In this document: piece by piece, positions 1 through 64,000 of the stretch
Numbering within the stretch: the first letter of the stretch is position 1
Layout of the letters: each line of letters starts with the position of its first letter
Assembly: GCF_024159085.1 (NCBI RefSeq)
Contig: NZ_JAMZDE010000008.1
Span: 186,001 to 250,000, forward strand
Direction of reading: 5' to 3'
DNA: 64,000 bases
DNA from: Idiomarina rhizosphaerae
Lineage (GTDB): Bacteria > Pseudomonadota > Gammaproteobacteria > Enterobacterales > Alteromonadaceae
Program-made: the position numbers and the translations under genes
The notes under the pieces: generated by a model
What the model was told of the DNA's origin: nothing
Database searches by the model: none
The model's input: the letters and a program-made list of their open reading frames with translations, nothing else

Positions 1-798
1 GCCGCGTTAGCAGAACAGGTGACAACTAAAGCAAGAAATATTGAGGCCATTCAAGAGCAGGCAAAGCCACAAATCGAACAGCTCTTTTATGCCATGAATA
101 ATGAAGACAGCGCACAGCTGGTAATGAATTTACTGGGCGATCATCAACCCGAAAACTGCCTGGTTTTCTGCAACACTAAAAACGAAGTAAAAGACATTTT
201 TAATACACTTCGGGCCAATAAGTTCAGCGTGTTGGCTCTGCATGGTGAGCTTGAGCAAAAAGATCGCGATCAGGCAATTATACAGTTTAGTAATGGCAGT
301 GCCCGGGTGCTTGTTGCGACCGACGTAGCCTCCCGCGGCTTAGATATCGCCGAACTTGATTTAGTGATTAGCGTTAATATGGCTCATGATTTAGACACTC
401 ATACACACCGCATAGGTCGTACTGGCCGCGCAGGTAAAAAAGGCGTCGCAATAACCCTAATTGCCGAAAAAGACGATTATAAAATGCGCTTGCTTGAGGA
501 TACTTTTGCGGAACCTATTCATGTACAGCCTGCGCCAGCGCTGTCTAACAACACACCGTTGAAAGCTAATATGTCCACCATACAAGTCAGTGGTGGGAAA
601 AAGGACAAGTTGAGACCGGGTGACATTGTTGGCGCGCTAACGAAGGATAACGTTTTAAGTGCTGACGACATTGGAAAAATAAAGCTGGAAAGTACCTTTG
701 GTTTTGTTGCCGTAAACTCCCGTTTGGCTAAGCACGCTTTAGGGCTTATCAATAATAATAAAATAAAAGGTAAGAAGTTTCGGGCGAAAGTACTTTAA
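1..798 (+). CDS. dbpA: ATP-dependent RNA helicase DbpA, 3' part
   Basis: This is the C-terminal part of a DEAD-box RNA helicase; the frame is open to the left edge, so the GTG at 19 is not the real start and the N-terminal RecA lobe lies outside. Seen: helicase lobe 2 with an ATDVASRGLDI segment (motif V) and HRIGRTGRAG (motif VI), then a C-terminal RNA-binding domain of the DbpA type with the KKDKLRPGDIVGALT signature. That C-terminal domain is what separates DbpA from other DEAD-box proteins. In the family it binds hairpin 92 of 23S rRNA and acts in late 50S subunit assembly. The gene converges on katG. About 265 codons of an expected 455-460 are present. Confidence 0.95.
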   Translation, partial: AALAEQVTTKARNIEAIQEQAKPQIEQLFYAMNNEDSAQLVMNLLGDHQPENCLVFCNTKNEVKDIFNTLRANKFSVLALHGELEQKDRDQAIIQFSNGSARVLVATDVASRGLDIAELDLVISVNMAHDLDTHTHRIGRTGRAGKKGVAITLIAEKDDYKMRLLEDTFAEPIHVQPAPALSNNTPLKANMSTIQVSGGKKDKLRPGDIVGALTKDNVLSADDIGKIKLESTFGFVAVNSRLAKHALGLINNNKIKGKKFRAKVL

Positions 799-835
799 TT
801 CGCGGTGCCTCAGCCTGCTCTCTTAAATGACAATG

Positions 836-881
836 TAAAAAGCGGTGATACTCTCTTTTTTATGAAGAGAATACCACCGCT
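836..881 (-). terminator. Rho-independent terminator of katG
   Basis: A long imperfect inverted repeat, with outer arms AGCGGTG and CACCGCT-type at 841-881, lies between the convergent dbpA and katG genes. Read on the minus strand the stem is followed by TTTTTA, so it fits a terminator for katG. It may also serve dbpA. Confidence 0.7.
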
Positions 882-895
882 CACACGCTTAGATA

Positions 896-3157
<2,262 letters not shown>

Positions 3158-3384
3158 TTACCCTTTTCGTTAGACACAATAAGTGCCTCAGTAATATAAA
3201 ACAAACGCCGTGTTTTAGGGGGCTCAGATAGATGAGGAAAACAGATTGGCATAATCGGATAGTCAGTCTTGACCAAAAAATACAGCTGTTAATATGTTAA
3301 GAATGTTTAAAAATTGAGGCAAAAAATAAGAGCTGCGTATATACCTATAACTAAGTTGATTGTTAACACGGTGTAGGTTTTCTC

Positions 3385-6201
3385 ATGAATAAACACAAAA
3401 GAAGTTATTTAGCGCTCTGTACTTGTGCTGCCATAAGTTCATTTGCTTTGCCAACCCAGGCTCTAGTTATGCAACAGGAACGCGGTGAAGATGATGAAGA
3501 GGCAATGGAAAAAATTACTGTTGTAGGCAGTAATATTCGGGGGGCGCAAGCTGCCGGTCGACTCCCGGTAACTATCCTCGATTCAGATGACATCATTAAT
3601 ACAGGCGCCGTAACCGGAGATGAACTGCTTCGCTCTATTCCTCAGGTGGGCGATATCAGTTTTAACAACGAGCGGTCTATTGGTGGCGTTAATGACGCTC
3701 GTGGCGATGTCGCTTCCATTAACTTACGAGGTATCGGCACAGGTAATACATTAACTCTGCTCAACGGCCGTCGCTTGGTTCTTCACCCGGGAACCCAGAC
3801 CGAGAACTTTGTTCCTGTTACTACGGTAAACTCAAACACGCTTCCGGTAACCGGCTTAAGACGGCTTGAAGTACTTCGTGATGGCGCTTCAGCACTTTAT
3901 GGAACCGACGCCGTTGCTGGTGTGGTGAACTATGTTCTAAAAAAAGAAGTGACACAAACCCAGCTAAACCTGAGCGCAGGCAACGCTGAAGGAACCTCTA
4001 TGCAGCAGTACTTAGCCAGTGGTTCAACCGGGGTGTTTTTCAACGACAACAAAAGCCATTTAAGTCTCTCGTTTGCGTATTACACCAGGGACGAAATAGG
4101 CGCAAGCGAACGCTCATACTCCGCCAGTGAAGACCGGCGTTTTAACGACCGAATACCAGAAGCTTTTGTTGGCGACACTCAATTAGACAACCGTTCGCTG
4201 TCCAGCCCCTGGGCCATATACGATGGTGAAAATATTGGCCGTTTCCATATTCGCCCGGAATCTATGGGCGATTGCTTTCAAACTTTGTCTGATGGAGTCT
4301 GTGCTGCTGAAGGTTCCATTCCCAGAGATATGCGTTATGACTCAGCCAAGGATCAGAGCATGACTTCAGCGGTAGACCGGGTAAACTTATTTGCCTATTA
4401 CACCCACTCTCTTGCCCCAAACCTGGAACTTTTTGGCGAGGCATTATATTACGAAGCAATATCCAAGCGGCGGCGCGAACAAAATGCCAACCTTACCGCG
4501 CAACGTTTTACCATTAGTGAAGATGCCGCCTATAACCCATTTGGTGAAACCGTAACGCTGCGCAACATACGTCCAATGGATGTCGGTCCCAGACGAATCG
4601 AGGTGGAGGATTCCAGTTACCGTTTACTGGGCGGCATAAAAGGCTACTCAAAACAGTGGGAATGGGAATCCGCCCTACTCTATTCCAGAGCCGACACACT
4701 GGATACGGGTTATAACCGCATCCGCGTGAGTGCGCTGCAAGAGGCGATTAACTCAACCAATATAGAAGAAGCCTATAATCCATTTATTGGCGGTAATCCG
4801 GATAACGTGAACAACGGCACGTCAGTCTATAACTCAGCCGCGGTTATAGCCGGGCTGACTGAAGACATAACCCGGGACAGTACTAGCGAACTAGCGCAAT
4901 GGGACTTCAAATTATCCAACCCGGCATTGACAAACTGGTACGCAGGCGACATTGGTATTGCTGCAGGAGTTGAGTATCGTTACGAAGCCTACGCCGATGA
5001 CCGACATTATTTGCTGGACGGTTCGACCCCTTTCTACGATCAAGTCACTGGCGAACTCATGACTAACTCCGATGTTCTGGGAAGCAGCTTTACACCGGAT
5101 TCAGAAGGCAGTCGTAACGTTTTTTCCGCTTATACTGAGCTCTTGGTACCGCTGCACGAAACCATTGATATGCAACTGGCGCTTCGTTACGAAAGATTCA
5201 ACGATGTCGGTAGCGTAACTAAGCCTAAAGTAGCTCTTAGCTGGCTACCGGTTGACTGGCTGCAATTAAGAGCATCGTACTCCGGCGGTTTTCGCGCCCC
5301 CAACTTGCCTCAGGTGGTTGAGGAAAGCGTTTCGCGAACCAACTCACGAACGGATCCCGTTATCAATGACCGTTACAGCATAACTGAAATTCGAGGAGGC
5401 AATAGTAAACTCACACCAGAAGATGACGAGATTTATAACTTCGGTTTTGCCATTACTCCGTTCCAAAACTTCCTCATAACAGTCGATCGCTGGAGGATTG
5501 AGCAAGAAAACGTGGTCGGAATCTTAAACAGCCAGACTCATTTACTCTACGATTCTCTACTGCGTTCACAAGGCAGCTCAAACCCAGCCGTTATACGTAA
5601 CGATGACCTGGAAGTTGTTTATGTAAATAATCAGTACGACAACCTCGAAGTTCGTGAAATTTCCGGCACCGATATCAGTATTAATTATGAAGTTAACAGT
5701 GAAGCCTTTGGTTTATTCAACTTTTCGATCAACGCAGCTCACTTGCGTAAATTTATGCAAACTCCGGACCCTATAAGTGCCATTGTTCTGGAAGCTCAGG
5801 AAAGTGGTAACCCTGCTGTCCCTATTGACATTCCGGTGGTTGGCGCAGGTGATTTACGACAAATCGACGGGAACCCTAAATGGCGTTCGTTTGCTCGTCT
5901 GGACTGGGATCTCGGGAACTGGGGCGCCGGTATCCGGGTCAACTATGTTGATGACTTTTACGAAACTAGCGTAACAACGTCTGATGGAGAAATGATGCCA
6001 ATTGACAGCTGGGTCACAACCGATATCTATCTTGATTACCACTTTAGCCAGGAGGCCCTCGACGGCTTAAGTCTGCGAATAGGCGCTCGCAACCTGGCCA
6101 ATAAAAAACCGCCCATTGCGGACGAAAGCTTCGGTTACTTTTCCGATGTCCACTCAAACCGTGGGCGTTATACATACGCAACCTTGTCCTGGGCATTTTA
6201 G
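3385..6201 (+). CDS. TonB-dependent outer-membrane receptor
   Basis: Outer-membrane gated channel that imports a large substrate using TonB energy. Seen: signal peptide (about residues 1-26), a TonB box (EKITVVGS, about 42-49), a plug domain with the SINLRGIGTGNTLTLLNGRRL region, a long 22-strand-type barrel, and a terminal phenylalanine as expected for BAM insertion. At 938 residues it is of the large class often used for peptides, glycans or other polymers rather than simple siderophores. No Fur box was seen upstream, which argues against iron control. The stop lies 8 nt before an M14 carboxypeptidase gene, so the two are probably co-transcribed and the substrate may be a peptide. The substrate is inference. 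Confidence 0.92.
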   Translation: MNKHKRSYLALCTCAAISSFALPTQALVMQQERGEDDEEAMEKITVVGSNIRGAQAAGRLPVTILDSDDIINTGAVTGDELLRSIPQVGDISFNNERSIGGVNDARGDVASINLRGIGTGNTLTLLNGRRLVLHPGTQTENFVPVTTVNSNTLPVTGLRRLEVLRDGASALYGTDAVAGVVNYVLKKEVTQTQLNLSAGNAEGTSMQQYLASGSTGVFFNDNKSHLSLSFAYYTRDEIGASERSYSASEDRRFNDRIPEAFVGDTQLDNRSLSSPWAIYDGENIGRFHIRPESMGDCFQTLSDGVCAAEGSIPRDMRYDSAKDQSMTSAVDRVNLFAYYTHSLAPNLELFGEALYYEAISKRRREQNANLTAQRFTISEDAAYNPFGETVTLRNIRPMDVGPRRIEVEDSSYRLLGGIKGYSKQWEWESALLYSRADTLDTGYNRIRVSALQEAINSTNIEEAYNPFIGGNPDNVNNGTSVYNSAAVIAGLTEDITRDSTSELAQWDFKLSNPALTNWYAGDIGIAAGVEYRYEAYADDRHYLLDGSTPFYDQVTGELMTNSDVLGSSFTPDSEGSRNVFSAYTELLVPLHETIDMQLALRYERFNDVGSVTKPKVALSWLPVDWLQLRASYSGGFRAPNLPQVVEESVSRTNSRTDPVINDRYSITEIRGGNSKLTPEDDEIYNFGFAITPFQNFLITVDRWRIEQENVVGILNSQTHLLYDSLLRSQGSSNPAVIRNDDLEVVYVNNQYDNLEVREISGTDISINYEVNSEAFGLFNFSINAAHLRKFMQTPDPISAIVLEAQESGNPAVPIDIPVVGAGDLRQIDGNPKWRSFARLDWDLGNWGAGIRVNYVDDFYETSVTTSDGEMMPIDSWVTTDIYLDYHFSQEALDGLSLRIGARNLANKKPPIADESFGYFSDVHSNRGRYTYATLSWAF

Positions 6202-6209
6202 GATTATAA

Positions 6210-7379
6210 ATGCTGACATTAGTCAATGTTGCGTTATTAGGTCAGTTAGCGTTTCAGCACCCTGAGGAAGCAGATAAAGAACCGAAAGACTGCTCTTTTG
6301 AGCAAATCGAGTTCACGATTAATTTTGCTGTTGGACGCCTGAACCACTGCGAGAAAACAGGTGATAATAAATACAGGCTCTTTCTTGAGCCTGAACGGGA
6401 GAAAATTAACCCCAGCCCCTGGTATGCTTTTGCGGTAAAAAATAAGACCGAAACAAGCCAAACGGTCGCTATCACTTTGGTAGCCAGCGAGGGAGTCTCT
6501 CGATATAAACCCAAACGTAGCGAGGGTGACGATATTTGGCATCCTATTCCGTTTTCAGAGGGAGACGGCACACTTCAGTTTGAGTTAACCCTTTCGGGTC
6601 AGACCAAAGAGTATATTGCCGGACAGGAGATTATTGATAACGTTCATTATATTGAGTGGCTCAGTAGTCTTATTAAAGAACCACAACAAACTGAAGTTAT
6701 TTCTCTCGGCGTCTCCAGTGAAGGACGCAACCTGGCGGCGCTGGAACATAGAGTTGAATCCAGCAATAAATGGATAATATTAATTGGCAGACAACACCCT
6801 CCCGAAGTGACTGGTGCGTTAGCACTACTGCATTTTGGTGAGTTGCTGTTTAGTGATGAACCTTACGTGGTTAAATTTCGCCAAAAATACAATATTTTAC
6901 TGGTACCCAACATGAATCCAGATGGAGTCTATCACGGCAATTGGCGCTTAACAGCAGCAGGGATAGATATGAATCGGGATTGGAAGAATCAAACCTTACC
7001 TGAGACTCAAGCTCTCACTAATTACCTGAAAAAGCTTGTTGAAAACGGCGGGCAAATTGAATTTGCAATTGATTTCCACTCCACCCATCGCAACGTTTTT
7101 TACACCATGCCAAAAGACTATGAGTCGCCCAGTGGAGTACCATTAAGAAACCCGCGTCGAGTTTACGACTGGATTGAAGAAATTGCTGAAATGGTTGATT
7201 CAGTGGAGCTGGATTATCAGTCAGGAGATCATCCTGAAAGTGGCGTTTTCAAGCAATTTATAGCTGATGAGTTTGCTGCACACGCAGTAACTTATGAGGT
7301 TAGTGACAGCGAAGACCGAAATAATATAAAGCGGGTTGCCGAAGCCGCATTAATATCTTTAATAAACCGCTTAGATTAA
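6210..7379 (+). CDS. M14-family zinc carboxypeptidase
   Basis: Predicted zinc peptidase that trims C-terminal residues from peptides. Seen: the M14 zinc motif HxxE at H196/E199 (RQHPPE), N255-R256 for substrate carboxylate binding (DMNRDW), third zinc ligand H290 (IDFHST), and probable catalytic E363 (TYEVSD). A beta-rich N-terminal region of about 140 residues precedes the catalytic domain, as in the cytosolic-carboxypeptidase-like branch of M14. The N-terminus is only weakly hydrophobic, so the cell location is unclear: cytoplasmic or poorly predicted secretion. Its position 8 nt after the TonB receptor suggests it processes what the receptor imports. No alternative start is clearly better than the ATG at 6210. 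Confidence 0.87.
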   Translation: MLTLVNVALLGQLAFQHPEEADKEPKDCSFEQIEFTINFAVGRLNHCEKTGDNKYRLFLEPEREKINPSPWYAFAVKNKTETSQTVAITLVASEGVSRYKPKRSEGDDIWHPIPFSEGDGTLQFELTLSGQTKEYIAGQEIIDNVHYIEWLSSLIKEPQQTEVISLGVSSEGRNLAALEHRVESSNKWIILIGRQHPPEVTGALALLHFGELLFSDEPYVVKFRQKYNILLVPNMNPDGVYHGNWRLTAAGIDMNRDWKNQTLPETQALTNYLKKLVENGGQIEFAIDFHSTHRNVFYTMPKDYESPSGVPLRNPRRVYDWIEEIAEMVDSVELDYQSGDHPESGVFKQFIADEFAAHAVTYEVSDSEDRNNIKRVAEAALISLINRLD

Positions 7380-7483
7380 AGGTTTCGTAAAGGACATTGC
7401 TGCCTGACCCAGGTGTAGCTAGCTTTAAATAGAGATAACCGCTTGGTTACTTCTGATTAGCTACTCTCAACTAAGGAAGAATT

Positions 7484-8092
7484 ATGAAGAAAACATTAAT
7501 TGCAATTGCATTGATTGGAACTTCAACTAGCGCCTTTGCAGACTCTCCTAACTGGGATAAAATTCAGGCGTCCTACATAGAAACCGATATTGAAACTCCT
7601 ATCGACGAAGATATTACAATGGATGGTTATGCTGTAGCAGGCTCGCTTTCATTAAGTGACTCAATTTTTGTGTTGGCCAATTTCGACTCCGTTGGTGACG
7701 AATCGGATTTCGGTGACGTTGATTTAGATTCACTTAACGCAGGTATCGGCTTTAATCACGCTATCACAGAGTCAACCGACGTTTTCGCTACAGTTACTTA
7801 TGAAAAGCTTGAACTTGTTGGCTCAGTAGACGACCTTGGTTCAGAGTCTTTCGATGAATCAGGATACGGAGCCGGCGCTGGCATTCGTTCAATGATCACC
7901 GACTTCTTTGAACTATCAGTAAAAGCTGATTATCTGGATATTGATGACGAAAACGGTATTCGTTATGACGCTTCAGCTTTCTTTCACTTAACCAGTAACC
8001 TCTCTCTTGGTGTTGGTTATAAACTCTACGATTTGGATGAAATCGATCAGGATGTCGATACTGTCGCCGCAACAGTCCGGTACAGCTTCTAA
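7484..8092 (+). CDS. Small outer-membrane beta-barrel protein
   Basis: Predicted 202-residue outer-membrane protein. Seen: signal peptide ending in SAFA (about residues 1-19), a strongly acidic mature chain with alternating polar and hydrophobic strands, and a C-terminal VRYSF ending typical of barrels inserted by the BAM complex. The size fits an eight-stranded barrel. No function can be assigned; similar proteins are annotated as porin-family or OmpA-barrel-like. A good AAGGAAG ribosome site precedes the ATG. The many Asp and Glu residues fit a surface adapted to salty water, which is inference. Confidence 0.75.
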   Translation: MKKTLIAIALIGTSTSAFADSPNWDKIQASYIETDIETPIDEDITMDGYAVAGSLSLSDSIFVLANFDSVGDESDFGDVDLDSLNAGIGFNHAITESTDVFATVTYEKLELVGSVDDLGSESFDESGYGAGAGIRSMITDFFELSVKADYLDIDDENGIRYDASAFFHLTSNLSLGVGYKLYDLDEIDQDVDTVAATVRYSF

Positions 8093-8114
8093 CTCTCGGC
8101 CTAAATGCTTAAAC

Positions 8115-8148
8115 GCTGGCGTGTCACCTTCTATAACGACACGCCAGC
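8115..8148 (+). terminator. Hairpin after the barrel gene
   Basis: A perfect 11-bp inverted repeat (GCTGGCGTGTC with its complement, 12-nt loop) lies 22 bp after the barrel gene. The T-rich run follows only after about 15 nt, so it may be a 3'-end stabiliser rather than a classical terminator. Confidence 0.45.
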
Positions 8149-8312
8149 ACACCACTCCAACATTTTTAATTTCTCTAATTCATTATTTTTACTGCAAAAA
8201 ACCGATCTAACTTTAAGAAACCTTCGTAGCTCTCTATACTCTATTAGTAAATTTAGAATAAACGCTTAAATTCAAAGCGTAAGAGTACCTATTTTTATAC
8301 AGGGGAGAGCAA

Positions 8313-10007
8313 ATGAATAAAAAAGAAGAGGAAGTGCTCCGCGGGGACAAAGATCTCGAGCGCGAGCGCAAAGCCGACGACCCAATGATTCCTGACGGTG
8401 AAGTCAACCCAATAGACACGGATTATCAAGTAGGACAAGATAACGTTGTTATGAAAGTAGGACCTTTTGGTCTGGATTTCCATAACCGCGTATTCGCTAT
8501 CTCCGGACTTGCGATTGTCGCCTTTGTGGTTATTACTTTGATGTTTCAAAATCAGGCGGAACCCGTCTTCACCGCAACTAAGAACTGGTTAACAGCAAAC
8601 CTTGACTGGTTCTTTATTGGCGCAGCCAATATTTTTGTGCTTCTGTGCTTGTTCTTAATCTTTTCACCGCTAGGTAACGTTCGTTTAGGCGGCACTGAAG
8701 CAAGCCCTGACTTTTCCTATTTAGGCTGGTTCTCAATGTTGTTCGCCGCAGGTATGGGTATTGGACTCATGTTTTACGGTGTATCTGAGCCGATTACTCA
8801 TTTTAGTGCTGCATTTGGTGGAACTGAGTTTAACGCAGAAGGTATTCGTACCGACTCAGCACCTCTTGGCGGCGCAGGTGGTGACCAGGCTGCGGCAATA
8901 AAATTAGGCATGGCTGCAACCATTTTCCACTGGGCTCTGCACCCTTGGGCTATTTACGCCGTTCTCGCTTTAGGTTTAGCCTTATTTTCTTTCAACAAAG
9001 GCTTACCCTTAACAATACGCTCTATTTTTTACCCAATTCTGGGCGAGCGCGTATGGGGTTGGCCAGGACATATCATTGATATTATCGCAATACTGGCAAC
9101 CTTATTCGGTCTTGCAACATCACTTGGACTGGGTGCTTCTCAGGCGGCAGCAGGACTAAACTTTCTATTCGGCTGGGCTGAAGGTAATACCACCGATGTT
9201 CTGCTGGTTATAGGAATAACCGCTATCGCATTAATTTCAGTTCTTGCCGGTCTGGAAAAGGGTGTACAGCGACTATCGCAAGTGAATATGTCACTGGCTG
9301 CTATTCTTATGCTGTTTGTCATTATTGTCGGCCCGACGCTAGCTATTTTCACCGGTTTTGCGGAAAACCTTTACAATTACATTGTTAACCTTCCTGCCCT
9401 ATCAAATCCGGTTGGACGAGAAGACCTGGGTTACTCTCAAGGTTGGACATCGTTTTACTGGGCATGGTGGATTGCATGGTCACCTTTTGTAGGTATGTTT
9501 ATTGCCCGCGTTTCACGAGGCCGTACCGTACGTGAATTCTTAATTTCGGTACTATTGATACCTTCTCTGGCCTGCGTATTCTGGATGACAGTATTCGGTA
9601 CCGCTGCAATAGAGCAATTCGTTGCGGGAGCCGAGCAAATAGCCAGTGAAAAGCTTTCACTCAAACTGTTTATTATGCTGGGAGGCTTGCCCTGGACAGA
9701 AGTAACCTCGTTTGTGGGTATTATTCTGGTTATGGTATTTTTCATTACCTCGTCTGATTCAGGCTCGCTGGTTATCGATACCATAAGCGCTGGCGGTAAA
9801 GTTGAAGCACCGGTACCTCAGCGTATATTCTGGTGTACGTTTGAAGGGTTAGTCGCAATTGCGCTGATACTTGGCGGTGGTCTCGTTGCCCTGCAGGCAA
9901 TGTCCTTATCTTTAGGCTTACCGTTTACCATTGTTTTATTGGCTTCCTGTTTTGCAGTCGTTCAGGGATTGCGTTCCGAGCCAAGAGTTGGTAAACCTGC
10001 TAAGTAG
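8313..10007 (+). CDS. BCCT-family betaine/carnitine/choline transporter
   Basis: Secondary transporter of quaternary ammonium compounds in the inner membrane. Seen: about 12 membrane helices, the glycine-rich GMGIGLMFYGVSEP segment in the first repeat, and the aromatic FYWAWWIAWSPFVG segment in the helix that forms the substrate box in BetP, followed by RVSRGRTVREF. The first 50 residues are highly charged and hydrophilic; in some BCCT proteins terminal tails sense osmotic or ionic state, but this tail is not recognisably homologous. A likely role is uptake of glycine betaine or similar solutes for osmoprotection. A strong GGGGAGA ribosome site precedes the ATG, and a terminator follows, so it may be transcribed alone. 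Confidence 0.93.
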   Translation: MNKKEEEVLRGDKDLERERKADDPMIPDGEVNPIDTDYQVGQDNVVMKVGPFGLDFHNRVFAISGLAIVAFVVITLMFQNQAEPVFTATKNWLTANLDWFFIGAANIFVLLCLFLIFSPLGNVRLGGTEASPDFSYLGWFSMLFAAGMGIGLMFYGVSEPITHFSAAFGGTEFNAEGIRTDSAPLGGAGGDQAAAIKLGMAATIFHWALHPWAIYAVLALGLALFSFNKGLPLTIRSIFYPILGERVWGWPGHIIDIIAILATLFGLATSLGLGASQAAAGLNFLFGWAEGNTTDVLLVIGITAIALISVLAGLEKGVQRLSQVNMSLAAILMLFVIIVGPTLAIFTGFAENLYNYIVNLPALSNPVGREDLGYSQGWTSFYWAWWIAWSPFVGMFIARVSRGRTVREFLISVLLIPSLACVFWMTVFGTAAIEQFVAGAEQIASEKLSLKLFIMLGGLPWTEVTSFVGIILVMVFFITSSDSGSLVIDTISAGGKVEAPVPQRIFWCTFEGLVAIALILGGGLVALQAMSLSLGLPFTIVLLASCFAVVQGLRSEPRVGKPAK

Positions 10008-10034
10008 CTATTAGCGAAAGCTCCTTACCCATTT

Positions 10035-10060
10035 AAAAGCGGCGCTGAAGCGCCGCTTTT
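10035..10060 (+). terminator. Rho-independent terminator after BCCT gene
   Basis: Perfect 11-bp stem AAAAGCGGCGC with a TGAA tetraloop, ending in TTTT. It lies between the BCCT gene and the DUF294 gene, only 18 nt before the latter's start, so it may allow partial read-through into that gene. Confidence 0.85.
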
Positions 10061-10078
10061 GCTATAACAGGTACAATT

Positions 10079-11932
10079 ATGGAAGCCGAACATCTGGAAA
10101 TTCTGAATTTTTTACGTCGTTTCCCTCCTTTCAATGAGTTACCTGAAGACGAACTTGTTGAGCTTGCCAAAAACACTGCAATCAGCTATTTCAAAGCCGG
10201 CTCTCAAGTACTTGAATATAATGAGTCAATTTCTGATTTATACGTCATTAGGAACGGTTCAGTAGAAACCTACAACCGTAACGGCGACCTGTTTAATCGT
10301 TTAAGCGAAGGTGGTTTTTTTGGTGAAGCGGGTTTACTGCGTAAAGGCAAGGTTCGTTACCCTGTCAAAGCATTAGAAGATACGCTTATCTACTTTATTC
10401 CCGGCAGTTTGTTTAATCGCTTGTTCGATGAATACGACAGCTTTGCCGACGCAGTGGAAGTCGAAGGACACAGGCGCGTAAATCAAGCCGTAAAAGAGCA
10501 GGAAAACCGTAATGAATCGCTTTCTGCGACCGTTGATACAATCATTACGCGCGAGCCGGTTTCTATTGATTTAAACGCCAGTATTCATGATGCCGCCGCT
10601 AAAATGACGGATGAGAAAGTATCATCACTGCTTATTATTGATGAAACACAGCATCTTCCTGTGGGGATTATAACGGACAAAGACCTACGCAAGCGTGTTC
10701 TGGCGGTAAACCGGTCCAGTACCCACCCCGTTTCTTCTATAATGACCGAGAACCTGACATTTGTTCAGCATAATAACCGCGTGTTCGAAGCTTTGTTGAT
10801 AATGATGCGAACCAACCTTCACCATTTGCCGGTACTGAAAAAAGGTCAGGTTGTAGGTGTCATAGCTTTATCGGATGTGGCACAGCATGAGTCAAAAAGT
10901 ACTCTGTTTATTGTCAGTGGTATTTTTAAGCAAAACTCTATTGAAGAGCTAACCGAACTTGCAGAAAGTGTCCGCGCCAGTTTTGTGCGCATGGTTAACG
11001 AAGATGCGAACTCGCGGATGATAGGTTCGGCAATGGCTACCATTGGTCGTTCGTTCAAACAGCGGCTTTTAGAGCTTGGCGAGGAGAAATTCGGACCGCC
11101 GCCGGTGCCCTACTGTTTCCTGGCTTTGGGTTCAATGGCACGTGACGAGCAAAGTATTGTCACGGATCAGGACAACGCTATGGTTTTACACGACGATTTT
11201 GATCCCAAACAGCACGATGCCTACTTTAAAGAGTTAGCGGGCTTTGTGGCCGACGGCTTAAATGCCTGCGGCTACACCTATTGTACGGGCGGCATTATGG
11301 CCACCACCGATGCTTGGCGACAACCGTTAAAAGTGTGGAAAAACTATTTTACCGACTGGATTGAAAACCCGTCACCGGAAAAGCTGCTGCACTCTTCCAT
11401 ATTTTTTGATTTGGACGGTGTCTGGGGGCAACAAAAATTCGCCGATGAGCTCAATTCACTAATTCGAAAAAAAGCCAAAGGTAACAAACGATTTTTAGGT
11501 TCTATGGCACGTAATGCGCTAAACCGCACACCGCCTCTGGGCTTTTTTAAAGATTTTGTCATGGAAAAGGATGGCAAACACCGTGACAGCATCAATACCA
11601 AACGTCGCGGCACCGGCCCGGTTGCAGATTTGATCCGTGTGCATGCTCTGGCCATTGGTTCATCACAGCGCAACTCCTTTACTCGTCTTGAAGATATTAT
11701 TGAGTCACAAATTTTGCCACAAGGTCGCGGACCAGATTTACGTGATGCCCTGGAACTGATTTCTATGGTGAGAATTAGACATCAGGCGTTAGCTATTTCG
11801 GCTGGTGAAGTTCCTGACAATAACGTTGCTCCGGAAGACTTATCTCATTTTGAACGTAAAAACTTAAAAGACGCCTTTCAAATTCTAAGTAATGCACAAA
11901 AATATTTGCGTTACCGTTACTCGGGAGGCTAA
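10079..11932 (+). CDS. cNMP-binding/CBS/DUF294 nucleotidyltransferase-like protein
   Basis: Cytoplasmic signalling protein of 617 residues with four recognisable parts in order: a cyclic-nucleotide-binding fold (about 15-130; FFGEAGLL is the phosphate-binding region), a pair of CBS domains (about 150-285), a DUF294 nucleotidyltransferase-like domain with GSMARDEQSIVTDQDNAM (about 345-375), and the DUF294 C-terminal helical domain. The GS...D.D pattern of the transferase superfamily is intact, so catalysis is plausible, but no target is known. Such proteins usually sit beside a DEDDh exonuclease, as here (3-nt gap), and often beside an acetate-type symporter. Not GlnD: there are no HD or ACT domains. 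The role may be to adjust transport or metabolism to nucleotide signals; this is inference. Confidence 0.86.
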   Translation: MEAEHLEILNFLRRFPPFNELPEDELVELAKNTAISYFKAGSQVLEYNESISDLYVIRNGSVETYNRNGDLFNRLSEGGFFGEAGLLRKGKVRYPVKALEDTLIYFIPGSLFNRLFDEYDSFADAVEVEGHRRVNQAVKEQENRNESLSATVDTIITREPVSIDLNASIHDAAAKMTDEKVSSLLIIDETQHLPVGIITDKDLRKRVLAVNRSSTHPVSSIMTENLTFVQHNNRVFEALLIMMRTNLHHLPVLKKGQVVGVIALSDVAQHESKSTLFIVSGIFKQNSIEELTELAESVRASFVRMVNEDANSRMIGSAMATIGRSFKQRLLELGEEKFGPPPVPYCFLALGSMARDEQSIVTDQDNAMVLHDDFDPKQHDAYFKELAGFVADGLNACGYTYCTGGIMATTDAWRQPLKVWKNYFTDWIENPSPEKLLHSSIFFDLDGVWGQQKFADELNSLIRKKAKGNKRFLGSMARNALNRTPPLGFFKDFVMEKDGKHRDSINTKRRGTGPVADLIRVHALAIGSSQRNSFTRLEDIIESQILPQGRGPDLRDALELISMVRIRHQALAISAGEVPDNNVAPEDLSHFERKNLKDAFQILSNAQKYLRYRYSGG

Positions 11933-11935
11933 GCA

Positions 11936-12682
11936 ATGCTTTATCTCGCCCCGGAAAACAAACAAAAGCAAAAACCCAGAAAATCTAAGAACATTGACTG
12001 GCCCAAACAATTTGAGACCTTAGAACAGCTGAGCCACTCTCAGGCGCTTAAAAAGTATTATAATCAGGGTATCAGTTCGCCGGATACGCCCATTAATAAA
12101 ACGCCCATGGTTGCCGTCGACTTTGAAACCACGGGCTTAGATCCTGAACAGCATGGCATAGTCAGCATCGCCGCAATACCGATGACCACAGAGCGAATTT
12201 TATTTTCAGAGGCAAAAAGCTGGGTTGTTAAACCACGACGCAGTCTTACGGATGAATCCGTCGTTATACATGGTATTACTCATAGCGAAATTGAACACGC
12301 GCCCGATTTAGAAAGTATTATTGATGAACTACTGGAGCTTGTGGCCGGAAAAGTCTGGGTTGTTCATTACCACGGCATTGAACGCCCTTTCCTGCAACGA
12401 GGGATTAAAGAGCGGCTGCATGAAAACATCCAGTTTCCGCTTATTGATACTATGGAAATTGAAGCTCGATTCCACCGTAAACCATTATCCTTATGGCAAA
12501 AACTACGCGGCAAAAAACCGGAATCCATTCGCCTTGCCGACAGTCGTACCCGCTATAACCTGCCCTTTTACCCGCCGCATAATGCGTTAACTGACGCACT
12601 GGCGTGCGCTGAGCTTTTGCAGGCTCAGATAGCCCATCACTTTGAGCCAGATACCCCTCTTGGTGAGATTTGGCTACCTTGA
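11936..12682 (+). CDS. DEDDh 3'-5' exonuclease, DnaQ-like
   Basis: Predicted exonuclease of the DnaQ superfamily. Seen: motif ExoI as VDFETTG near residue 61, and motif ExoIII as HNALTDA, which supplies the catalytic His and last Asp of the DEDDh type. An N-terminal basic stretch of about 55 residues (KQKPRKSK) precedes the domain and could bind nucleic acid. It follows the DUF294 gene by 3 nt and is surely co-transcribed. This protein is the partner exonuclease seen beside DUF294 genes rather than the replicative epsilon subunit, since it lacks replication neighbours. Substrate unknown. Confidence 0.86.
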   Translation: MLYLAPENKQKQKPRKSKNIDWPKQFETLEQLSHSQALKKYYNQGISSPDTPINKTPMVAVDFETTGLDPEQHGIVSIAAIPMTTERILFSEAKSWVVKPRRSLTDESVVIHGITHSEIEHAPDLESIIDELLELVAGKVWVVHYHGIERPFLQRGIKERLHENIQFPLIDTMEIEARFHRKPLSLWQKLRGKKPESIRLADSRTRYNLPFYPPHNALTDALACAELLQAQIAHHFEPDTPLGEIWLP

Positions 12683-12777
12683 TCTACTCGTTGTGAGGTA
12701 CACCTTGAAGGTGAGCGATTGTCGTGCCGATGACAAATATAATATTCAATTTCGGCTTAGGCGAATTGAGGGCAAAT

Positions 12778-14769
12778 ATGAACTGGTTAGGCAATTTATC
12801 AATGCGCAACAAACTACTGTTGTTGGTGCTTCCCCCGTTATTTATGATGATGTTTCTTGCGATAACGAACTTGGTTTCTACATATCAGCGTTACTCAGAA
12901 GCACACCATATTGAATTATTAACTGATTTAACCGTTGCCAGTGCTCCTGTCGTTGGAGCCTTACAACGTGAGCGCGGCCTTTCGGCACTGACTATGGCCT
13001 CTGGCTTCAGTCAGAATAATGTAGACAATTTACAGCGGCAGCGCGATGAGCTGGATCAATCTATTAACCAGTTTTTAACTAAAACACAAAATATTGCAGC
13101 TGAAATACCACTTTCAAGGAAAATTCAGCAAAAAATTGAAGCTGTGCAAAACAATAAACTGGATGAGTGGCGCGGCAAAATAGACAGCCGCCAAATGGAT
13201 CGCCAGCAAATGGTAAACCTTTATACTCAGGCAATAAGCACACTGCTTAGTATTGTCGATGATGTCACTGCTGAGTCCTCAAATTCCCAAATTACGCGGG
13301 AACTTAGCACCTATTCTTTAATGGCAAATACAGCAGAAGCCGCAGGTAAGGAGCGCGCATCTGTCGCTGCTTATTTAGCCTCCGGAAATGCCAATACGAA
13401 AGAACTGGCTAAATTGCAAAGTCTGTCCGGACAACAGCATGCGCTGCTGGATAACGCCTTCTATGCCGCGAATAAGTCATTAAAACCGCTAATAGAAGAA
13501 CTTATAAATTCGTCAGAGCTGGCTAAAGTAACAGCCACACGTGAACAACTTCTGGAAAGCGATGTTTTTTCTCAACTGAGCGGTATGGAATGGTTCCAGC
13601 TCAGTACGCAGTATATCGCCAGAATAAATAAAGCAAACCAAGCTGTTCTCGAAGTCGTTAGTGAATCTTCTATGGCAACAGCAAGCGATACATTGAGCCA
13701 GCTGTGGCTGTTAGTTATTCTTATTTCTGCGTTTATTCTGGCAATTGTCGTACTCACCTTCTTTATTCTGAAAGGAATATACAGCCAGGTAAAAGAACTA
13801 CTCGAGGGTATAGACTTTGTAATGAAAAACAAAGATTTACGCCGGAAAGTGTCAAGTACAACAACGGATGAACTGGGGAATATTGGTTCGGCTTTTAACC
13901 AGTTGCTGGAGAAGTTTAACGCTTCTTTGAATAAAATTGATCAAATGAGTGTTCAGCTAGCCACGGCAACCGAAGAAACAAGCTCTACGGCTTCGCAAAA
14001 CTCGGAACAAATAACCCGTCAGCAAAAACAAACGGAACAGGTCGCTACTGCCACTGAAGAAATGAGCGCAACCGCATCAGAAATTAGCGAGAATATTCAG
14101 CGCGTTGCGGATGCTGCCGATAGTTCCATCAACAGCAAAAACAAAGGTGAAGCCGCTGTTCGCGAAAGTATTAACAGTGTCAGAGCGCTGGCATCTGCGA
14201 TAGGAAATGTCGGCGAAGTAATTAGTCAATTGCAGGAACGCAGCGTTAACATTAATCGCGTTATTGACGTTATTCAAAATGTCGCCGACCAGACTAACTT
14301 ATTAGCTCTAAATGCTGCAATAGAAGCCGCTCGCGCAGGTGAACATGGTCGAGGTTTTTCGGTCGTAGCCGACGAGGTGCGCAAATTAGCAAGCCAGACT
14401 CACAATTCAACCAATGAAATATCCGAAATGCTGACCGGTTTTCAGCAGCTATCAGATGCCGCTTATAAAGATGTGAATGAAAGTAAATCTATAGCCACAG
14501 CAACAGAGGAACAAGCCAGAGAGCTAGAGCAGGCTTTTGCAATCATATCTGAGGATATAAATAGTATCTCCGAAATGTCGACTCAAATAGCGACCGCATC
14601 CGAAGAGCAAGTTGCTGTAGCAAAAGATATTGCCAACAATATGGAGTCAGTTAATGAAGCATCGCTTCTTATTCTGACAGGTTCTCAGGAAATTAAGAGC
14701 GTAACCGAGGAACAGGCTAAATCCGCCAGGGAATTACAAGATTTAGCTATGGAGTTCAAAACCGCTTAA
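12778..14769 (+). CDS. Methyl-accepting chemotaxis protein with NIT sensor
   Basis: Transmembrane chemoreceptor of about 663 residues. Seen: N-terminal membrane helix ([15 protein letters not shown]), a periplasmic helical domain beginning [19 protein letters not shown], which matches the nitrate/nitrite-sensing NIT family, a second membrane helix ([21 protein letters not shown]), a HAMP region, and a long coiled-coil signalling domain with the hairpin [21 protein letters not shown] that contacts CheA and CheW. There is no C-terminal pentapeptide for CheR docking. The ATG at 12778 is chosen because GAGGG lies just before it; an in-frame ATG at 12724 is less likely. NIT suggests nitrate or nitrite as ligand, but the domain family is broad. 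Confidence 0.93.
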
Positions 14770-14789
14770 TTACAAGCTTAGCGACTATA

Positions 14790-14825
14790 AGGCCTGACTT
14801 TCATATTGTCGGGTCTTCTTTTTCT
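14790..14825 (+). terminator. Rho-independent terminator of the chemoreceptor gene
   Basis: A 9-bp stem (AGGCCTGAC with GTCGGGTCT, two G-U pairs) with a 9-nt loop is followed by TCTTTTTCTG. It starts 20 bp after the chemoreceptor stop codon. Confidence 0.75.
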
Positions 14826-14998
14826 GTTTCATAGCGCAACCGCAAGCACATGCGAATAGCTTTTCCGTTTCACTCTATGCGTGTGAAGTTAAGTAAAATG
14901 TCTGGACTCTGGAGCTAATTAATACCACCCTTCCCCTCTTAGTTTCAGGAAAAACCGTATCAGAAATTGGTTTAAAAAAAGCAAAAAAGGTAACAACA

Positions 14999-15613
14999 AT
15001 GAAAATCAGGCTTTCCATTCTTACTTTACTTTTAGGAACGGCATTATCTCATACCTCGGTCGCTCAGGATCAAGTTATTAAACCCGCGCCAATGGTTTCA
15101 ACTCAGGCTCAGGCTGAGTTTTTTGCTGCTATAAACAAGCATTGCGGTAACTCTTATGCAGGCGAGGTAACAGTCGATACGCCAAAGTCAGAAGGGTTCG
15201 AAGGGGATTTGGTGATGCACGTTCGTAAGTGTGGTGAGCAGCGAATAGAAATTCCTTTTCATGTTGGAGACAACCACTCGCGTACCTGGATATTAACGCA
15301 AACAGGCTCAGGTATTAGCCTAAAACACGATCATCGTAAACCTGATGGCAATTATGATCCATTAACTATGTATGGCGGGCATACGACTGACAAGGGCTAT
15401 GCAACTGCACAATCCTTTCCTGTCGATGCCTATTCTAAAGAGCTATTTATTGAACTTGGCGTCCCACAGTCAAATACAAACACCTGGCAAATGTACATTC
15501 ACGACAAAACCTTTACGTATCGTTTGGTCAGAGAAGGCCGCGAGTTTCGGGTGGACTTTGACTTAACGGAGCCGGTTGAAACACCAGCTACTCCATGGGG
15601 ATACGCGGATTAA
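14999..15613 (+). CDS. Secreted protein of unknown function
   Basis: I do not recognise a named family. The 204-residue product has a signal peptide (about 1-22, ending TSVAQ) and is probably periplasmic. The mature chain contains two cysteines about 30 residues apart (KHCGNSY and VRKCGEQ), which could form a disulfide, a His-rich segment (LKHDHRKPDG), and a TMYGGHTTD segment. It reads as a compact beta-rich domain. It stands alone between a terminated chemoreceptor gene and the 3' end of the prp operon, with an AAAAAGGT ribosome site before the ATG. No enzymatic motif can be assigned. Confidence 0.7.
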   Translation: MKIRLSILTLLLGTALSHTSVAQDQVIKPAPMVSTQAQAEFFAAINKHCGNSYAGEVTVDTPKSEGFEGDLVMHVRKCGEQRIEIPFHVGDNHSRTWILTQTGSGISLKHDHRKPDGNYDPLTMYGGHTTDKGYATAQSFPVDAYSKELFIELGVPQSNTNTWQMYIHDKTFTYRLVREGREFRVDFDLTEPVETPATPWGYAD

Positions 15614-15629
15614 GGTTTACCGAGTAAAA

Positions 15630-15884
15630 CTAATTAATATCGCTCCAGTGCGTATTTTTATTACTTTTTTCTTCCTTTTCCATTAGCACCAGAGTGAGAT
15701 AAATTTTGGTGGGCAGCGACAGAATAACACCAACAGCATTCATCGCTGCCCCCAAAATATAGCCACGAAAATCAATATCATCGTTGCCAATAGTCACAAC
15801 CAGCACCACATGACCTAATAAAATCAGGGTAATGCCGGTAATCATGGCAACTTTAAGTAACTTGACTTGCGTGGCTTGTTCCAT
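15630..15884 (-). CDS. Small two-helix membrane protein
   Basis: Predicted 84-residue inner-membrane protein with two hydrophobic helices (about 10-32 and 42-68) and a charged tail (MEKEEKSNKN). No family recognised. Its ATG directly abuts the prpF stop codon with no intervening base, so it is translated as the last gene of the methylcitrate operon. Translational coupling is likely. A transport or membrane-anchoring role linked to propionate is only a guess from position. Confidence 0.65.
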   Translation of the reverse strand: MEQATQVKLLKVAMITGITLILLGHVVLVVTIGNDDIDFRGYILGAAMNAVGVILSLPTKIYLTLVLMEKEEKSNKNTHWSDIN

Positions 15885-17063
15885 TTAAAGAACATCCCCC
15901 GGAATACGCACCTGCCCTTCCATTAACACCCGGGCACTGCGACTCATAATGGCTTTAATGGCTGTCCATTGACCATTCACCTGTTTGCATTCAGCGCCTA
16001 CCTGCAAGGTACCTGAAGGATGACCGAAATTCACCATGGTACGGTCTTTACCGCCCGCCGCTAAATTAACGGTTGTACCTGGAATAGCCGCAGCGGTGCC
16101 GATAGCAACAGCAGCGGTTCCCATCATGGCGTGATGCAGTTTTCCCATCGACATAGCTCTTACCAGCAAGTCAATGTCGTTAGCCTTAATGACTTTGCCA
16201 CTGGATGCGGTGTAGTCTTTTGGCGGTGCAACAAAAGCAACTTTCGGAGTGTGCTGACGGTTAGCCGCTTCGGCAACCTCATCAATCAAACCCATCTTCA
16301 CCGCACCATAGGCTCGGATCGTTTCAAAGCGCTCCAGCGCTTCCGGACTGCCGTTAATGACTTCCTGCAGCTCAGTGCCGTCGTATCCAATTTCTTCCGC
16401 ATTAAGAAAAATGGTCGGGATGCCCGCATTAATCATCGTGGCTTTTAATGTACCAATGCCCGGAACCTCTAAATCATCAATAAGGTTACCGGTAGGAAAC
16501 ATTGATTCACCGTCGGCAGATGGGTCCATAAACTCCACCGGCACTTCAGCCGCCGGGAAGGTCACACCATCCAGAATAAAGTCACCGGTTTCCTGCACTT
16601 CACCATTGACCATAGGCACTTTATTGACAATGGTTTTACCAATATTGGCTTGCCAGATACGGACTTCGCACACACCGTTATCAGGTATACGCTCTGCGTC
16701 AACCAAGCCATTAGCAATAGCAAATGGTCCTACTGCCGAGGATAAATTTCCGCAGTTTCCGCTCCAGTCGACAAAAGGCTTATCGATAGACACCTGACCA
16801 AAAAGATAATCGACATCGTGCTCTGGTTGAGTACTTTTCGACACAATAACCGTTTTGCTGGTGCTTGAAGTAGCACCTCCCATACCGTCAGTGTGCTTAG
16901 CATAAGGATCCGGGCTGCCGATTACGCGCATCAGCATCGCATCACGCACGGCCCCCGGTTGTTGCGCCGGTTCGGGTAAATCCTGCAGTCGAAAGAAGAC
17001 CCCTTTCGAGGTCCCTCCACGCATATAAGTGGCGGGAATTTTGATTTGTGGTTTCTGTTTCAT
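15885..17063 (-). CDS. prpF: 2-methylaconitate cis-trans isomerase PrpF
   Basis: PrpF isomerises the 2-methylaconitate made by AcnD so that the ordinary aconitase can hydrate it, completing the AcnD route of the methylcitrate cycle. Seen: 392 residues, the family length; the N-terminal TYMRGGTSKGVFF signature; conserved GNCGNLSSAVGPFA, which carries the active-site cysteine in the diaminopimelate-epimerase-like fold; and a C-terminal NFGHPSGT segment. It lies 12 nt after acnD on the same strand. Pairing of acnD with prpF is diagnostic, because the isomerase is needed only with AcnD and not with PrpD. Confidence 0.96.
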   Translation of the reverse strand: MKQKPQIKIPATYMRGGTSKGVFFRLQDLPEPAQQPGAVRDAMLMRVIGSPDPYAKHTDGMGGATSSTSKTVIVSKSTQPEHDVDYLFGQVSIDKPFVDWSGNCGNLSSAVGPFAIANGLVDAERIPDNGVCEVRIWQANIGKTIVNKVPMVNGEVQETGDFILDGVTFPAAEVPVEFMDPSADGESMFPTGNLIDDLEVPGIGTLKATMINAGIPTIFLNAEEIGYDGTELQEVINGSPEALERFETIRAYGAVKMGLIDEVAEAANRQHTPKVAFVAPPKDYTASSGKVIKANDIDLLVRAMSMGKLHHAMMGTAAVAIGTAAAIPGTTVNLAAGGKDRTMVNFGHPSGTLQVGAECKQVNGQWTAIKAIMSRSARVLMEGQVRIPGDVL

Positions 17064-17075
17064 TATGAGAACTCC

Positions 17076-19670
17076 TTAGCTTGCTTCTGCTTCTAAAAAG
17101 TCCTGAGCAAAGCGCTGCAACACACCGCCAGCCTCATAAATCGACACTTCTTCTTTGGTGTCTAAGCGGCACTGTACCGGAACTTCTTCACTGTCACCAT
17201 TGGCACGATGAATAACCAATGTCAGTCTTGCACCAGCTTCAGGCGTACCTTTCACATCAAAGGTTTCAGTGCCGTCAATATTCAGCGTTTTACGTGTGGT
17301 ACCTTCTTCAAACTGCAGCGGCAGTACGCCCATACCAATCAGGTTGGTACGGTGAATGCGCTCAAAACCTTCAGCAACAATGACTTCAACGCCGGCTAAA
17401 CGTACGCCTTTTGCCGCCCAGTCGCGAGACGAGCCCTGACCATAGTCAGCACCGGCCACAATAATCAACGGCTGCTTGTTTTCCATATAGTGTTCAATGG
17501 CTTCCCACATGCGCACGGTTTTACCTTCAGGTTCAATGCGTGCCAGCGAGCCCTGAATCACTTTACCGTCCTCGCCTTTCACCATTTCATTAAACAGTTT
17601 CGGGTTAGCAAAGGTCGCGCGTTGCGCAGTTAAATGGTCACCACGGTGCGTTGCGTAAGAGTTAAAGTCCTCTTCCGGCACGCCCATTTTCGCCAGGTAC
17701 TCACCCGCTGCACTGTCAGCCATAATGGCGTTTGACGGTGATAAATGGTCGGTGGTGATATTGTCGCCCAGTACGGCTAACGGACGCATGCCCTTCATGG
17801 TACGTTCTGCGGCTAGTGCGCCTTCCCAGTATGGCGGACGACGAATATAAGTGGTTTGCGGGCGCCAGTCATACAGCGGATTATTTTTCTCGCCATAATC
17901 AACTGACAGATCAAACATTGGGTCATAAACCTTACGGAATTGCTCAGGTTTAACGCTCTGTTTCACAATTGCATCAATTTCTTCATCGCTTGGCCAAATG
18001 TCTTTCAGCGTTACCGGGTTACCGTCAGGGTCAATTCCCAGCACGTCTTTCTCAATATCAAAACGAATAGTACCCGCTATGGCGTAAGCTACAACCAATG
18101 GCGGCGAAGCCAGAAACGCCTGCTTAGCATAGGGGTGAATGCGGCCATCAAAGTTACGGTTACCAGACAACACCGCCGTGGAGAACAGGTCACGGTCAAT
18201 GATCTCCTGCTGTATTTTCGGGTCTAACGAACCACTCATGCCGTTACAGGTAGTACAGGCAAAAGCTACTACGCCAAAGCCTAAATCTTCCAGTTCAGGC
18301 AACAGTTCAGCTTCTTCCAGATACATTTTGACCGTTTTTGAACCCGGAGCCAGCGATGATTTTACCCACGGCTTACGGGTTAACCCCAGTTTGTTCGCGT
18401 TACGGGCAATGAGGCCAGCGGCAATCATATTGCGTGGGTTACTGGTATTAGTACAGCTGGTAATAGCCGCAATAATCACCGCGCCGTCAGGCATTTTGCC
18501 TTCTTCCGGATTCTCGATGTGCTTAGCTACACCACGCTCAGACAGTTCCGATGCCGGTAACAACGAATGCGGGTTCGATGGCCCGGCCAGGTTACGCTTA
18601 ACTTTTGATAAATCGAACTTAAGTACCCGACCATATTCAGCCGACTTCAGGCTGTCAGCCCACAATCCGGTTTCTTTGGCAAAGTGCTCAACCAGTTCAA
18701 CCTGGTCATCGTCACGACCGGTCAGTTTTAGATAATCGATAGTTTGATCATCGATATAGAACATGGCCGCAGTCGCGCCGTATTCCGGAGTCATATTTGA
18801 GATGGTTGCACGGTCGCCTACCGTTAAGGCTTCTGCGCCTTCCCCATAAAACTCCAGATAGGCCCCAACAACACGTTCTTTACGCAAGAATTCAGTCATT
18901 TCCAAAACTAAATCCGTACTGGTAATACCCGGTTGAAGCTTACCGCTAAGCTCAACGCCAATAATATCAGGTAGGCGCATATAAGATGCACGCCCCAGCA
19001 TAACGCTTTCTGCTTCCAGGCCACCTACGCCCACAGAGATAACGCCTAAGGCATCAACCATTGGCGTATGGCTGTCAGTTCCCACACAGGTATCAACAAA
19101 GGCTACGTTGTCGCGCACCTGCACGACCGGCGACATTTTCTCCAGGTTGATCTGGTGCATGATGCCGTTACCTGGAGGAATCACATCAACGTTTTTAAAC
19201 GCGGTTTTGGTCCAGTTAATAAAGTGAAAACGATCGTCGTTACGACGGTCTTCTATCGCCCGGTTCTTCTCGAAAGCGTCTTTATCAAAACCCGCGTGCT
19301 CAACGGCCAGTGAGTGGTCAACAATCAACTGGGTTGGTACCACAGGGTTCACTTTCGCGGGGTCCCCGCCTTTTTCAGCAATGGCGTCACGCAATCCGGC
19401 TAAATCCACTAAGGCTGTCTGACCTAAAATATCATGACAGACAACGCGTGCCGGAAACCATGGGAAATCGTGTTCTTTTTTGCGGTAAATCAACTGTTCT
19501 AACGATTGCGTCAGAATATCCGCCGGGCAGCGACGGACTAAGTTTTCAGCTAATACACGGGAAGTATAAGGCAGGCGCGCATAGGCACCCGGTTCAATCG
19601 CATCTACAGCGGCTTGAGTATCAAAATACTCGAGCGTAGTACCAGCGAGTTTTTTACGGTATGAAGTCAT
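17076..19670 (-). CDS. acnD: 2-methylcitrate dehydratase AcnD (Fe-S dependent)
   Basis: Aconitase-family [4Fe-4S] enzyme that dehydrates 2-methylcitrate to 2-methylaconitate in propionyl-CoA breakdown. Seen: 864 residues; cluster ligands C406 (SCTNTSNP) and C472/C475 (ACTTCNGMSG); the substrate-binding GTDSHTPM near 198; the GQGSSRDWAAKG swivelling-domain motif near the C-terminus. The downstream prpF identifies it as AcnD rather than AcnA. A terminator-like hairpin sits in the 83-bp gap before this gene, so acnD and prpF may be made at a lower level than prpB and prpC. No strong ribosome site precedes the ATG. Confidence 0.96.
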   Translation of the reverse strand: MTSYRKKLAGTTLEYFDTQAAVDAIEPGAYARLPYTSRVLAENLVRRCPADILTQSLEQLIYRKKEHDFPWFPARVVCHDILGQTALVDLAGLRDAIAEKGGDPAKVNPVVPTQLIVDHSLAVEHAGFDKDAFEKNRAIEDRRNDDRFHFINWTKTAFKNVDVIPPGNGIMHQINLEKMSPVVQVRDNVAFVDTCVGTDSHTPMVDALGVISVGVGGLEAESVMLGRASYMRLPDIIGVELSGKLQPGITSTDLVLEMTEFLRKERVVGAYLEFYGEGAEALTVGDRATISNMTPEYGATAAMFYIDDQTIDYLKLTGRDDDQVELVEHFAKETGLWADSLKSAEYGRVLKFDLSKVKRNLAGPSNPHSLLPASELSERGVAKHIENPEEGKMPDGAVIIAAITSCTNTSNPRNMIAAGLIARNANKLGLTRKPWVKSSLAPGSKTVKMYLEEAELLPELEDLGFGVVAFACTTCNGMSGSLDPKIQQEIIDRDLFSTAVLSGNRNFDGRIHPYAKQAFLASPPLVVAYAIAGTIRFDIEKDVLGIDPDGNPVTLKDIWPSDEEIDAIVKQSVKPEQFRKVYDPMFDLSVDYGEKNNPLYDWRPQTTYIRRPPYWEGALAAERTMKGMRPLAVLGDNITTDHLSPSNAIMADSAAGEYLAKMGVPEEDFNSYATHRGDHLTAQRATFANPKLFNEMVKGEDGKVIQGSLARIEPEGKTVRMWEAIEHYMENKQPLIIVAGADYGQGSSRDWAAKGVRLAGVEVIVAEGFERIHRTNLIGMGVLPLQFEEGTTRKTLNIDGTETFDVKGTPEAGARLTLVIHRANGDSEEVPVQCRLDTKEEVSIYEAGGVLQRFAQDFLEAEAS

Positions 19671-19699
19671 GAGTTACCACTTATCGTCATCGTTAAACG

Positions 19700-19727
19700 A
19701 AAAAAGGAGCAGTAGATGACTGCTCCT
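19700..19727 (-). terminator. Terminator-like hairpin inside the prp operon
   Basis: A perfect 9-bp stem (AGGAGCAGT with its complement, 5-nt loop) followed on the minus strand by TTTTTT sits between prpC and acnD. It has all features of an intrinsic terminator, yet the downstream genes have little room for a promoter of their own (30 bp). Partial termination is the likely meaning. Confidence 0.7.
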
Positions 19728-19753
19728 GTACTATTTATCAGTCGAAGAACAGA

Positions 19754-20878
19754 TTAACGCTCTTCTAAAGCCGGAACTTTACGCGGCTCTGGACCAGTAT
19801 AATCGGCACTTGGGCGGATAATACGGTTGTTTGCACGCTGCTCTTTGACATGAGCAGTCCAGCCGGTAACACGCGACATCACAAAAATTGGCGTGAACAA
19901 TTTAGTTGGAATGCCCATGTAGTGATAAGCCGAGGCATGGAAGAAGTCAGCATTCGGGAAGAGTTTCTTCTCGTCCCACATGACTTTTTCACAACGTACC
20001 GAAACGTCGTACAAGCGGCTGTCGCCAACTTCTTCAGACAACTTCTTAGACCAGGCTTTAATCACATCATTACGTGGATCGAAGTCACGGTAAATGGCAT
20101 GACCAAAGCCCATGATTTTCTCTTTGCGTTCCAGCATGCCTTTCAGCTTCTGTTCCGCATCGTCAGCGTCTTTCATGCCTTCAATCAGCTCCATTGCCGC
20201 TTCGTTTGCACCACCATGAAGTGGGCCGCGTAATGAACCAATGGCACCGGTCACACAAGAGTGAATGTCGGATAGTGTTGATGCACAAACACGAGCCGTA
20301 AAGGTTGATGCGTTGAACTCATGCTCAGCATACAAAATTAACGAAGTATTCATTACTGCCGCATGCAGCTCTGAAGGTGCTTTGTCGTGTAACAGGCGCA
20401 GAAAGTGTGCACCAATAGACTCTTCTTCAGAATCGGTATCAATACGAACACCGTCGTGAGTAAAACGGTACCAATACAGTACGATACCCGGGAAAGTCGC
20501 CAACATGCGTTCGATATGGTCATCGGCTTCATCAAAGCTTTCTTCTGTTTCCAAATTACCCAGCATAGAACAACCGGTACGCATAACGTCCATTGGATGC
20601 GCTGACTTTGGAATACGCTCAAGCACGTCTTTAACTTCCTGAGGTAAGGTGCGTAGTGACTTCAAACGCTTTTTGTAGTCTGTAAGCTGTTGCTTATTCG
20701 GTAACTCACCTTTAGCTAAAAGGTAAGCTACTTCTTCAAAACTGACTTTTTCCGCCAGTTCAGAAATGTCATACCCACGGTAGGTTAAACCTGAACCACT
20801 TTTACCAACAGTACATAGTGCCGTTTCGCCGGCTGACTGTCCGCGCAAACCTGCGCCGCTTAGTTTCTTCTCTGCCAT
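19754..20878 (-). CDS. prpC: 2-methylcitrate synthase PrpC
   Basis: Condenses propionyl-CoA with oxaloacetate to give 2-methylcitrate, the first step of the cycle. Seen: 374 residues, the short citrate-synthase length of the Si-type prokaryotic PrpC group; active-site His in GPLHGGANE and in GFGHAIYRDFDPR; the early GLTYRGYDI motif typical of 2-methylcitrate synthases. It lies 100 bp downstream of prpB, a gap filled by a REP pair. A GAAGGGAAC ribosome site precedes the ATG. Citrate synthase GltA is excluded by length and context. Confidence 0.96.
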   Translation of the reverse strand: MAEKKLSGAGLRGQSAGETALCTVGKSGSGLTYRGYDISELAEKVSFEEVAYLLAKGELPNKQQLTDYKKRLKSLRTLPQEVKDVLERIPKSAHPMDVMRTGCSMLGNLETEESFDEADDHIERMLATFPGIVLYWYRFTHDGVRIDTDSEEESIGAHFLRLLHDKAPSELHAAVMNTSLILYAEHEFNASTFTARVCASTLSDIHSCVTGAIGSLRGPLHGGANEAAMELIEGMKDADDAEQKLKGMLERKEKIMGFGHAIYRDFDPRNDVIKAWSKKLSEEVGDSRLYDVSVRCEKVMWDEKKLFPNADFFHASAYHYMGIPTKLFTPIFVMSRVTGWTAHVKEQRANNRIIRPSADYTGPEPRKVPALEER

Positions 20879-20926
20879 AATGTTGTTCCCTTCTTGATTT
20901 CTTGTATTTGATATCTGCCATCGCTC

Positions 20927-20982
20927 GTAGCCTGACGTTTACGTCAGGAACGATATCTCACCTGACATAAATGTCAGGCTAC
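20927..20982. repeat. Inverted pair of GTAG-headed REP elements (BIME-like)
   Basis: Two 22-nt units lie head-out and opposed. Plus strand 20927-20948 is GTAG followed by the palindrome CCTGACGT-TT-ACGTCAGG; minus strand 20982-20961 is GTAG followed by CCTGACAT-TT-ATGTCAGG. A GTAG tetranucleotide followed by a short palindrome is the hallmark of REP elements mobilised by RAYT (TnpA-REP) tyrosine transposases. The prpB stop codon TAG lies within the GTAG of the minus-strand unit. No RAYT gene is in this window. Confidence 0.8.
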
Positions 20983-21857
20983 TTTTTAAATAATTGATCT
21001 AGTTTTTCTTCAAAATCGTGATAGTTCAAAAAGTCATACAACTCTGCGCGAGTCTGCATGTCATCTACAACGGCTTTCTGATCACCGTTCTCTAAAATAC
21101 TATTGTAGACGTTCAGTGCGGCTTTGTTCATTGCCCGGAAAGCACTTAAAGGGTAAAGAACAATTTCCACCCCAACGTCAGCCAGTTCCTGTTTGTTAAA
21201 CAATGGCGTTGCGCCAAATTCAGTGATATTTGCCAGAACCGGTACATTCAAAGCTTCGGTGAAGGCTTTATATTGATCAAGCGTATGAACGGCTTCCGCA
21301 AAAATGGCATCAGCGCCTGCATCCACACAAGCCTGCGCACGTTCAATAGCCGCTTCCAGGCCTTGTTGTTGCAAGGCATCGGTACGCGCCATGATCAGAA
21401 ACTGGTCATCGATACGTGCATCGACTGCCGCTTTCACGCGATCTACCATCTCTTCCTGAGTCACAATTTCCTTATTTGGGCGGTGTCCGCAGCGTTTTTG
21501 AGCAACCTGGTCTTCAATGTGCATTCCGGCAGCACCGGCACGAGTCATTTCTTTAACCGTACGGGAAATATTAAATGCCCCGCCCCAGCCAGTGTCAGCA
21601 TCAACTAACAGAGGTAGATCGGTTGCTGCAGTAATACGGCGAATGTCTTCACAAACATCATTTAACGACGTCATGCCTAAGTCAGGCAAACCGAAAGACG
21701 CATTCGCCACCCCAGCGCCGGAAAGGTATAACGCTTTATGCCCAACCTTTTCTGCCATCATTGCTGTATAGGCGTTAATGGTACCTACAATCTGTAAAGG
21801 ATTTTCGTCGGCAATAGCTTGGCGCAACTTAGCACCCGGGCTTGTCATATGAGTCAT
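20979..21857 (-). CDS. prpB: 2-methylisocitrate lyase PrpB
   Basis: Cleaves 2-methylisocitrate to pyruvate and succinate, the last step of the methylcitrate cycle. Seen: 292 residues, the family length; the KRCGH catalytic loop with active-site cysteine; DADTGWG metal-binding motif; and the early [16 protein letters not shown] segment of the isocitrate-lyase superfamily. Its ATG overlaps the gntR stop by 4 bp (ATGA), so it is translationally coupled to the regulator. Its own TAG stop is formed by the REP element that follows. Confidence 0.97.
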
Positions 21858-22582
21858 GATGTTTCCTTTTCTGTTTGTAACCGTAATTCAATGTTTTTAC
21901 GAGACGCGCCAATATGGCGGCGCATTAGCAGATCGGCCAGTTCACCATCGCGATTAGCAATAGCATTAATAATGGCCTTATGTTCATCGAAGGCGCGCGA
22001 AACTCTCGGACCGTTCATGCCCATCTGTACTCGATACATACGGACAAGATAGTAGAGTTCGTCGCAAAGCATATTAATTAAATACTGATTTTTACTGCCG
22101 AGTATAATGCGATAATGGAAGTCGAGATCGCCGGCTTCCTGATAGTAACTTTCACCTTCACGAACCCGCTGAGTTTCCAGATGCTTATCTAAAAGCTGTC
22201 TTAACTCGTCAATTTCATTGTCAGGCATTTGCTCTGCCGCTAAACGACAGGCCAAGCCTTCAAGCTCTTCCCGTATTTGATATAACGAAATTAATCCTTC
22301 CAGAGACAGGGTAACCACTCTGGCACCGGCGTTCGGAATTCGTTCAATAAGATGGCAGCGTTCGAGCCGGGCCAAAGCCTCACGCAATGGCGCTCTGCTG
22401 ACATTGAAGCGTCGGGCAAGCTCCGGTTCGCTAATTTTACAACCCGCCGCGATATCTCCTTCGACAATAGCGCGCTGTATTTCAAACAAAACGCGGTCTG
22501 ATGAAGTAATGGCGGAACGTTCTAAAGGGCTGACTATCTGCATTAATTGTCGACAGTAATTATTGATTTGGCTATTTTCCAT
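21854..22582 (-). CDS. GntR/FCD-family regulator of the methylcitrate operon
   Basis: One-component transcription factor. Seen: N-terminal winged helix-turn-helix (about 20-85 of this call; [24 protein letters not shown] is the recognition region) and a C-terminal FCD ligand domain with its metal-binding Asp and His residues ([15 protein letters not shown]). It is the first gene of the prp operon and overlaps prpB by 4 bp, so it almost certainly controls that pathway in response to a pathway metabolite, and itself. The start is uncertain: ATG 22582 is taken here, ATG 22594 is also possible, and ATG 22543 would give a typical 229-residue protein and leave the downstream palindrome outside the coding region. 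None has a strong ribosome site. Confidence 0.88.
22546..22557. promoter_or_regulatory. Second candidate GntR operator
   Basis: ATTGTCGACAGT, one base different from the perfect palindrome 72 bp away. It lies inside the called gntR coding region unless translation starts at ATG 22543, in which case it sits directly before the start codon. Confidence 0.4.
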
Positions 22583-22617
22583 GAAAAAAACCATATTTGC
22601 AAGGCAAACCAAACTAA

Positions 22618-22629
22618 ATTGTCGACAAT
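22618..22629. promoter_or_regulatory. Candidate GntR operator
   Basis: The perfect 12-bp palindrome ATTGTCGACAAT lies in the divergent region between gntR and the TerC-family gene. Its near copy 72 bp away and its place upstream of the regulator make it a likely autoregulatory operator controlling the prp operon. A further CAATCGATTG-like palindrome lies about 10 bp away. Confidence 0.55.
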
Positions 22630-22704
22630 CTAAAATCGATTGTTTTTATCACTAATACCTTTCAATATAGCAGTTATCATTTTATCAGGACTACAGAGGT
22701 CAAC

Positions 22705-23472
22705 ATGTTCGAATGGATTACCATGCCAGAAGCCTGGATTGCGCTGGCAACCTTAACCGCCTTAGAAATTGTTCTGGGTATTGATAACATCATATTTATT
22801 TCTATTTTGGTTGGCCGCCTGCCGGAACATCAACGTGACAAAGCCCGCACCATTGGCTTGGGTCTGGCAATGGGAACCCGACTACTCCTGCTCTTTTCTC
22901 TAACCTGGGTAATGACTCTTACCGATCCGCTATTCAGTATCTTTGCAGAAGAAATTTCAGGGCGCGATTTGATACTCCTATTGGGTGGTCTGTTTCTGCT
23001 TGGCAAAAGCACATTAGAAATTCACCATGCTTTAGAGGGCGACTCTCAATCTGAAAAGTCTCCGGTTGCCGCTTCTTTTATCGGAATTCTTATACAGATA
23101 GCCATTCTGGACGTCGTTTTTTCGCTGGATTCAGTCATTACAGCTGTTGGCCTTGCTGAACAGCTAAGTGTTATGGTCATTGCCGTAATTATTTCGGTAG
23201 GTGTCATGTTGGTGGCAGCAAAGTCGGTCAGCGATTTTGTCGACAAACACCCGACCATTAAAATGTTGGCTCTTAGCTTTTTAATTTTAATAGGCATGAC
23301 CTTAGTTGGCGAAGGATTCGGATTTCATGTACCTAAAGGCTATGTCTATTTCGCTATGGCGTTCTCTCTTGCAGTTGAAATGCTCAATCTTAAAATACGA
23401 TCTAACCGCAAAAAGCCGCAACCAGTGGAGTTGCGCAAGGGTATCCCCTTAGATAAACATCCTAAAAATTGA
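22705..23472 (+). CDS. TerC-family integral membrane protein
   Basis: Inner-membrane protein of 255 residues with seven or more helices. Seen: two repeats of the TerC signature, LEIVLGIDNIIFISIL near residue 20 and VVFSLDSVITAVGL near 140, each with the conserved acidic residue in a helix. Family members are linked to tellurite resistance or to manganese export (the Alx and MeeF/MeeY type), so metal-ion export or support of exported metalloproteins is possible. It lacks the CBS/CorC extension seen in longer relatives. It diverges from the prp regulator, and an AGAGG-type ribosome site precedes the ATG. Confidence 0.9.
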   Translation: MFEWITMPEAWIALATLTALEIVLGIDNIIFISILVGRLPEHQRDKARTIGLGLAMGTRLLLLFSLTWVMTLTDPLFSIFAEEISGRDLILLLGGLFLLGKSTLEIHHALEGDSQSEKSPVAASFIGILIQIAILDVVFSLDSVITAVGLAEQLSVMVIAVIISVGVMLVAAKSVSDFVDKHPTIKMLALSFLILIGMTLVGEGFGFHVPKGYVYFAMAFSLAVEMLNLKIRSNRKKPQPVELRKGIPLDKHPKN

Positions 23473-23590
23473 GTATTTCGTCGTTTTCGGTTTTATTTCA
23501 CGGCAGTCGCTAGTAAAGTAACGCCACTTTTTTTGACTTATACCAAAGTCGAACAGGACCAAAGTTTCAATAACTAAACGGATAATAACA

Positions 23591-25144
23591 ATGGATCCAA
23601 CAAAAATAGTCGACAAAGACGCAAGTTTTTTCGGACAACCAGGGGGCTTACAAACCCTGTTTTTTACCGAAATGTGGGAGCGCATGAGTTACTACGGTAT
23701 GCGCGCATTGCTGGTTCTTTTTATGACCGCAAGCTTACAAGAAGGCGGTATAGCATTCACCGTCGCCTCTGCAACAGCCATCTACGGTTTGTACACCGGT
23801 GCCGTATACTTTATGGGTCTACCTGGCGGTTGGATAGCTGACCGATTATTAGGCGGACAGCGCGCCACCTGGTACGGCGGCATCATTATTATGCTTGGCC
23901 ACATTGTATTGGCCATACCGAGTAAGGCTGGTTTCTTTATTGGTATGATTTTGGTGGTACTTGGCACAGGTTTATTAAAGCCAAACATCACCGCCATGGT
24001 TGGCCAGTTATATAGCTCCGACGATGACCGTCGCGACGGTGGTTATACGCTTTATTATATGGGTATTAACATCGGTTCGATTATCGGTTACATCGTTACC
24101 GGTTACCTTATGGAAAATGCTGGTTACCACTGGGGCTTCGGCGCAGCGGCTGTTGGTATGGCATTTGGTCTTATTCAGTACAGACTGACTTTACCTAAAC
24201 TGAAGGGAGTTGGTGAAAAGCCACCGAAGCCTTTAGGCCCGAAAGCGGCAAAGCGCAGTTGGGGAATCATTTGGTTTTTACTGGCAAGTTTGGCTGTTTA
24301 CACTTTTCTGGCGCTAAATGGCGATGTCAGTATTAATCCAGTCGCTGCTGCTGAAAGCGTTTCAATTATATTCACGGCTATATTTTTCCTGTTTTACCTA
24401 TCGGTTTTCATTTTCGGTAAATTGACCCGCGATGAAATGAAACGATTGGGGGCATTATTCTTAGTCTGTATTGCCTCGACCATGTTCTGGGCTGGCTTCG
24501 AACAAGCGGGGTCCTCATTCAACTTATTTGCCCGCGACCTAACCGATCGCATGGTTGGCGACTTTGAAATTCCAACTACCTGGTTTCAGTCGCTGAATTC
24601 TTTCTTTTTAGTTGCCTTGTCGCCTTTCTTTGCCGCACTTTGGATAAATCTAAGCAAACGCATGATTAATCCTTCATACGGTTTCAAAAGTGCGATTGGT
24701 CTTATCATTATGGCGACTGGTTTCGTTGTCATGTTCTTTGCTTCGCAAGCAGCGGCAAGTGGCATGAAAGTGGCTCCATACTGGTTAGTCGCGGTTTACT
24801 TTATTCATACTGTAGGTGAGCTTTGCTTAAGCCCGGTTGCACTGAGTGCAGTCAGTAAACTGTCTCCAAAACGTATGGCAGGTCAAATGATGGGTATTTT
24901 CGTATTGACCTACTCAATAGGTAACGTTGTTGCTGGTCGAATAGCGGGTGGTCTTAATCCGGACGACCCACAGGCAATGCCTGAGCTTTACTGGACTATT
25001 TTCTTGTTTGGTGTCAGCGTTGGTGCGGTTGTGTTCGTGCTGGCTCTGTTTACTCGTAAATGGGAGAAACTGGCGCCGGACGATGGTGAAGACGAGCACC
25101 CGGGTGCCGTCATCGACGCTAACGAGCCTGTCGGAAAACCATAA
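23591..25144 (+). CDS. POT-family proton-coupled oligopeptide transporter
   Basis: Imports di- and tripeptides with protons across the inner membrane. Seen: about 12-14 hydrophobic helices over 517 residues; the first-helix EMWERMSYYGMRALL, equal to the ExxERFxYYG proton-coupling motif; the GGWIADRLLGGQR loop of the major facilitator superfamily; and the late ELCLSPVALSAVSKLSP segment of the PTR2 signature. The gene is followed by a strong terminator and then a proline-peptidase-like gene, so peptide import and cleavage are neighbours here. Confidence 0.95.
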   Translation: MDPTKIVDKDASFFGQPGGLQTLFFTEMWERMSYYGMRALLVLFMTASLQEGGIAFTVASATAIYGLYTGAVYFMGLPGGWIADRLLGGQRATWYGGIIIMLGHIVLAIPSKAGFFIGMILVVLGTGLLKPNITAMVGQLYSSDDDRRDGGYTLYYMGINIGSIIGYIVTGYLMENAGYHWGFGAAAVGMAFGLIQYRLTLPKLKGVGEKPPKPLGPKAAKRSWGIIWFLLASLAVYTFLALNGDVSINPVAAAESVSIIFTAIFFLFYLSVFIFGKLTRDEMKRLGALFLVCIASTMFWAGFEQAGSSFNLFARDLTDRMVGDFEIPTTWFQSLNSFFLVALSPFFAALWINLSKRMINPSYGFKSAIGLIIMATGFVVMFFASQAAASGMKVAPYWLVAVYFIHTVGELCLSPVALSAVSKLSPKRMAGQMMGIFVLTYSIGNVVAGRIAGGLNPDDPQAMPELYWTIFLFGVSVGAVVFVLALFTRKWEKLAPDDGEDEHPGAVIDANEPVGKP

Positions 25145-25170
25145 TTCACTTCTTTGTGAAAAACTGCTAG

Positions 25171-25195
25171 AAAGGGACCTTCGGGTCCCTTTTTT
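25171..25195 (+). terminator. Rho-independent terminator of the POT gene
   Basis: Perfect 9-bp stem AAAGGGACC with a TTCG tetraloop, ending in a T run. It lies 26 bp after the POT transporter stop and 16 bp before the next gene's ATG. Confidence 0.9.
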
Positions 25196-25211
25196 AATAT
25201 CGGTAGCACTT

Positions 25212-26528
25212 ATGCTAAAACAAATCATCCTCCTGGCCAGCCTAACTTGCAGCACTGCCTTTTCCGCTAACGTGCTTGCAGAAAATATAAGTCCCCTGCC
25301 TCTTAAACAACGTGCAACAGTTGTTGATGAGCTTCTTCAACAGCGAGTACAGCAACTACTCCCTGAGTTAATGCAACAAAATGACATTGATATGTGGGTA
25401 TTGATAAGTCGCGAGTACAACGAAGACCCAATTCTTAAAACCTTTCTGCCCAGCGACTGGTTATCTGCAAGACGAAGAACCATCTTAGTTATCCATAACC
25501 CAGGCAATGGTGAGAATCTGGAAACCTTAGCAATAGCTCGTTATAACGTTGGAGATGTATTTAAGAGTGCATGGAACCCGGAACAGCAACCCGACCAATG
25601 GCAACGACTGATGGAAGTTATTACAGAGCATAACCCAGATGCTATTGCGATTAATCAGTCGAAAGACTTCGCTCAGGCCGACGGGATTACCGCAACGGAT
25701 AAAGAACTTTTCATGGCCGCTTTACCCGACAATTTAAAAAATAAAATTGTGAGTGCTGAACCGCTTGCTGTTTCCTGGCTCGAAAAGCGAATAGCAGCCG
25801 AGTTACCCTATTATCGTAATGCCGTTAAACTTGCTCACCAAATTATCGCAGAAGGTTTCTCCAGCAAAGTGGTGTCAGTTGGCGAAACAACGACAGAAGA
25901 TCTCCAGTGGTGGTTCCGCGAGCGGGCGGCAAAAGAAAACCTGCCAGTTTGGTTCCATCCTTCAGTGAGTGTGCAGCGTATCGATGATCCTCAACCAGGC
26001 CACCCGCGCTCAACCGGCGTCGTCATACAACCGGGCGACTTACTGCACGTGGATTTTGGCATTACCTACCTGCGTTTAAATACCGATACTCAACAACACG
26101 CCTATGTTTTAAAAGAAGGCGAGTCAGATGCACCCGATGCGCTAAAACAAGCGTTAGCAAACGCTAATAAACTACAGGATATTCTGACAGAACAGTTTGA
26201 AGAGACGCGTTCAGGTAATGACATTTTGCTCGCCGCATTAGAAGAAGCCAGAAGCGAAGGTCTGGAGCCCATGATTTATACTCACCCTATTGGTTATTAC
26301 GGCCATGGATCAGGGCCCACTATTGGTATGTGGGACAAACAGCACGCAATACCAGGTGGAGGAGAATACCCGTTATTTTCCAATACGGCTTATTCTATCG
26401 AGCTCAATAACAAAACCACATTCGAGGATAAAGCCATCACCATCATGCTGGAAGAAGATGCATTTTTTGATGGTGACGGTGTTAGCTACTTAAACGGCAG
26501 ACAGCAGTCCTTTCATCTTATCGATTAG
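25212..26528 (+). CDS. M24-family metallopeptidase, Xaa-Pro aminopeptidase-like, exported
   Basis: Predicted dimetal aminopeptidase of 438 residues. Seen: signal peptide (about 1-23), an N-terminal creatinase-like domain, and a C-terminal pita-bread domain with the five expected metal ligands in order: Asp in HVDFG, Asp in LNTDTQQH, His in YYGHGSG, Glu in IELNN, Glu in LEEDA. The second ligand segment is less canonical than in PepP. The ATG at 25212 is used because the frame further upstream overlaps the POT gene and its terminator, and because a signal peptide starts here. It overlaps the convergent DUF4442 gene by 11 bp at the 3' ends. Confidence 0.88.
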   Translation: MLKQIILLASLTCSTAFSANVLAENISPLPLKQRATVVDELLQQRVQQLLPELMQQNDIDMWVLISREYNEDPILKTFLPSDWLSARRRTILVIHNPGNGENLETLAIARYNVGDVFKSAWNPEQQPDQWQRLMEVITEHNPDAIAINQSKDFAQADGITATDKELFMAALPDNLKNKIVSAEPLAVSWLEKRIAAELPYYRNAVKLAHQIIAEGFSSKVVSVGETTTEDLQWWFRERAAKENLPVWFHPSVSVQRIDDPQPGHPRSTGVVIQPGDLLHVDFGITYLRLNTDTQQHAYVLKEGESDAPDALKQALANANKLQDILTEQFEETRSGNDILLAALEEARSEGLEPMIYTHPIGYYGHGSGPTIGMWDKQHAIPGGGEYPLFSNTAYSIELNNKTTFEDKAITIMLEEDAFFDGDGVSYLNGRQQSFHLID

Positions 26529-26988
26529 GCTTTTCTGAAACATAAATAGTAATGTGCCCGGCGGCTACAACGGTGCCGTCGCTGCGCTTAGCTTCTACCG
26601 ATATGGGCTGATCGCCCGGCTTCCAGGTGGACTCTGAGCTAGTTGCTTCTATGGTGACATCGCTGTCGGTTTTTGCCAGATATTGCACATTCATGCCTTT
26701 TGGAAGCCAGCGCAGATGCTTAGGAATTGATGCTTCTGCTACTGCGCCCATGGCCATTTCCATACCATTACAGACCGCAATAGCGTGCACTGTACCAATG
26801 TGGTTTTGCACCGCCTTTCGTTTCTTAAACGTCAGCTGGCAGAAGTTCGGCTTTAATTCGGTAATAAGCGGCTTAATTGTTTTAAAGTAAGGTGCTTTGC
26901 GGGCAAACATTGCAGAGAAAATCTTACGCCCAAAAGGCATTTTTAAACAACGTTCATACAAATTAATAAGGTAGTTGCCAGTTGCCAA
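26518..26988 (-). CDS. DUF4442 hotdog-fold protein
   Basis: Cytoplasmic 156-residue protein of the DUF4442 family, related to hotdog-fold acyl-CoA thioesterases. Seen: an N-terminal helical lead, the RKAVQNHIGTVHAIAVCNGMEMAMG segment that corresponds to the hotdog helix, and alternating strands ending in GHITIYVSE. The catalytic residues of PaaI-type thioesterases are not clearly preserved, so enzyme activity is not certain. It is transcribed towards the M24 gene and stands alone upstream of the isocitrate dehydrogenase terminator. Confidence 0.8.
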   Translation of the reverse strand: MATGNYLINLYERCLKMPFGRKIFSAMFARKAPYFKTIKPLITELKPNFCQLTFKKRKAVQNHIGTVHAIAVCNGMEMAMGAVAEASIPKHLRWLPKGMNVQYLAKTDSDVTIEATSSESTWKPGDQPISVEAKRSDGTVVAAGHITIYVSEKPNR

Positions 26989-27064
26989 AATCGTTACTCC
27001 AGACCGGTGTTAATGAAAACCTTGTTTCAGAATGTACTAATGTACAGACAAAAAATATAGATAT

Positions 27065-27089
27065 AAAAAAAGCAGGCCGAAGCCTGCTT
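27065..27089 (-). terminator. Rho-independent terminator of icd
   Basis: Perfect 8-bp stem AAGCAGGC with a four-base loop, followed on the minus strand by a run of seven T. It begins 25 bp after the isocitrate dehydrogenase stop codon. Confidence 0.9.
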
Positions 27090-27113
27090 CTTAAGTTTCT
27101 AGCTTACTACAAA

Positions 27114-29351
<2,238 letters not shown>

Positions 29352-29428
29352 TTATTGGACCAAAGTAAAAATTGCTTCATTTACTTACATAGTTTTGTGG
29401 CGCAGATTATAGAGGATCTGCCCTTTAA

Positions 29429-29872
29429 TTACCATTCACCAATGTTTTCCATGGAGGTCCACGGCTCTTCCGGCGGCAAGTTATCACCCTTCTGCAATAG
29501 CTCAATGGAGATATTGTCCGGTGAGCGCACAAAAGCCATATGACCGTCTCGCGGCGGGCGGTTGATAATGACGCCGTTATCCATGAGCTTTTGGCAAAGC
29601 TCATAAATATTCTCAACCCGAAAGGCTAAATGACCAAAATTACGGCCACCGCGGTAAGTTTGTGGATCCCAGTTATAGGTAAGCTCTAGCATCGGAGCCT
29701 GATCTTTCTTTGCTCTTTCAATATCAATCGGTGCCGCTAAAAAAACCAAGGTGAAACGCCCTTTTTCCACATCCTTTCTGCTGACTTCCTGCAAGCCGAG
29801 TAAATCACAGTAGAAATTTAAAGATTGTTCCAAATCATGTACACGCACCATCGTATGTAAATACTGCACCAC
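29429..29872 (-). CDS. Glyoxalase I-like VOC-family protein
   Basis: Predicted lactoylglutathione lyase or related vicinal-oxygen-chelate enzyme, 147 residues. Seen: two betaalphabetabetabeta modules; the four metal positions known in GloA are all present: His in YLHTM, Glu in LELTYNW, His in FGHLAF, and Glu in SIELLQ. These favour glyoxalase I, which isomerises the methylglyoxal-glutathione adduct. It is less close to E. coli GloA than a typical orthologue (longer loops, extra C-terminal tail), so a related activity is possible. Translation probably starts at GTG 29872, 6 nt after AGGAG; the next codon is also GTG. Confidence 0.8.
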
Positions 29873-29883
29873 TAATCTCCTGT

Positions 29884-30000
29884 TTATTCAATTAGAGCTT
29901 TTGCACCACGCTCAATAAGATCGACACACTGTTCCAACCATTCTATCCCTCCAAAGTACGGATAGGACGCCTGTATTGGTTCATCAATATTTTGTTCACT
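29884..30000 (-). pseudogene. Possible gene remnant upstream of the glyoxalase-like gene
   Basis: A 38-codon open stretch on the minus strand reads like protein (contains YPYFGGIEWLEQCVDLIERG) and ends in TAA 11 nt before the next gene's GTG. It has no ATG, GTG or TTG start after the preceding stop. It could be the 3' end of a decayed gene, or chance. Confidence 0.25.
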
Positions 30001-30074
30001 TTACAACCTTTTATTGATTTAAATTAAAGATGCATTTAATATGTATGTATTGAAATGCATTAGGAGTGCTTCTG

Positions 30075-30296
30075 ATGAAACCACGTAAACTTCTACAAAC
30101 CTCTAATGCCTCTATGGGGGTATTTTTATTGCTTTCAATTGTTGTTTTCTATCTGGCCTGGTTTCAGGAAGAGAACTTACCTTTGATGCTGCTTGTCTTT
30201 TTGCACTTGTCACAAGTGATCTTAGCCGGTTTATTTAAAGTGGCTTACGTGTTCAGGTTAATAGCGCAGAATCAACTAGGGGAAGAGCTTAGATAA
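30075..30296 (+). CDS. Small two-helix membrane protein
   Basis: Predicted 73-residue inner-membrane protein with two hydrophobic helices (about 14-30 and 37-58), basic N-terminus and polar C-terminal tail. No family recognised. The ATG at 30075 is chosen because AGGAG lies 8 nt before it; an in-frame GTG at 30066 overlaps that site. It overlaps the convergent YgjP-type gene by 8 bp. The 90 bp upstream are AT-rich and probably hold its promoter. Confidence 0.7.
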   Translation: MKPRKLLQTSNASMGVFLLLSIVVFYLAWFQEENLPLMLLVFLHLSQVILAGLFKVAYVFRLIAQNQLGEELR

Positions 30297-31005
30297 ACTG
30301 GTTAGTCAGCGTCTTTCGTTCACGCCAGTCCGGGAGAAATTCATCCATCAAGGCGTAGAAGCGCGCGTTGTGATAACGCTCAAACAGGTGTGTAAGTTCG
30401 TGAACTAGCACGTATTCCAGGCATTCGACCGGTTTTTTAACCAGTTCTAAATTTAGCCATATTTTTTTGCTACGTATGTTGCAGCTACCCCAACGGGTTT
30501 TCATTGCCCTGATGCCAAAGCTATTACTATATGCTCCCATTCGCGGCTGCCAGATATCCAGTAAAGCTTCAACTTCCCGGGTAATTTGCTCACGATACCA
30601 GCGATCCATGATCTTTTTACGTTGTTCAGCATTGTAATGTGGCAGAGAAACCAGTTGTAACTGCTCACCCTCACATTTCACTGACGCTCCGCGCTTTTTA
30701 ACTGCAACATCCAGTGTGTGACTTTTCCCCCAAAGCTTGTGCTCTTCACCCGTTACAAACTGAAGCTCAGGCCGACTTGGTTGCTTAGCAATCCGTTGGC
30801 GTTGCTTGATAAGCCAGTCATGGCGCTCAAACAGCCAGCGTTCAATTTCATTTAGCGAGCACTGCTTAGGAGCTGAAACTTCAACATCACCTGAGGGCGC
30901 ACGCACCCTTAAGTACATATTTTTTATGCGCTTACTCTTTACCGTAACAGGAATATCGTTAATAAGAAGCTTCGCGCTGTATAGGCTTTTACTTTCTTTC
31001 GGCAT
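30289..31005 (-). CDS. YgjP-type zinc metallohydrolase (DUF45)
   Basis: Predicted cytoplasmic metalloprotein of 238 residues. Seen: the KTRWGSC motif near 168 and the zinc motif HELTH near 204 with a downstream His and Trp (YHNARFY, FLPDW), the exact pattern of the YgjP/DUF45 group of gluzincin-like proteins. The E. coli member has been described as a UTP pyrophosphatase, and others are annotated as M48-like peptidases or SprT-like proteins; I cannot choose from sequence. The start overlaps the ion channel gene's 3' end by 17 bp, so the two are likely co-transcribed. Confidence 0.85.
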   Translation of the reverse strand: MPKESKSLYSAKLLINDIPVTVKSKRIKNMYLRVRAPSGDVEVSAPKQCSLNEIERWLFERHDWLIKQRQRIAKQPSRPELQFVTGEEHKLWGKSHTLDVAVKKRGASVKCEGEQLQLVSLPHYNAEQRKKIMDRWYREQITREVEALLDIWQPRMGAYSNSFGIRAMKTRWGSCNIRSKKIWLNLELVKKPVECLEYVLVHELTHLFERYHNARFYALMDEFLPDWRERKTLTNQFI

Positions 31006-31816
31006 CTTGCTGAGCCACTATCAGTTGTTTTAATTCACGAATTTCCTGTTGCAGATCGGTTATTGACGGTTCTTTTTCCTCGGCTTCTTGAGCCACACCT
31101 TGCTGACCAAGCTCTACCTTGCGCCCTTCTTTGTCCATCACGTTAATCACAATACCGATAACCATATTCAAGAACGCAAAAGCAGTCAGGAAAATAAAGG
31201 TCATGTAGTAAATCCAGCTCCAGCCGTACACTTCCATGGTTTCGTACTGAATGTCTGTCCAGTCTTCGAAGGTCATTACCCTGAACAGCGTCAGCATCGA
31301 AGTAGCAATGTTGTCCCACAAAAACGGGTTGATATCAGCGAATAAGTAACTGCCTACCGCTGCATAAATATAGAAGATAATAAACATCAGCAGGACGACA
31401 TATCCCATCTGCGGAAGCGCTTTGAGCAAGGAGTTTATTAAGGTTCGCAGCTCCGGAATAATTGATATCATCCTCAGTACCCGAAATATCCGAACCAATC
31501 GCGCCAGCAGAGCCAGTTCAGAATCATTTATAGGTATGAGACTCATGATTACAACCAGAGTATCAAACACATTCCAGCCGTCTTTGAAAAACGCCTTTTT
31601 ATTGTCTTCAGCAATGAAGCGAATGCTAATCTCAATTAAGAAGAACAGCGTGATAAAGAGATCTAAACCGTACGTCAAGCTATTAGCAAAAGCCGGTAAT
31701 TCGTAGGTTTTTGCTCCAATTTCCAACGCCGATATAATGATTACGGCCACCACTAACGCTTCAAAAGCTTTGTTACTTTTAAGCTGAAATAACTGTTTTT
31801 TTATTTTTTCGTACAT
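30989..31816 (-). CDS. Voltage-gated cation channel, bacterial Nav/Cav type
   Basis: Single-domain six-helix channel of 275 residues that would work as a tetramer in the inner membrane. Seen: S1-S3 (about 18-95), an S4 sensor with Arg at 106, 109, 112 and 115 spaced every third residue, S5, a pore loop with selectivity filter T182-F-E-D-W-T-D188, S6 rich in Phe and Ile, and a C-terminal coiled coil (about 250-270), the usual assembly helix. Known sodium-selective members have TLESWSM or similar; this filter carries three acidic residues. The ATG at 31816 is used because the upstream in-frame extension to 31888 overlaps uppP. The gene lies 11 bp after uppP. Confidence 0.9.
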   Translation of the reverse strand: MYEKIKKQLFQLKSNKAFEALVVAVIIISALEIGAKTYELPAFANSLTYGLDLFITLFFLIEISIRFIAEDNKKAFFKDGWNVFDTLVVIMSLIPINDSELALLARLVRIFRVLRMISIIPELRTLINSLLKALPQMGYVVLLMFIIFYIYAAVGSYLFADINPFLWDNIATSMLTLFRVMTFEDWTDIQYETMEVYGWSWIYYMTFIFLTAFAFLNMVIGIVINVMDKEGRKVELGQQGVAQEAEEKEPSITDLQQEIRELKQLIVAQQDAERK

Positions 31817-31827
31817 AAAGTAACTGC

Positions 31828-32625
31828 TCAGAAGAATAATAAGTACAAGACAACCGCTAAGACTAAACGGTAGATAACGTAAGGCCACATACCGAACGCA
31901 TTAAGCCACTTAAGGAAGAAATGAATAGCTGTAATGGCGGTTAAAAAAGACACAATGCCGCCAATTAAAAAACCTAACCAGTCTACGGCAATAGACTCTG
32001 AAGCTATGGTTAACAACTTGACCAAAGCCGCCGCAGCCGTAATTGGAATGGCCATAAAAAATGAAAACTTTGAAGCCGATTCCCGGTTTAGCCCTAAAAA
32101 TAGCCCGGCGGTTATGGTTGCTCCAGAACGAGAGGTTCCCGGAATAAGCGCTACAGCCTGAGCAAGACCAACAATAATAGCGTCTTTAAAACCAATATCC
32201 TGCAAAGTTCGACTGCCCCGCGCAAAACGATCAGCTACAGCTAACAGCACAGCGAATACCAAGGTGGTGGTAATGATAACGCCCACAGCCCTTAGTGCTG
32301 TATCTATATAATCCAGTAACAGTATTCCGGCAATGCAGGCGGGTATAGTTCCGACAACAACGGCCCAGCCCAACCGGCTTTGTCCAACATGCTTGCGTGC
32401 AGCAATTGAACGAAGCCCGTCAACAAAGAGTTCACTCACATCTTTACGAAAGTAAAGAATTACCGCGAGTAAGGTACCGACGTGAACCGCAAGATCAAAG
32501 CCTACGCCCTGATCGTCCCAGCCGGTAAGTATAGGCATTAAAATTAAGTGAGCAGAGCTGGATATTGGAAGAAACTCGGTTATTCCCTGGATAATGCCCA
32601 GGATGATCGATTGTAAGAAATCCAT
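31828..32625 (-). CDS. uppP: Undecaprenyl-diphosphatase UppP (BacA)
   Basis: Inner-membrane enzyme that dephosphorylates undecaprenyl pyrophosphate to recycle the lipid carrier for peptidoglycan and other surface polymers; overproduction gives bacitracin resistance in relatives. Seen: 265 residues, about eight helices, the first catalytic motif GIIQGITEFLPISSSAHL near the N-terminus and the second, PGTSRSGATI, near 160. Start confirmed by family alignment of MDFLQSI. There is no ribosome site: a terminator-like hairpin and T-run end 1 nt before the ATG, so initiation may be leaderless, coupled or regulated. Confidence 0.96.
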   Translation of the reverse strand: MDFLQSIILGIIQGITEFLPISSSAHLILMPILTGWDDQGVGFDLAVHVGTLLAVILYFRKDVSELFVDGLRSIAARKHVGQSRLGWAVVVGTIPACIAGILLLDYIDTALRAVGVIITTTLVFAVLLAVADRFARGSRTLQDIGFKDAIIVGLAQAVALIPGTSRSGATITAGLFLGLNRESASKFSFFMAIPITAAAALVKLLTIASESIAVDWLGFLIGGIVSFLTAITAIHFFLKWLNAFGMWPYVIYRLVLAVVLYLLFF

Positions 32626-32626
32626 T

Positions 32627-32669
32627 AAAAATGCTCGCTTTCATTCTGCTCAAATAGAAAGCGAGCATT
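32627..32669 (-). terminator. Terminator of the EGKCG-repeat gene, abutting uppP
   Basis: Perfect 13-bp stem (AATGCTCGCTTTC with its complement, 14-nt loop) followed on the minus strand by TTTTTA and then the uppP ATG. It ends the EGKCG-repeat transcript, and at the same time forms the whole leader region of uppP. Confidence 0.8.
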
Positions 32670-32710
32670 ATAGTCAGTTTCGTCCTTAGAACGAAAGTAA
32701 CATTAAGCGA

Positions 32711-33055
32711 TTAGGCGCCACATTTACCTTCTTCTGACTTTTCACCTTTTTTCTCAGACTTTTCATGTTTCATTTCGTCACCACGCTTTCCTTCGCCGCA
32801 TTTGCCCTCTCCGCACTTGCCTTCCTTAGCTTTGTCTTTCATATCTCTTTTATCTTTCATCTCTTCATATTTTTCTTTCTTCTCTTCACCACATTTACCT
32901 TCACCACACTTCATTTCCTGTGGTTGAGACATTTCGTAGCCAGACGACAGTTCGGTGGCTTCAAAGGGATTTGCCTGAGCAGCCCCCATACTCATTGCTG
33001 AAGCGACGGAAAGAGCCGATGTAATTGCCAGAGTTTTCGATGTCAGTTGTTTCAT
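32711..33055 (-). CDS. Small exported EGKCG-repeat protein, HvfA-like
   Basis: A 114-residue secreted or periplasmic protein of low complexity. Seen: signal peptide ending AAQA (residue 28); a mature chain dominated by Lys, Glu and Gly; four exact EGKCG units (52-56, 78-82, 83-87, 109-113), a fifth that reads EGKRG (88-92), and five cysteines (50, 55, 81, 86, 112), every one in a KCG context. EGKCG repeats after a signal peptide are the mark of HvfA-type precursors, which in Haemophilus are modified by HvfB (DUF692) and HvfC to chelate copper. No such partner gene is adjacent. ATG 33055 is chosen for its AGGTGA ribosome site. Confidence 0.72.
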   Translation of the reverse strand: MKQLTSKTLAITSALSVASAMSMGAAQANPFEATELSSGYEMSQPQEMKCGEGKCGEEKKEKYEEMKDKRDMKDKAKEGKCGEGKCGEGKRGDEMKHEKSEKKGEKSEEGKCGA

Positions 33056-33136
33056 AATAATCACCTGAATTTGGTTGCCAGAGTCCCTTTAACTGTAGTT
33101 TATATTTACAATAAATAGACAATTATTTACACATTA

Positions 33137-34477
33137 TTAACGCAATATTCTGTCGTGCAAAGTGCGAATCACATTCTCGCCTTCATTGTCTGCGACAAGA
33201 AAGCATAAGTTATGTTCGCTGGCTCCCTGACATATTAGCCTCACTGCATAATCATTAACGGTGTTAAAAGTCAGCTGACTAATGTGTGCATCTCGCCCAA
33301 TGCCGTTGCCAATAATAGCAACAAGAGATAGACCAGTTTCCACTTCAACCCGACAAAATTGCTCCAGTTCTTCTAAGGCTGCTGCCGGTAATAAAGCCTG
33401 CCCATTCGCTGCACTGCCGCCTTCATCCAGAGTTAACGCAATGCTAACTTCGGAAGTGGTAACCAAATCAACACTCACGTTATACCGAGCCAATATTTCA
33501 AAAAGCCTGGCGAGGAAGCCGCTTGCATGCAACATCTTCAGACTATGAACAGTCACTAATGTCTGGTCACGGCGCAGTGCAACAGCACGAACATCGGGCT
33601 GGCTTGCAGGACTTGCAGAAATATAGGTCCCGCCAGAAAGCGCATCCTGACTGTTACCGATAAATACGCGAATGTCGTTTTTTATTGCCGGAGCCAGACT
33701 TGATGGGTGCAATATTTTTGCCCCAAAGGTGGCCAGCTCCGCTGCTTCAGAAAAGCTCATTTCCGCTATAGCGCGTGCGCTGGAGCAAATTCGGGGGTCG
33801 GTGGTATAAATGCCGGCAACATCGGTCCAAATTTGTAAATCCGTTGCATTAAAGCCTGCCGCTAAAAGCGCCGCACTGTAGTCACTTCCACCGCGGCCCA
33901 GAGTCGTTGTCTGGTCATTTTCGTCAGAACCAATAAATCCCTGCGTTACCCACACACATCCAGACTCAAGTTTTTGCTTCTGCTCCAGACAATGTGATTT
34001 TGTGGTAACTTCATCCGGCTGAGCACGACCAAAATCACTGTTGGTTTTAAGTAGCAACCGGGCATCAAGAGTACTGGAACGCAGTCCCTGCTCAACAAGT
34101 AATGAGGAAAATAGTAGGCTTGAGCAACGCTCACCAAAGCTTAGCAGTTCATCCCGCCATGAAGCCCGACCTTCCGCAACTTTTTGGCAATGAAGCGCGA
34201 GTTTATTGTGCAGTTGCTCTAATGCTTTTTGCACCTGGATGGCATTGTTAAGCTTTTTCTGAATAGCGAAATGAATCTCGTATATCTCATTTAATAGCTT
34301 TTCTACCTGCCTTCCCTGCAGGTCTGCTATCGCGACTAAGCGATTAGTTACGCCGGCGCATGCGCTCACAACAATCAGTCTAATAGATGGATTACTTTGA
34401 ATAATTTCAGCGCAGCGAAGCATTGAAGCGTAATCAGCGACGCTTGTACCTCCGAACTTTGCAACGGTAAAAGTCAC
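33137..34477 (-). CDS. lysC: Lysine-sensitive aspartate kinase LysC
   Basis: Phosphorylates aspartate, the first step towards lysine, diaminopimelate, threonine and methionine. Seen: the VAKFGGTSVAD nucleotide-binding start, GRGGSDYSAALLAAG in the kinase domain near 200, and two C-terminal ACT domains from about 300, the layout of monofunctional AK-III. Translation starts at GTG 34477 behind GGGAG. A lysine riboswitch in the 270-bp leader, with a hairpin that includes part of the ribosome site, shows feedback at expression level as well as through the ACT domains. The downstream gene on this strand is the EGKCG-repeat protein, 81 bp away. Confidence 0.95.
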   Translation of the reverse strand: MTFTVAKFGGTSVADYASMLRCAEIIQSNPSIRLIVVSACAGVTNRLVAIADLQGRQVEKLLNEIYEIHFAIQKKLNNAIQVQKALEQLHNKLALHCQKVAEGRASWRDELLSFGERCSSLLFSSLLVEQGLRSSTLDARLLLKTNSDFGRAQPDEVTTKSHCLEQKQKLESGCVWVTQGFIGSDENDQTTTLGRGGSDYSAALLAAGFNATDLQIWTDVAGIYTTDPRICSSARAIAEMSFSEAAELATFGAKILHPSSLAPAIKNDIRVFIGNSQDALSGGTYISASPASQPDVRAVALRRDQTLVTVHSLKMLHASGFLARLFEILARYNVSVDLVTTSEVSIALTLDEGGSAANGQALLPAAALEELEQFCRVEVETGLSLVAIIGNGIGRDAHISQLTFNTVNDYAVRLICQGASEHNLCFLVADNEGENVIRTLHDRILR

Positions 34478-34483
34478 AGTTTT

Positions 34484-34511
34484 CTCCCGAACAAAACAAA
34501 AAAGTGTTCGG
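34484..34511 (-). promoter_or_regulatory. Hairpin covering the lysC ribosome binding site
   Basis: CCGAACA and TGTTCGG form a 7-bp stem at 34511-34505 and 34493-34487 on the minus strand. The second arm overlaps GGGAG, the lysC ribosome site, 6 nt before GTG. This is the likely expression platform of the lysine riboswitch and would act on translation. Confidence 0.65.
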
Positions 34512-34573
34512 AGAACTTAGGCTCTGCAGATAAAATACCAGCGGCTGTGTATAGCCACCAATGGGGAATGCAA

Positions 34574-34750
34574 ACACCAGAAGCTCTCCACCTTAAAGGT
34601 GACAGTTGCGGGTGTTCAAACCCTGCAACCGGCAATATTGCGCCAAAATGACAATATTACCTCGGCGTGACATCCCCTCTCTTTCGACTTAAATCTGGCT
34701 TTGGCGGCCTAAGTTCAAAAGTCCCTGATGTACGCACCTCTTCTCGGTTT
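34574..34750 (-). ncRNA. Lysine riboswitch (L box) upstream of lysC
   Basis: Cis-acting RNA in the lysC leader. On the minus strand the conserved elements appear in the right order: GAAGAGGTGCG opening P1/P2, GAGGGGATGTCACGCCGAGG, a stem-loop with GCCGGTTGCAGGG TTTGAAC-type sequence, ACTGTCACC, and the closing GGTGGAGAGCTTCTGG. These match the E. coli lysC leader blocks (AGAGGCGCG, GGGTGCATCGCCGAGG, TGTCACC, GTGGTGGAGCACTTCTGG). Binding of lysine should reduce LysC synthesis, probably through the hairpin next to the start codon. Confidence 0.9.
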
Positions 34751-34794
34751 GAATTAGACCACGCCAAATAAAGCGCGGTCAATTCATTTGCGAT

Positions 34795-35844
34795 TTAAGA
34801 CCGTTTTAATGTGTCCATATCGATAACAAAACGGTATTTCACATCACCTTTTTTCATACGCACAAAGGCTTCGTTAATATTCTGGATATCAAGCATCTCC
34901 ACGTCACAGTGAATGTCGTGCTCCGCACAAAAATCCAGCATTTCCTGAGTTTCAGGAATACCACCAATTAAAGACCCTGCCAGCACACGTCGCTTCATTA
35001 CCAGAGCACCAGCTTGCAATGCTGGGTCTACAGGTTCCAGTAAACCGACCAGAATATGAGTGCCATCAACTTTAAGACAGTTAATATAAGGGTTTAAATC
35101 ATGTTGCACCGGCACAGTATCCAACAAGAAATCAAACGTCTCAGCGGCCGCTTCCATTTGCTCATCGTCGGTTGAAATGATGACATTGTCTGCGCCCTGC
35201 CGTTTTGCTTCAGCAACTTTGCTTTCCGAACGGGTGAAAATAGTGACTTCAGCACCCATGGCTTTGGCGAACTTGACGCCCATGTGACCCAGGCCACCCA
35301 TGCCAATAACACCCACTTTATGCCCTTCTTTTACACCAAAGTGACGCAGCGGGGAGTAAGTTGTAATGCCCGCACACAACAATGGCGCAGCTTTTGCCGG
35401 GTCAAGTTTTTCCGGCACCCGCACAACGAAACGATCACTGACCACTATCTTTTCTGAGTAACCGCCGTAGGTCACGCTTTTATCGTGCAAGTCTTCACCG
35501 TTGTAGGTTGGAACCATTCCATTCAGACAGTACTGCTCCAGCCCCTGCTCACATGAAGAACACTCGCGACAGGAGTCGACCATACAACCAACCCCAACCG
35601 AGTCTCCTACTTTAAACCCCTTCACATTATCGCCGACAGCCGTGACTTTACCGATGATCTCATGCCCCGGCACGACCGGATAAATGGTTCCGCCCCAGTC
35701 GTTTTCTGCATAATGAATATCTGTATGGCATACGCCACAGTATGTGATATCAATAGCAACATCGTCACTACGCAATTCACGACGCTCTATTGGATGAGGG
35801 GCTAACTTAGAAGTTTCCGATTGTGCGGCATAGGCTTTCGTCAT
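34795..35844 (-). CDS. Zinc-dependent NAD(P) alcohol dehydrogenase, YahK-like
   Basis: Medium-chain dehydrogenase of 349 residues that probably reduces aldehydes with NADPH. Seen: catalytic zinc ligands in CGVCHTD and GHEIIG, the structural-zinc cluster CRECSSCEQGLEQYC with four cysteines near 95-110, and the GMGGLGHMGVKFAKAMGA cofactor loop near 180. FTRSESK after the second strand favours NADPH over NADH, as in the cinnamyl-alcohol-dehydrogenase/YahK branch. Monocistronic; good AGGAGC ribosome site before the ATG. Natural substrate not predictable. Confidence 0.93.
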   Translation of the reverse strand: MTKAYAAQSETSKLAPHPIERRELRSDDVAIDITYCGVCHTDIHYAENDWGGTIYPVVPGHEIIGKVTAVGDNVKGFKVGDSVGVGCMVDSCRECSSCEQGLEQYCLNGMVPTYNGEDLHDKSVTYGGYSEKIVVSDRFVVRVPEKLDPAKAAPLLCAGITTYSPLRHFGVKEGHKVGVIGMGGLGHMGVKFAKAMGAEVTIFTRSESKVAEAKRQGADNVIISTDDEQMEAAAETFDFLLDTVPVQHDLNPYINCLKVDGTHILVGLLEPVDPALQAGALVMKRRVLAGSLIGGIPETQEMLDFCAEHDIHCDVEMLDIQNINEAFVRMKKGDVKYRFVIDMDTLKRS

Positions 35845-35980
35845 TTGTTGCTCCTTTAATTTGATTTATCACACTAATGTACTCATCAATTCATTTTTTA
35901 GATTGTAGTCCTTTTGAGTTATTGCAACCCAGTCGGGGACAACATACCATTCAAAAATGCTGTTCAATAATTGAAGACCT

Positions 35981-38893
35981 ATGAAGTATCACTTTTCCTT
36001 ACTGCTGGTTGCCCTGTTTCTGTCTCTGAAGGTGTCAGTGGCGGCAGCTTTTGTTGATGAAAATAGTGCAGAAAATGAAATACGTCCACTGAGCGACTAT
36101 TTGATTCGACACTGGGAAACCCGCGACGGTTTGCCCCACAATTCTATCAACGAAATTACTCAAGATGATAAAGGCTATTTGTGGTTTGCAACCTGGCAGG
36201 GGCCGACTCGCTTTAATGGTCGTCGTTTTGATATCTACGATAATTTACGTGAGACCGGGCTGCCCGATATAGGTATGTACACTTTAGCCTACAGTTCTTG
36301 CGATGGCAGCGTGTACGTTGCCGGTAACCGTGGAGGCATTGCCCGTTTTTATGATGGCCATTGGCAAACCCTTCAGTCAGCCCCGCCTTTTGTTAACGAT
36401 TTAGCCATTGATAGCAACTGCAACCTCTGGGTCTCGACTTCAACGCTGGGAATACTGGTTTATAAAAATAATGAGCGTATTGCTCAGTTCACCACAGAGC
36501 ATGGCTTAAATTCTATGTTCCTTTTTGACTCGCTTGTCGATGCTGACGGAAGCCTATGGGCCGCAACCAATAAAGGTCTTCAGGTCAAAAAGGCGGGTAA
36601 ATCGAGGTTTATCGATATAACAACGATTCCAGAGGACGTTATTATCACTTTATTCGAGTTAGACGATAACCGTTTACTCGTCGGTACAGAGAAAGGCCTT
36701 TATAAACAGGTTAATGATACCGAGTTTGAACCTTTTAAACCTGAAATTGACAGCAGAATAAGCACTATTTTCCAGACTGCCGACGACCAAATTTGGTTAG
36801 GAACCTATCAGGACGGCTTGATAAGAATAAACCAATCGGGTATCGAAAGATTCAGCACTAAACAAGGCTTACCTAATAACCACGTACTCGACATTATTCA
36901 GGACAAAGAAGGCAGCTTTTGGGTAGCAACACACGGCGGTCTGGTGCAGTTCAGGGACTCCTTATTTGCCTCTTATACTACTGCAAATGGTCTTACAGGA
37001 AACTATGTCAGAGCAATAGCTGAAAATAAAAGCGGCGAAATTATTGTCGGCTCCAGCGTTGGGGTGTCTGTTATTGATGAATTTGATATCGGCCCACTGG
37101 CTGCTAACACTGTATTAAGCGACTTGTCCGTATTGTCTCTGGCTTACGACGACAAACAAAACCTTTATATTGGTAGTTACACGGACGGTCTTTATATCTG
37201 GGATGGTGAAAAAGTTACCCGACATTTCACTAGTGATGACTTGCTTCAGTCGAATGAAGTGCGGCAAATTGCAATCGATGCGCAACTGGGTATTTTTCTC
37301 GCTACACCAAATGGCGTCACCCACTTGTACCAAAATGAAAAAGACACCTGGGTATCGCAGCATATTCCCTTAAAAGATGTACTGTCTAATGACTTTGTTA
37401 TGGCGCTGCATTTGGATAAGTACGGAAAGCTTTGGGTAAGCTCCGGTGCAGGTGTTGCTCAAATAGAAATTATAGCCAAAGAGGAAGGTTTTAACTATCA
37501 AATTAACCCCCTTGACTTAACTCACCTTAATAATGCGCAGCTCGCTTTTCATATTACTGAACGAGGTGACTATCTTTGGTTGGCAACCGATCGCGGACTT
37601 ATTGTTCATAATATCGATAATGATAGCTGGCAAATTTTCAATCGTGACACCGGACTTCCCTTCGATAATTTTATGTCCGTTGCCTTTGACGGCGATGGAA
37701 ACCTTTGGCTTGGTTCAAGCCGGGGGCCTATCATGGTGGAGCACGACTCATTTACAGAGGTTTTAAACGGACAGGCAGACACATTGGACTTTCAACGTTA
37801 TACCGAAGTTGACGGTCTTGAAAGTGCCCAAATTAATACCGGTGGCCCCTCAATTCTCGAAAGCTCCGATGGCCGCATCTGGCTGGCAACAAGTAAAGGC
37901 GTCTCTGTCGTTGATCCTAATACCATCACCGAAATTGGTAACCTGCCTCCAGAGGTCAATATTGAATCGGTAAAAGCGGACAATGAAACCGTCATTTTTG
38001 GCGAAGAGTTAAGCGCAGATACTGATCGCATTGTATTTGAATTTGTTGCTCCCGGTTATCTTATGGCTGAGCACATTGATTATCAGGTACGCTTAGAAGG
38101 TTTTGACGAAAACTGGGTGGATAAAAACTCGTTCAATTCAGTTGAATACACGACTTTGCCCGCCAAGGACTATGTTTTTCAGGTAAGAGCAAGATACCCC
38201 GGAGGTCAGTGGAGTCAGCCCGACTATTTTTCATTTCGCCAGTCAGCTCATTTTTGGATGCAACCCTGGTTCTGGATTATAGCCTCTTTGATAACTGCTC
38301 TGCTGATTCTGATTATCGTCCGGGCGCGTCTTAATCAATACAACCGAACCCGTTTGCAACTCGAACAAATGGTCAAAGAGAAAACCGCCGACTTGGAAAC
38401 CATGGCTCGACAAGATCCCCTGACCAACCTGGGTAACCGTCGAGCCTTTGATGAGCGGTTGCAGCATGAACTTAATCGTTGTCGCCGCGACGGAACCTAT
38501 TTAAGTCTGGCCATTCTTGATGTCGATTATTTTAAAGAAGTTAATGACCGCTATTTGCATACTGTCGGTGATAAAGTGCTTATTCGTCTGGCCGAGATTT
38601 TAAATGATGAAATAAGAGACATAGACTACGTTGCCCGCTGGGGTGGCGAAGAATTTGCGGTTCTCATTACCAATTCTGAACTGGAAATTGCCAGAGAAGC
38701 CAGTGAGAGAATGCGCGAGCGTATTGCCACAACCCACTTTGACGATTTGGTTGAGGATATGAAGATTACCGTTAGTATTGGTGTAGCCAGCAGCTACGAC
38801 TATGCTGACCATTCAAGTTTACTAGTTGCTGCAGATAAAGCTCTGTACCAGGCCAAGAGTGAAGGCCGCAACCGCGTGGAGTCAAAACCATGA
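35981..38893 (+). CDS. Propeller/Y_Y_Y sensor diguanylate cyclase
   Basis: Membrane receptor of 970 residues that makes cyclic di-GMP. Seen: signal peptide (about 1-23), periplasmic two-component-regulator propeller repeats over about 40-670 (many copies of the LW.AT..G pattern, such as GYLWFATWQG), a Y_Y_Y domain (about 680-755), one membrane helix near 762-782, a short coiled coil, and a GGDEF domain with active-site GGEEF at 888-892. The inhibitory RxxD site (R879 to D882) is intact five residues upstream, so product feedback is likely. Two-component-style propeller sensors often bind oligosaccharides or other nutrients. Its last 4 bp overlap the MBL-hydrolase gene. Confidence 0.93.
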   Translation: MKYHFSLLLVALFLSLKVSVAAAFVDENSAENEIRPLSDYLIRHWETRDGLPHNSINEITQDDKGYLWFATWQGPTRFNGRRFDIYDNLRETGLPDIGMYTLAYSSCDGSVYVAGNRGGIARFYDGHWQTLQSAPPFVNDLAIDSNCNLWVSTSTLGILVYKNNERIAQFTTEHGLNSMFLFDSLVDADGSLWAATNKGLQVKKAGKSRFIDITTIPEDVIITLFELDDNRLLVGTEKGLYKQVNDTEFEPFKPEIDSRISTIFQTADDQIWLGTYQDGLIRINQSGIERFSTKQGLPNNHVLDIIQDKEGSFWVATHGGLVQFRDSLFASYTTANGLTGNYVRAIAENKSGEIIVGSSVGVSVIDEFDIGPLAANTVLSDLSVLSLAYDDKQNLYIGSYTDGLYIWDGEKVTRHFTSDDLLQSNEVRQIAIDAQLGIFLATPNGVTHLYQNEKDTWVSQHIPLKDVLSNDFVMALHLDKYGKLWVSSGAGVAQIEIIAKEEGFNYQINPLDLTHLNNAQLAFHITERGDYLWLATDRGLIVHNIDNDSWQIFNRDTGLPFDNFMSVAFDGDGNLWLGSSRGPIMVEHDSFTEVLNGQADTLDFQRYTEVDGLESAQINTGGPSILESSDGRIWLATSKGVSVVDPNTITEIGNLPPEVNIESVKADNETVIFGEELSADTDRIVFEFVAPGYLMAEHIDYQVRLEGFDENWVDKNSFNSVEYTTLPAKDYVFQVRARYPGGQWSQPDYFSFRQSAHFWMQPWFWIIASLITALLILIIVRARLNQYNRTRLQLEQMVKEKTADLETMARQDPLTNLGNRRAFDERLQHELNRCRRDGTYLSLAILDVDYFKEVNDRYLHTVGDKVLIRLAEILNDEIRDIDYVARWGGEEFAVLITNSELEIAREASERMRERIATTHFDDLVEDMKITVSIGVASSYDYADHSSLLVAADKALYQAKSEGRNRVESKP

Positions 38894-39765
38894 GTGAAGT
38901 AGAGAAAATTCAGGTTAAGGCGTTTTTAGATAACGACAGCGAAACTTTCAGCTATGTAGTTTACGATTCAGAAAGTAAAGACGCCATTGTTATTGATCCG
39001 GTACTCGACTTTGACTATGCCTCCGGGAAAACCTATACCGAAGGTGCTAACCGTATTATCGAGTTTGTAAAAGACAATAAGCTTAGTGTTGCCTGGTTAT
39101 TAGAAACTCACGCTCATGCTGATCACTTAAGCGCGGCACCTTATTTAAAAGAACACCTCCAGGCACCTATTGCCATTGGTGAACACATTACTAAAGTGCA
39201 GAAAACCTTTAAGCAAGTTTATAACCTGGATAAAGAGTTTCTCCCCAACGGCGAACATTTTGACAAACTTCTGCAAGATGGTGAAACTTTTCACCTTGGC
39301 TCAATGACAATTCGGGTGATACATACACCGGGACACACACCCGCAGATATTGCCTACGTAATTAATGAAAATAAAGTGTTTGTCGGTGACACACTTTTTA
39401 ACCCCGATGTTGGCACTGCCCGATGTGATTTTCCGGGCGGAAGTGCTAGTACCCTGTACCGTTCTATTCAGAAATTGTTTGAACTGGAAGACACCACCGA
39501 AGTGTATATTTGCCACGACTACCCGCCGGAAGGACGTCATCATCAATGTAAAACGACGATAGCGGATCAAAAGCGAAATAACATTCACGTTGGCGGCAAA
39601 GCCACAGAAGCGCAGTTTGTTAAATGGCGTGAAGAACGCGACGCAACACTGAATATGCCACGACTCATTATCCCGTCAATTCAGGTAAACATTCGCGCCG
39701 GACAGCTCCCGCCTGCAGAAGATAACGGCACTGTTTACCTGAAGGTTCCACTGAATCGCTTATAA
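38890..39765 (+). CDS. Metallo-beta-lactamase-fold hydrolase, ETHE1/Blh-like
   Basis: Predicted cytoplasmic metalloenzyme of 291 residues. Seen: the THAHADH metal motif near 76-82, HTPGHTPADI near 140, VGDTLF with the bridging Asp, and ICHDYPPEGR, which together resemble persulfide dioxygenases (ETHE1) and BigR-linked Blh proteins more than glyoxalase II. In that family the reaction is oxidation of glutathione persulfide with one iron. The ATG overlaps the diguanylate cyclase stop (ATGA), so translation is coupled. It has no adjacent rhodanese or sulfide:quinone reductase, so the sulfur role is inference. Confidence 0.86.
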   Translation: MSEVEKIQVKAFLDNDSETFSYVVYDSESKDAIVIDPVLDFDYASGKTYTEGANRIIEFVKDNKLSVAWLLETHAHADHLSAAPYLKEHLQAPIAIGEHITKVQKTFKQVYNLDKEFLPNGEHFDKLLQDGETFHLGSMTIRVIHTPGHTPADIAYVINENKVFVGDTLFNPDVGTARCDFPGGSASTLYRSIQKLFELEDTTEVYICHDYPPEGRHHQCKTTIADQKRNNIHVGGKATEAQFVKWREERDATLNMPRLIIPSIQVNIRAGQLPPAEDNGTVYLKVPLNRL

Positions 39766-39777
39766 TGAGTTGAAGAT

Positions 39778-41172
39778 CTACAACAAATGATCAACCGGCA
39801 ACCTCGCGGTTAACCAAACCGCCAAACGTCGCCAAATACCGGCTCCCGGCTCTTTGTAGAGTCGTAACGCCGGTATTTTACTTTTATCCAGCCAGTACAG
39901 TTTATAAAAGCGATTGATTCGAGCCTCATACGATCGCAACGGCAATTCGTGCTCAAACATCGCGTTAATTCTTTCGGCCATTTCCACCGACTCAATTAAA
40001 AGCCCCGACTCTGTGTTAATTTGCGCTGAACGCGGGTCAAAATTAAATGAACCAACAAAGACTTTTTCATTGTCCACTGTCACCGTTTTAGCATGCAGGC
40101 TCGACGCCGAGCGTCTGAAATAAGGGCGCATATCTTTGCGTAAGGTTTTTTCCTCTGTTCGTTTCAACTCAAACAGTTTTACACCTGACAACAACAATCG
40201 ACGCCGATGTCGCTGGTAGCCCGCATGCACGGCCGGAACATCAGTCACGGCCAGTGAATTAGTCAGCACTCGGACTTTTACGCCCTGCTCCGACAAGTTC
40301 TCCAGTTCCTTAACACCTGCAGGCGTCGGCACAAAATAAGGAGAGACCATAACAATAGACTGCTTTGCCAAGCCCAGAGTTTGTGCCAGCTGCTGCGTCA
40401 CCAGACGGCTAGGCTTGCTATCAGGCTGAGCCTTTAAAGGATCATCGCTGACAACCGTTGCGGTAGCCCTATACCAGGTTTCGGTGTCACTTTGGGGAGT
40501 ATCCGTCAGGTGTTCATCAGAAAGGACAAACTGGTGTAAATCTCTAAGCTCCGGTTGTTTTTGATAGCCCTTCCAAATATCGTTAAACAATCTGGGTTTA
40601 TCCGACGACCTTATGGCGTTAACCGCAACCGATAAAGAACAGTTCCAGTACTGCTGCCAGTCTTCGAGTAACGTCTTAACGATGTTGCCTTTCGCTATCA
40701 CATCAAGATCGTAAAACAACTGTCCAGCATGTGTACCGAAATACTCGTTACCAATGTTTCGCCCACCGACAATCCCCACTTCTGCATCTACCAGCATGGA
40801 TTTATTATGCATTCGCCGGTTCATGCGCTTAAAATCGGTTAACCAGTTTAACCAGCGCCAGCGTCTGTGTTTAAAAGGATTAAAAAACTTAATATTAAAG
40901 TTAGCGCGGGAGGACAAATCCCGTAATAAGGGTTCTAACGGTTTACTGTGCAAATCATCCAGCAGCAGATCAACCCGCACACCACGCTCGACGGCATCCA
41001 GTAATTCCTTAAGCATGGTAAGCCCACTGCTGTCGGGGCGCCACAAATAATACTGTAACGCAATATGGTGCCGAGCCTGGCGTATTAACCTCACTCGTTC
41101 AATCAGCGCCCGGTGAGCATTTCCCAATAATTGAAACTGATTGTCCGGACATGCCGGATGTAAAGGTGTCAT
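39778..41172 (-). CDS. Phospholipase D/cardiolipin synthase-family protein
   Basis: Phosphatidyltransferase-like protein of 464 residues. Seen: two HKD motifs, MHNKSMLVD near 141 and LHAKTVTVD near 365, each followed by the GGRN or GSFNFDPRS segment of the family. There is no N-terminal membrane helix pair as in ClsA; the layout is closer to E. coli ClsC (YmdC), which makes cardiolipin from phosphatidylglycerol and phosphatidylethanolamine. The gene is last in a MoxR-VWA-PLD operon; its ATG overlaps the VWA stop by 4 bp. Assignment to ClsC-type activity is inference. Confidence 0.85.
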   Translation of the reverse strand: MTPLHPACPDNQFQLLGNAHRALIERVRLIRQARHHIALQYYLWRPDSSGLTMLKELLDAVERGVRVDLLLDDLHSKPLEPLLRDLSSRANFNIKFFNPFKHRRWRWLNWLTDFKRMNRRMHNKSMLVDAEVGIVGGRNIGNEYFGTHAGQLFYDLDVIAKGNIVKTLLEDWQQYWNCSLSVAVNAIRSSDKPRLFNDIWKGYQKQPELRDLHQFVLSDEHLTDTPQSDTETWYRATATVVSDDPLKAQPDSKPSRLVTQQLAQTLGLAKQSIVMVSPYFVPTPAGVKELENLSEQGVKVRVLTNSLAVTDVPAVHAGYQRHRRRLLLSGVKLFELKRTEEKTLRKDMRPYFRRSASSLHAKTVTVDNEKVFVGSFNFDPRSAQINTESGLLIESVEMAERINAMFEHELPLRSYEARINRFYKLYWLDKSKIPALRLYKEPGAGIWRRLAVWLTARLPVDHLL

Positions 41173-42338
41173 CGCAGTCCGCTCATCGCCCTTTCAAGTC
41201 CATCGAGAGTCAATGGGTACATTCTTCCACCCACTAAGTCATGAATCATTCTTACCGACATATAATAACGCCAATGTTCCTCTGGCTGCGGATTAAGCCA
41301 GGCGACTTTTTCAAAATGACGAGTCAGCCGGTTTATCCAGGCCTCGCCGGGCTCTTCATTCCAGTGTTCGACACTGCCCCCCGGATACGCTATTTCGTAC
41401 GGTCCCATAGTAGCATCGCCGACAAATAGCAGTTTATAGTCCTCGCCATAAGTCTGGATTAGCTGCTCAGTCGGAATCTGCTCCTGACGCCGCCGCGAAT
41501 TCTCCCGCCACACGCCTTCATACACGCAGTTGTGAAAGTAAAACAACTCCAGATGCTTAAACTCGTTTTTTAATGCGGTAAACAACTGCTCGCACTGGTA
41601 CACATAGTCGTCCATTGAACCGCCAACGTCTAACAGTAAAATAATTTTAACTGCATTATGACGCTCGGACTGCCACTTCAAGTCAAGTAGACCACCTTTT
41701 TTTGAGGTGGCTTCAATGGTGCCGTTTAAATCGAGCTCCGTAGCCGCCCCCGTACGGGCAAACTGACGGAGCTTTCTGAGCGCCACCTGAAAACCGCGCT
41801 GCTCAAGCCGGGCATTGTCATCCAGGTCGCGAAACTCCCGCTTATCCCACACTTTCGCCGCACTGCGGTTCCGGTTGCCGTCCTGTCCAATACGGATACC
41901 GCCGGGATGATAACCATAAGCACCAAAAGGCGAAGTTCCACCTGTGCCTATCCACTTAGAGCCGCCCTGATGACGTTTTTGCTGTTCTTTTAAGCGCTCC
42001 TGAAAAGTTTTCATGAGCTCATCCAGACTGCCCAACTGCTGGACTTTGCTTTTTTCTTCATCGCTCAGGTTGCGTTTTAGCGCGTTTTCCAGCCAGTCTT
42101 TCGGAATTTTTTCCGTAACATCAACTTTGGCAACTTTATCCACATACTCGCTGAAAGCACGGTCAAATTTGTCGTACTGGGACTCATCCTTTACCAGAAT
42201 GAGCCGCGACAAATAGTAAAACTGCTCTACATCGGCAAAAGCTAAGTTCGCTTTCATGGCACTGAGTAAGTCCAGCCATTCGGTAATGCTGGTTTTTAGC
42301 CCGTGCCGCCGCAGGGTTTGAAAAAAATCAATAAACAT
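41169..42338 (-). CDS. VWA-domain protein of the CoxE type
   Basis: Cytoplasmic 389-residue protein with an N-terminal helical region and a C-terminal von Willebrand A domain. Seen: an intact metal-dependent adhesion site start DVGGSMDD (about 217-224) and the conserved FYFHNCVYEGVW strand that follows; a Gly/Asn-rich linker (about 130-160) precedes it. Such VWA proteins work with MoxR-family AAA ATPases as chaperones that insert cofactors or activate a target enzyme. The moxR gene lies 8 nt upstream and the phospholipase D gene overlaps downstream, so the three probably form one unit. Confidence 0.87.
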   Translation of the reverse strand: MFIDFFQTLRRHGLKTSITEWLDLLSAMKANLAFADVEQFYYLSRLILVKDESQYDKFDRAFSEYVDKVAKVDVTEKIPKDWLENALKRNLSDEEKSKVQQLGSLDELMKTFQERLKEQQKRHQGGSKWIGTGGTSPFGAYGYHPGGIRIGQDGNRNRSAAKVWDKREFRDLDDNARLEQRGFQVALRKLRQFARTGAATELDLNGTIEATSKKGGLLDLKWQSERHNAVKIILLLDVGGSMDDYVYQCEQLFTALKNEFKHLELFYFHNCVYEGVWRENSRRRQEQIPTEQLIQTYGEDYKLLFVGDATMGPYEIAYPGGSVEHWNEEPGEAWINRLTRHFEKVAWLNPQPEEHWRYYMSVRMIHDLVGGRMYPLTLDGLERAMSGLR

Positions 42339-42346
42339 AGTGCGAA

Positions 42347-43183
42347 TTAGCGCCGTTGAATGCGAGCGTATTCAGCTAAGCGCTCCACATCTTGTTCGTG
42401 CTTGAGTAAAGCGCCTGATAAAGGCAGTAAACCGCCTTGTTCACGGCTTTTGCGCAATTCATTGGCATCAATATCTTCTACTAATAACAAGCGCAACCAA
42501 TCCAGTAACTCCGATGTCGATGGCTTTTTCTTCAGCCCGGGCACATCTCTCAACTCAAAGAACAACGCTAGCGCGGTATCCAGTAAGTCACGGTGCAAAT
42601 CAGGAAAATGCACATCGACAATAGCTTTTAATGTGTCACTGTCAGGAAACTGAATGTAGTGAAAAAAGCAGCGGCGTAAAAACGCATCGGGCAAGGCTTT
42701 TTCATTGTTCGAGGTAATTAGCACAATGGGACGCTGCTCGGCTTTAATCTGCTCACCGGTTTCATAAACGTGAAACGCCATTTGATCCAGCTCGTGCAAT
42801 AGGTCATTCGGAAACTCAACATCCGCTTTATCAATTTCATCAATCAGCAGAACGGGACGCTTTTCGGCGGTAAACGCCTGCCACAATTTACCAGGACGAA
42901 TGTAGTTACTAATATCATGTACTTTTTCACTGCCCAGCTGACTATCCCGTAAACGCGACACGGCATCGTATTCATACAAGCCCTGCTGTGCTTTCGTAGT
43001 CGATTTAATTGACCATTGCAGTAACTCGGTATCTAAAGCATTCGCCAGTTCTTCGGCAAGGCGAGTTTTACCCGTACCCGGCTCGCCTTTTAGTAATAAC
43101 GGCTTTTCTAGTGTTACGGCGGCGTTAACGGCTGTCGCCAGTTCTTGCGACACGACATACTGAGAGCTACTGCTAAAATCCAT
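42347..43183 (-). CDS. MoxR-family AAA+ ATPase
   Basis: ATP-driven chaperone-like protein of 278 residues. Seen: Walker A GEPGTGKT near 38-45, Walker B LLIDEID near 110, sensor 1 region VLITSNNEKALPDAFLRRC near 155-175, and a helical lid. Closest to the CoxD-like/MoxR group that pairs with CoxE-like VWA proteins. It is the first gene of an operon with the VWA gene (8-nt gap) and a phospholipase D-like gene. There is no cox or mox enzyme cluster nearby, so the client protein is unknown; the phospholipase D-like protein is a candidate by position only. Confidence 0.92.
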   Translation of the reverse strand: MDFSSSSQYVVSQELATAVNAAVTLEKPLLLKGEPGTGKTRLAEELANALDTELLQWSIKSTTKAQQGLYEYDAVSRLRDSQLGSEKVHDISNYIRPGKLWQAFTAEKRPVLLIDEIDKADVEFPNDLLHELDQMAFHVYETGEQIKAEQRPIVLITSNNEKALPDAFLRRCFFHYIQFPDSDTLKAIVDVHFPDLHRDLLDTALALFFELRDVPGLKKKPSTSELLDWLRLLLVEDIDANELRKSREQGGLLPLSGALLKHEQDVERLAEYARIQRR

Positions 43184-43244
43184 TCCATACCCCTTACATT
43201 AAGCTTAAAACTGAGCCTATGGTACAACAGACACTCTGGCGGTG

Positions 43245-45179
43245 CTAATCAGTGGGCTTTCTGGATAACAGCATATCAAAGCGCTCCAGCACTCTGGCTA
43301 TATCGGCTTTGACAAAGGGTTTTGTCACGTAATCGTCCATGCCGGAACGCAACGCCTGGGTTCGTGTCTCGGGGTATGCATCTGCAGTAAGCGCAATCAC
43401 ATAAGGCTGGTGGATGTGCATATCCCGCAGCGTTCTGGTTGCCTCCATACCATCCATATGCGGCATATGAAGATCCATAAACAGCACATCATAATCTCTG
43501 GCCTGCATCATCTTTAACGCATTATGAGCATCACTTACCAAATCAACATATTGGTTAAGTGACAACAGCATTTCTTTTATTATCAATTGGTTGATTTTAT
43601 TATCATCAACGACCAACACCTGTTTTTTCGTGAGCTTAGGCACATCATTCTGCTTTGCTTCGTGCGCGTTTTCAGGCTGAATGCTCATTGGTATGCAAAG
43701 CGTGAAGCAGGAGCCCTGTTCAGGTTCACTATCCACCTGAATTGTACCACTTAATAACTGAACCAGGTTACGTACTATGGCAAGCCCAAGTCCGCTACCG
43801 CCTCCGGGACGGTTTAACCCATCCTGCTCCTGCTCGAAAAGTTGCCAAATACGCTGAGTATCATAAATACCAACTCCGGTATCCTGTACTTTTACAATAA
43901 GGTCGCCTTCGCTCTGCTTTTCGCTATCAGCTTCCCAGTTTGCTTTAATCGTTATAGAGCCTCGCTCGGTAAACTTTAAAGCATTACTGACTAAATTACT
44001 GACCACCTGAGCAATACGAGCCCGATCCATTAATGTTTGCTCCGGGATATCGGCAGCAATATCAATAATAAATTCCAGTCCTTTATCTTTTACAGGCTGT
44101 TCAAATAGCTGAATGACATGGCTTAACACTTTTGCCGGCGAGTGAACACCTCTTTTGACTTTTAGCTGCCCCTCTTCGGCCTGGGTTAAATCGAGCACAT
44201 CATTCAAGGTCGTCAACAGATAGTCGCCGCTGTTTTTTATTGTGCCCAGTAATTGCTGTTGATATGGATTAAGGTCAGTTGACTCCAACACCGATGCGAT
44301 ACCCAGTATACCGTGCAGAGGAGTTCGGATTTCGTGTGACATATTCGCCAGAAACACATTTTTTGCATGAGCGGCTTTTAACGCATCTAACTCGGCTTTT
44401 TTCTGTTCCGTAACATCGGTAACCGTTCCGGTGTAGCGAATGGCCCGGCCTTCGTTGTCCCGCTCTATAATCTTTCCTCGGTCCAGTACATAAACCCAGT
44501 GGCCGTCACGGTGCCTTATGCGGTGAAGACTTTCATAGAAAGGCGTTACTCCGTCCAGGTGATTCTTAATGGCCTGCCATACGTCGTCGTAATCTTCAGG
44601 GTGTAATCGGCTCGACCAGCTTTCAATATTCGCTTCCAGCTCGCAGATGTCCCAGCCAAACATATTGGCCCAGCGTTGGTTAAAAATGGTAACGCCGGTT
44701 TGCGGGTTCCATTCCCAGGTACCTAAACGGGTCGCATCTAAAATAAGCTGTAACCGGTTACGTTCCATTTCAAGCGCAATTTGCAGCTGCTTGCGCTCAG
44801 TAACATCAATTAAATAACCGTAAAGGTGATTCTTTCCATCTTCGTAGCGCAACAGTACCGTGGTGTCAGATACCCAAATGTCATGCCCGCTGGCGTGCCT
44901 TACCCGGTAGTCCTCGTGCGATAGCGATGAACCGGACTCGCTGCTGAGAAGCGACTTAACCTCTTCCATTACACGCGGCAAGTCGTCCTGATGGATAAGA
45001 TCCCGGTACTGAATTTCATGGCTTTCTAAACGTGCTTTTTTATAGCCTAAAAGGTCTTCTATGTTGTCTGAAACAAAACGTACTGGCCACCCCGGAGCAT
45101 CTTCCCAGATAAACAGACTTAAATGACTTCCCACATTCAGCAGAGCTGCGAGGTTTTCATTGGAAATACGTGTTGGCAT
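43245..45179 (-). CDS. PAS-containing hybrid sensor histidine kinase
   Basis: Soluble hybrid kinase of 644 residues. Seen in order: PAS domain with PAC motif (about 15-135), second PAS/PAC (about 145-265), HisKA with phospho-acceptor H282 (NMSHEIRTPLHG), HATPase with N-box (VSNLVSNALKFTERG) and G-boxes (VQDTGVGIYD, GGGSGLGLAI), and a C-terminal receiver with acidic pair VVDDN and phospho-acceptor D569 (MDLHMPHMDG). No membrane helix or signal peptide, so it senses an internal signal such as redox state or a small ligand. There is no adjacent output regulator. An Hpt protein elsewhere is expected to take the phosphate on. Confidence 0.94.
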   Translation of the reverse strand: MPTRISNENLAALLNVGSHLSLFIWEDAPGWPVRFVSDNIEDLLGYKKARLESHEIQYRDLIHQDDLPRVMEEVKSLLSSESGSSLSHEDYRVRHASGHDIWVSDTTVLLRYEDGKNHLYGYLIDVTERKQLQIALEMERNRLQLILDATRLGTWEWNPQTGVTIFNQRWANMFGWDICELEANIESWSSRLHPEDYDDVWQAIKNHLDGVTPFYESLHRIRHRDGHWVYVLDRGKIIERDNEGRAIRYTGTVTDVTEQKKAELDALKAAHAKNVFLANMSHEIRTPLHGILGIASVLESTDLNPYQQQLLGTIKNSGDYLLTTLNDVLDLTQAEEGQLKVKRGVHSPAKVLSHVIQLFEQPVKDKGLEFIIDIAADIPEQTLMDRARIAQVVSNLVSNALKFTERGSITIKANWEADSEKQSEGDLIVKVQDTGVGIYDTQRIWQLFEQEQDGLNRPGGGSGLGLAIVRNLVQLLSGTIQVDSEPEQGSCFTLCIPMSIQPENAHEAKQNDVPKLTKKQVLVVDDNKINQLIIKEMLLSLNQYVDLVSDAHNALKMMQARDYDVLFMDLHMPHMDGMEATRTLRDMHIHQPYVIALTADAYPETRTQALRSGMDDYVTKPFVKADIARVLERFDMLLSRKPTD

Positions 45180-45280
45180 CTATTCGGACTCACTTTAAAG
45201 GCTTTCTTGCAACCAGTTTGCCGCAGTAGCAACTTGGTGTACACTGGCAAAAACAATAACATAAAAACAACGACATCCGG

Positions 45281-45751
45281 ATGACCCAGGCAAACGTCAA
45301 TGAATGGCAAACCGCACTACTAACACAAGTTGATCAACTTATAGAGTTGGCGCAAACCCGTTTGCCTGGTCGACAAAAGCCAACGATTCGGGGGCCTGAA
45401 TATTGGCAACGTTTTGCAAAGCACCATTATGTGCGAGCCGCAGATTTACTTAAAGCCGACCAAGGGTTTGAAGCCGCCAAGCATTTTCGCCGTGCAGCGC
45501 TATTTGGCCACAGTAAGGCCATGATGTATTTAGGACAGATGTTTTTGCAAGGCAAGGATTTACCGGAAAGTATCTTTCACGCTTGTTGCTGGCTAACTCT
45601 TGCGGATCGCGCCGGTGAAAGCGAAGCTGCTAAGATCATTGATGGTTTTCTACATCAGCTTACGGCAAAACAATTAAACAGCGCCCGACAGCTTGCCGCC
45701 GAGCGCTTTGAACAAATTTGTGATGCCAGTTTTGACGTACATGGTTTGTAA
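45281..45751 (+). CDS. Sel1/TPR-like repeat protein
   Basis: Predicted 156-residue cytoplasmic helical protein. Seen: a repeat-like segment FEAAKHFRRAALFGHSKAMMYLGQMFLQGKDLPESIFHACCWLTLA that follows the Sel1-type pattern (A..W...A...G...A...LG..Y..G). Such proteins act as protein-interaction scaffolds. It diverges from the hybrid kinase gene across about 100 bp and its 3' end meets the patatin gene with one base between them. No specific partner can be named. Confidence 0.72.
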   Translation: MTQANVNEWQTALLTQVDQLIELAQTRLPGRQKPTIRGPEYWQRFAKHHYVRAADLLKADQGFEAAKHFRRAALFGHSKAMMYLGQMFLQGKDLPESIFHACCWLTLADRAGESEAAKIIDGFLHQLTAKQLNSARQLAAERFEQICDASFDVHGL

Positions 45752-45752
45752 T

Positions 45753-46820
45753 TTAAGGTAACCACAACTTTGTTTTTTCTCGTATTTTTCCGGTAGCAAC
45801 CCAATCCTGAAGCTGATCTGCCATGCGTTTTCCTGCATCCACCGCTTTTTCCCAGTAATCAATACGAGTCGCAGCGTCCAGCTTAGCAAAGTCGGTGCGA
45901 TCAGGAATTTTCCCGTAAGGCAGTGACTGAATAAAGTCTTCCGACGGAGTAATAAACACTACGCCTGGCCATTTCTTACCGGTGGTTCTGCGCCAACTCA
46001 AGCGCTTGTCAAACCAGCCCGGAATGGCTTCGTTATGAAAATGAGGATAAAGCACTAAGCCATTCACGTCAGAAAAATCCAGATCAAAGTGATAGTCGGT
46101 AACACCGCCATCACGATAAATACCTTCAGGTGCTCCGGGAATATCAACCACGCCATCCAGTACCAAAGGAATTGAGCCTGTCGCCAGCAACGCCTGCTGG
46201 AAGTTGTTTTGGTTTAGTTCTACATGATGTGTCGGTAAGTCGTTCCAGCCTTTAGTAAAGCTTAAATCCGACTGCGGATGATGAAAAATAACACGCTCAT
46301 AAAACCGACCTAGCCAGCGACGGTTGATGCTGTTAGCAAAAGCAGAACTTAACAATCCCAGCATCTGCTTTTTCGTTTCGGCTGCTGTCCAGCCTCTACA
46401 ACGCGCAACAATAAAATGATGTCGAACCGCTGACTGCCCCAGTATTTCTGTTACCGCCTGATCAGGAATGTACTTGGCCAGCAAGGCTTTGGCTTCACTG
46501 GTTATTTCATCCCTGTCGGGTTTTGCACTGTAGGTTTGTGTTCGGTACAGGCGACAAAATAAGTCGCTAGCAGCAACCGGGTCCTGTTGCCCCAGCGCCG
46601 CGAAGCGCCATGCACCTGCAGAGGTCCCCAAAGTATCCAGTGGCTGTTGTTTGTCTTTAAAGAATTCGCCAAACATCCATTTATCAAGGCCCTGAAGCAC
46701 AAACCACTTAGGACCGCCGGAAGCACCTAATAGCAGACCAATGTCGTCGGCCTTCAATCCTTGCTCCTGAATATGTTGGTAAGCCGACGAGCCTGCTCTT
46801 ACATTAACCCAATCCGTCAT
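45753..46820 (-). CDS. Patatin-like phospholipase
   Basis: Predicted cytoplasmic lipid acyl hydrolase of 355 residues. Seen: an oxyanion-hole glycine stretch (GASGGPKW near 27-34), the nucleophile elbow GTSAG with Ser near 61, and the catalytic Asp in YRDGG near 228. These form the Ser-Asp dyad of patatins. The frame is open upstream to 46985 but the added residues overlap the DUF3392 gene and read as its shadow, so the ATG at 46820 behind AGGGAAG is used. It follows the DUF3392 gene by 14 bp on the same strand. Substrate unknown. Confidence 0.88.
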   Translation of the reverse strand: MTDWVNVRAGSSAYQHIQEQGLKADDIGLLLGASGGPKWFVLQGLDKWMFGEFFKDKQQPLDTLGTSAGAWRFAALGQQDPVAASDLFCRLYRTQTYSAKPDRDEITSEAKALLAKYIPDQAVTEILGQSAVRHHFIVARCRGWTAAETKKQMLGLLSSAFANSINRRWLGRFYERVIFHHPQSDLSFTKGWNDLPTHHVELNQNNFQQALLATGSIPLVLDGVVDIPGAPEGIYRDGGVTDYHFDLDFSDVNGLVLYPHFHNEAIPGWFDKRLSWRRTTGKKWPGVVFITPSEDFIQSLPYGKIPDRTDFAKLDAATRIDYWEKAVDAGKRMADQLQDWVATGKIREKTKLWLP

Positions 46821-46834
46821 ACAACTTCCCTGTT

Positions 46835-47158
46835 TTACAGTTGTCGTTTTCTTTCTGCGAGAAAACCTAAAAAGAATAATATTCCAATGGTACTGACCGC
46901 CAGTAGGTGCAAAGGAATAAGACTTAACCAACCGGCTAAAACAGGCGTAAACCAGACTGTCAGCCAACCATAGCCAAAAGCACAAACCACGATGAAGACC
47001 AAAGTCCTGAATACGAAATGCCAGTGCGCCACCTGCCTTTTCACCATGCGGTTCACTTCTGCGCCATAAATAACCAATAGTGTGGCAATGATCGCCATAG
47101 CTAATTCGTAAAAGTGAGGGCGGATCATCATGCCCAAATTATTTAACACATTCTGCAC
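46835..47158 (-). CDS. DUF3392 inner-membrane protein
   Basis: Predicted 107-residue membrane protein with about three helices (12-28, 43-62, 68-95) and a basic end (ERKRQL). It matches the DUF3392 family found in marine gammaproteobacteria; no function known. The start is a GTG at 47158 preceded by GAGGGG at good spacing; the frame upstream to 47305 overlaps xthA and its promoter and is rejected. It diverges from xthA. Confidence 0.8.
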   Translation of the reverse strand: MQNVLNNLGMMIRPHFYELAMAIIATLLVIYGAEVNRMVKRQVAHWHFVFRTLVFIVVCAFGYGWLTVWFTPVLAGWLSLIPLHLLAVSTIGILFFLGFLAERKRQL

Positions 47159-47279
47159 GCTAGTACCCCTCTTAAAAGCATCGTCCGAGTATACGAATTT
47201 TCTGTTGCTTTCGCATCCCAAGTTTGCGCTTTGCTGTGTTATCCTAAACCGATAAAGAAGCTTATTTACAGGACATTTC

Positions 47280-48089
47280 ATGAAAATCATTTCATTCAAT
47301 ATCAATGGTATACGAGCGCGCCTGCATCAGTTACAGGCGTTAATTGACAAACATCAGCCCGATGTTATCGGCTTGCAGGAAACAAAAGTACACGACGACC
47401 AGTTCCCACTGAAAGACGTGGAAGCCATGGGTTATCACGTTATTTATCACGGTCAGAAAGGTCATTACGGCGTGGCCATGCTCAGTAAAAAGCCACTGAA
47501 AAACCCGCAATTTGGCTTCCCTACTGACGATGATGAAGCACAGCGCCGCATGATAATGGGTGACTATCCACTGGCAGATGGTGGCCATGTACGTATTTTA
47601 AACGGCTATTTCCCGCAGGGCGAAAGCCGTGACCACCCTACGAAATTTCCAGCTAAAGAAAAGTTTTATCAGGACTTAATGAGCTATCTGGATAACGATC
47701 TTTCGCCGGAGCAGCCAGTGATTGTTATGGGCGATGTAAATATATCCCGTATCGATTTAGATATTGGTATTGGCGAAAACAACGCCAAACGCTGGCTTAA
47801 AACCGGGAAATGCAGCTTCCTTCCGGAAGAACGGGAATGGATACAAAGATTAATGAACTGGGGTTTTACTGACACTTATCGTCAGCTGAATCCGGATGTG
47901 GATAACCAGTTCAGCTGGTTTGATTACCGCTCACGTGGCTTTGATGACAACCGCGGTTTACGCATCGATCTTATCCTTGCCACTAAAGCTCTTGCCGAGC
48001 AATGCGAAGACAGTGGTATAGACTATGAGCTCAGGGGTATAGAAAAACCTTCAGATCATGCACCCGTCTGGTCTACATTTAAAGACTGA
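47280..48089 (+). CDS. xthA: Exonuclease III XthA
   Basis: Base-excision-repair enzyme: AP endonuclease and 3'-5' exonuclease on double-stranded DNA, also removes 3' blocks. Seen: 269 residues, family length; catalytic FNINGIRAR start, metal-binding Glu in [19 protein letters not shown], and the C-terminal LRIDLILAT and SDHAPVWS motifs. Start fixed by family N-terminus [14 protein letters not shown]. Good AGGACATTTC leader. Converges with yfbV across 24 bp. Confidence 0.97.
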
Positions 48090-48113
48090 TAATCATTTTG
48101 CCGTCGGCTGGCC

Positions 48114-48548
48114 TTAATGCTCTTCCGGCGGCAATGTTTCCAGTGCTTTACGCAAAATAATCGCCAAATCCATGTATTCAGGACCTTTCTCACCCTGTGG
48201 CTGACACTCAACGCCCTGCTTTCTTAGTTTGTCCCTCAGCTCTTTATACCAGCTCCGTAACATTGGCTTTAACTGTTGTCTGGAACGCCAGCCAAGCCAG
48301 TACAAACCCTGCAAGGGTAAGCTCAACATAATAAGTGACAACATCAGCCCTGGGGCTAACTGCTCCTGCGGCATAAACTGCCAGGTCAGCGCAGCATTGA
48401 GTACCGCGATTCCCGGAGTCCAGCTAATGGCTTTGCGAGTTATGGGGATAATTCGCGACTCTGCCATAGCGGCAACAACTGAATGATGAGGCCATTTATC
48501 GGCATACCTCTTTCCATCTCTTAAAACCGCAAAAAATGAACGACTCAT
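48114..48548 (-). CDS. yfbV: YfbV-family membrane protein (UPF0208)
   Basis: Inner-membrane protein of 144 residues. Seen: two central helices (about 44-60 and 66-84), SLPLQGLYWLGWRS matching the LSLPMQGLWWLGKRS of E. coli YfbV, and the C-terminal KGPEYMDLAIILRKAL segment. In E. coli it has been linked to insulation of the terminus macrodomain together with MatP. Alone on this strand, convergent with xthA. Confidence 0.9.
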   Translation of the reverse strand: MSRSFFAVLRDGKRYADKWPHHSVVAAMAESRIIPITRKAISWTPGIAVLNAALTWQFMPQEQLAPGLMLSLIMLSLPLQGLYWLGWRSRQQLKPMLRSWYKELRDKLRKQGVECQPQGEKGPEYMDLAIILRKALETLPPEEH

Positions 48549-48750
48549 GGTGACCTCTTAGACAAACCTGCTGTAATTATAAACGATTACCCGGCTATTG
48601 TACGATATTCGCACTTTAAATATTATCTTTATTTTTCATTGAGTTACACTGTTACAACCGTGTAGTTCACAAAGATATCCACAGTTAATGTGGATACAGT
48701 TGCACCCAGGCTTTAGCTTTGCCACTATACTATCTGAATTAGTCAGTCGC

Positions 48751-49236
48751 ATGGTGTCAGCAGTGACAACAAGTCAGCTTCCTTCTCTTTATGCGCCGGT
48801 TACCGGTCGCATCATAGCAGCACAACCTTCGGCCGCAGTATGCCAGCATGGCTTGCTTGGCAAAGGTATTGTCATTGAAATGACCGGCAGCACGCTATAC
48901 GCCCCCGCTGATGGCTCATTGACCCATATCAGCAGCAGTGGCGATTACTTGTCGTTGCGCTTAAACGACACTTATTCCTTACAATTAGTCATAGGTTCCG
49001 GCGATGCGTTCGGGAACCACGCCGCTTTAACTGTGCTTTGTCGCGAACAGACAGAGATTAAGTGTGGTGATCCTCTGGTTAAAATTAACCAGTCGTTACT
49101 GCGCAGCTTAAAACCCTCGCAGCAGCGTCTTGCTGTTTTGCTTTGTTCATTGAATTCCGGGCACGACAGCGAATCACCGGAATGGCTAAATCCAGGACTT
49201 ATTACTGCGAAAGACAGTCCACTTATTACTTATTAA
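48751..49236 (+). CDS. PTS EIIA-Glc-like domain lacking both catalytic histidines
   Basis: Cytoplasmic 161-residue protein that aligns along its length with the glucose-type EIIA fold: LYAPVTGRI, LLGKGIVIEMTG, LYAPADGSL, and CGDPLVKIN are all at the expected places. The two histidines required for phosphotransfer (H75 and H90 in E. coli Crr) are replaced by D65 and V80, with the 15-residue spacing kept, so it cannot carry a phosphate in the normal way. No other PTS gene is in the window. The start is uncertain: ATG 48688 would add 21 residues; neither has a good ribosome site. It lies 20 bp upstream of yffB. A regulatory or peptidoglycan-related role is speculation. Confidence 0.78.
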   Translation: MVSAVTTSQLPSLYAPVTGRIIAAQPSAAVCQHGLLGKGIVIEMTGSTLYAPADGSLTHISSSGDYLSLRLNDTYSLQLVIGSGDAFGNHAALTVLCREQTEIKCGDPLVKINQSLLRSLKPSQQRLAVLLCSLNSGHDSESPEWLNPGLITAKDSPLITY

Positions 49237-49256
49237 CATCGACAGGAGCTGTACCT

Positions 49257-49601
49257 ATGTTGCGCGTTTATGGCATTAAAAACTGCGACACCGTTAAAAA
49301 ATCACTTAAATGGTTAGATAAAAACGAAGTCGATTACGAATTTATTGATGTTCGCGAGCAGCCACTGCAAAAAGAAACCGTAAACGGCTGGTTACAGAAG
49401 CTGCCAGCCGAGTCGCTAGTCAACAAGCGAAGCACCAGTTGGCGTGATCTGTCTGATCAACAAAAGTCTCTTGAAGACTCAAATACCGTAGCCGAATTAA
49501 TTGTCGAACAACCAACACTGTTTAAACGTCCGTTAGTTGAGTCCGGCCAGGCTGTTCATTGCGGCTTTAATGAGAAACTCTGGAGCGAACGCTACTTATG
49601 A
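49257..49601 (+). CDS. yffB: YffB, ArsC/Spx-like thioredoxin-fold protein
   Basis: Predicted 114-residue protein of the ArsC/Spx family. Seen: the [16 protein letters not shown] active-site region with a single Cys (NCDT instead of the CXXC or NPRCSKS of true arsenate reductases), and the late [10 protein letters not shown] segment with the conserved Arg-Pro. E. coli YffB lies directly before dapE, as here, and the stop overlaps the dapE ATG by 4 bp. Function is unproven; glutathione-dependent thiol reduction has been suggested. ATG 49257 is chosen for its AGGAG site. Confidence 0.9.
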
Positions 49602-50728
49602 GTTCAGAGACATTAAAGCTTGCCCATGAGCTGATTTCCCGCCCGTCCATTACACCGGAAGATGAAGGCTGTCAGCAACTTATTGGTGAACGGCTTGCGG
49701 CTCTGGGCTTCAATCTTGAGTCTATGATATTTGAAGACACCACTAACTTGTGGGCACGCCGGGGGCAAGGCCGTAAACTGTTTTGCTTTGCTGGCCATAC
49801 CGACGTGGTTCCGCCCGGCGACATCAATGACTGGCAGTTCCCACCGTTTGAGCCTACAACACACGAAGGGTATTTATACGGACGCGGAGCCGCTGATATG
49901 AAAGGCAGCCTGGCGGCGATGATAACCGCGACTGAGCGATTTATTAAAGACTATCCGAATGTGGATGCCGATATTGGCTTTCTTATAACCAGTGACGAGG
50001 AAGGCCCGTTTATTAACGGCACCAAGCGTGTCATTGAAACGCTGCAGGAACGTAACGAAAACATAGACTGGTGTATAGTCGGAGAGCCGTCCAGTACTGA
50101 CACTCTGGGGGACATTGTTAAAAACGGGCGCAGAGGCAGTTTAACCGGAGACCTGACCGTATTAGGCATACAAGGTCACGTTGCTTACCCCCATTTAGCG
50201 AAAAACCCAGTGCATGATCTTGCTCCGGCACTCAGCGAGCTTATTAATGAAGAATGGGACCAAGGCAACGCCAGTTTCCCGCCAACCACCTTTCAGGTAT
50301 CTAATATTCAGGCGGGAACCGGGGCTGGCAATGTTATACCCGGGCGTATTGATACCCAGTTTAACTTCCGCTTCTCGACAGAACTCACAGCCGAGAAAAT
50401 TAAGCAGCGAGTTGAGGCTATTCTCGATAAGCACTCGCTAAAATACCACCTACAATGGAAGCTTAACGGCCCCCCCTTTTTAACGGAGTCAGGCGCGTTA
50501 GTTGAAGCCGTGCAGGCGGCAATTGAACATGAATGTGGCTTTTCAACTACCCTATCTACGGCGGGTGGCACATCCGATGGACGCTTTATTGCACCAACCG
50601 GTGCTCAGGTTATTGAGCTGGGTCCCGTAAATGCAACCATTCATAAAGTAAACGAATGCGTGAAAGCCAGTGATTTGGATAAACTCAGTGATGTTTATTA
50701 CCGCTGTTTGGAGAAGCTTTTATGTTAA
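49598..50728 (+). CDS. dapE: Succinyl-diaminopimelate desuccinylase DapE
   Basis: Dizinc amidohydrolase of the M20 family that releases diaminopimelate from its N-succinyl form, for lysine and peptidoglycan. Seen: 376 residues; metal ligands in FAGHTDVV (His), [10 protein letters not shown] (bridging Asp), TSDEEGP (catalytic and ligand Glu) and HKVNE (C-terminal His). [11 protein letters not shown] is the substrate loop. Coupled to yffB by a 4-bp overlap and to the M15 peptidase gene by 7 bp. The other dap gene of this window, dapA, is 3 kb away on the opposite strand. Confidence 0.97.
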
Positions 50729-51426
50729 GCAGCACAGAACTGACAGGTGCCTGCGAAACACACTTAACGGCAGTCGATGGGCATAAACTGCACCCTGATG
50801 CAGCAGAAGCTTATCTCTCCATGCAAAAAGCAGCTGCTGCTGAGGGTATTAAGTTGGCCATAGCCAGTGGCTTCCGCTCACTGGACCGGCAACTGTCTAT
50901 CTGGAATAGAAAATGGCGGGGTAAGCTTCCCCTTCGCTCTAAAGAGGGCGAACTACTGGATATATCAAACTTAGACGACGTAGAGAAAATGCACGCCATT
51001 TTGCATTGGTCGGCGTTACCGGGCAGTAGCCGTCACCACTGGGGAAGTGACTTCGACATTTACGATCCGCGCCCTTTTCAGGACAGCGAACTGAAATTGC
51101 AATTAGTTCCCCGCGAGTACATTGACCAATCCGGTCCTTGTCATGAACTTTGGCAATGGCTAACCCGGAATGCCCATGAAAGTGGCTTTTTCTTTCCTTA
51201 TGCACGCTATCAGGGCGGTGTTGCACAGGAGCCCTGGCACTTGAGCTACCGCACGGTCTCACAGCCATGCCATAAACAATTAAGCCTTGAGCTGCTGGCA
51301 GAAACCATTGACTCATTAGCCATAGAGGGAAAACCCATTATTCTGAATAACCTGGCTCAAATAAAAAATCAGTACATTGATACGATAACGGAGGATGACG
51401 GATGGACGACTATTTGGTGTGGCTAA
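50722..51426 (+). CDS. M15-family D-Ala-D-Ala carboxypeptidase, VanY-like
   Basis: Predicted zinc peptidase of 234 residues acting on peptidoglycan peptides. Seen: SGFRSLDRQ near 51-59 (substrate-binding Arg), the zinc motif [13 protein letters not shown] near 96-108 (His and Asp ligands), and the final EPWHLSY near 172 (Glu base and third His ligand), the complete VanY pattern. No signal peptide, so it may act in the cytoplasm on muropeptides during recycling, as LD-carboxypeptidases do; this is inference. It sits inside the dapE-ypfN unit, which is not so in E. coli, and overlaps both neighbours. Confidence 0.9.
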
Positions 51427-51560
51427 TAATATTACTGGTAGTAGGCGTGGTCGTGAGTAATCTCATGGTACTGAAGTATACCGCTAAGTTTAAATGGCCT
51501 GGTACGAAATCATCTAAAACTGAAGATGACTCCGACCAGGATACTAAAAATAAAGATTAA
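51402..51560 (+). CDS. ypfN: YpfN-like small membrane protein (DUF2897)
   Basis: A 52-residue protein with one N-terminal membrane helix (about 4-24, [20 protein letters not shown]) and a charged, acidic cytoplasmic tail. It matches the DUF2897/YpfN family in size, helix position and the KYTAKFKWP segment, and occupies the same place downstream of dapE as in E. coli. A perfect GGAGG site lies 8 nt before the ATG. It starts inside the M15 peptidase gene (25-bp overlap) and its stop overlaps the convergent purC stop by 4 bp. Function unknown. Confidence 0.85.
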
Positions 51561-52270
51561 TCCAGCGTTACGCCAAGGCGCTTAGCAACCTCACGGTAGG
51601 CTTCAACAACACCGCCTAAGCCCTGGCGAAAACGATCTTTGTCGAGTTTCTCGCGAGTCTCTGCATCCCAAAGACGGCAGCCATCTGGAGTGAACTCATC
51701 ACCCAACATAATTTGGCCATCAAACACACCAAACTCAAGCTTGTAATCCACTAAAAGCAGACCCGCATCGGCAAACAACGTTTTTAAAACATCGTTCACT
51801 TTAAAGGTGAGCTCTTTCATTTTCTCAATTTGCTCTGCTGTTGCCCAGCCAAAAGCCTGAATATGATATTCGTTGACCATAGGGTCGTGCAGCGCGTCGT
51901 TCTTTAAAAAAAACTCGAATGTCGGTGGGTTTAACTCTTTACCTTCTTCAACACCTAGACGACGCACCAGAGAACCAGCTGCCACGTTACGGACAACGCA
52001 TTCTACCGGTATCATATCCAATTTTTTAACCAAGGACTCGGTATCGCTCAAACGCTCATCTAACTGCGTCGGAATACCCGCTTCTTCCAGCTTCGACATA
52101 ATAAAATGATTAAACTTATTGTTCACCATGCCTTTATCATCAAGCTGTTCTACCTTTTCGCCGTCGAACGCTGAAGTATCATTACGAAACTCCAGCACCA
52201 GGCGGTTAGGATCGTCGGTATGGTAGACCGTCTTTGCTTTTCCCCGATACAGTTCACTGCGTTTTTCCAT
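51557..52270 (-). CDS. purC: SAICAR synthetase PurC
   Basis: ATP-dependent ligase of purine synthesis that joins aspartate to CAIR. Seen: 237 residues, identical in length to E. coli Pur[11 protein letters not shown] nucleotide-binding start; [27 protein letters not shown]; and LVDYKLEFG near 175. The ATG at 52270 is used rather than the GTG four codons earlier, by match to family N-termini. It follows bamC by 23 bp on the same strand, so dapA-bamC-purC form one operon in the order known from E. coli. Confidence 0.97.
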
Positions 52271-52293
52271 GAATCTTTCCACTCGCGCTTAAG

Positions 52294-53382
52294 TTAAAGT
52301 TGGCTTTGCTGTTTAACAGCGTTTTTAAAGGCTTCAAATACTTGATTAACCCATTCGTCAGAGACAATTTCGTCACCCTGGTAAACAGTAACCGAGGTAT
52401 TCTCACCATCTTCCAGTAAACGGAATTCGTACTCGCCTTCGGCAATGCCCAGGTCTTCGTAGTCATCACCACCAATGAACAGGAAGCCGCTGCCGGGTTC
52501 GCTGTACTCAACAAAATAGGTTCCTGTTTCGCGGTTTAAATCTTCAACCTCAAAACCAATATTCTGAAGAGCCAAATTAACTAATGGCCATGCTTGCTCA
52601 AAATTGTCTTCAACAATGAAAACTGAGTGCCCTTCTGCAGCTTTTGACAAGCGGGTTTCAATACCAGCCGCTTTTTCACGAGCTACAGCCAGTTGTTGTT
52701 TCCGGTTAACTTCCGAAATAATCGCATTGAGTAAATCAGCTTCCAAATTACGAACAACCAAAGGAGCAACCTCTTGCTCTTCACCGCCTATCACCTGAGT
52801 GAAATCGTTAACATCGACTCGTAGTGCGGTGCTGCGTTGATGTGATTCAGTTTCCTGAGTCAGCTCGTAGTGAAAGGTTCTTTCCAGATCGCTGTCGCTC
52901 TCTCCGCCAAATCCGAAAAAGCCGCTGTCGCCCTCAATGGTCTGTTTTACCGTCATTTGCTCAGTAAGCCAACGATTATCACCCACGGCTTCCCATTCAA
53001 TGTCGCGTCTTTCCAGCACATCAAATGCTGCCTGACGAACAAACTCGGTTACTGAGTCCCCCATGCCATCGACAATATCAAAATAAACTCGAGTTTCGGT
53101 CTCAGTTTCTAACACTCGGCTGCCCAGTCCAATAGGACGAACCTGCTGCGGAGCCATGATATTGACTTTATAGCCGACGGGAGCCGATGCAATGTTCGTA
53201 TCCGGAATTTGATACTGCGTTCCTTTTTCTGGCTTTTCCAGACCATCCGGAATATTCAGTGAGGCAGTAGGTTGAATGTTCACATATTCAAACCCGCCGC
53301 TGGCACGTTCTTTCTCTACCGACGAACAACCTGTTACAACTACGGCAGCTACGCCCATCCACGCAAGGCGAGACAATTTCAT
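52294..53382 (-). CDS. bamC: Outer-membrane assembly lipoprotein BamC
   Basis: Lipoprotein subunit of the BAM complex that inserts barrel proteins in the outer membrane. Seen: signal peptide with lipobox VTGC, lipidated C19; an unstructured N-terminal stretch rich in Pro (about 20-95) of the kind that binds BamD; then two helix-grip domains (about 100-225 and 245-360). The final domain contains SVFIVEDNFEQAWPLV, the BamC family signature. The ATG shares one base with the dapA stop. Identity is supported by the dapA-bamC-purC order. Confidence 0.95.
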   Translation of the reverse strand: MKLSRLAWMGVAAVVVTGCSSVEKERASGGFEYVNIQPTASLNIPDGLEKPEKGTQYQIPDTNIASAPVGYKVNIMAPQQVRPIGLGSRVLETETETRVYFDIVDGMGDSVTEFVRQAAFDVLERRDIEWEAVGDNRWLTEQMTVKQTIEGDSGFFGFGGESDSDLERTFHYELTQETESHQRSTALRVDVNDFTQVIGGEEQEVAPLVVRNLEADLLNAIISEVNRKQQLAVAREKAAGIETRLSKAAEGHSVFIVEDNFEQAWPLVNLALQNIGFEVEDLNRETGTYFVEYSEPGSGFLFIGGDDYEDLGIAEGEYEFRLLEDGENTSVTVYQGDEIVSDEWVNQVFEAFKNAVKQQSQL

Positions 53383-54272
53383 TACGACTCCTGAATATTC
53401 AGTAGGTTTGCTTTCTGTAACACTGACTCAATCAACTGTTGATTACTCTCTTCCGGAGGTGTCAGTGGCAGACGATAATTTGCGCTGACCCAACCCATTA
53501 AAGCGAGCGACCATTTGACCGGAATGGGGTTGGATTCAACAAATAACATATTATGCAAAGGCGCCAGCTCAGCATCAATCTGATTCGCACTTTCTTTATC
53601 ACCAGCAAGTGCCGCCGTTACCAGCTCTTTCATTTTAGCAGGAACAATATTAGCGGTAACACTGATAACACCATGGCCACCCGCAAACATAAATTCGCGT
53701 GCAGTAGGGTCATCACCGCTTAATAGGATAAAATCATCGCCACAGCGTTTTTTAAGTTCCTGTACCCTACTCACGTCGCCGGTAGCTTCTTTTATGCCAA
53801 TAACGTTATCAATTTTTGCCAACTTTTCGACCATGTCAGGTGTCATATCAAGACCGGTACGCCCCGGAACATTATATAGAATTTGGGGTTTATCCGTGGC
53901 ATCGGCACAGGCCTGATAATGTGCAATTAAGCCTGTTAAGGAAGGTTTATTGTAGTATGGCGTAACATTTAAAAAGCCACTTACACCCGCCTGGGTCATT
54001 TTTTCTGTAAGTTGCACAGCTTCGCTGGTCGAGTTTGAACCGTTTCCAGCAATAATATCGATGCGCCCGGCACTAAGCTCGACCATCGCACTAACGACAT
54101 CAATATGTTCTTCATGCGTTAAGGTTGTTGACTCCCCTGTCGTGCCAACCGCTACAATAGCGTCGGTACCCGCTTCGCAATGTTTGTTAACCAGAAACTC
54201 AAGTTCACTGTAATCAACATTGCCATATTTTGTAAAAGGGGTAACTAAAGCGACAATACTGCCCTTAAGCAT
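53382..54272 (-). CDS. dapA: 4-hydroxy-tetrahydrodipicolinate synthase DapA
   Basis: Class I aldolase condensing pyruvate with aspartate semialdehyde, first committed step to diaminopimelate and lysine. Seen: 296 residues; GTTGESTTL near 43-51, YYNKPS with the catalytic Tyr near 106, YNVPGRTG near 133, and the Schiff-base Lys in IGIKEATGD near 161. The ATG at 54272 behind GGAGA is chosen; the frame is open to 54401 but the extra residues are non-conserved. It is first in dapA-bamC-purC. The gcvR gene that separates dapA from bcp in E. coli is absent here. Confidence 0.97.
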   Translation of the reverse strand: MLKGSIVALVTPFTKYGNVDYSELEFLVNKHCEAGTDAIVAVGTTGESTTLTHEEHIDVVSAMVELSAGRIDIIAGNGSNSTSEAVQLTEKMTQAGVSGFLNVTPYYNKPSLTGLIAHYQACADATDKPQILYNVPGRTGLDMTPDMVEKLAKIDNVIGIKEATGDVSRVQELKKRCGDDFILLSGDDPTAREFMFAGGHGVISVTANIVPAKMKELVTAALAGDKESANQIDAELAPLHNMLFVESNPIPVKWSLALMGWVSANYRLPLTPPEESNQQLIESVLQKANLLNIQES

Positions 54273-54449
54273 ACATTCTCCAAGTCCTAAATTGGGGCTC
54301 CAATGGTAATGCCAGCCCTGACGAAACACAAGTGATAGGAACGTAACTTGCCAAGAAGGTTCCGTAAACTTTTGCCAGTATGGCATTTTCCAAGACGGCA
54401 TCTGTCCGCTATGATGTTGGCACTGTTAACTAAGTTCCAGGAGAATGCA

Positions 54450-54920
54450 ATGCAGACATTACAACAGGGCGATAAAGCGCCTGACTTTACTTTACCGGAT
54501 GCGAACGAGAACTCAGTGACCTTATCGGAGTTATTAAAAGAGAACCGGGTACTGGTTTACTTTTATCCGAAAGCTATGACACCGGGCTGCACTGTGCAGG
54601 CACAAAACTTACGCGACAGCCGTAAGCAACTTGAAGAATTTAATGTTGTCTCTGTTGGTATAAGCCCTGATGCGCCTAAGCGCTTAGCTAAATTTACTGA
54701 CAGAGATGAGCTGAACTTTACCTTGTTAAGCGACGAAGACCATAAAGTGGCTGAAGATTTTGGCGTATGGGGTCTGAAAAAGTTTATGGGTAAAGAATAC
54801 GACGGTATTCACCGTATTAGCTTTTTAGTAGAGCAGGACAGAACCGTGTCAAAGGTGTTCGATAAATTCAAAACCAAAGAACACCACGACGTGGTATTAG
54901 AGCACCTTAAGCAAGCCTAA
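54450..54920 (+). CDS. bcp: Thiol peroxidase Bcp, single-cysteine form
   Basis: Peroxiredoxin of the BCP/PrxQ family that reduces hydroperoxides. Seen: 156 residues; peroxidatic C47 in TPGCTVQ; conserved GDKAPDFTLPD start; LLSDEDHKVAEDFGVWG. In E. coli Bcp a resolving Cys lies five residues after the first (CTVQAC); here that place is Q52, and the protein has no other cysteine, so it must be resolved by an external thiol. The ATG at 54450 behind AGGAGA is used instead of the open frame to 54348. Diverges from dapA. Confidence 0.95.
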   Translation: MQTLQQGDKAPDFTLPDANENSVTLSELLKENRVLVYFYPKAMTPGCTVQAQNLRDSRKQLEEFNVVSVGISPDAPKRLAKFTDRDELNFTLLSDEDHKVAEDFGVWGLKKFMGKEYDGIHRISFLVEQDRTVSKVFDKFKTKEHHDVVLEHLKQA

Positions 54921-54928
54921 GCTCTATA

Positions 54929-54960
54929 GAGCAAACACCGCACTAAAGCGGTGTTTGCTC
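54929..54960. terminator. Bidirectional hairpin between bcp and perM
   Basis: Perfect 13-bp stem (GAGCAAACACCGC with its complement, loop ACTAAA) between the convergent bcp and perM genes. Its loop and right arm contain the perM stop codon and final codons, so it can end both transcripts. Confidence 0.75.
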
Positions 54961-56022
54961 TTCTGCCTTTTCCCCGGTGCCACTGTCCCATGCAGTCAGT
55001 ACAGCCTTGACCAGACTGGCCAGCGGAATAGCAAAGAACACACCCCAGAAGCCCCAAATACCGCCAAAAATTAATACCGCGCCAATAATGTAAACTGGGT
55101 TTAGACTTATTGCCTCTGAAAACAATAGCGGCACCAGTAAGTTACCATCCAGAGCCTGAATAACCAGATAAGCAACGGTTACCCAAACGAATGCCGCCGT
55201 TGGCCCAAACTGGAATAAAGCCACCAACACCACCGGAATGGTTGCAACCGCAGCGCCAACATATGGTATTAAAACCGACAAACCAACCATAATGGACAGT
55301 AATGCCGAATAGCGCAGCCCAAATAAACTAAAGGTGACAAAGGTGACTATCGCAACAACCACTACCTCAATCGCTTTGCCTCGAATGTAGTTCATAATTT
55401 GCAGATTCATCTCCTGCCCTACCTGCGAAATTAACTGGCGGTTTGAGGGCAGTAGACGGCTAAAGTGAGCTATTAATACATCGCGGTCTTTTAGCATGAA
55501 AAAGATTAAAAGCGGCACGATAATGAGATAAACCAACATCGCCATAACGTTCACAATGGAAGTTAAAGAAACAGCTAAAAGACTCTCCCCTAAACTCACT
55601 GCTCGCCTTTTTACTTCCTGGGTAAACTCGGTAATTTGGCTGTCATCAACAATAGTCGGAAACATTTCAGGTAGTTTATGCAACCAAATTTGCAGGTTCG
55701 TGACCATATCCGGCATTTCCTGAATCAAAGTCGTACTTTGTTGCCAAATAACGGGAACCAGAGTCAGCAAAGTAACAATCATTAGTGCCAGGAATAACGA
55801 AAAAGTAATAATGGTGGCAGTTAAACGAGATAAACCAAGCTCCATCAGTCTCATTACCGGCCAGTCCAGCAAATAGGCCAGAGAAATAGCAATTAACAAC
55901 GGTGCAATTAAGCTACCGAAAAACACAATGACTAATACCACAACAACCAGTAACAAAAACAAAGTCACTGCATTAGGGTCAGAAAATTTCCGTTGATACC
56001 ACTGTTGAATGTATTCCCACAT
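54943..56022 (-). CDS. perM: PerM-type membrane protein (AI-2E transporter family)
   Basis: Inner-membrane protein of 359 residues with about eight helices. Seen: paired N-terminal helices (20-65), a central amphipathic region (100-150), LIIVPLLIFFMLKDRD near 185, and the late LNPVYIIGAVLIFGGIWGFWGVFFAIPLASLVKA signature of the AI-2E/UPF0118 family. Members include TqsA and proton-coupled antiporters; the substrate of PerM is unknown. It neighbours bcp and bepA as in E. coli. Confidence 0.92.
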   Translation of the reverse strand: MWEYIQQWYQRKFSDPNAVTLFLLLVVVVLVIVFFGSLIAPLLIAISLAYLLDWPVMRLMELGLSRLTATIITFSLFLALMIVTLLTLVPVIWQQSTTLIQEMPDMVTNLQIWLHKLPEMFPTIVDDSQITEFTQEVKRRAVSLGESLLAVSLTSIVNVMAMLVYLIIVPLLIFFMLKDRDVLIAHFSRLLPSNRQLISQVGQEMNLQIMNYIRGKAIEVVVVAIVTFVTFSLFGLRYSALLSIMVGLSVLIPYVGAAVATIPVVLVALFQFGPTAAFVWVTVAYLVIQALDGNLLVPLLFSEAISLNPVYIIGAVLIFGGIWGFWGVFFAIPLASLVKAVLTAWDSGTGEKAEEQTPL

Positions 56023-56167
56023 AGCTACTATCTCCTAACCTTCGTTGAGATGATAATATCAGTCCTTGCAATCTTTCCATAACCCCATAGAGTAAAAAGG
56101 AACTAAAGATAAGAATTTTGCTCTTAAGAGAAGATTAAATCCGTTTCATTTGGCCTATGAGTAGTTG

Positions 56168-57619
56168 ATGTCCACCAAAATAATACACACTTTCATCGCT
56201 TGTTTACTGACTTTTGCAATCAGCTTTAGTGCTGCCAGCAACGCTATGCAGGATAATCAACGTTTACCTGAAATTGGAACTACCGGCGCGGCTTTCATGA
56301 GTATTGAACGCGAACGTGTTGTAGGTGACTTTTACATGCGTCAGGTACGCTCACAAGCGCCCATTGTTCACGATCCGGTATTAGACAGCTATTTAAATAG
56401 CATTGGCCAGCGGCTAGTCAGAAATACCAGCGGCGTGCGCTATCCTTTCAACTTTTTTTGGATTAACAACAAGGAAATAAATGCCTTTGCCTTCATGGGA
56501 GGCTACGTAGGTGTGCATACGGGCTTAATTGACGAAGCAAGAACCGAGTCGGAACTCGCTGCAGTGCTTGGACACGAGGTTGCGCACATTACTCAACGCC
56601 ATATGGTTCGTCGAATGCAGGAACAACAGCGCAGTATGCCCATGACCATCGCTGGTATCATTGGCTCTATTTTAATCGGCATGGCCAACCCAGAAGCCGG
56701 TGCTGCAGGCCTTTACGCCACAATGGGCATGGCTGGTCAGTCGCAAATTAATTACACTAGGCTTTATGAAATGGAAGCCGACCGTATCGGCCTCTCTACG
56801 TTGTTAGCGGCTGGTTTTGATCCCCGTGGCGCGCCCGATTTCTTTGGCCGATTGGCAGAAAAATACCGTTATGTGAGCAAGCCCCCGGAAATGCTCATGA
56901 CTCACCCATTGCCTGAGTCCCGCATAGCAGACACTCGTGCTCGCGCTGAAAATATGCAGCGGGTAGATGTTCCTCCAAGCCTCGACTTTGCCCTGGCTAA
57001 AACCAGAGTTCAGGCTCGCTATATTGGCAACACCACGAATAGTGACTTTGAATCTATGCGCTCCAGTAGCAATTCAATTAACCAACAAGCCGGGCAATAT
57101 GGTTTAGCCATACGCGCGTTAGATAGTGGCAACATTGATTTAGCTTATAAACTCATGCAGCCACTACTAGAGCGCTATCCTAATGACCCGTTCTATATTG
57201 ATGTCCAGACCGACATTCTGCTGGCACAAAAAGATTACGAGACGGTTCTAAGCTGGCTACGAGGCAAGTACATTCAGCAACCAACCGAGCCTGTTATTAC
57301 TCTTAACTTTGCTAACGCGGCACTTCAGGCAGAAGACACCGAGTTAGCTGAAAAGCTTCTGCGCGATTTTTTACTAAAACAACCGGACCACCCGCTGGCG
57401 CTTGACCTTCTCACTCAAGTGTACGAGCGCAGTGGTAAGCGAGCAGCTATGTACGAAACCCGAGCCGAAGCACTGGCGTTAAGAGGAAACTTTCGGCTGG
57501 CCATTGACCAGTTGCACACTGCACATAACCATACAGATAGCGATCTGACGCATAAACGTCTGAATGCACGTATTGATCAAATGCGCAGCTTAGAGCAGCA
57601 AATAAAGTCGTTAATGTGA
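56168..57619 (+). CDS. bepA: Beta-barrel assembly-enhancing protease BepA
   Basis: Periplasmic M48 metalloprotease and chaperone that helps or degrades stalled outer-membrane proteins such as LptD. Seen: signal peptide (about 1-26), zinc motif HEVAH near 137-141 with third ligand Glu in YEMEADRIG near 202, and four or so TPR repeats from about 305 to the end. Length of 483 is close to the 487 of E. coli. The ATG at 56168 follows a TTG in the same frame. It lies between perM and yfgD as in E. coli; together with bamC it gives this region two barrel-assembly genes. Confidence 0.95.
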   Translation: MSTKIIHTFIACLLTFAISFSAASNAMQDNQRLPEIGTTGAAFMSIERERVVGDFYMRQVRSQAPIVHDPVLDSYLNSIGQRLVRNTSGVRYPFNFFWINNKEINAFAFMGGYVGVHTGLIDEARTESELAAVLGHEVAHITQRHMVRRMQEQQRSMPMTIAGIIGSILIGMANPEAGAAGLYATMGMAGQSQINYTRLYEMEADRIGLSTLLAAGFDPRGAPDFFGRLAEKYRYVSKPPEMLMTHPLPESRIADTRARAENMQRVDVPPSLDFALAKTRVQARYIGNTTNSDFESMRSSSNSINQQAGQYGLAIRALDSGNIDLAYKLMQPLLERYPNDPFYIDVQTDILLAQKDYETVLSWLRGKYIQQPTEPVITLNFANAALQAEDTELAEKLLRDFLLKQPDHPLALDLLTQVYERSGKRAAMYETRAEALALRGNFRLAIDQLHTAHNHTDSDLTHKRLNARIDQMRSLEQQIKSLM

Positions 57620-58060
57620 GTTAACCGCATTTTCCAGCGATTCTAAGTCCTGCTCTCCCATTAAAGGCCCTTTAACACTGCCGTCCGGCTTTATTACGTA
57701 GGTAGCCGGTAACATCTGCGGACGCTGAAAAGGAAACTTTGGCGCAGGCTCCATCAACGCCAACTGAAACTCTATTCCATGACGCTGTTTCAGCTCAGCC
57801 AGTTCAGCGTTAGACATTGGATCGAAACTGACACCGACTAACTCAACATCTTTTGCTTTGTGCTGGTTAAATTCGTTTAACTCGGGTAACTCTCTTAAAC
57901 AAGGAGCGCACCACTCAGCAAAGTAGTTTACCACCACCGTTTTTTCACCAAGGTCGCCCCAGCGAAACTCATTGTCGGCATCGGTAACTACATCCGGCTC
58001 TTGCGAACAAGCTGTTATCAGCACAGCAGCTGCCGCGCACACTAGCGTTCTCAGTTTCAT
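57611..58060 (-). CDS. TlpA-like thioredoxin lipoprotein
   Basis: Periplasmic, membrane-anchored thioredoxin-fold protein of 149 residues. Seen: signal peptide with lipobox ITAC (lipidated C18), active site WCAPC (C51, C54), and the cis-Pro loop LPATYVI near 124. It is probably a reductase for periplasmic disulfides or a cytochrome c maturation-type helper. It is on the opposite strand between bepA and yfgD and overlaps the bepA 3' end by 9 bp, an insertion relative to E. coli order. Confidence 0.9.
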   Translation of the reverse strand: MKLRTLVCAAAAVLITACSQEPDVVTDADNEFRWGDLGEKTVVVNYFAEWCAPCLRELPELNEFNQHKAKDVELVGVSFDPMSNAELAELKQRHGIEFQLALMEPAPKFPFQRPQMLPATYVIKPDGSVKGPLMGEQDLESLENAVNSH

Positions 58061-58130
58061 TCCTTACCTCAATTACGTTACTATTAACTTATACTTACCT
58101 AATAATCAGATACTACAAGGTACGATACTT

Positions 58131-58478
58131 ATGAGCCAAGTAACAATTTATCATAACCCGCGTTGCTCAAAATCAAGGCAAACTCTTGAATTACTCAAGC
58201 AAAATGGCATTGAGCCGGAAGTTGTTGAATACCTTAAAACACCGCCTAATGCTGCAGAATTAAAAGATATACTGGAAAAGTTAGGGCTTTCTGCCGATCA
58301 GCTAATGCGCAAAAAAGAAGACGCATATAAAGAACTTGGTCTGGCCGGTATCAATAACGAAGATGAATTGATTACCGCAATGGTCAATAACCCTAAGCTT
58401 ATTGAGCGCCCTATTGTTATTCGGGGTAATAAAGCGGCCATTGGCCGCCCTCCTGAAGCTGTACTGGATATTTTATAA
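58131..58478 (+). CDS. yfgD: ArsC-family reductase YfgD
   Basis: Glutaredoxin-dependent arsenate-reductase-like protein of 115 residues. Seen: active-site NPRCSKSRQ at 9-17 with the catalytic Cys12, and the anion-site Arg residues in LIERPIVIRGNKAAIGRP. There are no other ars genes, and in E. coli the paralogue YfgD lies beside bepA and hda as here, so a role outside arsenic resistance is possible. The ATG at 58131 is used; its stop overlaps the next ATG by one base. Confidence 0.9.
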   Translation: MSQVTIYHNPRCSKSRQTLELLKQNGIEPEVVEYLKTPPNAAELKDILEKLGLSADQLMRKKEDAYKELGLAGINNEDELITAMVNNPKLIERPIVIRGNKAAIGRPPEAVLDIL

Positions 58479-59035
58479 TGACCCGCGTCGTTATTCTTTA
58501 TTACAGCCGTAACGGGGCTACTCAGCAGCTTGCTGACGCGATAGCCGAAGGCGTTACGGCGGCTGGAGGCGAAGCTGTTTTACGCAGCACCGGGCACGGC
58601 AGCGATGCGGTAAGTGACCGCGATCTGGAAATTGAAAACGCTGACCTTGAAAGCTGCGATGCTCTTATTCTGGGCAGTCCGACTCGATTTGGGCATATGG
58701 CCTCAAGCCTGCAAAAATTCTGGGAAGGCACCTCGCGCGAATGGTTGCAGGCTACGTTAACTGACAAACCCGGTGCGGTGTTCACTTCGTCCAGCTCTTT
58801 GCATGGGGGGCAGGAATCCACTCTGCTGACTCTGGCTTTACCGCTGTTGCACCATGGTATGATGCTGGTTGGCATTCCTTATTCTGAACCGGCCCTGCAT
58901 CAGACTCAATCGGGCGGTTCACCTTATGGCGCCAGCCATCATGAGCACAGCAATAAGTTAACTGACCATGAAAAGCAATGCGCTATCGCTTTAGGTAAAC
59001 GAGTTACGCAAACCGCTTCTAAGCTCTCATCATAG
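58478..59035 (+). CDS. WrbA-like flavoprotein, NAD(P)H:quinone oxidoreductase
   Basis: Predicted FMN protein of 185 residues that reduces quinones with two electrons. Seen: flavodoxin phosphate loop YYSRNGATQQLA near 8-19, GSPTRFGHMASSLQKFWEGT near 67-86, and FTSSSSLHGGQESTLL near 103, the WrbA signature. The ATG shares one base with the yfgD stop, so they are coupled; both are thiol or redox enzymes. Confidence 0.92.
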   Translation: MTRVVILYYSRNGATQQLADAIAEGVTAAGGEAVLRSTGHGSDAVSDRDLEIENADLESCDALILGSPTRFGHMASSLQKFWEGTSREWLQATLTDKPGAVFTSSSSLHGGQESTLLTLALPLLHHGMMLVGIPYSEPALHQTQSGGSPYGASHHEHSNKLTDHEKQCAIALGKRVTQTASKLSS

Positions 59036-59044
59036 GAATTATCA

Positions 59045-59434
59045 ATGCCGACATCTCCACACTTTTACCGCTGGTTAACACAAGTTTGTTACTGGCCACT
59101 GCTCATTTTAGTTGCACTGTGGCACGGTATGCCAACCGATGCGCCGGGCACATTGCCAGCTTATATTGCTTTGTTCCTCTGGGTGCTGCCGTTATTGTTT
59201 CCTCTGCATGGGCTGGTTAAAGGCAAACCTTATACCCACGCATGGACTAACTTTGTTTTGATGTTTTATTTTCTGCATGGCTTAACGGTGGTCTACACCC
59301 ACCCGGACGAGCGTTTGTGGTCAATACTGGAGCTGATATTTACAACCGGCGCATTTATCGGTGCAACAGGTTATGCCCGCTATCAGGGAAGAGCTCAGGG
59401 GTTAGGACTGAAAAAACTGAAAGACTACGACTAA
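59045..59434 (+). CDS. DUF2069 inner-membrane protein
   Basis: Predicted 129-residue membrane protein with four helices (about 13-30, 37-56, 68-84, 92-112) and a basic C-terminus (RYQGRAQGLGLKKLKD). Matches DUF2069, which in many gammaproteobacteria lies next to wrbA, yfgD and hda, as here. AGGAA precedes the ATG, 9 bp after the WrbA-like gene. Function unknown. Its stop overlaps the convergent hda stop by 4 bp. Confidence 0.88.
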   Translation: MPTSPHFYRWLTQVCYWPLLILVALWHGMPTDAPGTLPAYIALFLWVLPLLFPLHGLVKGKPYTHAWTNFVLMFYFLHGLTVVYTHPDERLWSILELIFTTGAFIGATGYARYQGRAQGLGLKKLKDYD

Positions 59435-60144
59435 ATTTCGAGAACCTGCTTAACAAAAGGAATTGTTAAGCGGCGTTGGTAAGTAATAGAGGCTTTATCA
59501 AGCTCGTTTAACGCTTTCATTAAATCCCGCATGGAACGACCCAGCCGTTGAGTCATAAAAGCCGCAACATCGTTCGGCAACTCCAGTCCACGCCATTGCG
59601 CCCGCAAAATTAACGCATTAATTTTTTCTTCGTCGTTCAGCGGCTGAACCTGAAAGCCCGTTGCCCACTGGAAACGCGATTGTAAATCCGGTAACAGCAC
59701 TTTAGTTTGAGCAGCCGACTGTTTAGCCGTCATGACCAAACGTGTCGACTCATTATCGGTTACGCGATTAATAAGCGAGAACAACTCAAAACTCCAATTC
59801 TGTTCCAGCGTCACCGTATCAATATCATCCAGACAAATAAGATCAGCTTGATCAATTCCCTGCAGAACGGCCGATGCATCGGCTTTAGCCAGCTCACGCA
59901 AAGGTAAATACGCAATGCGGTATTGCGACCCGGCCGAGGCTATGACGCTGTGCATTAGGTGACTTTTACCTACCCCACTCGCTCCCGACAGCCATGTCAG
60001 TTGCTGGCTTCTCCTTAGCGGAGGCTCAGTTGTAGGCAAACTCTCTAACCAACTTAATAATGTTAAGTTGTCGCCCGCAAGAAAGGTAGAAAATATCTCG
60101 TCATCCGGCAACTGTACGGCTAACGGTAGTTGCTGTGGTGACAT
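59431..60144 (-). CDS. hda: DnaA regulatory inactivator Hda
   Basis: AAA+ protein that, with the DNA-loaded beta clamp, promotes ATP hydrolysis by DnaA and so limits replication to one start per cycle. Seen: 237 residues; N-terminal clamp-binding motif QLPLAVQLPD (QLxLP-type); Walker A GASGVGKSH near 53; Walker B LICLDDID near 105; sensor and lid with QRLGRSMRDLMKALNELD near the end. Its ATG shares one base with the DUF2066 stop, so the two form an operon. Confidence 0.95.
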   Translation of the reverse strand: MSPQQLPLAVQLPDDEIFSTFLAGDNLTLLSWLESLPTTEPPLRRSQQLTWLSGASGVGKSHLMHSVIASAGSQYRIAYLPLRELAKADASAVLQGIDQADLICLDDIDTVTLEQNWSFELFSLINRVTDNESTRLVMTAKQSAAQTKVLLPDLQSRFQWATGFQVQPLNDEEKINALILRAQWRGLELPNDVAAFMTQRLGRSMRDLMKALNELDKASITYQRRLTIPFVKQVLEI

Positions 60145-61229
60145 CAGCGGTTCTCATTCCAACGGTAAACCGGTGTTTCGGCCTGCTGCGGCGCAACAAA
60201 GGGGCCCACTTCCTGTGAAACCAGACGCCCATCCAGATTAATAGCCTGCAGTATCTGATCGACCGGGCCGTTAACCACAATCTCGAATTCGCTCATAGCT
60301 TGCGAGTATTCAAGTAAACGAACTTCACTAACAGAGACAATGCTATCTAAAAATGCTTCCAACTCTAAAACACGGCTTAAGCTACTTAACTTTTCAACTT
60401 TAATCATTAACGTATTACGAACATTTTCATCGCCTGCGGTAACACTGTACTGCTTAGCCAACTGCGCCATTAGCTGCTCGACCAGAGGCTCGGCAAGCCA
60501 GTCGGGACTGGTTGCTGTAACTTCACCGGAAAAGCGGTCATCTCCCACTTCAACAAACCAGTTTAAACTCCAGGGCTTTTCCTCGTTATCCTGACGAATT
60601 ATACGACCAATCAATAAACCGTCTGTGCCGTAGCGCTCTGTAGTGGTTCTTACCGGGTCTAAAAAGCGCCCCCAGACATCGGTTGCGTTTATGGTGAAAC
60701 TGTCGGTCAAATCCATCAGAGGCAGCTGAATTGGAATACTGTATTGCTGCGCAAAGAACCTGAGTTGCTGGGTGAATACCGATTCGCTATTACTGTCGAT
60801 GATTACGCGCTGACCGTTGCTGTTTTCCTTCGCTATCCACAGCATCAGTTGCGGTCGACGGCTGCCCCAGTAGGGTAGCTGTTGCTCAGCTAGCAGTGCG
60901 CGCAACTTGCGGCCGTCAAATGTCGCCGTTAAAGTTCGCTGTCCTTCATTTTCGCTGTAACCGTATTGAACCAGGTAATTGTTCACATCACTCTTTGCCC
61001 GCTGTATAGCGTCATGCCCAGTCAACTCGGCTTGCCCCGTTAATTTTGTGATAACACGGTCAAACGCTTTCTCTATTGCCTGTTGCCGGTGAGAAGAACT
61101 CTGCGAAGCCACTTGCACTTCTGCTGAATACAAATTTTCAATCAACCGCGCTTCGGCATCCGTAACCATAAAAAGGCTAAACAGAAAAAATAAACTGGCA
61201 GCGAAGTAATGAATCTGCGACTTTGACAT
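60144..61229 (-). CDS. DUF2066 exported protein
   Basis: Predicted periplasmic protein of 361 residues, family DUF2066, unknown function. Seen: signal peptide (about 3-27, ending ADAEA), an N-terminal domain with HRQQAIEKAFDRVITKLTG, and a long alternating region with PYWGSRRPQLMLWIA. The frame is open to 61322; ATG 61229 is preferred as it gives a clean signal peptide, though its ribosome site is weak. Neighbours of this family are often hda, purM and DUF2069 genes. It overlaps hda by one base. Confidence 0.82.
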   Translation of the reverse strand: MSKSQIHYFAASLFFLFSLFMVTDAEARLIENLYSAEVQVASQSSSHRQQAIEKAFDRVITKLTGQAELTGHDAIQRAKSDVNNYLVQYGYSENEGQRTLTATFDGRKLRALLAEQQLPYWGSRRPQLMLWIAKENSNGQRVIIDSNSESVFTQQLRFFAQQYSIPIQLPLMDLTDSFTINATDVWGRFLDPVRTTTERYGTDGLLIGRIIRQDNEEKPWSLNWFVEVGDDRFSGEVTATSPDWLAEPLVEQLMAQLAKQYSVTAGDENVRNTLMIKVEKLSSLSRVLELEAFLDSIVSVSEVRLLEYSQAMSEFEIVVNGPVDQILQAINLDGRLVSQEVGPFVAPQQAETPVYRWNENR

Positions 61230-61381
61230 GTCATTATCCAAATAAGACTTTGAGAGCATATTAAACAGCCAGGTAGCGAACAGCAAGTAACAACTTGTGG
61301 ATAAGCTTGTGGGAATCTTCACTAGGAAAATAAAGCCACTAACGGTAGTATTGCGACAAACGGACGAAGGGTGACAAAGGC

Positions 61382-62668
61382 ATGCTAAAACAACAACTTC
61401 GCGGTATCAGCTCACTGCTCGGCAGTATCAGTTTAATTGGGGTCTGTGTTGGCATGACCAGTACCCTTTTAAGTTTGCGCGCTACCATTGAAGGTTTTGG
61501 TACCCTGGTTACCGGCTTTATCATGTCAGCCTATTTTATCGGCTATTTATTTGGCTCGACCCGCGCACCAAAAGATATTCGCCGGGTAGGCTATATTCGT
61601 TCATTCGGCGGCCTTGCCGCACTGGCCGCATTTAGTATTCTGATGCAGGCCATCTGGGTCGATCCGGTGGTCTGGTTCGTCATGCGTTTTATAACCGGTT
61701 TCGCTATTTCTGGTATTTTCGTCATTGTTGAAAGCTGGCTTAATACCATGGCAGATAACCGTAGCCGCGGCACCCTGCTGTCAGTTTATCTGGTCATTAT
61801 TTATAGCGGGCTTATTGTCGGGCAGCTTATTCTCGGTGTTGCCGACCCGGCCGGTTTCGTTGCTTTCGCTATTGTTGCTCTGCTCATTAACTTAGCGCTT
61901 ATTCCCATTCTGGTCAGCGTTACGGCTGAGCCTACAACGCACGAAAACAGAAAAGTCCCCATTTCACTGCTGCTGAAAACCGTTCCACTGGGCGTTATTA
62001 ATGCTTTTATAATGCAGGCCTGCTACGCCATGTTTTACGGTATAGGGCCTATGTATGCTTCCTACATCGGCCTTAGTGTGGTGCAAATTACCTTTTTCAT
62101 GGCAGCCTTTATTGCCGGTGGCTTAGTGTCGCAGGCACCCTTTGGTTTGTTATCAGACCGAATAGACCGTCGTTTTGTCATTGCCATTTGCGCCGCTGGG
62201 GGAACACTGACCGCTGCTGCTCTGTCGCAGCTCGATGCATCAAACGCCATTTTCATTTACTTAAATGTGGGGCTTTTAGGCGCCTTCATACTGCCCTTGT
62301 ACTCTCTGGGTATGGCACACACCAACGACTATCTGGAACGTGACCAAATGGTGGGAGCAACCGGTGCCATCATTAAAATTGGGGGAGCAGGCTCTATTAT
62401 TGGTGCGCCTGCGGTAGCCGCGTTAATGCAGTTTGGTGCCATTAATTACTTCTTTTTACTCTTAGCCGCGCTTACCTCCTGTGTTGGCTTTTATTCTCTG
62501 TACCGCATTACACGTCGGGCAAAAGCAGAAGACCAGCTGCACAGCAACTTTGCCATACTGGCACCGTCACAAACTTCTGATGAACTTTTAACGTCAATGG
62601 CTGAGGAAGCCCCGGAAACGGAAGAAGAAGACGACGAGGAAATGGAATCCAACGCCGTCCTTCGTTAA
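61382..62668 (+). CDS. MFS transporter, YcaD-like
   Basis: Inner-membrane secondary transporter of 428 residues with about 12 helices. Seen: an MFS loop YFIGYLFGSTRAPKDIRRVGYIR near 52-74 (loop 2-3), RFITGFAISGIFVIVESWLN near 102, and the second-half QAPFGLLSDRIDRRFVI, the classic loop 8-9. ESWL and the overall pattern match the YcaD group of the family. The C-terminus ends in an acidic tail (ETEEEDDEEMESN). Substrate unknown. It meets pgm tail to tail with a 4-bp gap. Confidence 0.9.
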   Translation: MLKQQLRGISSLLGSISLIGVCVGMTSTLLSLRATIEGFGTLVTGFIMSAYFIGYLFGSTRAPKDIRRVGYIRSFGGLAALAAFSILMQAIWVDPVVWFVMRFITGFAISGIFVIVESWLNTMADNRSRGTLLSVYLVIIYSGLIVGQLILGVADPAGFVAFAIVALLINLALIPILVSVTAEPTTHENRKVPISLLLKTVPLGVINAFIMQACYAMFYGIGPMYASYIGLSVVQITFFMAAFIAGGLVSQAPFGLLSDRIDRRFVIAICAAGGTLTAAALSQLDASNAIFIYLNVGLLGAFILPLYSLGMAHTNDYLERDQMVGATGAIIKIGGAGSIIGAPAVAALMQFGAINYFFLLLAALTSCVGFYSLYRITRRAKAEDQLHSNFAILAPSQTSDELLTSMAEEAPETEEEDDEEMESNAVLR

Positions 62669-62672
62669 AGGC

Positions 62673-64000
62673 TTAGTCTGACAGCAGGTCATTAACCCAG
62701 GTGGTGGCCTGCTCCAGAATGTCATCCAGATGTTGCTCGCTGACAAAGCTTTCTGCATAAATTTTATAAACGGGTTCTGTGCCTGAAGGTCTGGCAGCAA
62801 ACCATCCGTTCTCGGTAGTCACTTTTATCCCACCAAACTGAGCGTCATTCCCTGCCGCTTTGGTAGAAATGTCAGACACACTGTCGCCCGCCAGTTCAGG
62901 CAATTTTACTTTATAGGCTCGAATGTCTTTAAAGCGCCCATTCTTTTGTGCACTGGAAGCCGTATCAACCCGACGATAATAAGCCGTACCATGTTGCTGG
63001 CATAAGTCATCGTAATACTGTCCGGGGTTTTTACCGGTTTTCGCCAGTATTTCAGCTGCCAGCAGTGCCATGACAATGCCGTCTTTATCGGTCGTCCAGG
63101 TATTGCCTTTACGGTCAAGTAAAGTAGCACCGGCACTTTCTTCACCGGCAAACGCAATTGAACGCTCGAACAGTCCTTTAGCAAACCATTTAAACCCCAC
63201 CGGTACTTCCATCAGAGGTCGCTCGTTTGCGCCCACCACTCGGTCGATCATGGCACTGGACACTAAAGTTTTTCCAATAGCAATACTGTTATCCCAGTCG
63301 CGGTTCTTACATAAGTAGTCTATTGCAACAGACAAATAATGATTCGGATTCAGCAAGCCGTGTGTCGGAGTCACTATGCCATGACGGTCGTAGTCCGGGT
63401 CGTTACCAAAAGCCAAATCGTAGTTGTCTTTTAGCTCAAGTAAGCTGGCCATGGCAAAAGGCGACGAACAATCCATTCGAATTTTGCCGTCTTTATCCAG
63501 TGGCATAAACGAGAATGTCGGGTCAACCACGGCATTGCGAACTTCAATCGACAAGTTATAGTGCTCTGCAATTTGCGTCCAGTACTTAGCACCGGAGCCA
63601 CCCATAGCATCAACGGCCAATGTCAGTTTCGCATTCTGAATAGCCGACATATCAATACAGTCGTCCAGCTGGCTAATATACTGCGTGCGCCAGTCAACAA
63701 AGGTTAGTTTCGGGTGCTGTAATACGTCTTCGCTCTCGCAGGTATTCACCCCGACAAGCCCTGATGACAGCAGCGCGTTTGCGTATTTTTCTATGGTTCG
63801 GGTCACGTCAGAGTCTGCCGGACCACCATGTGACGGGTTGTATTTAAAACCGCCATCTTCTGGTGGGTTATGCGAGGGTGTAATCACCACGCCATCGGCT
63901 TTAGCTTTATTCTCACGATTCCACTCAATAATTGCGCGGCTTAATACCGGCGTTGGCGTATAGTCATGCTCAGCCTGTACCTGAACCTCTATGCCGTTGC
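62673..64000 (-). CDS. pgm: Phosphoglucomutase Pgm, 3' part
   Basis: Interconverts glucose 1-phosphate and glucose 6-phosphate for glycogen, UDP-glucose and cell-surface sugars. The frame is open to the right edge, so the start lies outside; the internal ATG near 63890 is not the real start. Seen in order: the phosphoserine loop TPSHNPPEDGG, metal loop DPDYDRHG, sugar-binding loop GEESAGATLL, and phosphate-binding RPSGTEPVYKIY near the end. The wording GGPADSD after the catalytic loop matches the alpha-D-glucose-specific Pgm of enterobacteria rather than PgcA or ManB. Confidence 0.95.
   Translation of the reverse strand, partial: NGIEVQVQAEHDYTPTPVLSRAIIEWNRENKAKADGVVITPSHNPPEDGGFKYNPSHGGPADSDVTRTIEKYANALLSSGLVGVNTCESEDVLQHPKLTFVDWRTQYISQLDDCIDMSAIQNAKLTLAVDAMGGSGAKYWTQIAEHYNLSIEVRNAVVDPTFSFMPLDKDGKIRMDCSSPFAMASLLELKDNYDLAFGNDPDYDRHGIVTPTHGLLNPNHYLSVAIDYLCKNRDWDNSIAIGKTLVSSAMIDRVVGANERPLMEVPVGFKWFAKGLFERSIAFAGEESAGATLLDRKGNTWTTDKDGIVMALLAAEILAKTGKNPGQYYDDLCQQHGTAYYRRVDTASSAQKNGRFKDIRAYKVKLPELAGDSVSDISTKAAGNDAQFGGIKVTTENGWFAARPSGTEPVYKIYAESFVSEQHLDDILEQATTWVNDLLSD

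Follow-up and report, generated by a model that had tools for sequence, protein, structure and literature searches.

The hvfA gene between lysC and uppP

The window analysed here is a 64,000-nucleotide stretch of DNA (G000:C8:186001-250000) from a 2.87-Mb genome that is 99.9% complete. It contains a gene predicted to encode a 114-aa precursor, hvfA, which begins with an ATG start codon and lies on the same strand as its neighbours lysC and uppP. The features of the locus, in window coordinates, are the following:

33137..34477, minus strand: lysC, the upstream neighbour; an ORF, with the same neighbour in G121, G118, G124, G129 and G104
33056..33136, minus strand: the lysC-hvfA gap, which may include an hvfA promoter and 5' leader
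32711..33055, minus strand: hvfA, with a start that resembles a signal peptide, a leader box and KCG repeats; identified as an ORF with a family match, and intact at the same site in G000, G121, G118 and G124
32936..32950, minus strand: leader box LSSGY, residues 36-40; read from the translation and from LxxGY counts in other precursors
32780..32794, minus strand: degenerate unit EGKRG, residues 88-92, with no Cys to modify; in the alignment, G118 has EGKCG, G121 has EGKRG and G124 lacks the unit
31828..32625, minus strand: uppP, the downstream neighbour; an ORF, present in 19/19 genomes of the host genus

The ORFs on both sides of hvfA bear out the neighbours named in a preliminary description of this DNA, and direct reading of the coding sequence agrees with its repeat count (four EGKCG units and one EGKRG, with every Cys in a KCG context). 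The EGKCG units occupy residues 52-56, 78-82, 83-87 and 109-113, and the five Cys are residues 50, 55, 81, 86 and 112. A sixth unit, EMKCG at residues 47-51, was absent from that earlier list. Along the protein, the order is EMKCG-EGKCG, then EGKCG-EGKCG-EGKRG, then a lone EGKCG close to the C-terminus. The repeats are borne on a charged, Lys/Glu-rich chain that follows the start region NPFEATELSSGYE; by eye, this start is signal-peptide-like, with a basic start, a hydrophobic stretch and AQA-NPF.

Using the protein minus its first Met as the query, we found a match to the NCBIfam HvfA-family KCG-repeat model NF050137 (E = 1.8e-7; 30.7 bits, above the cut-off of 19.5), which places the repeats beyond chance, and a match below the cut-off to the HvfA equivalog NF050188 (E = 2.9e-10; 40.6 bits, cut-off 95), whereas a Pfam profile search returned no match. 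Because the NF050188 cut-off was missed, we file the window HvfA under the repeat family and not under the equivalog. The NF050188 score does not separate enzyme-linked from enzyme-free classes, since the operon-linked precursor of G102 scored 34 bits and three tested enzyme-free relatives scored 76, 73 and 47 bits, all higher than the window HvfA; G118 also failed (38.6 bits), and the enzyme-linked L010 passed (97.8 bits).

HvfB and HvfC are encoded elsewhere in the genome

The preliminary description called hvfA an orphan and noted that no DUF692 gene occurs in 64 kb. This is right for the neighbourhood and for the window, but it is wrong for the genome as a whole: genome-wide profile searches identified a single DUF692 match (C8:638791-639570, E = 3.9e-100) and, directly beside it, a single DUF2063 match (C8:638493-638762), about 420 kb from hvfA on the same contig. 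The orphan reading was dropped after these searches. A genome-wide search with NF050137, the model used in our precursor searches, which hence cover KCG-repeat proteins, identified the window gene and no second one. The DUF692 product, HvfB, scored 396.1 bits against NF003818 (cut-off 360) and only 262 bits against the BufB (bufferin maturase) model, which has a cut-off of 310; the DUF2063 product, HvfC, scored 236.3 bits against NF050145 (cut-off 142). The MNIO and its DUF2063 partner are thus in the same genome as hvfA, but not in the same operon, which is the common arrangement for such precursors though not a universal one.

The hvfB-hvfC pair lies downstream of TonB/ExbB/ExbD/TPR-like genes and upstream of a CheY-like gene, apt and dnaX; from their sequences, we take the genes ahead of the pair to encode TonB, ExbB, ExbD and a TPR protein. 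In G000, hvfB directly follows the TPR gene, with no ORF of at least 60 aa between them. At the same site, the congener G130 has TPR-hvfA-hvfB-hvfC, with a precursor that has two KCG and the leader LGSGY, and G102, from another genus, has TPR-hvfA-hvfB-hvfC-CheY-like. A terminator-like hairpin lies immediately upstream of hvfB (L067:9607-9632, on G000 contig C8), and we found no sigma70-like promoter between this hairpin and hvfB; expression of hvfB is therefore uncertain, and transcripts of hvfBC may have to come from the TonB/ExbBD/TPR-like genes by read-through. In G028 (L156), the TPR gene is followed by an ORF that resembles a group II intron reverse transcriptase and presumably belongs to that family.

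Among five aligned HvfB sequences, four keep the segment ERDF, and G130 has ERDS. The text of PMC12668002 proposes Asp249 of FonB as the catalytic base and describes Phe250 as conserved among Lys-Cys MNIOs; ERDF appears to map onto these two residues. In the segment GLGLRR, the second Arg is Asn in G000 and G118 and Arg in G130 and G102; this is perhaps the Arg16 site that the same text ties to the substrate Glu.

The split arrangement is conserved in four congeners, and both parts have decayed in two others

We read the uppP and TPR sites in all 19 genomes of the host genus and searched these genomes for the KCG repeat and DUF692. The split arrangement, lysC-hvfA-uppP plus TPR-hvfB-hvfC, occurs in four of them (G000, G121, G118 and G124). 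Conservation of the EGKCG protein in close relatives, listed as a check in the preliminary description, is borne out by hvfA being intact at the same site in the last three. The family search, run at E = 0.001, missed the hvfA of G121, yet it is plainly present between lysC and uppP.

Two other members of the same six-species clade, G129 and G104, have neither part intact; both retain remnants of hvfA at the lysC-uppP site and of hvfC at the TPR site. In G129, the hvfA remnants give a 145-base match with 81% identity (E = 1e-35), and hvfC is present as two pieces (E = 2e-53 and 2e-34). In G104, lysC runs into the tail of hvfA (36 bases, E = 4e-10), and hvfC is represented by its tail only (29 bases, E = 4e-4). 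Among the controls, no match in the lysC-uppP gaps of G128, G132 and G119 improved on E = 0.06, and none was obtained in the G132 TPR gap. Genome searches of G129 and G104 yielded neither a KCG-repeat match nor an HvfB gene. The sole DUF692 gene of G104 has no KCG precursor beside it and scored 293 bits against the bufferin model (cut-off 310) and 201 bits against HvfB (cut-off 360); by these scores, it is bufferin-like.

The bufferin-like clusters of G104 and G028 (L088, L089) comprise a small exported CYG...C protein, a BufB-like MNIO, a further gene at the position usual for DUF2063 and one that resembles DoxX; all but the MNIO were judged by eye.

Based on a tree of UppP and TPR, G129 and G104 are not sisters, as G104 groups with G124 (95/85). 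Two losses are therefore likelier than one, and both parts probably decayed independently in G129 and G104. If the losses of the two parts were independent, two losses would coincide with two losses among six species with a chance of 1 in 15, so we treat the paired loss as support and not as proof. The clade amounts to a natural experiment, in which a precursor and its enzymes, once unlinked, were kept or lost together, and this argues for modification in trans.

The same co-loss weighs against a reading in which HvfBC serve another, unrecognised precursor and the window hvfA is independent of them. Such a partner could have gone unnoticed if it is a non-KCG precursor, a type that escapes the searches used. 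We nonetheless find this quite improbable: the window hvfA is the sole KCG-repeat gene found in its genome, the interval from TPR to hvfB offers no ORF of the size searched for, and HvfB scores as an HvfB and falls short as a BufB.

At the lysC-uppP site of the other 13 genomes of the genus, 11 have lysC directly followed by uppP without hvfA, and G130 and G131 have other genes. An hvfABC cluster lies beside ltaE in four of the 13 (G028, G119, G125 and G132) and at the TPR site in one (G130); in the remaining eight, the KCG-repeat and DUF692 searches both came back without a match. The ltaE-linked hvfABC of G028, G132, G119 and G125 (L064, L069, L070 and L073) are a second lineage with its own HvfB clade. 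An origin of the relocated hvfA from ltaE-linked hvfABC was considered as a possibility; the HvfB of the split clade forms a lineage separate from the ltaE HvfB and joins G102 with low support (87/48). A possible split in a different genus was seen in G036 (L013), where an LSSGY precursor and the single DUF692 gene of the genome are ~59 kb apart; two of the three KCG matches in this genome were located.

Selection on hvfA and conservation of its flanks

Strong purifying selection acts on the relocated hvfA. Across 111 codons, G000 and G118 differ by 42 synonymous and 10 nonsynonymous changes (dN 0.048, dS 1.8); the comparison of G000 with G124 gives the same two counts in 105 codons. Within codons 1-41, five diverged pairs show 0 nonsynonymous and 19-22 synonymous differences, and the sixth pair, G000-G121, shows none of either kind. 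The single control gene used for this start-region comparison encodes the TPR protein, which also has a signal-like start; its codons 1-28 show 3-4 nonsynonymous and 1-3 synonymous differences across six pairs. Such strict conservation of a putative signal peptide suggests recognition by a further factor in addition to Sec. According to the text of PMC13419390, removal of the signal sequence leaves Haemophilus influenzae HvfA poorly or hardly modified, and PMC12452194 mentions preliminary evidence of a similar nature for a bufferin.

The EGKRG unit is common to G000 and G121, its aligned place is EGKCG in G118, and it is missing in G124. The Cys in G118 fits the proposal in the preliminary description that a site is being lost, but with one Cys-bearing species the direction of change is unproven. 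Because position-4 variants were not processed in the experiments described in PMC12668002, EGKRG should be inert. We did not accept it as proof of decay, the whole gene being under purifying selection. Together with the short repeat array and the decayed copies in G129 and G104, EGKRG could also be taken to mean that what remains of hvfA at its new site is a relic in the course of being lost; given the strength of purifying selection among four species, we find this scarcely credible.

The 84 bases ahead of hvfA, which include the lysC stop, are identical at 81/84 positions (96%) between G000 and G124 and at 73/84 (87%) between G000 and G118; the 85-base hvfA-uppP gap is identical at 79/85 (93%) and 80/85 (94%), respectively. 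Conservation of the upstream gap was not accepted as a sign of special regulation, the downstream gap being about equally conserved. The lysC-hvfA gap possibly holds hvfA's own promoter and 5' leader. Searches around hvfA for a sigma70-type promoter or a terminator gave matches no better than those in shuffles.

Between G000 and G121, hvfA has 3 silent changes and 1 amino-acid change, and the TPR gene has 95 silent and 31 amino-acid codon changes; recombination at the lysC-hvfA-uppP stretch between these two genomes is possible (L090/L091; TPR L143/L145).

Enzyme-free relatives and the LxxGY leader box

In a family sample of 118 genomes, we identified the KCG repeat in 89 and DUF692 in 85. Comparison of the two lists gave 20 genomes, from 10 genera, with the repeat but no DUF692; the KCG match was repeated in 20/20, and DUF2063 was found in 0/20 by the same search that found it in 6/6 other genomes. 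Completeness is at least 90% in 17 of the 20, and seven are listed as single contigs. Their precursors, extracted with a filter of three KCG or more (which misses the two-KCG precursor of G130), have 8-17 Cys, nearly all in KCG, and mixed synonymous codons across the repeats. All 20 precursors adjoin at least one of the markers that flank hvfABC elsewhere (dusC, TPR, CheY-like, apt and dnaX), although in 8/20 the sole marker is dusC, and these are the least secure. In records from Pseudoalteromonas and Shewanella, hvfABC is bordered by the same markers. These positions fit in-place loss of hvfBC in the enzyme-free genomes.

We scored the motif LxxGY ahead of the first KCG or within the first 60 residues. 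We fetched 80 HvfB loci (best identity 61%; top among the matches listed were Alteromonas, Rheinheimera, Neiella and an Alteromonadaceae MAG) and excluded 20 that lack an ORF of at least two KCG within 3 kb, several of which have precursors with other Cys motifs or sit at contig ends. LxxGY is present in 57 of the remaining 60 loci, which have a KCG precursor no more than 3 kb from the HvfB match; the three misses are a near-variant, LSMAY (L181), an ORF at a contig start (L198) and one true absence (L246). In the host genus, the box occurs in 8/8 loci from eight species, with G130 (LGSGY) outside this count. It also occurs in 24/27 precursors from DUF692-bearing family genomes, a biased sample that comprises the best-scoring of 69 such genomes, and the misses there are one masked sequence and two genus g8 precursors that are not beside a DUF692 gene. 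In the enzyme-free genomes, 0/20 precursors have LxxGY (Fisher test of 24/27 against 0/20, p = 1.8e-10, with kinship ignored).

HvfB-adjacent ORFs at L178, L215 and L229 have EGSCG-type or EGTCG-type repeats and not EGKCG.

KCG proteins evidently persist without the enzymes, since 20 of the 89 precursor-bearing family genomes keep their Cys while lacking both DUF692 and DUF2063. The HvfA of the window organism might likewise escape modification and serve as a thiolate-based buffer for metals or redox, which is the probable role of the proteins in these enzyme-free relatives. We regard this as unlikely for the window organism. Its LSSGY box, a motif seen in none of the enzyme-free precursors, places its HvfA with the enzyme-dependent class; moreover, the enzymes are present in G000, and hvfA decayed in both clade members that lost them.

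We tentatively suggest, as a proposal a little short of an even call, that LxxGY marks two functional classes of HvfA-like proteins. Precursors with the box would need HvfBC, even at a distance of 420 kb, and those without it would be enzyme-free, thiolate-based periplasmic metal or redox buffers that persisted after hvfBC were lost in place at the dusC/TPR-RR-apt-dnaX site; in these, a RiPP precursor would have become an ordinary metallothionein-like protein. The box need not be a strict requirement, since the text of PMC12668002 reports that, in a shortened FonA, no single residue before the core was essential. As a simple marker, it is suggested to distinguish likely-modified precursors from those in enzyme-less genomes and could guide experimenters in their choice.

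A probable split system working in trans

We consider it likely that HvfBC modify the window HvfA in trans to a copper-binding thiooxazole peptide, as a split MNIO RiPP system. In the ancestor of the six-species clade, hvfA would have come to lie between lysC and uppP, and hvfB (a DUF692 iron oxidase) and hvfC (its DUF2063 partner, with a RiPP-recognition domain) would have stayed at the old site after TonB/ExbBD/TPR. In the cytoplasm, before export, HvfBC would recognise HvfA through the conserved signal and leader region, including ELSSGYE, and would oxidise up to five KCG Cys to copper-binding 5-thiooxazoles; EGKRG would be unable to react. Sec would then export modified HvfA as a periplasmic copper buffer. 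The lone C-terminal EGKCG may stay unmodified, because PMC12668002 describes a one-repeat peptide as unmodified in vitro.

That the enzymes act in trans was one of two options raised in the preliminary description, and it is supported by the adjacent DUF692/DUF2063 pair above the HvfB and HvfC cut-offs and by co-retention and co-loss in the six-species clade. The thioamide chemistry given there has since been superseded: the product has been reassigned from oxazolone/thioamide, with PMC12668002 and PMC13419390 both assigning it as 5-thiooxazole in their text. Split systems of this kind will escape RiPP mining in which the genes must be neighbours.

Comparison with known systems

Stand-alone EGKCG precursor genes were already known. 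The text of PMC12452194 describes such genes and considers that bufferin precursors away from an MNIO might be modified by enzymes encoded elsewhere, or might stay unmodified; its Buf_EGKCG/oxazolin family has the same repeat type as the window HvfA. In the parts of its main text covered here, there is no conserved split backed by synteny, selection and co-loss. More broadly, our literature search, which covered parts of the main texts, turned up neither the LxxGY box nor a conserved split. In Table 3 of PMC12452194, 67/2583 Buf_EGKCG genomes are without MNIO genes; these MNIO-less genes share the KCG repeat, and our family sample contains the 20 such genomes described above, whose precursors differ from the window HvfA in lacking LxxGY.

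The HvfABC (oxazolin) system of H. influenzae, as described in the text of PMC13419390, likewise has EGKCG repeats and HvfB/HvfC-family enzymes, and its signal peptide has a putative counterpart in the signal-peptide-like start of the window HvfA. There, however, the genes form an operon and the precursor has six KCG Cys, whereas in G000 the two parts are ~420 kb apart and HvfA has five such Cys plus EGKRG. Fontiphorin FonABC (PMC12668002) and Microbulbifer MmrABC (PMC12538549) also combine EGKCG precursors with an MNIO and a DUF2063 partner, as in G000, but in the texts of these reports the genes are clustered, and they belong to different genera.
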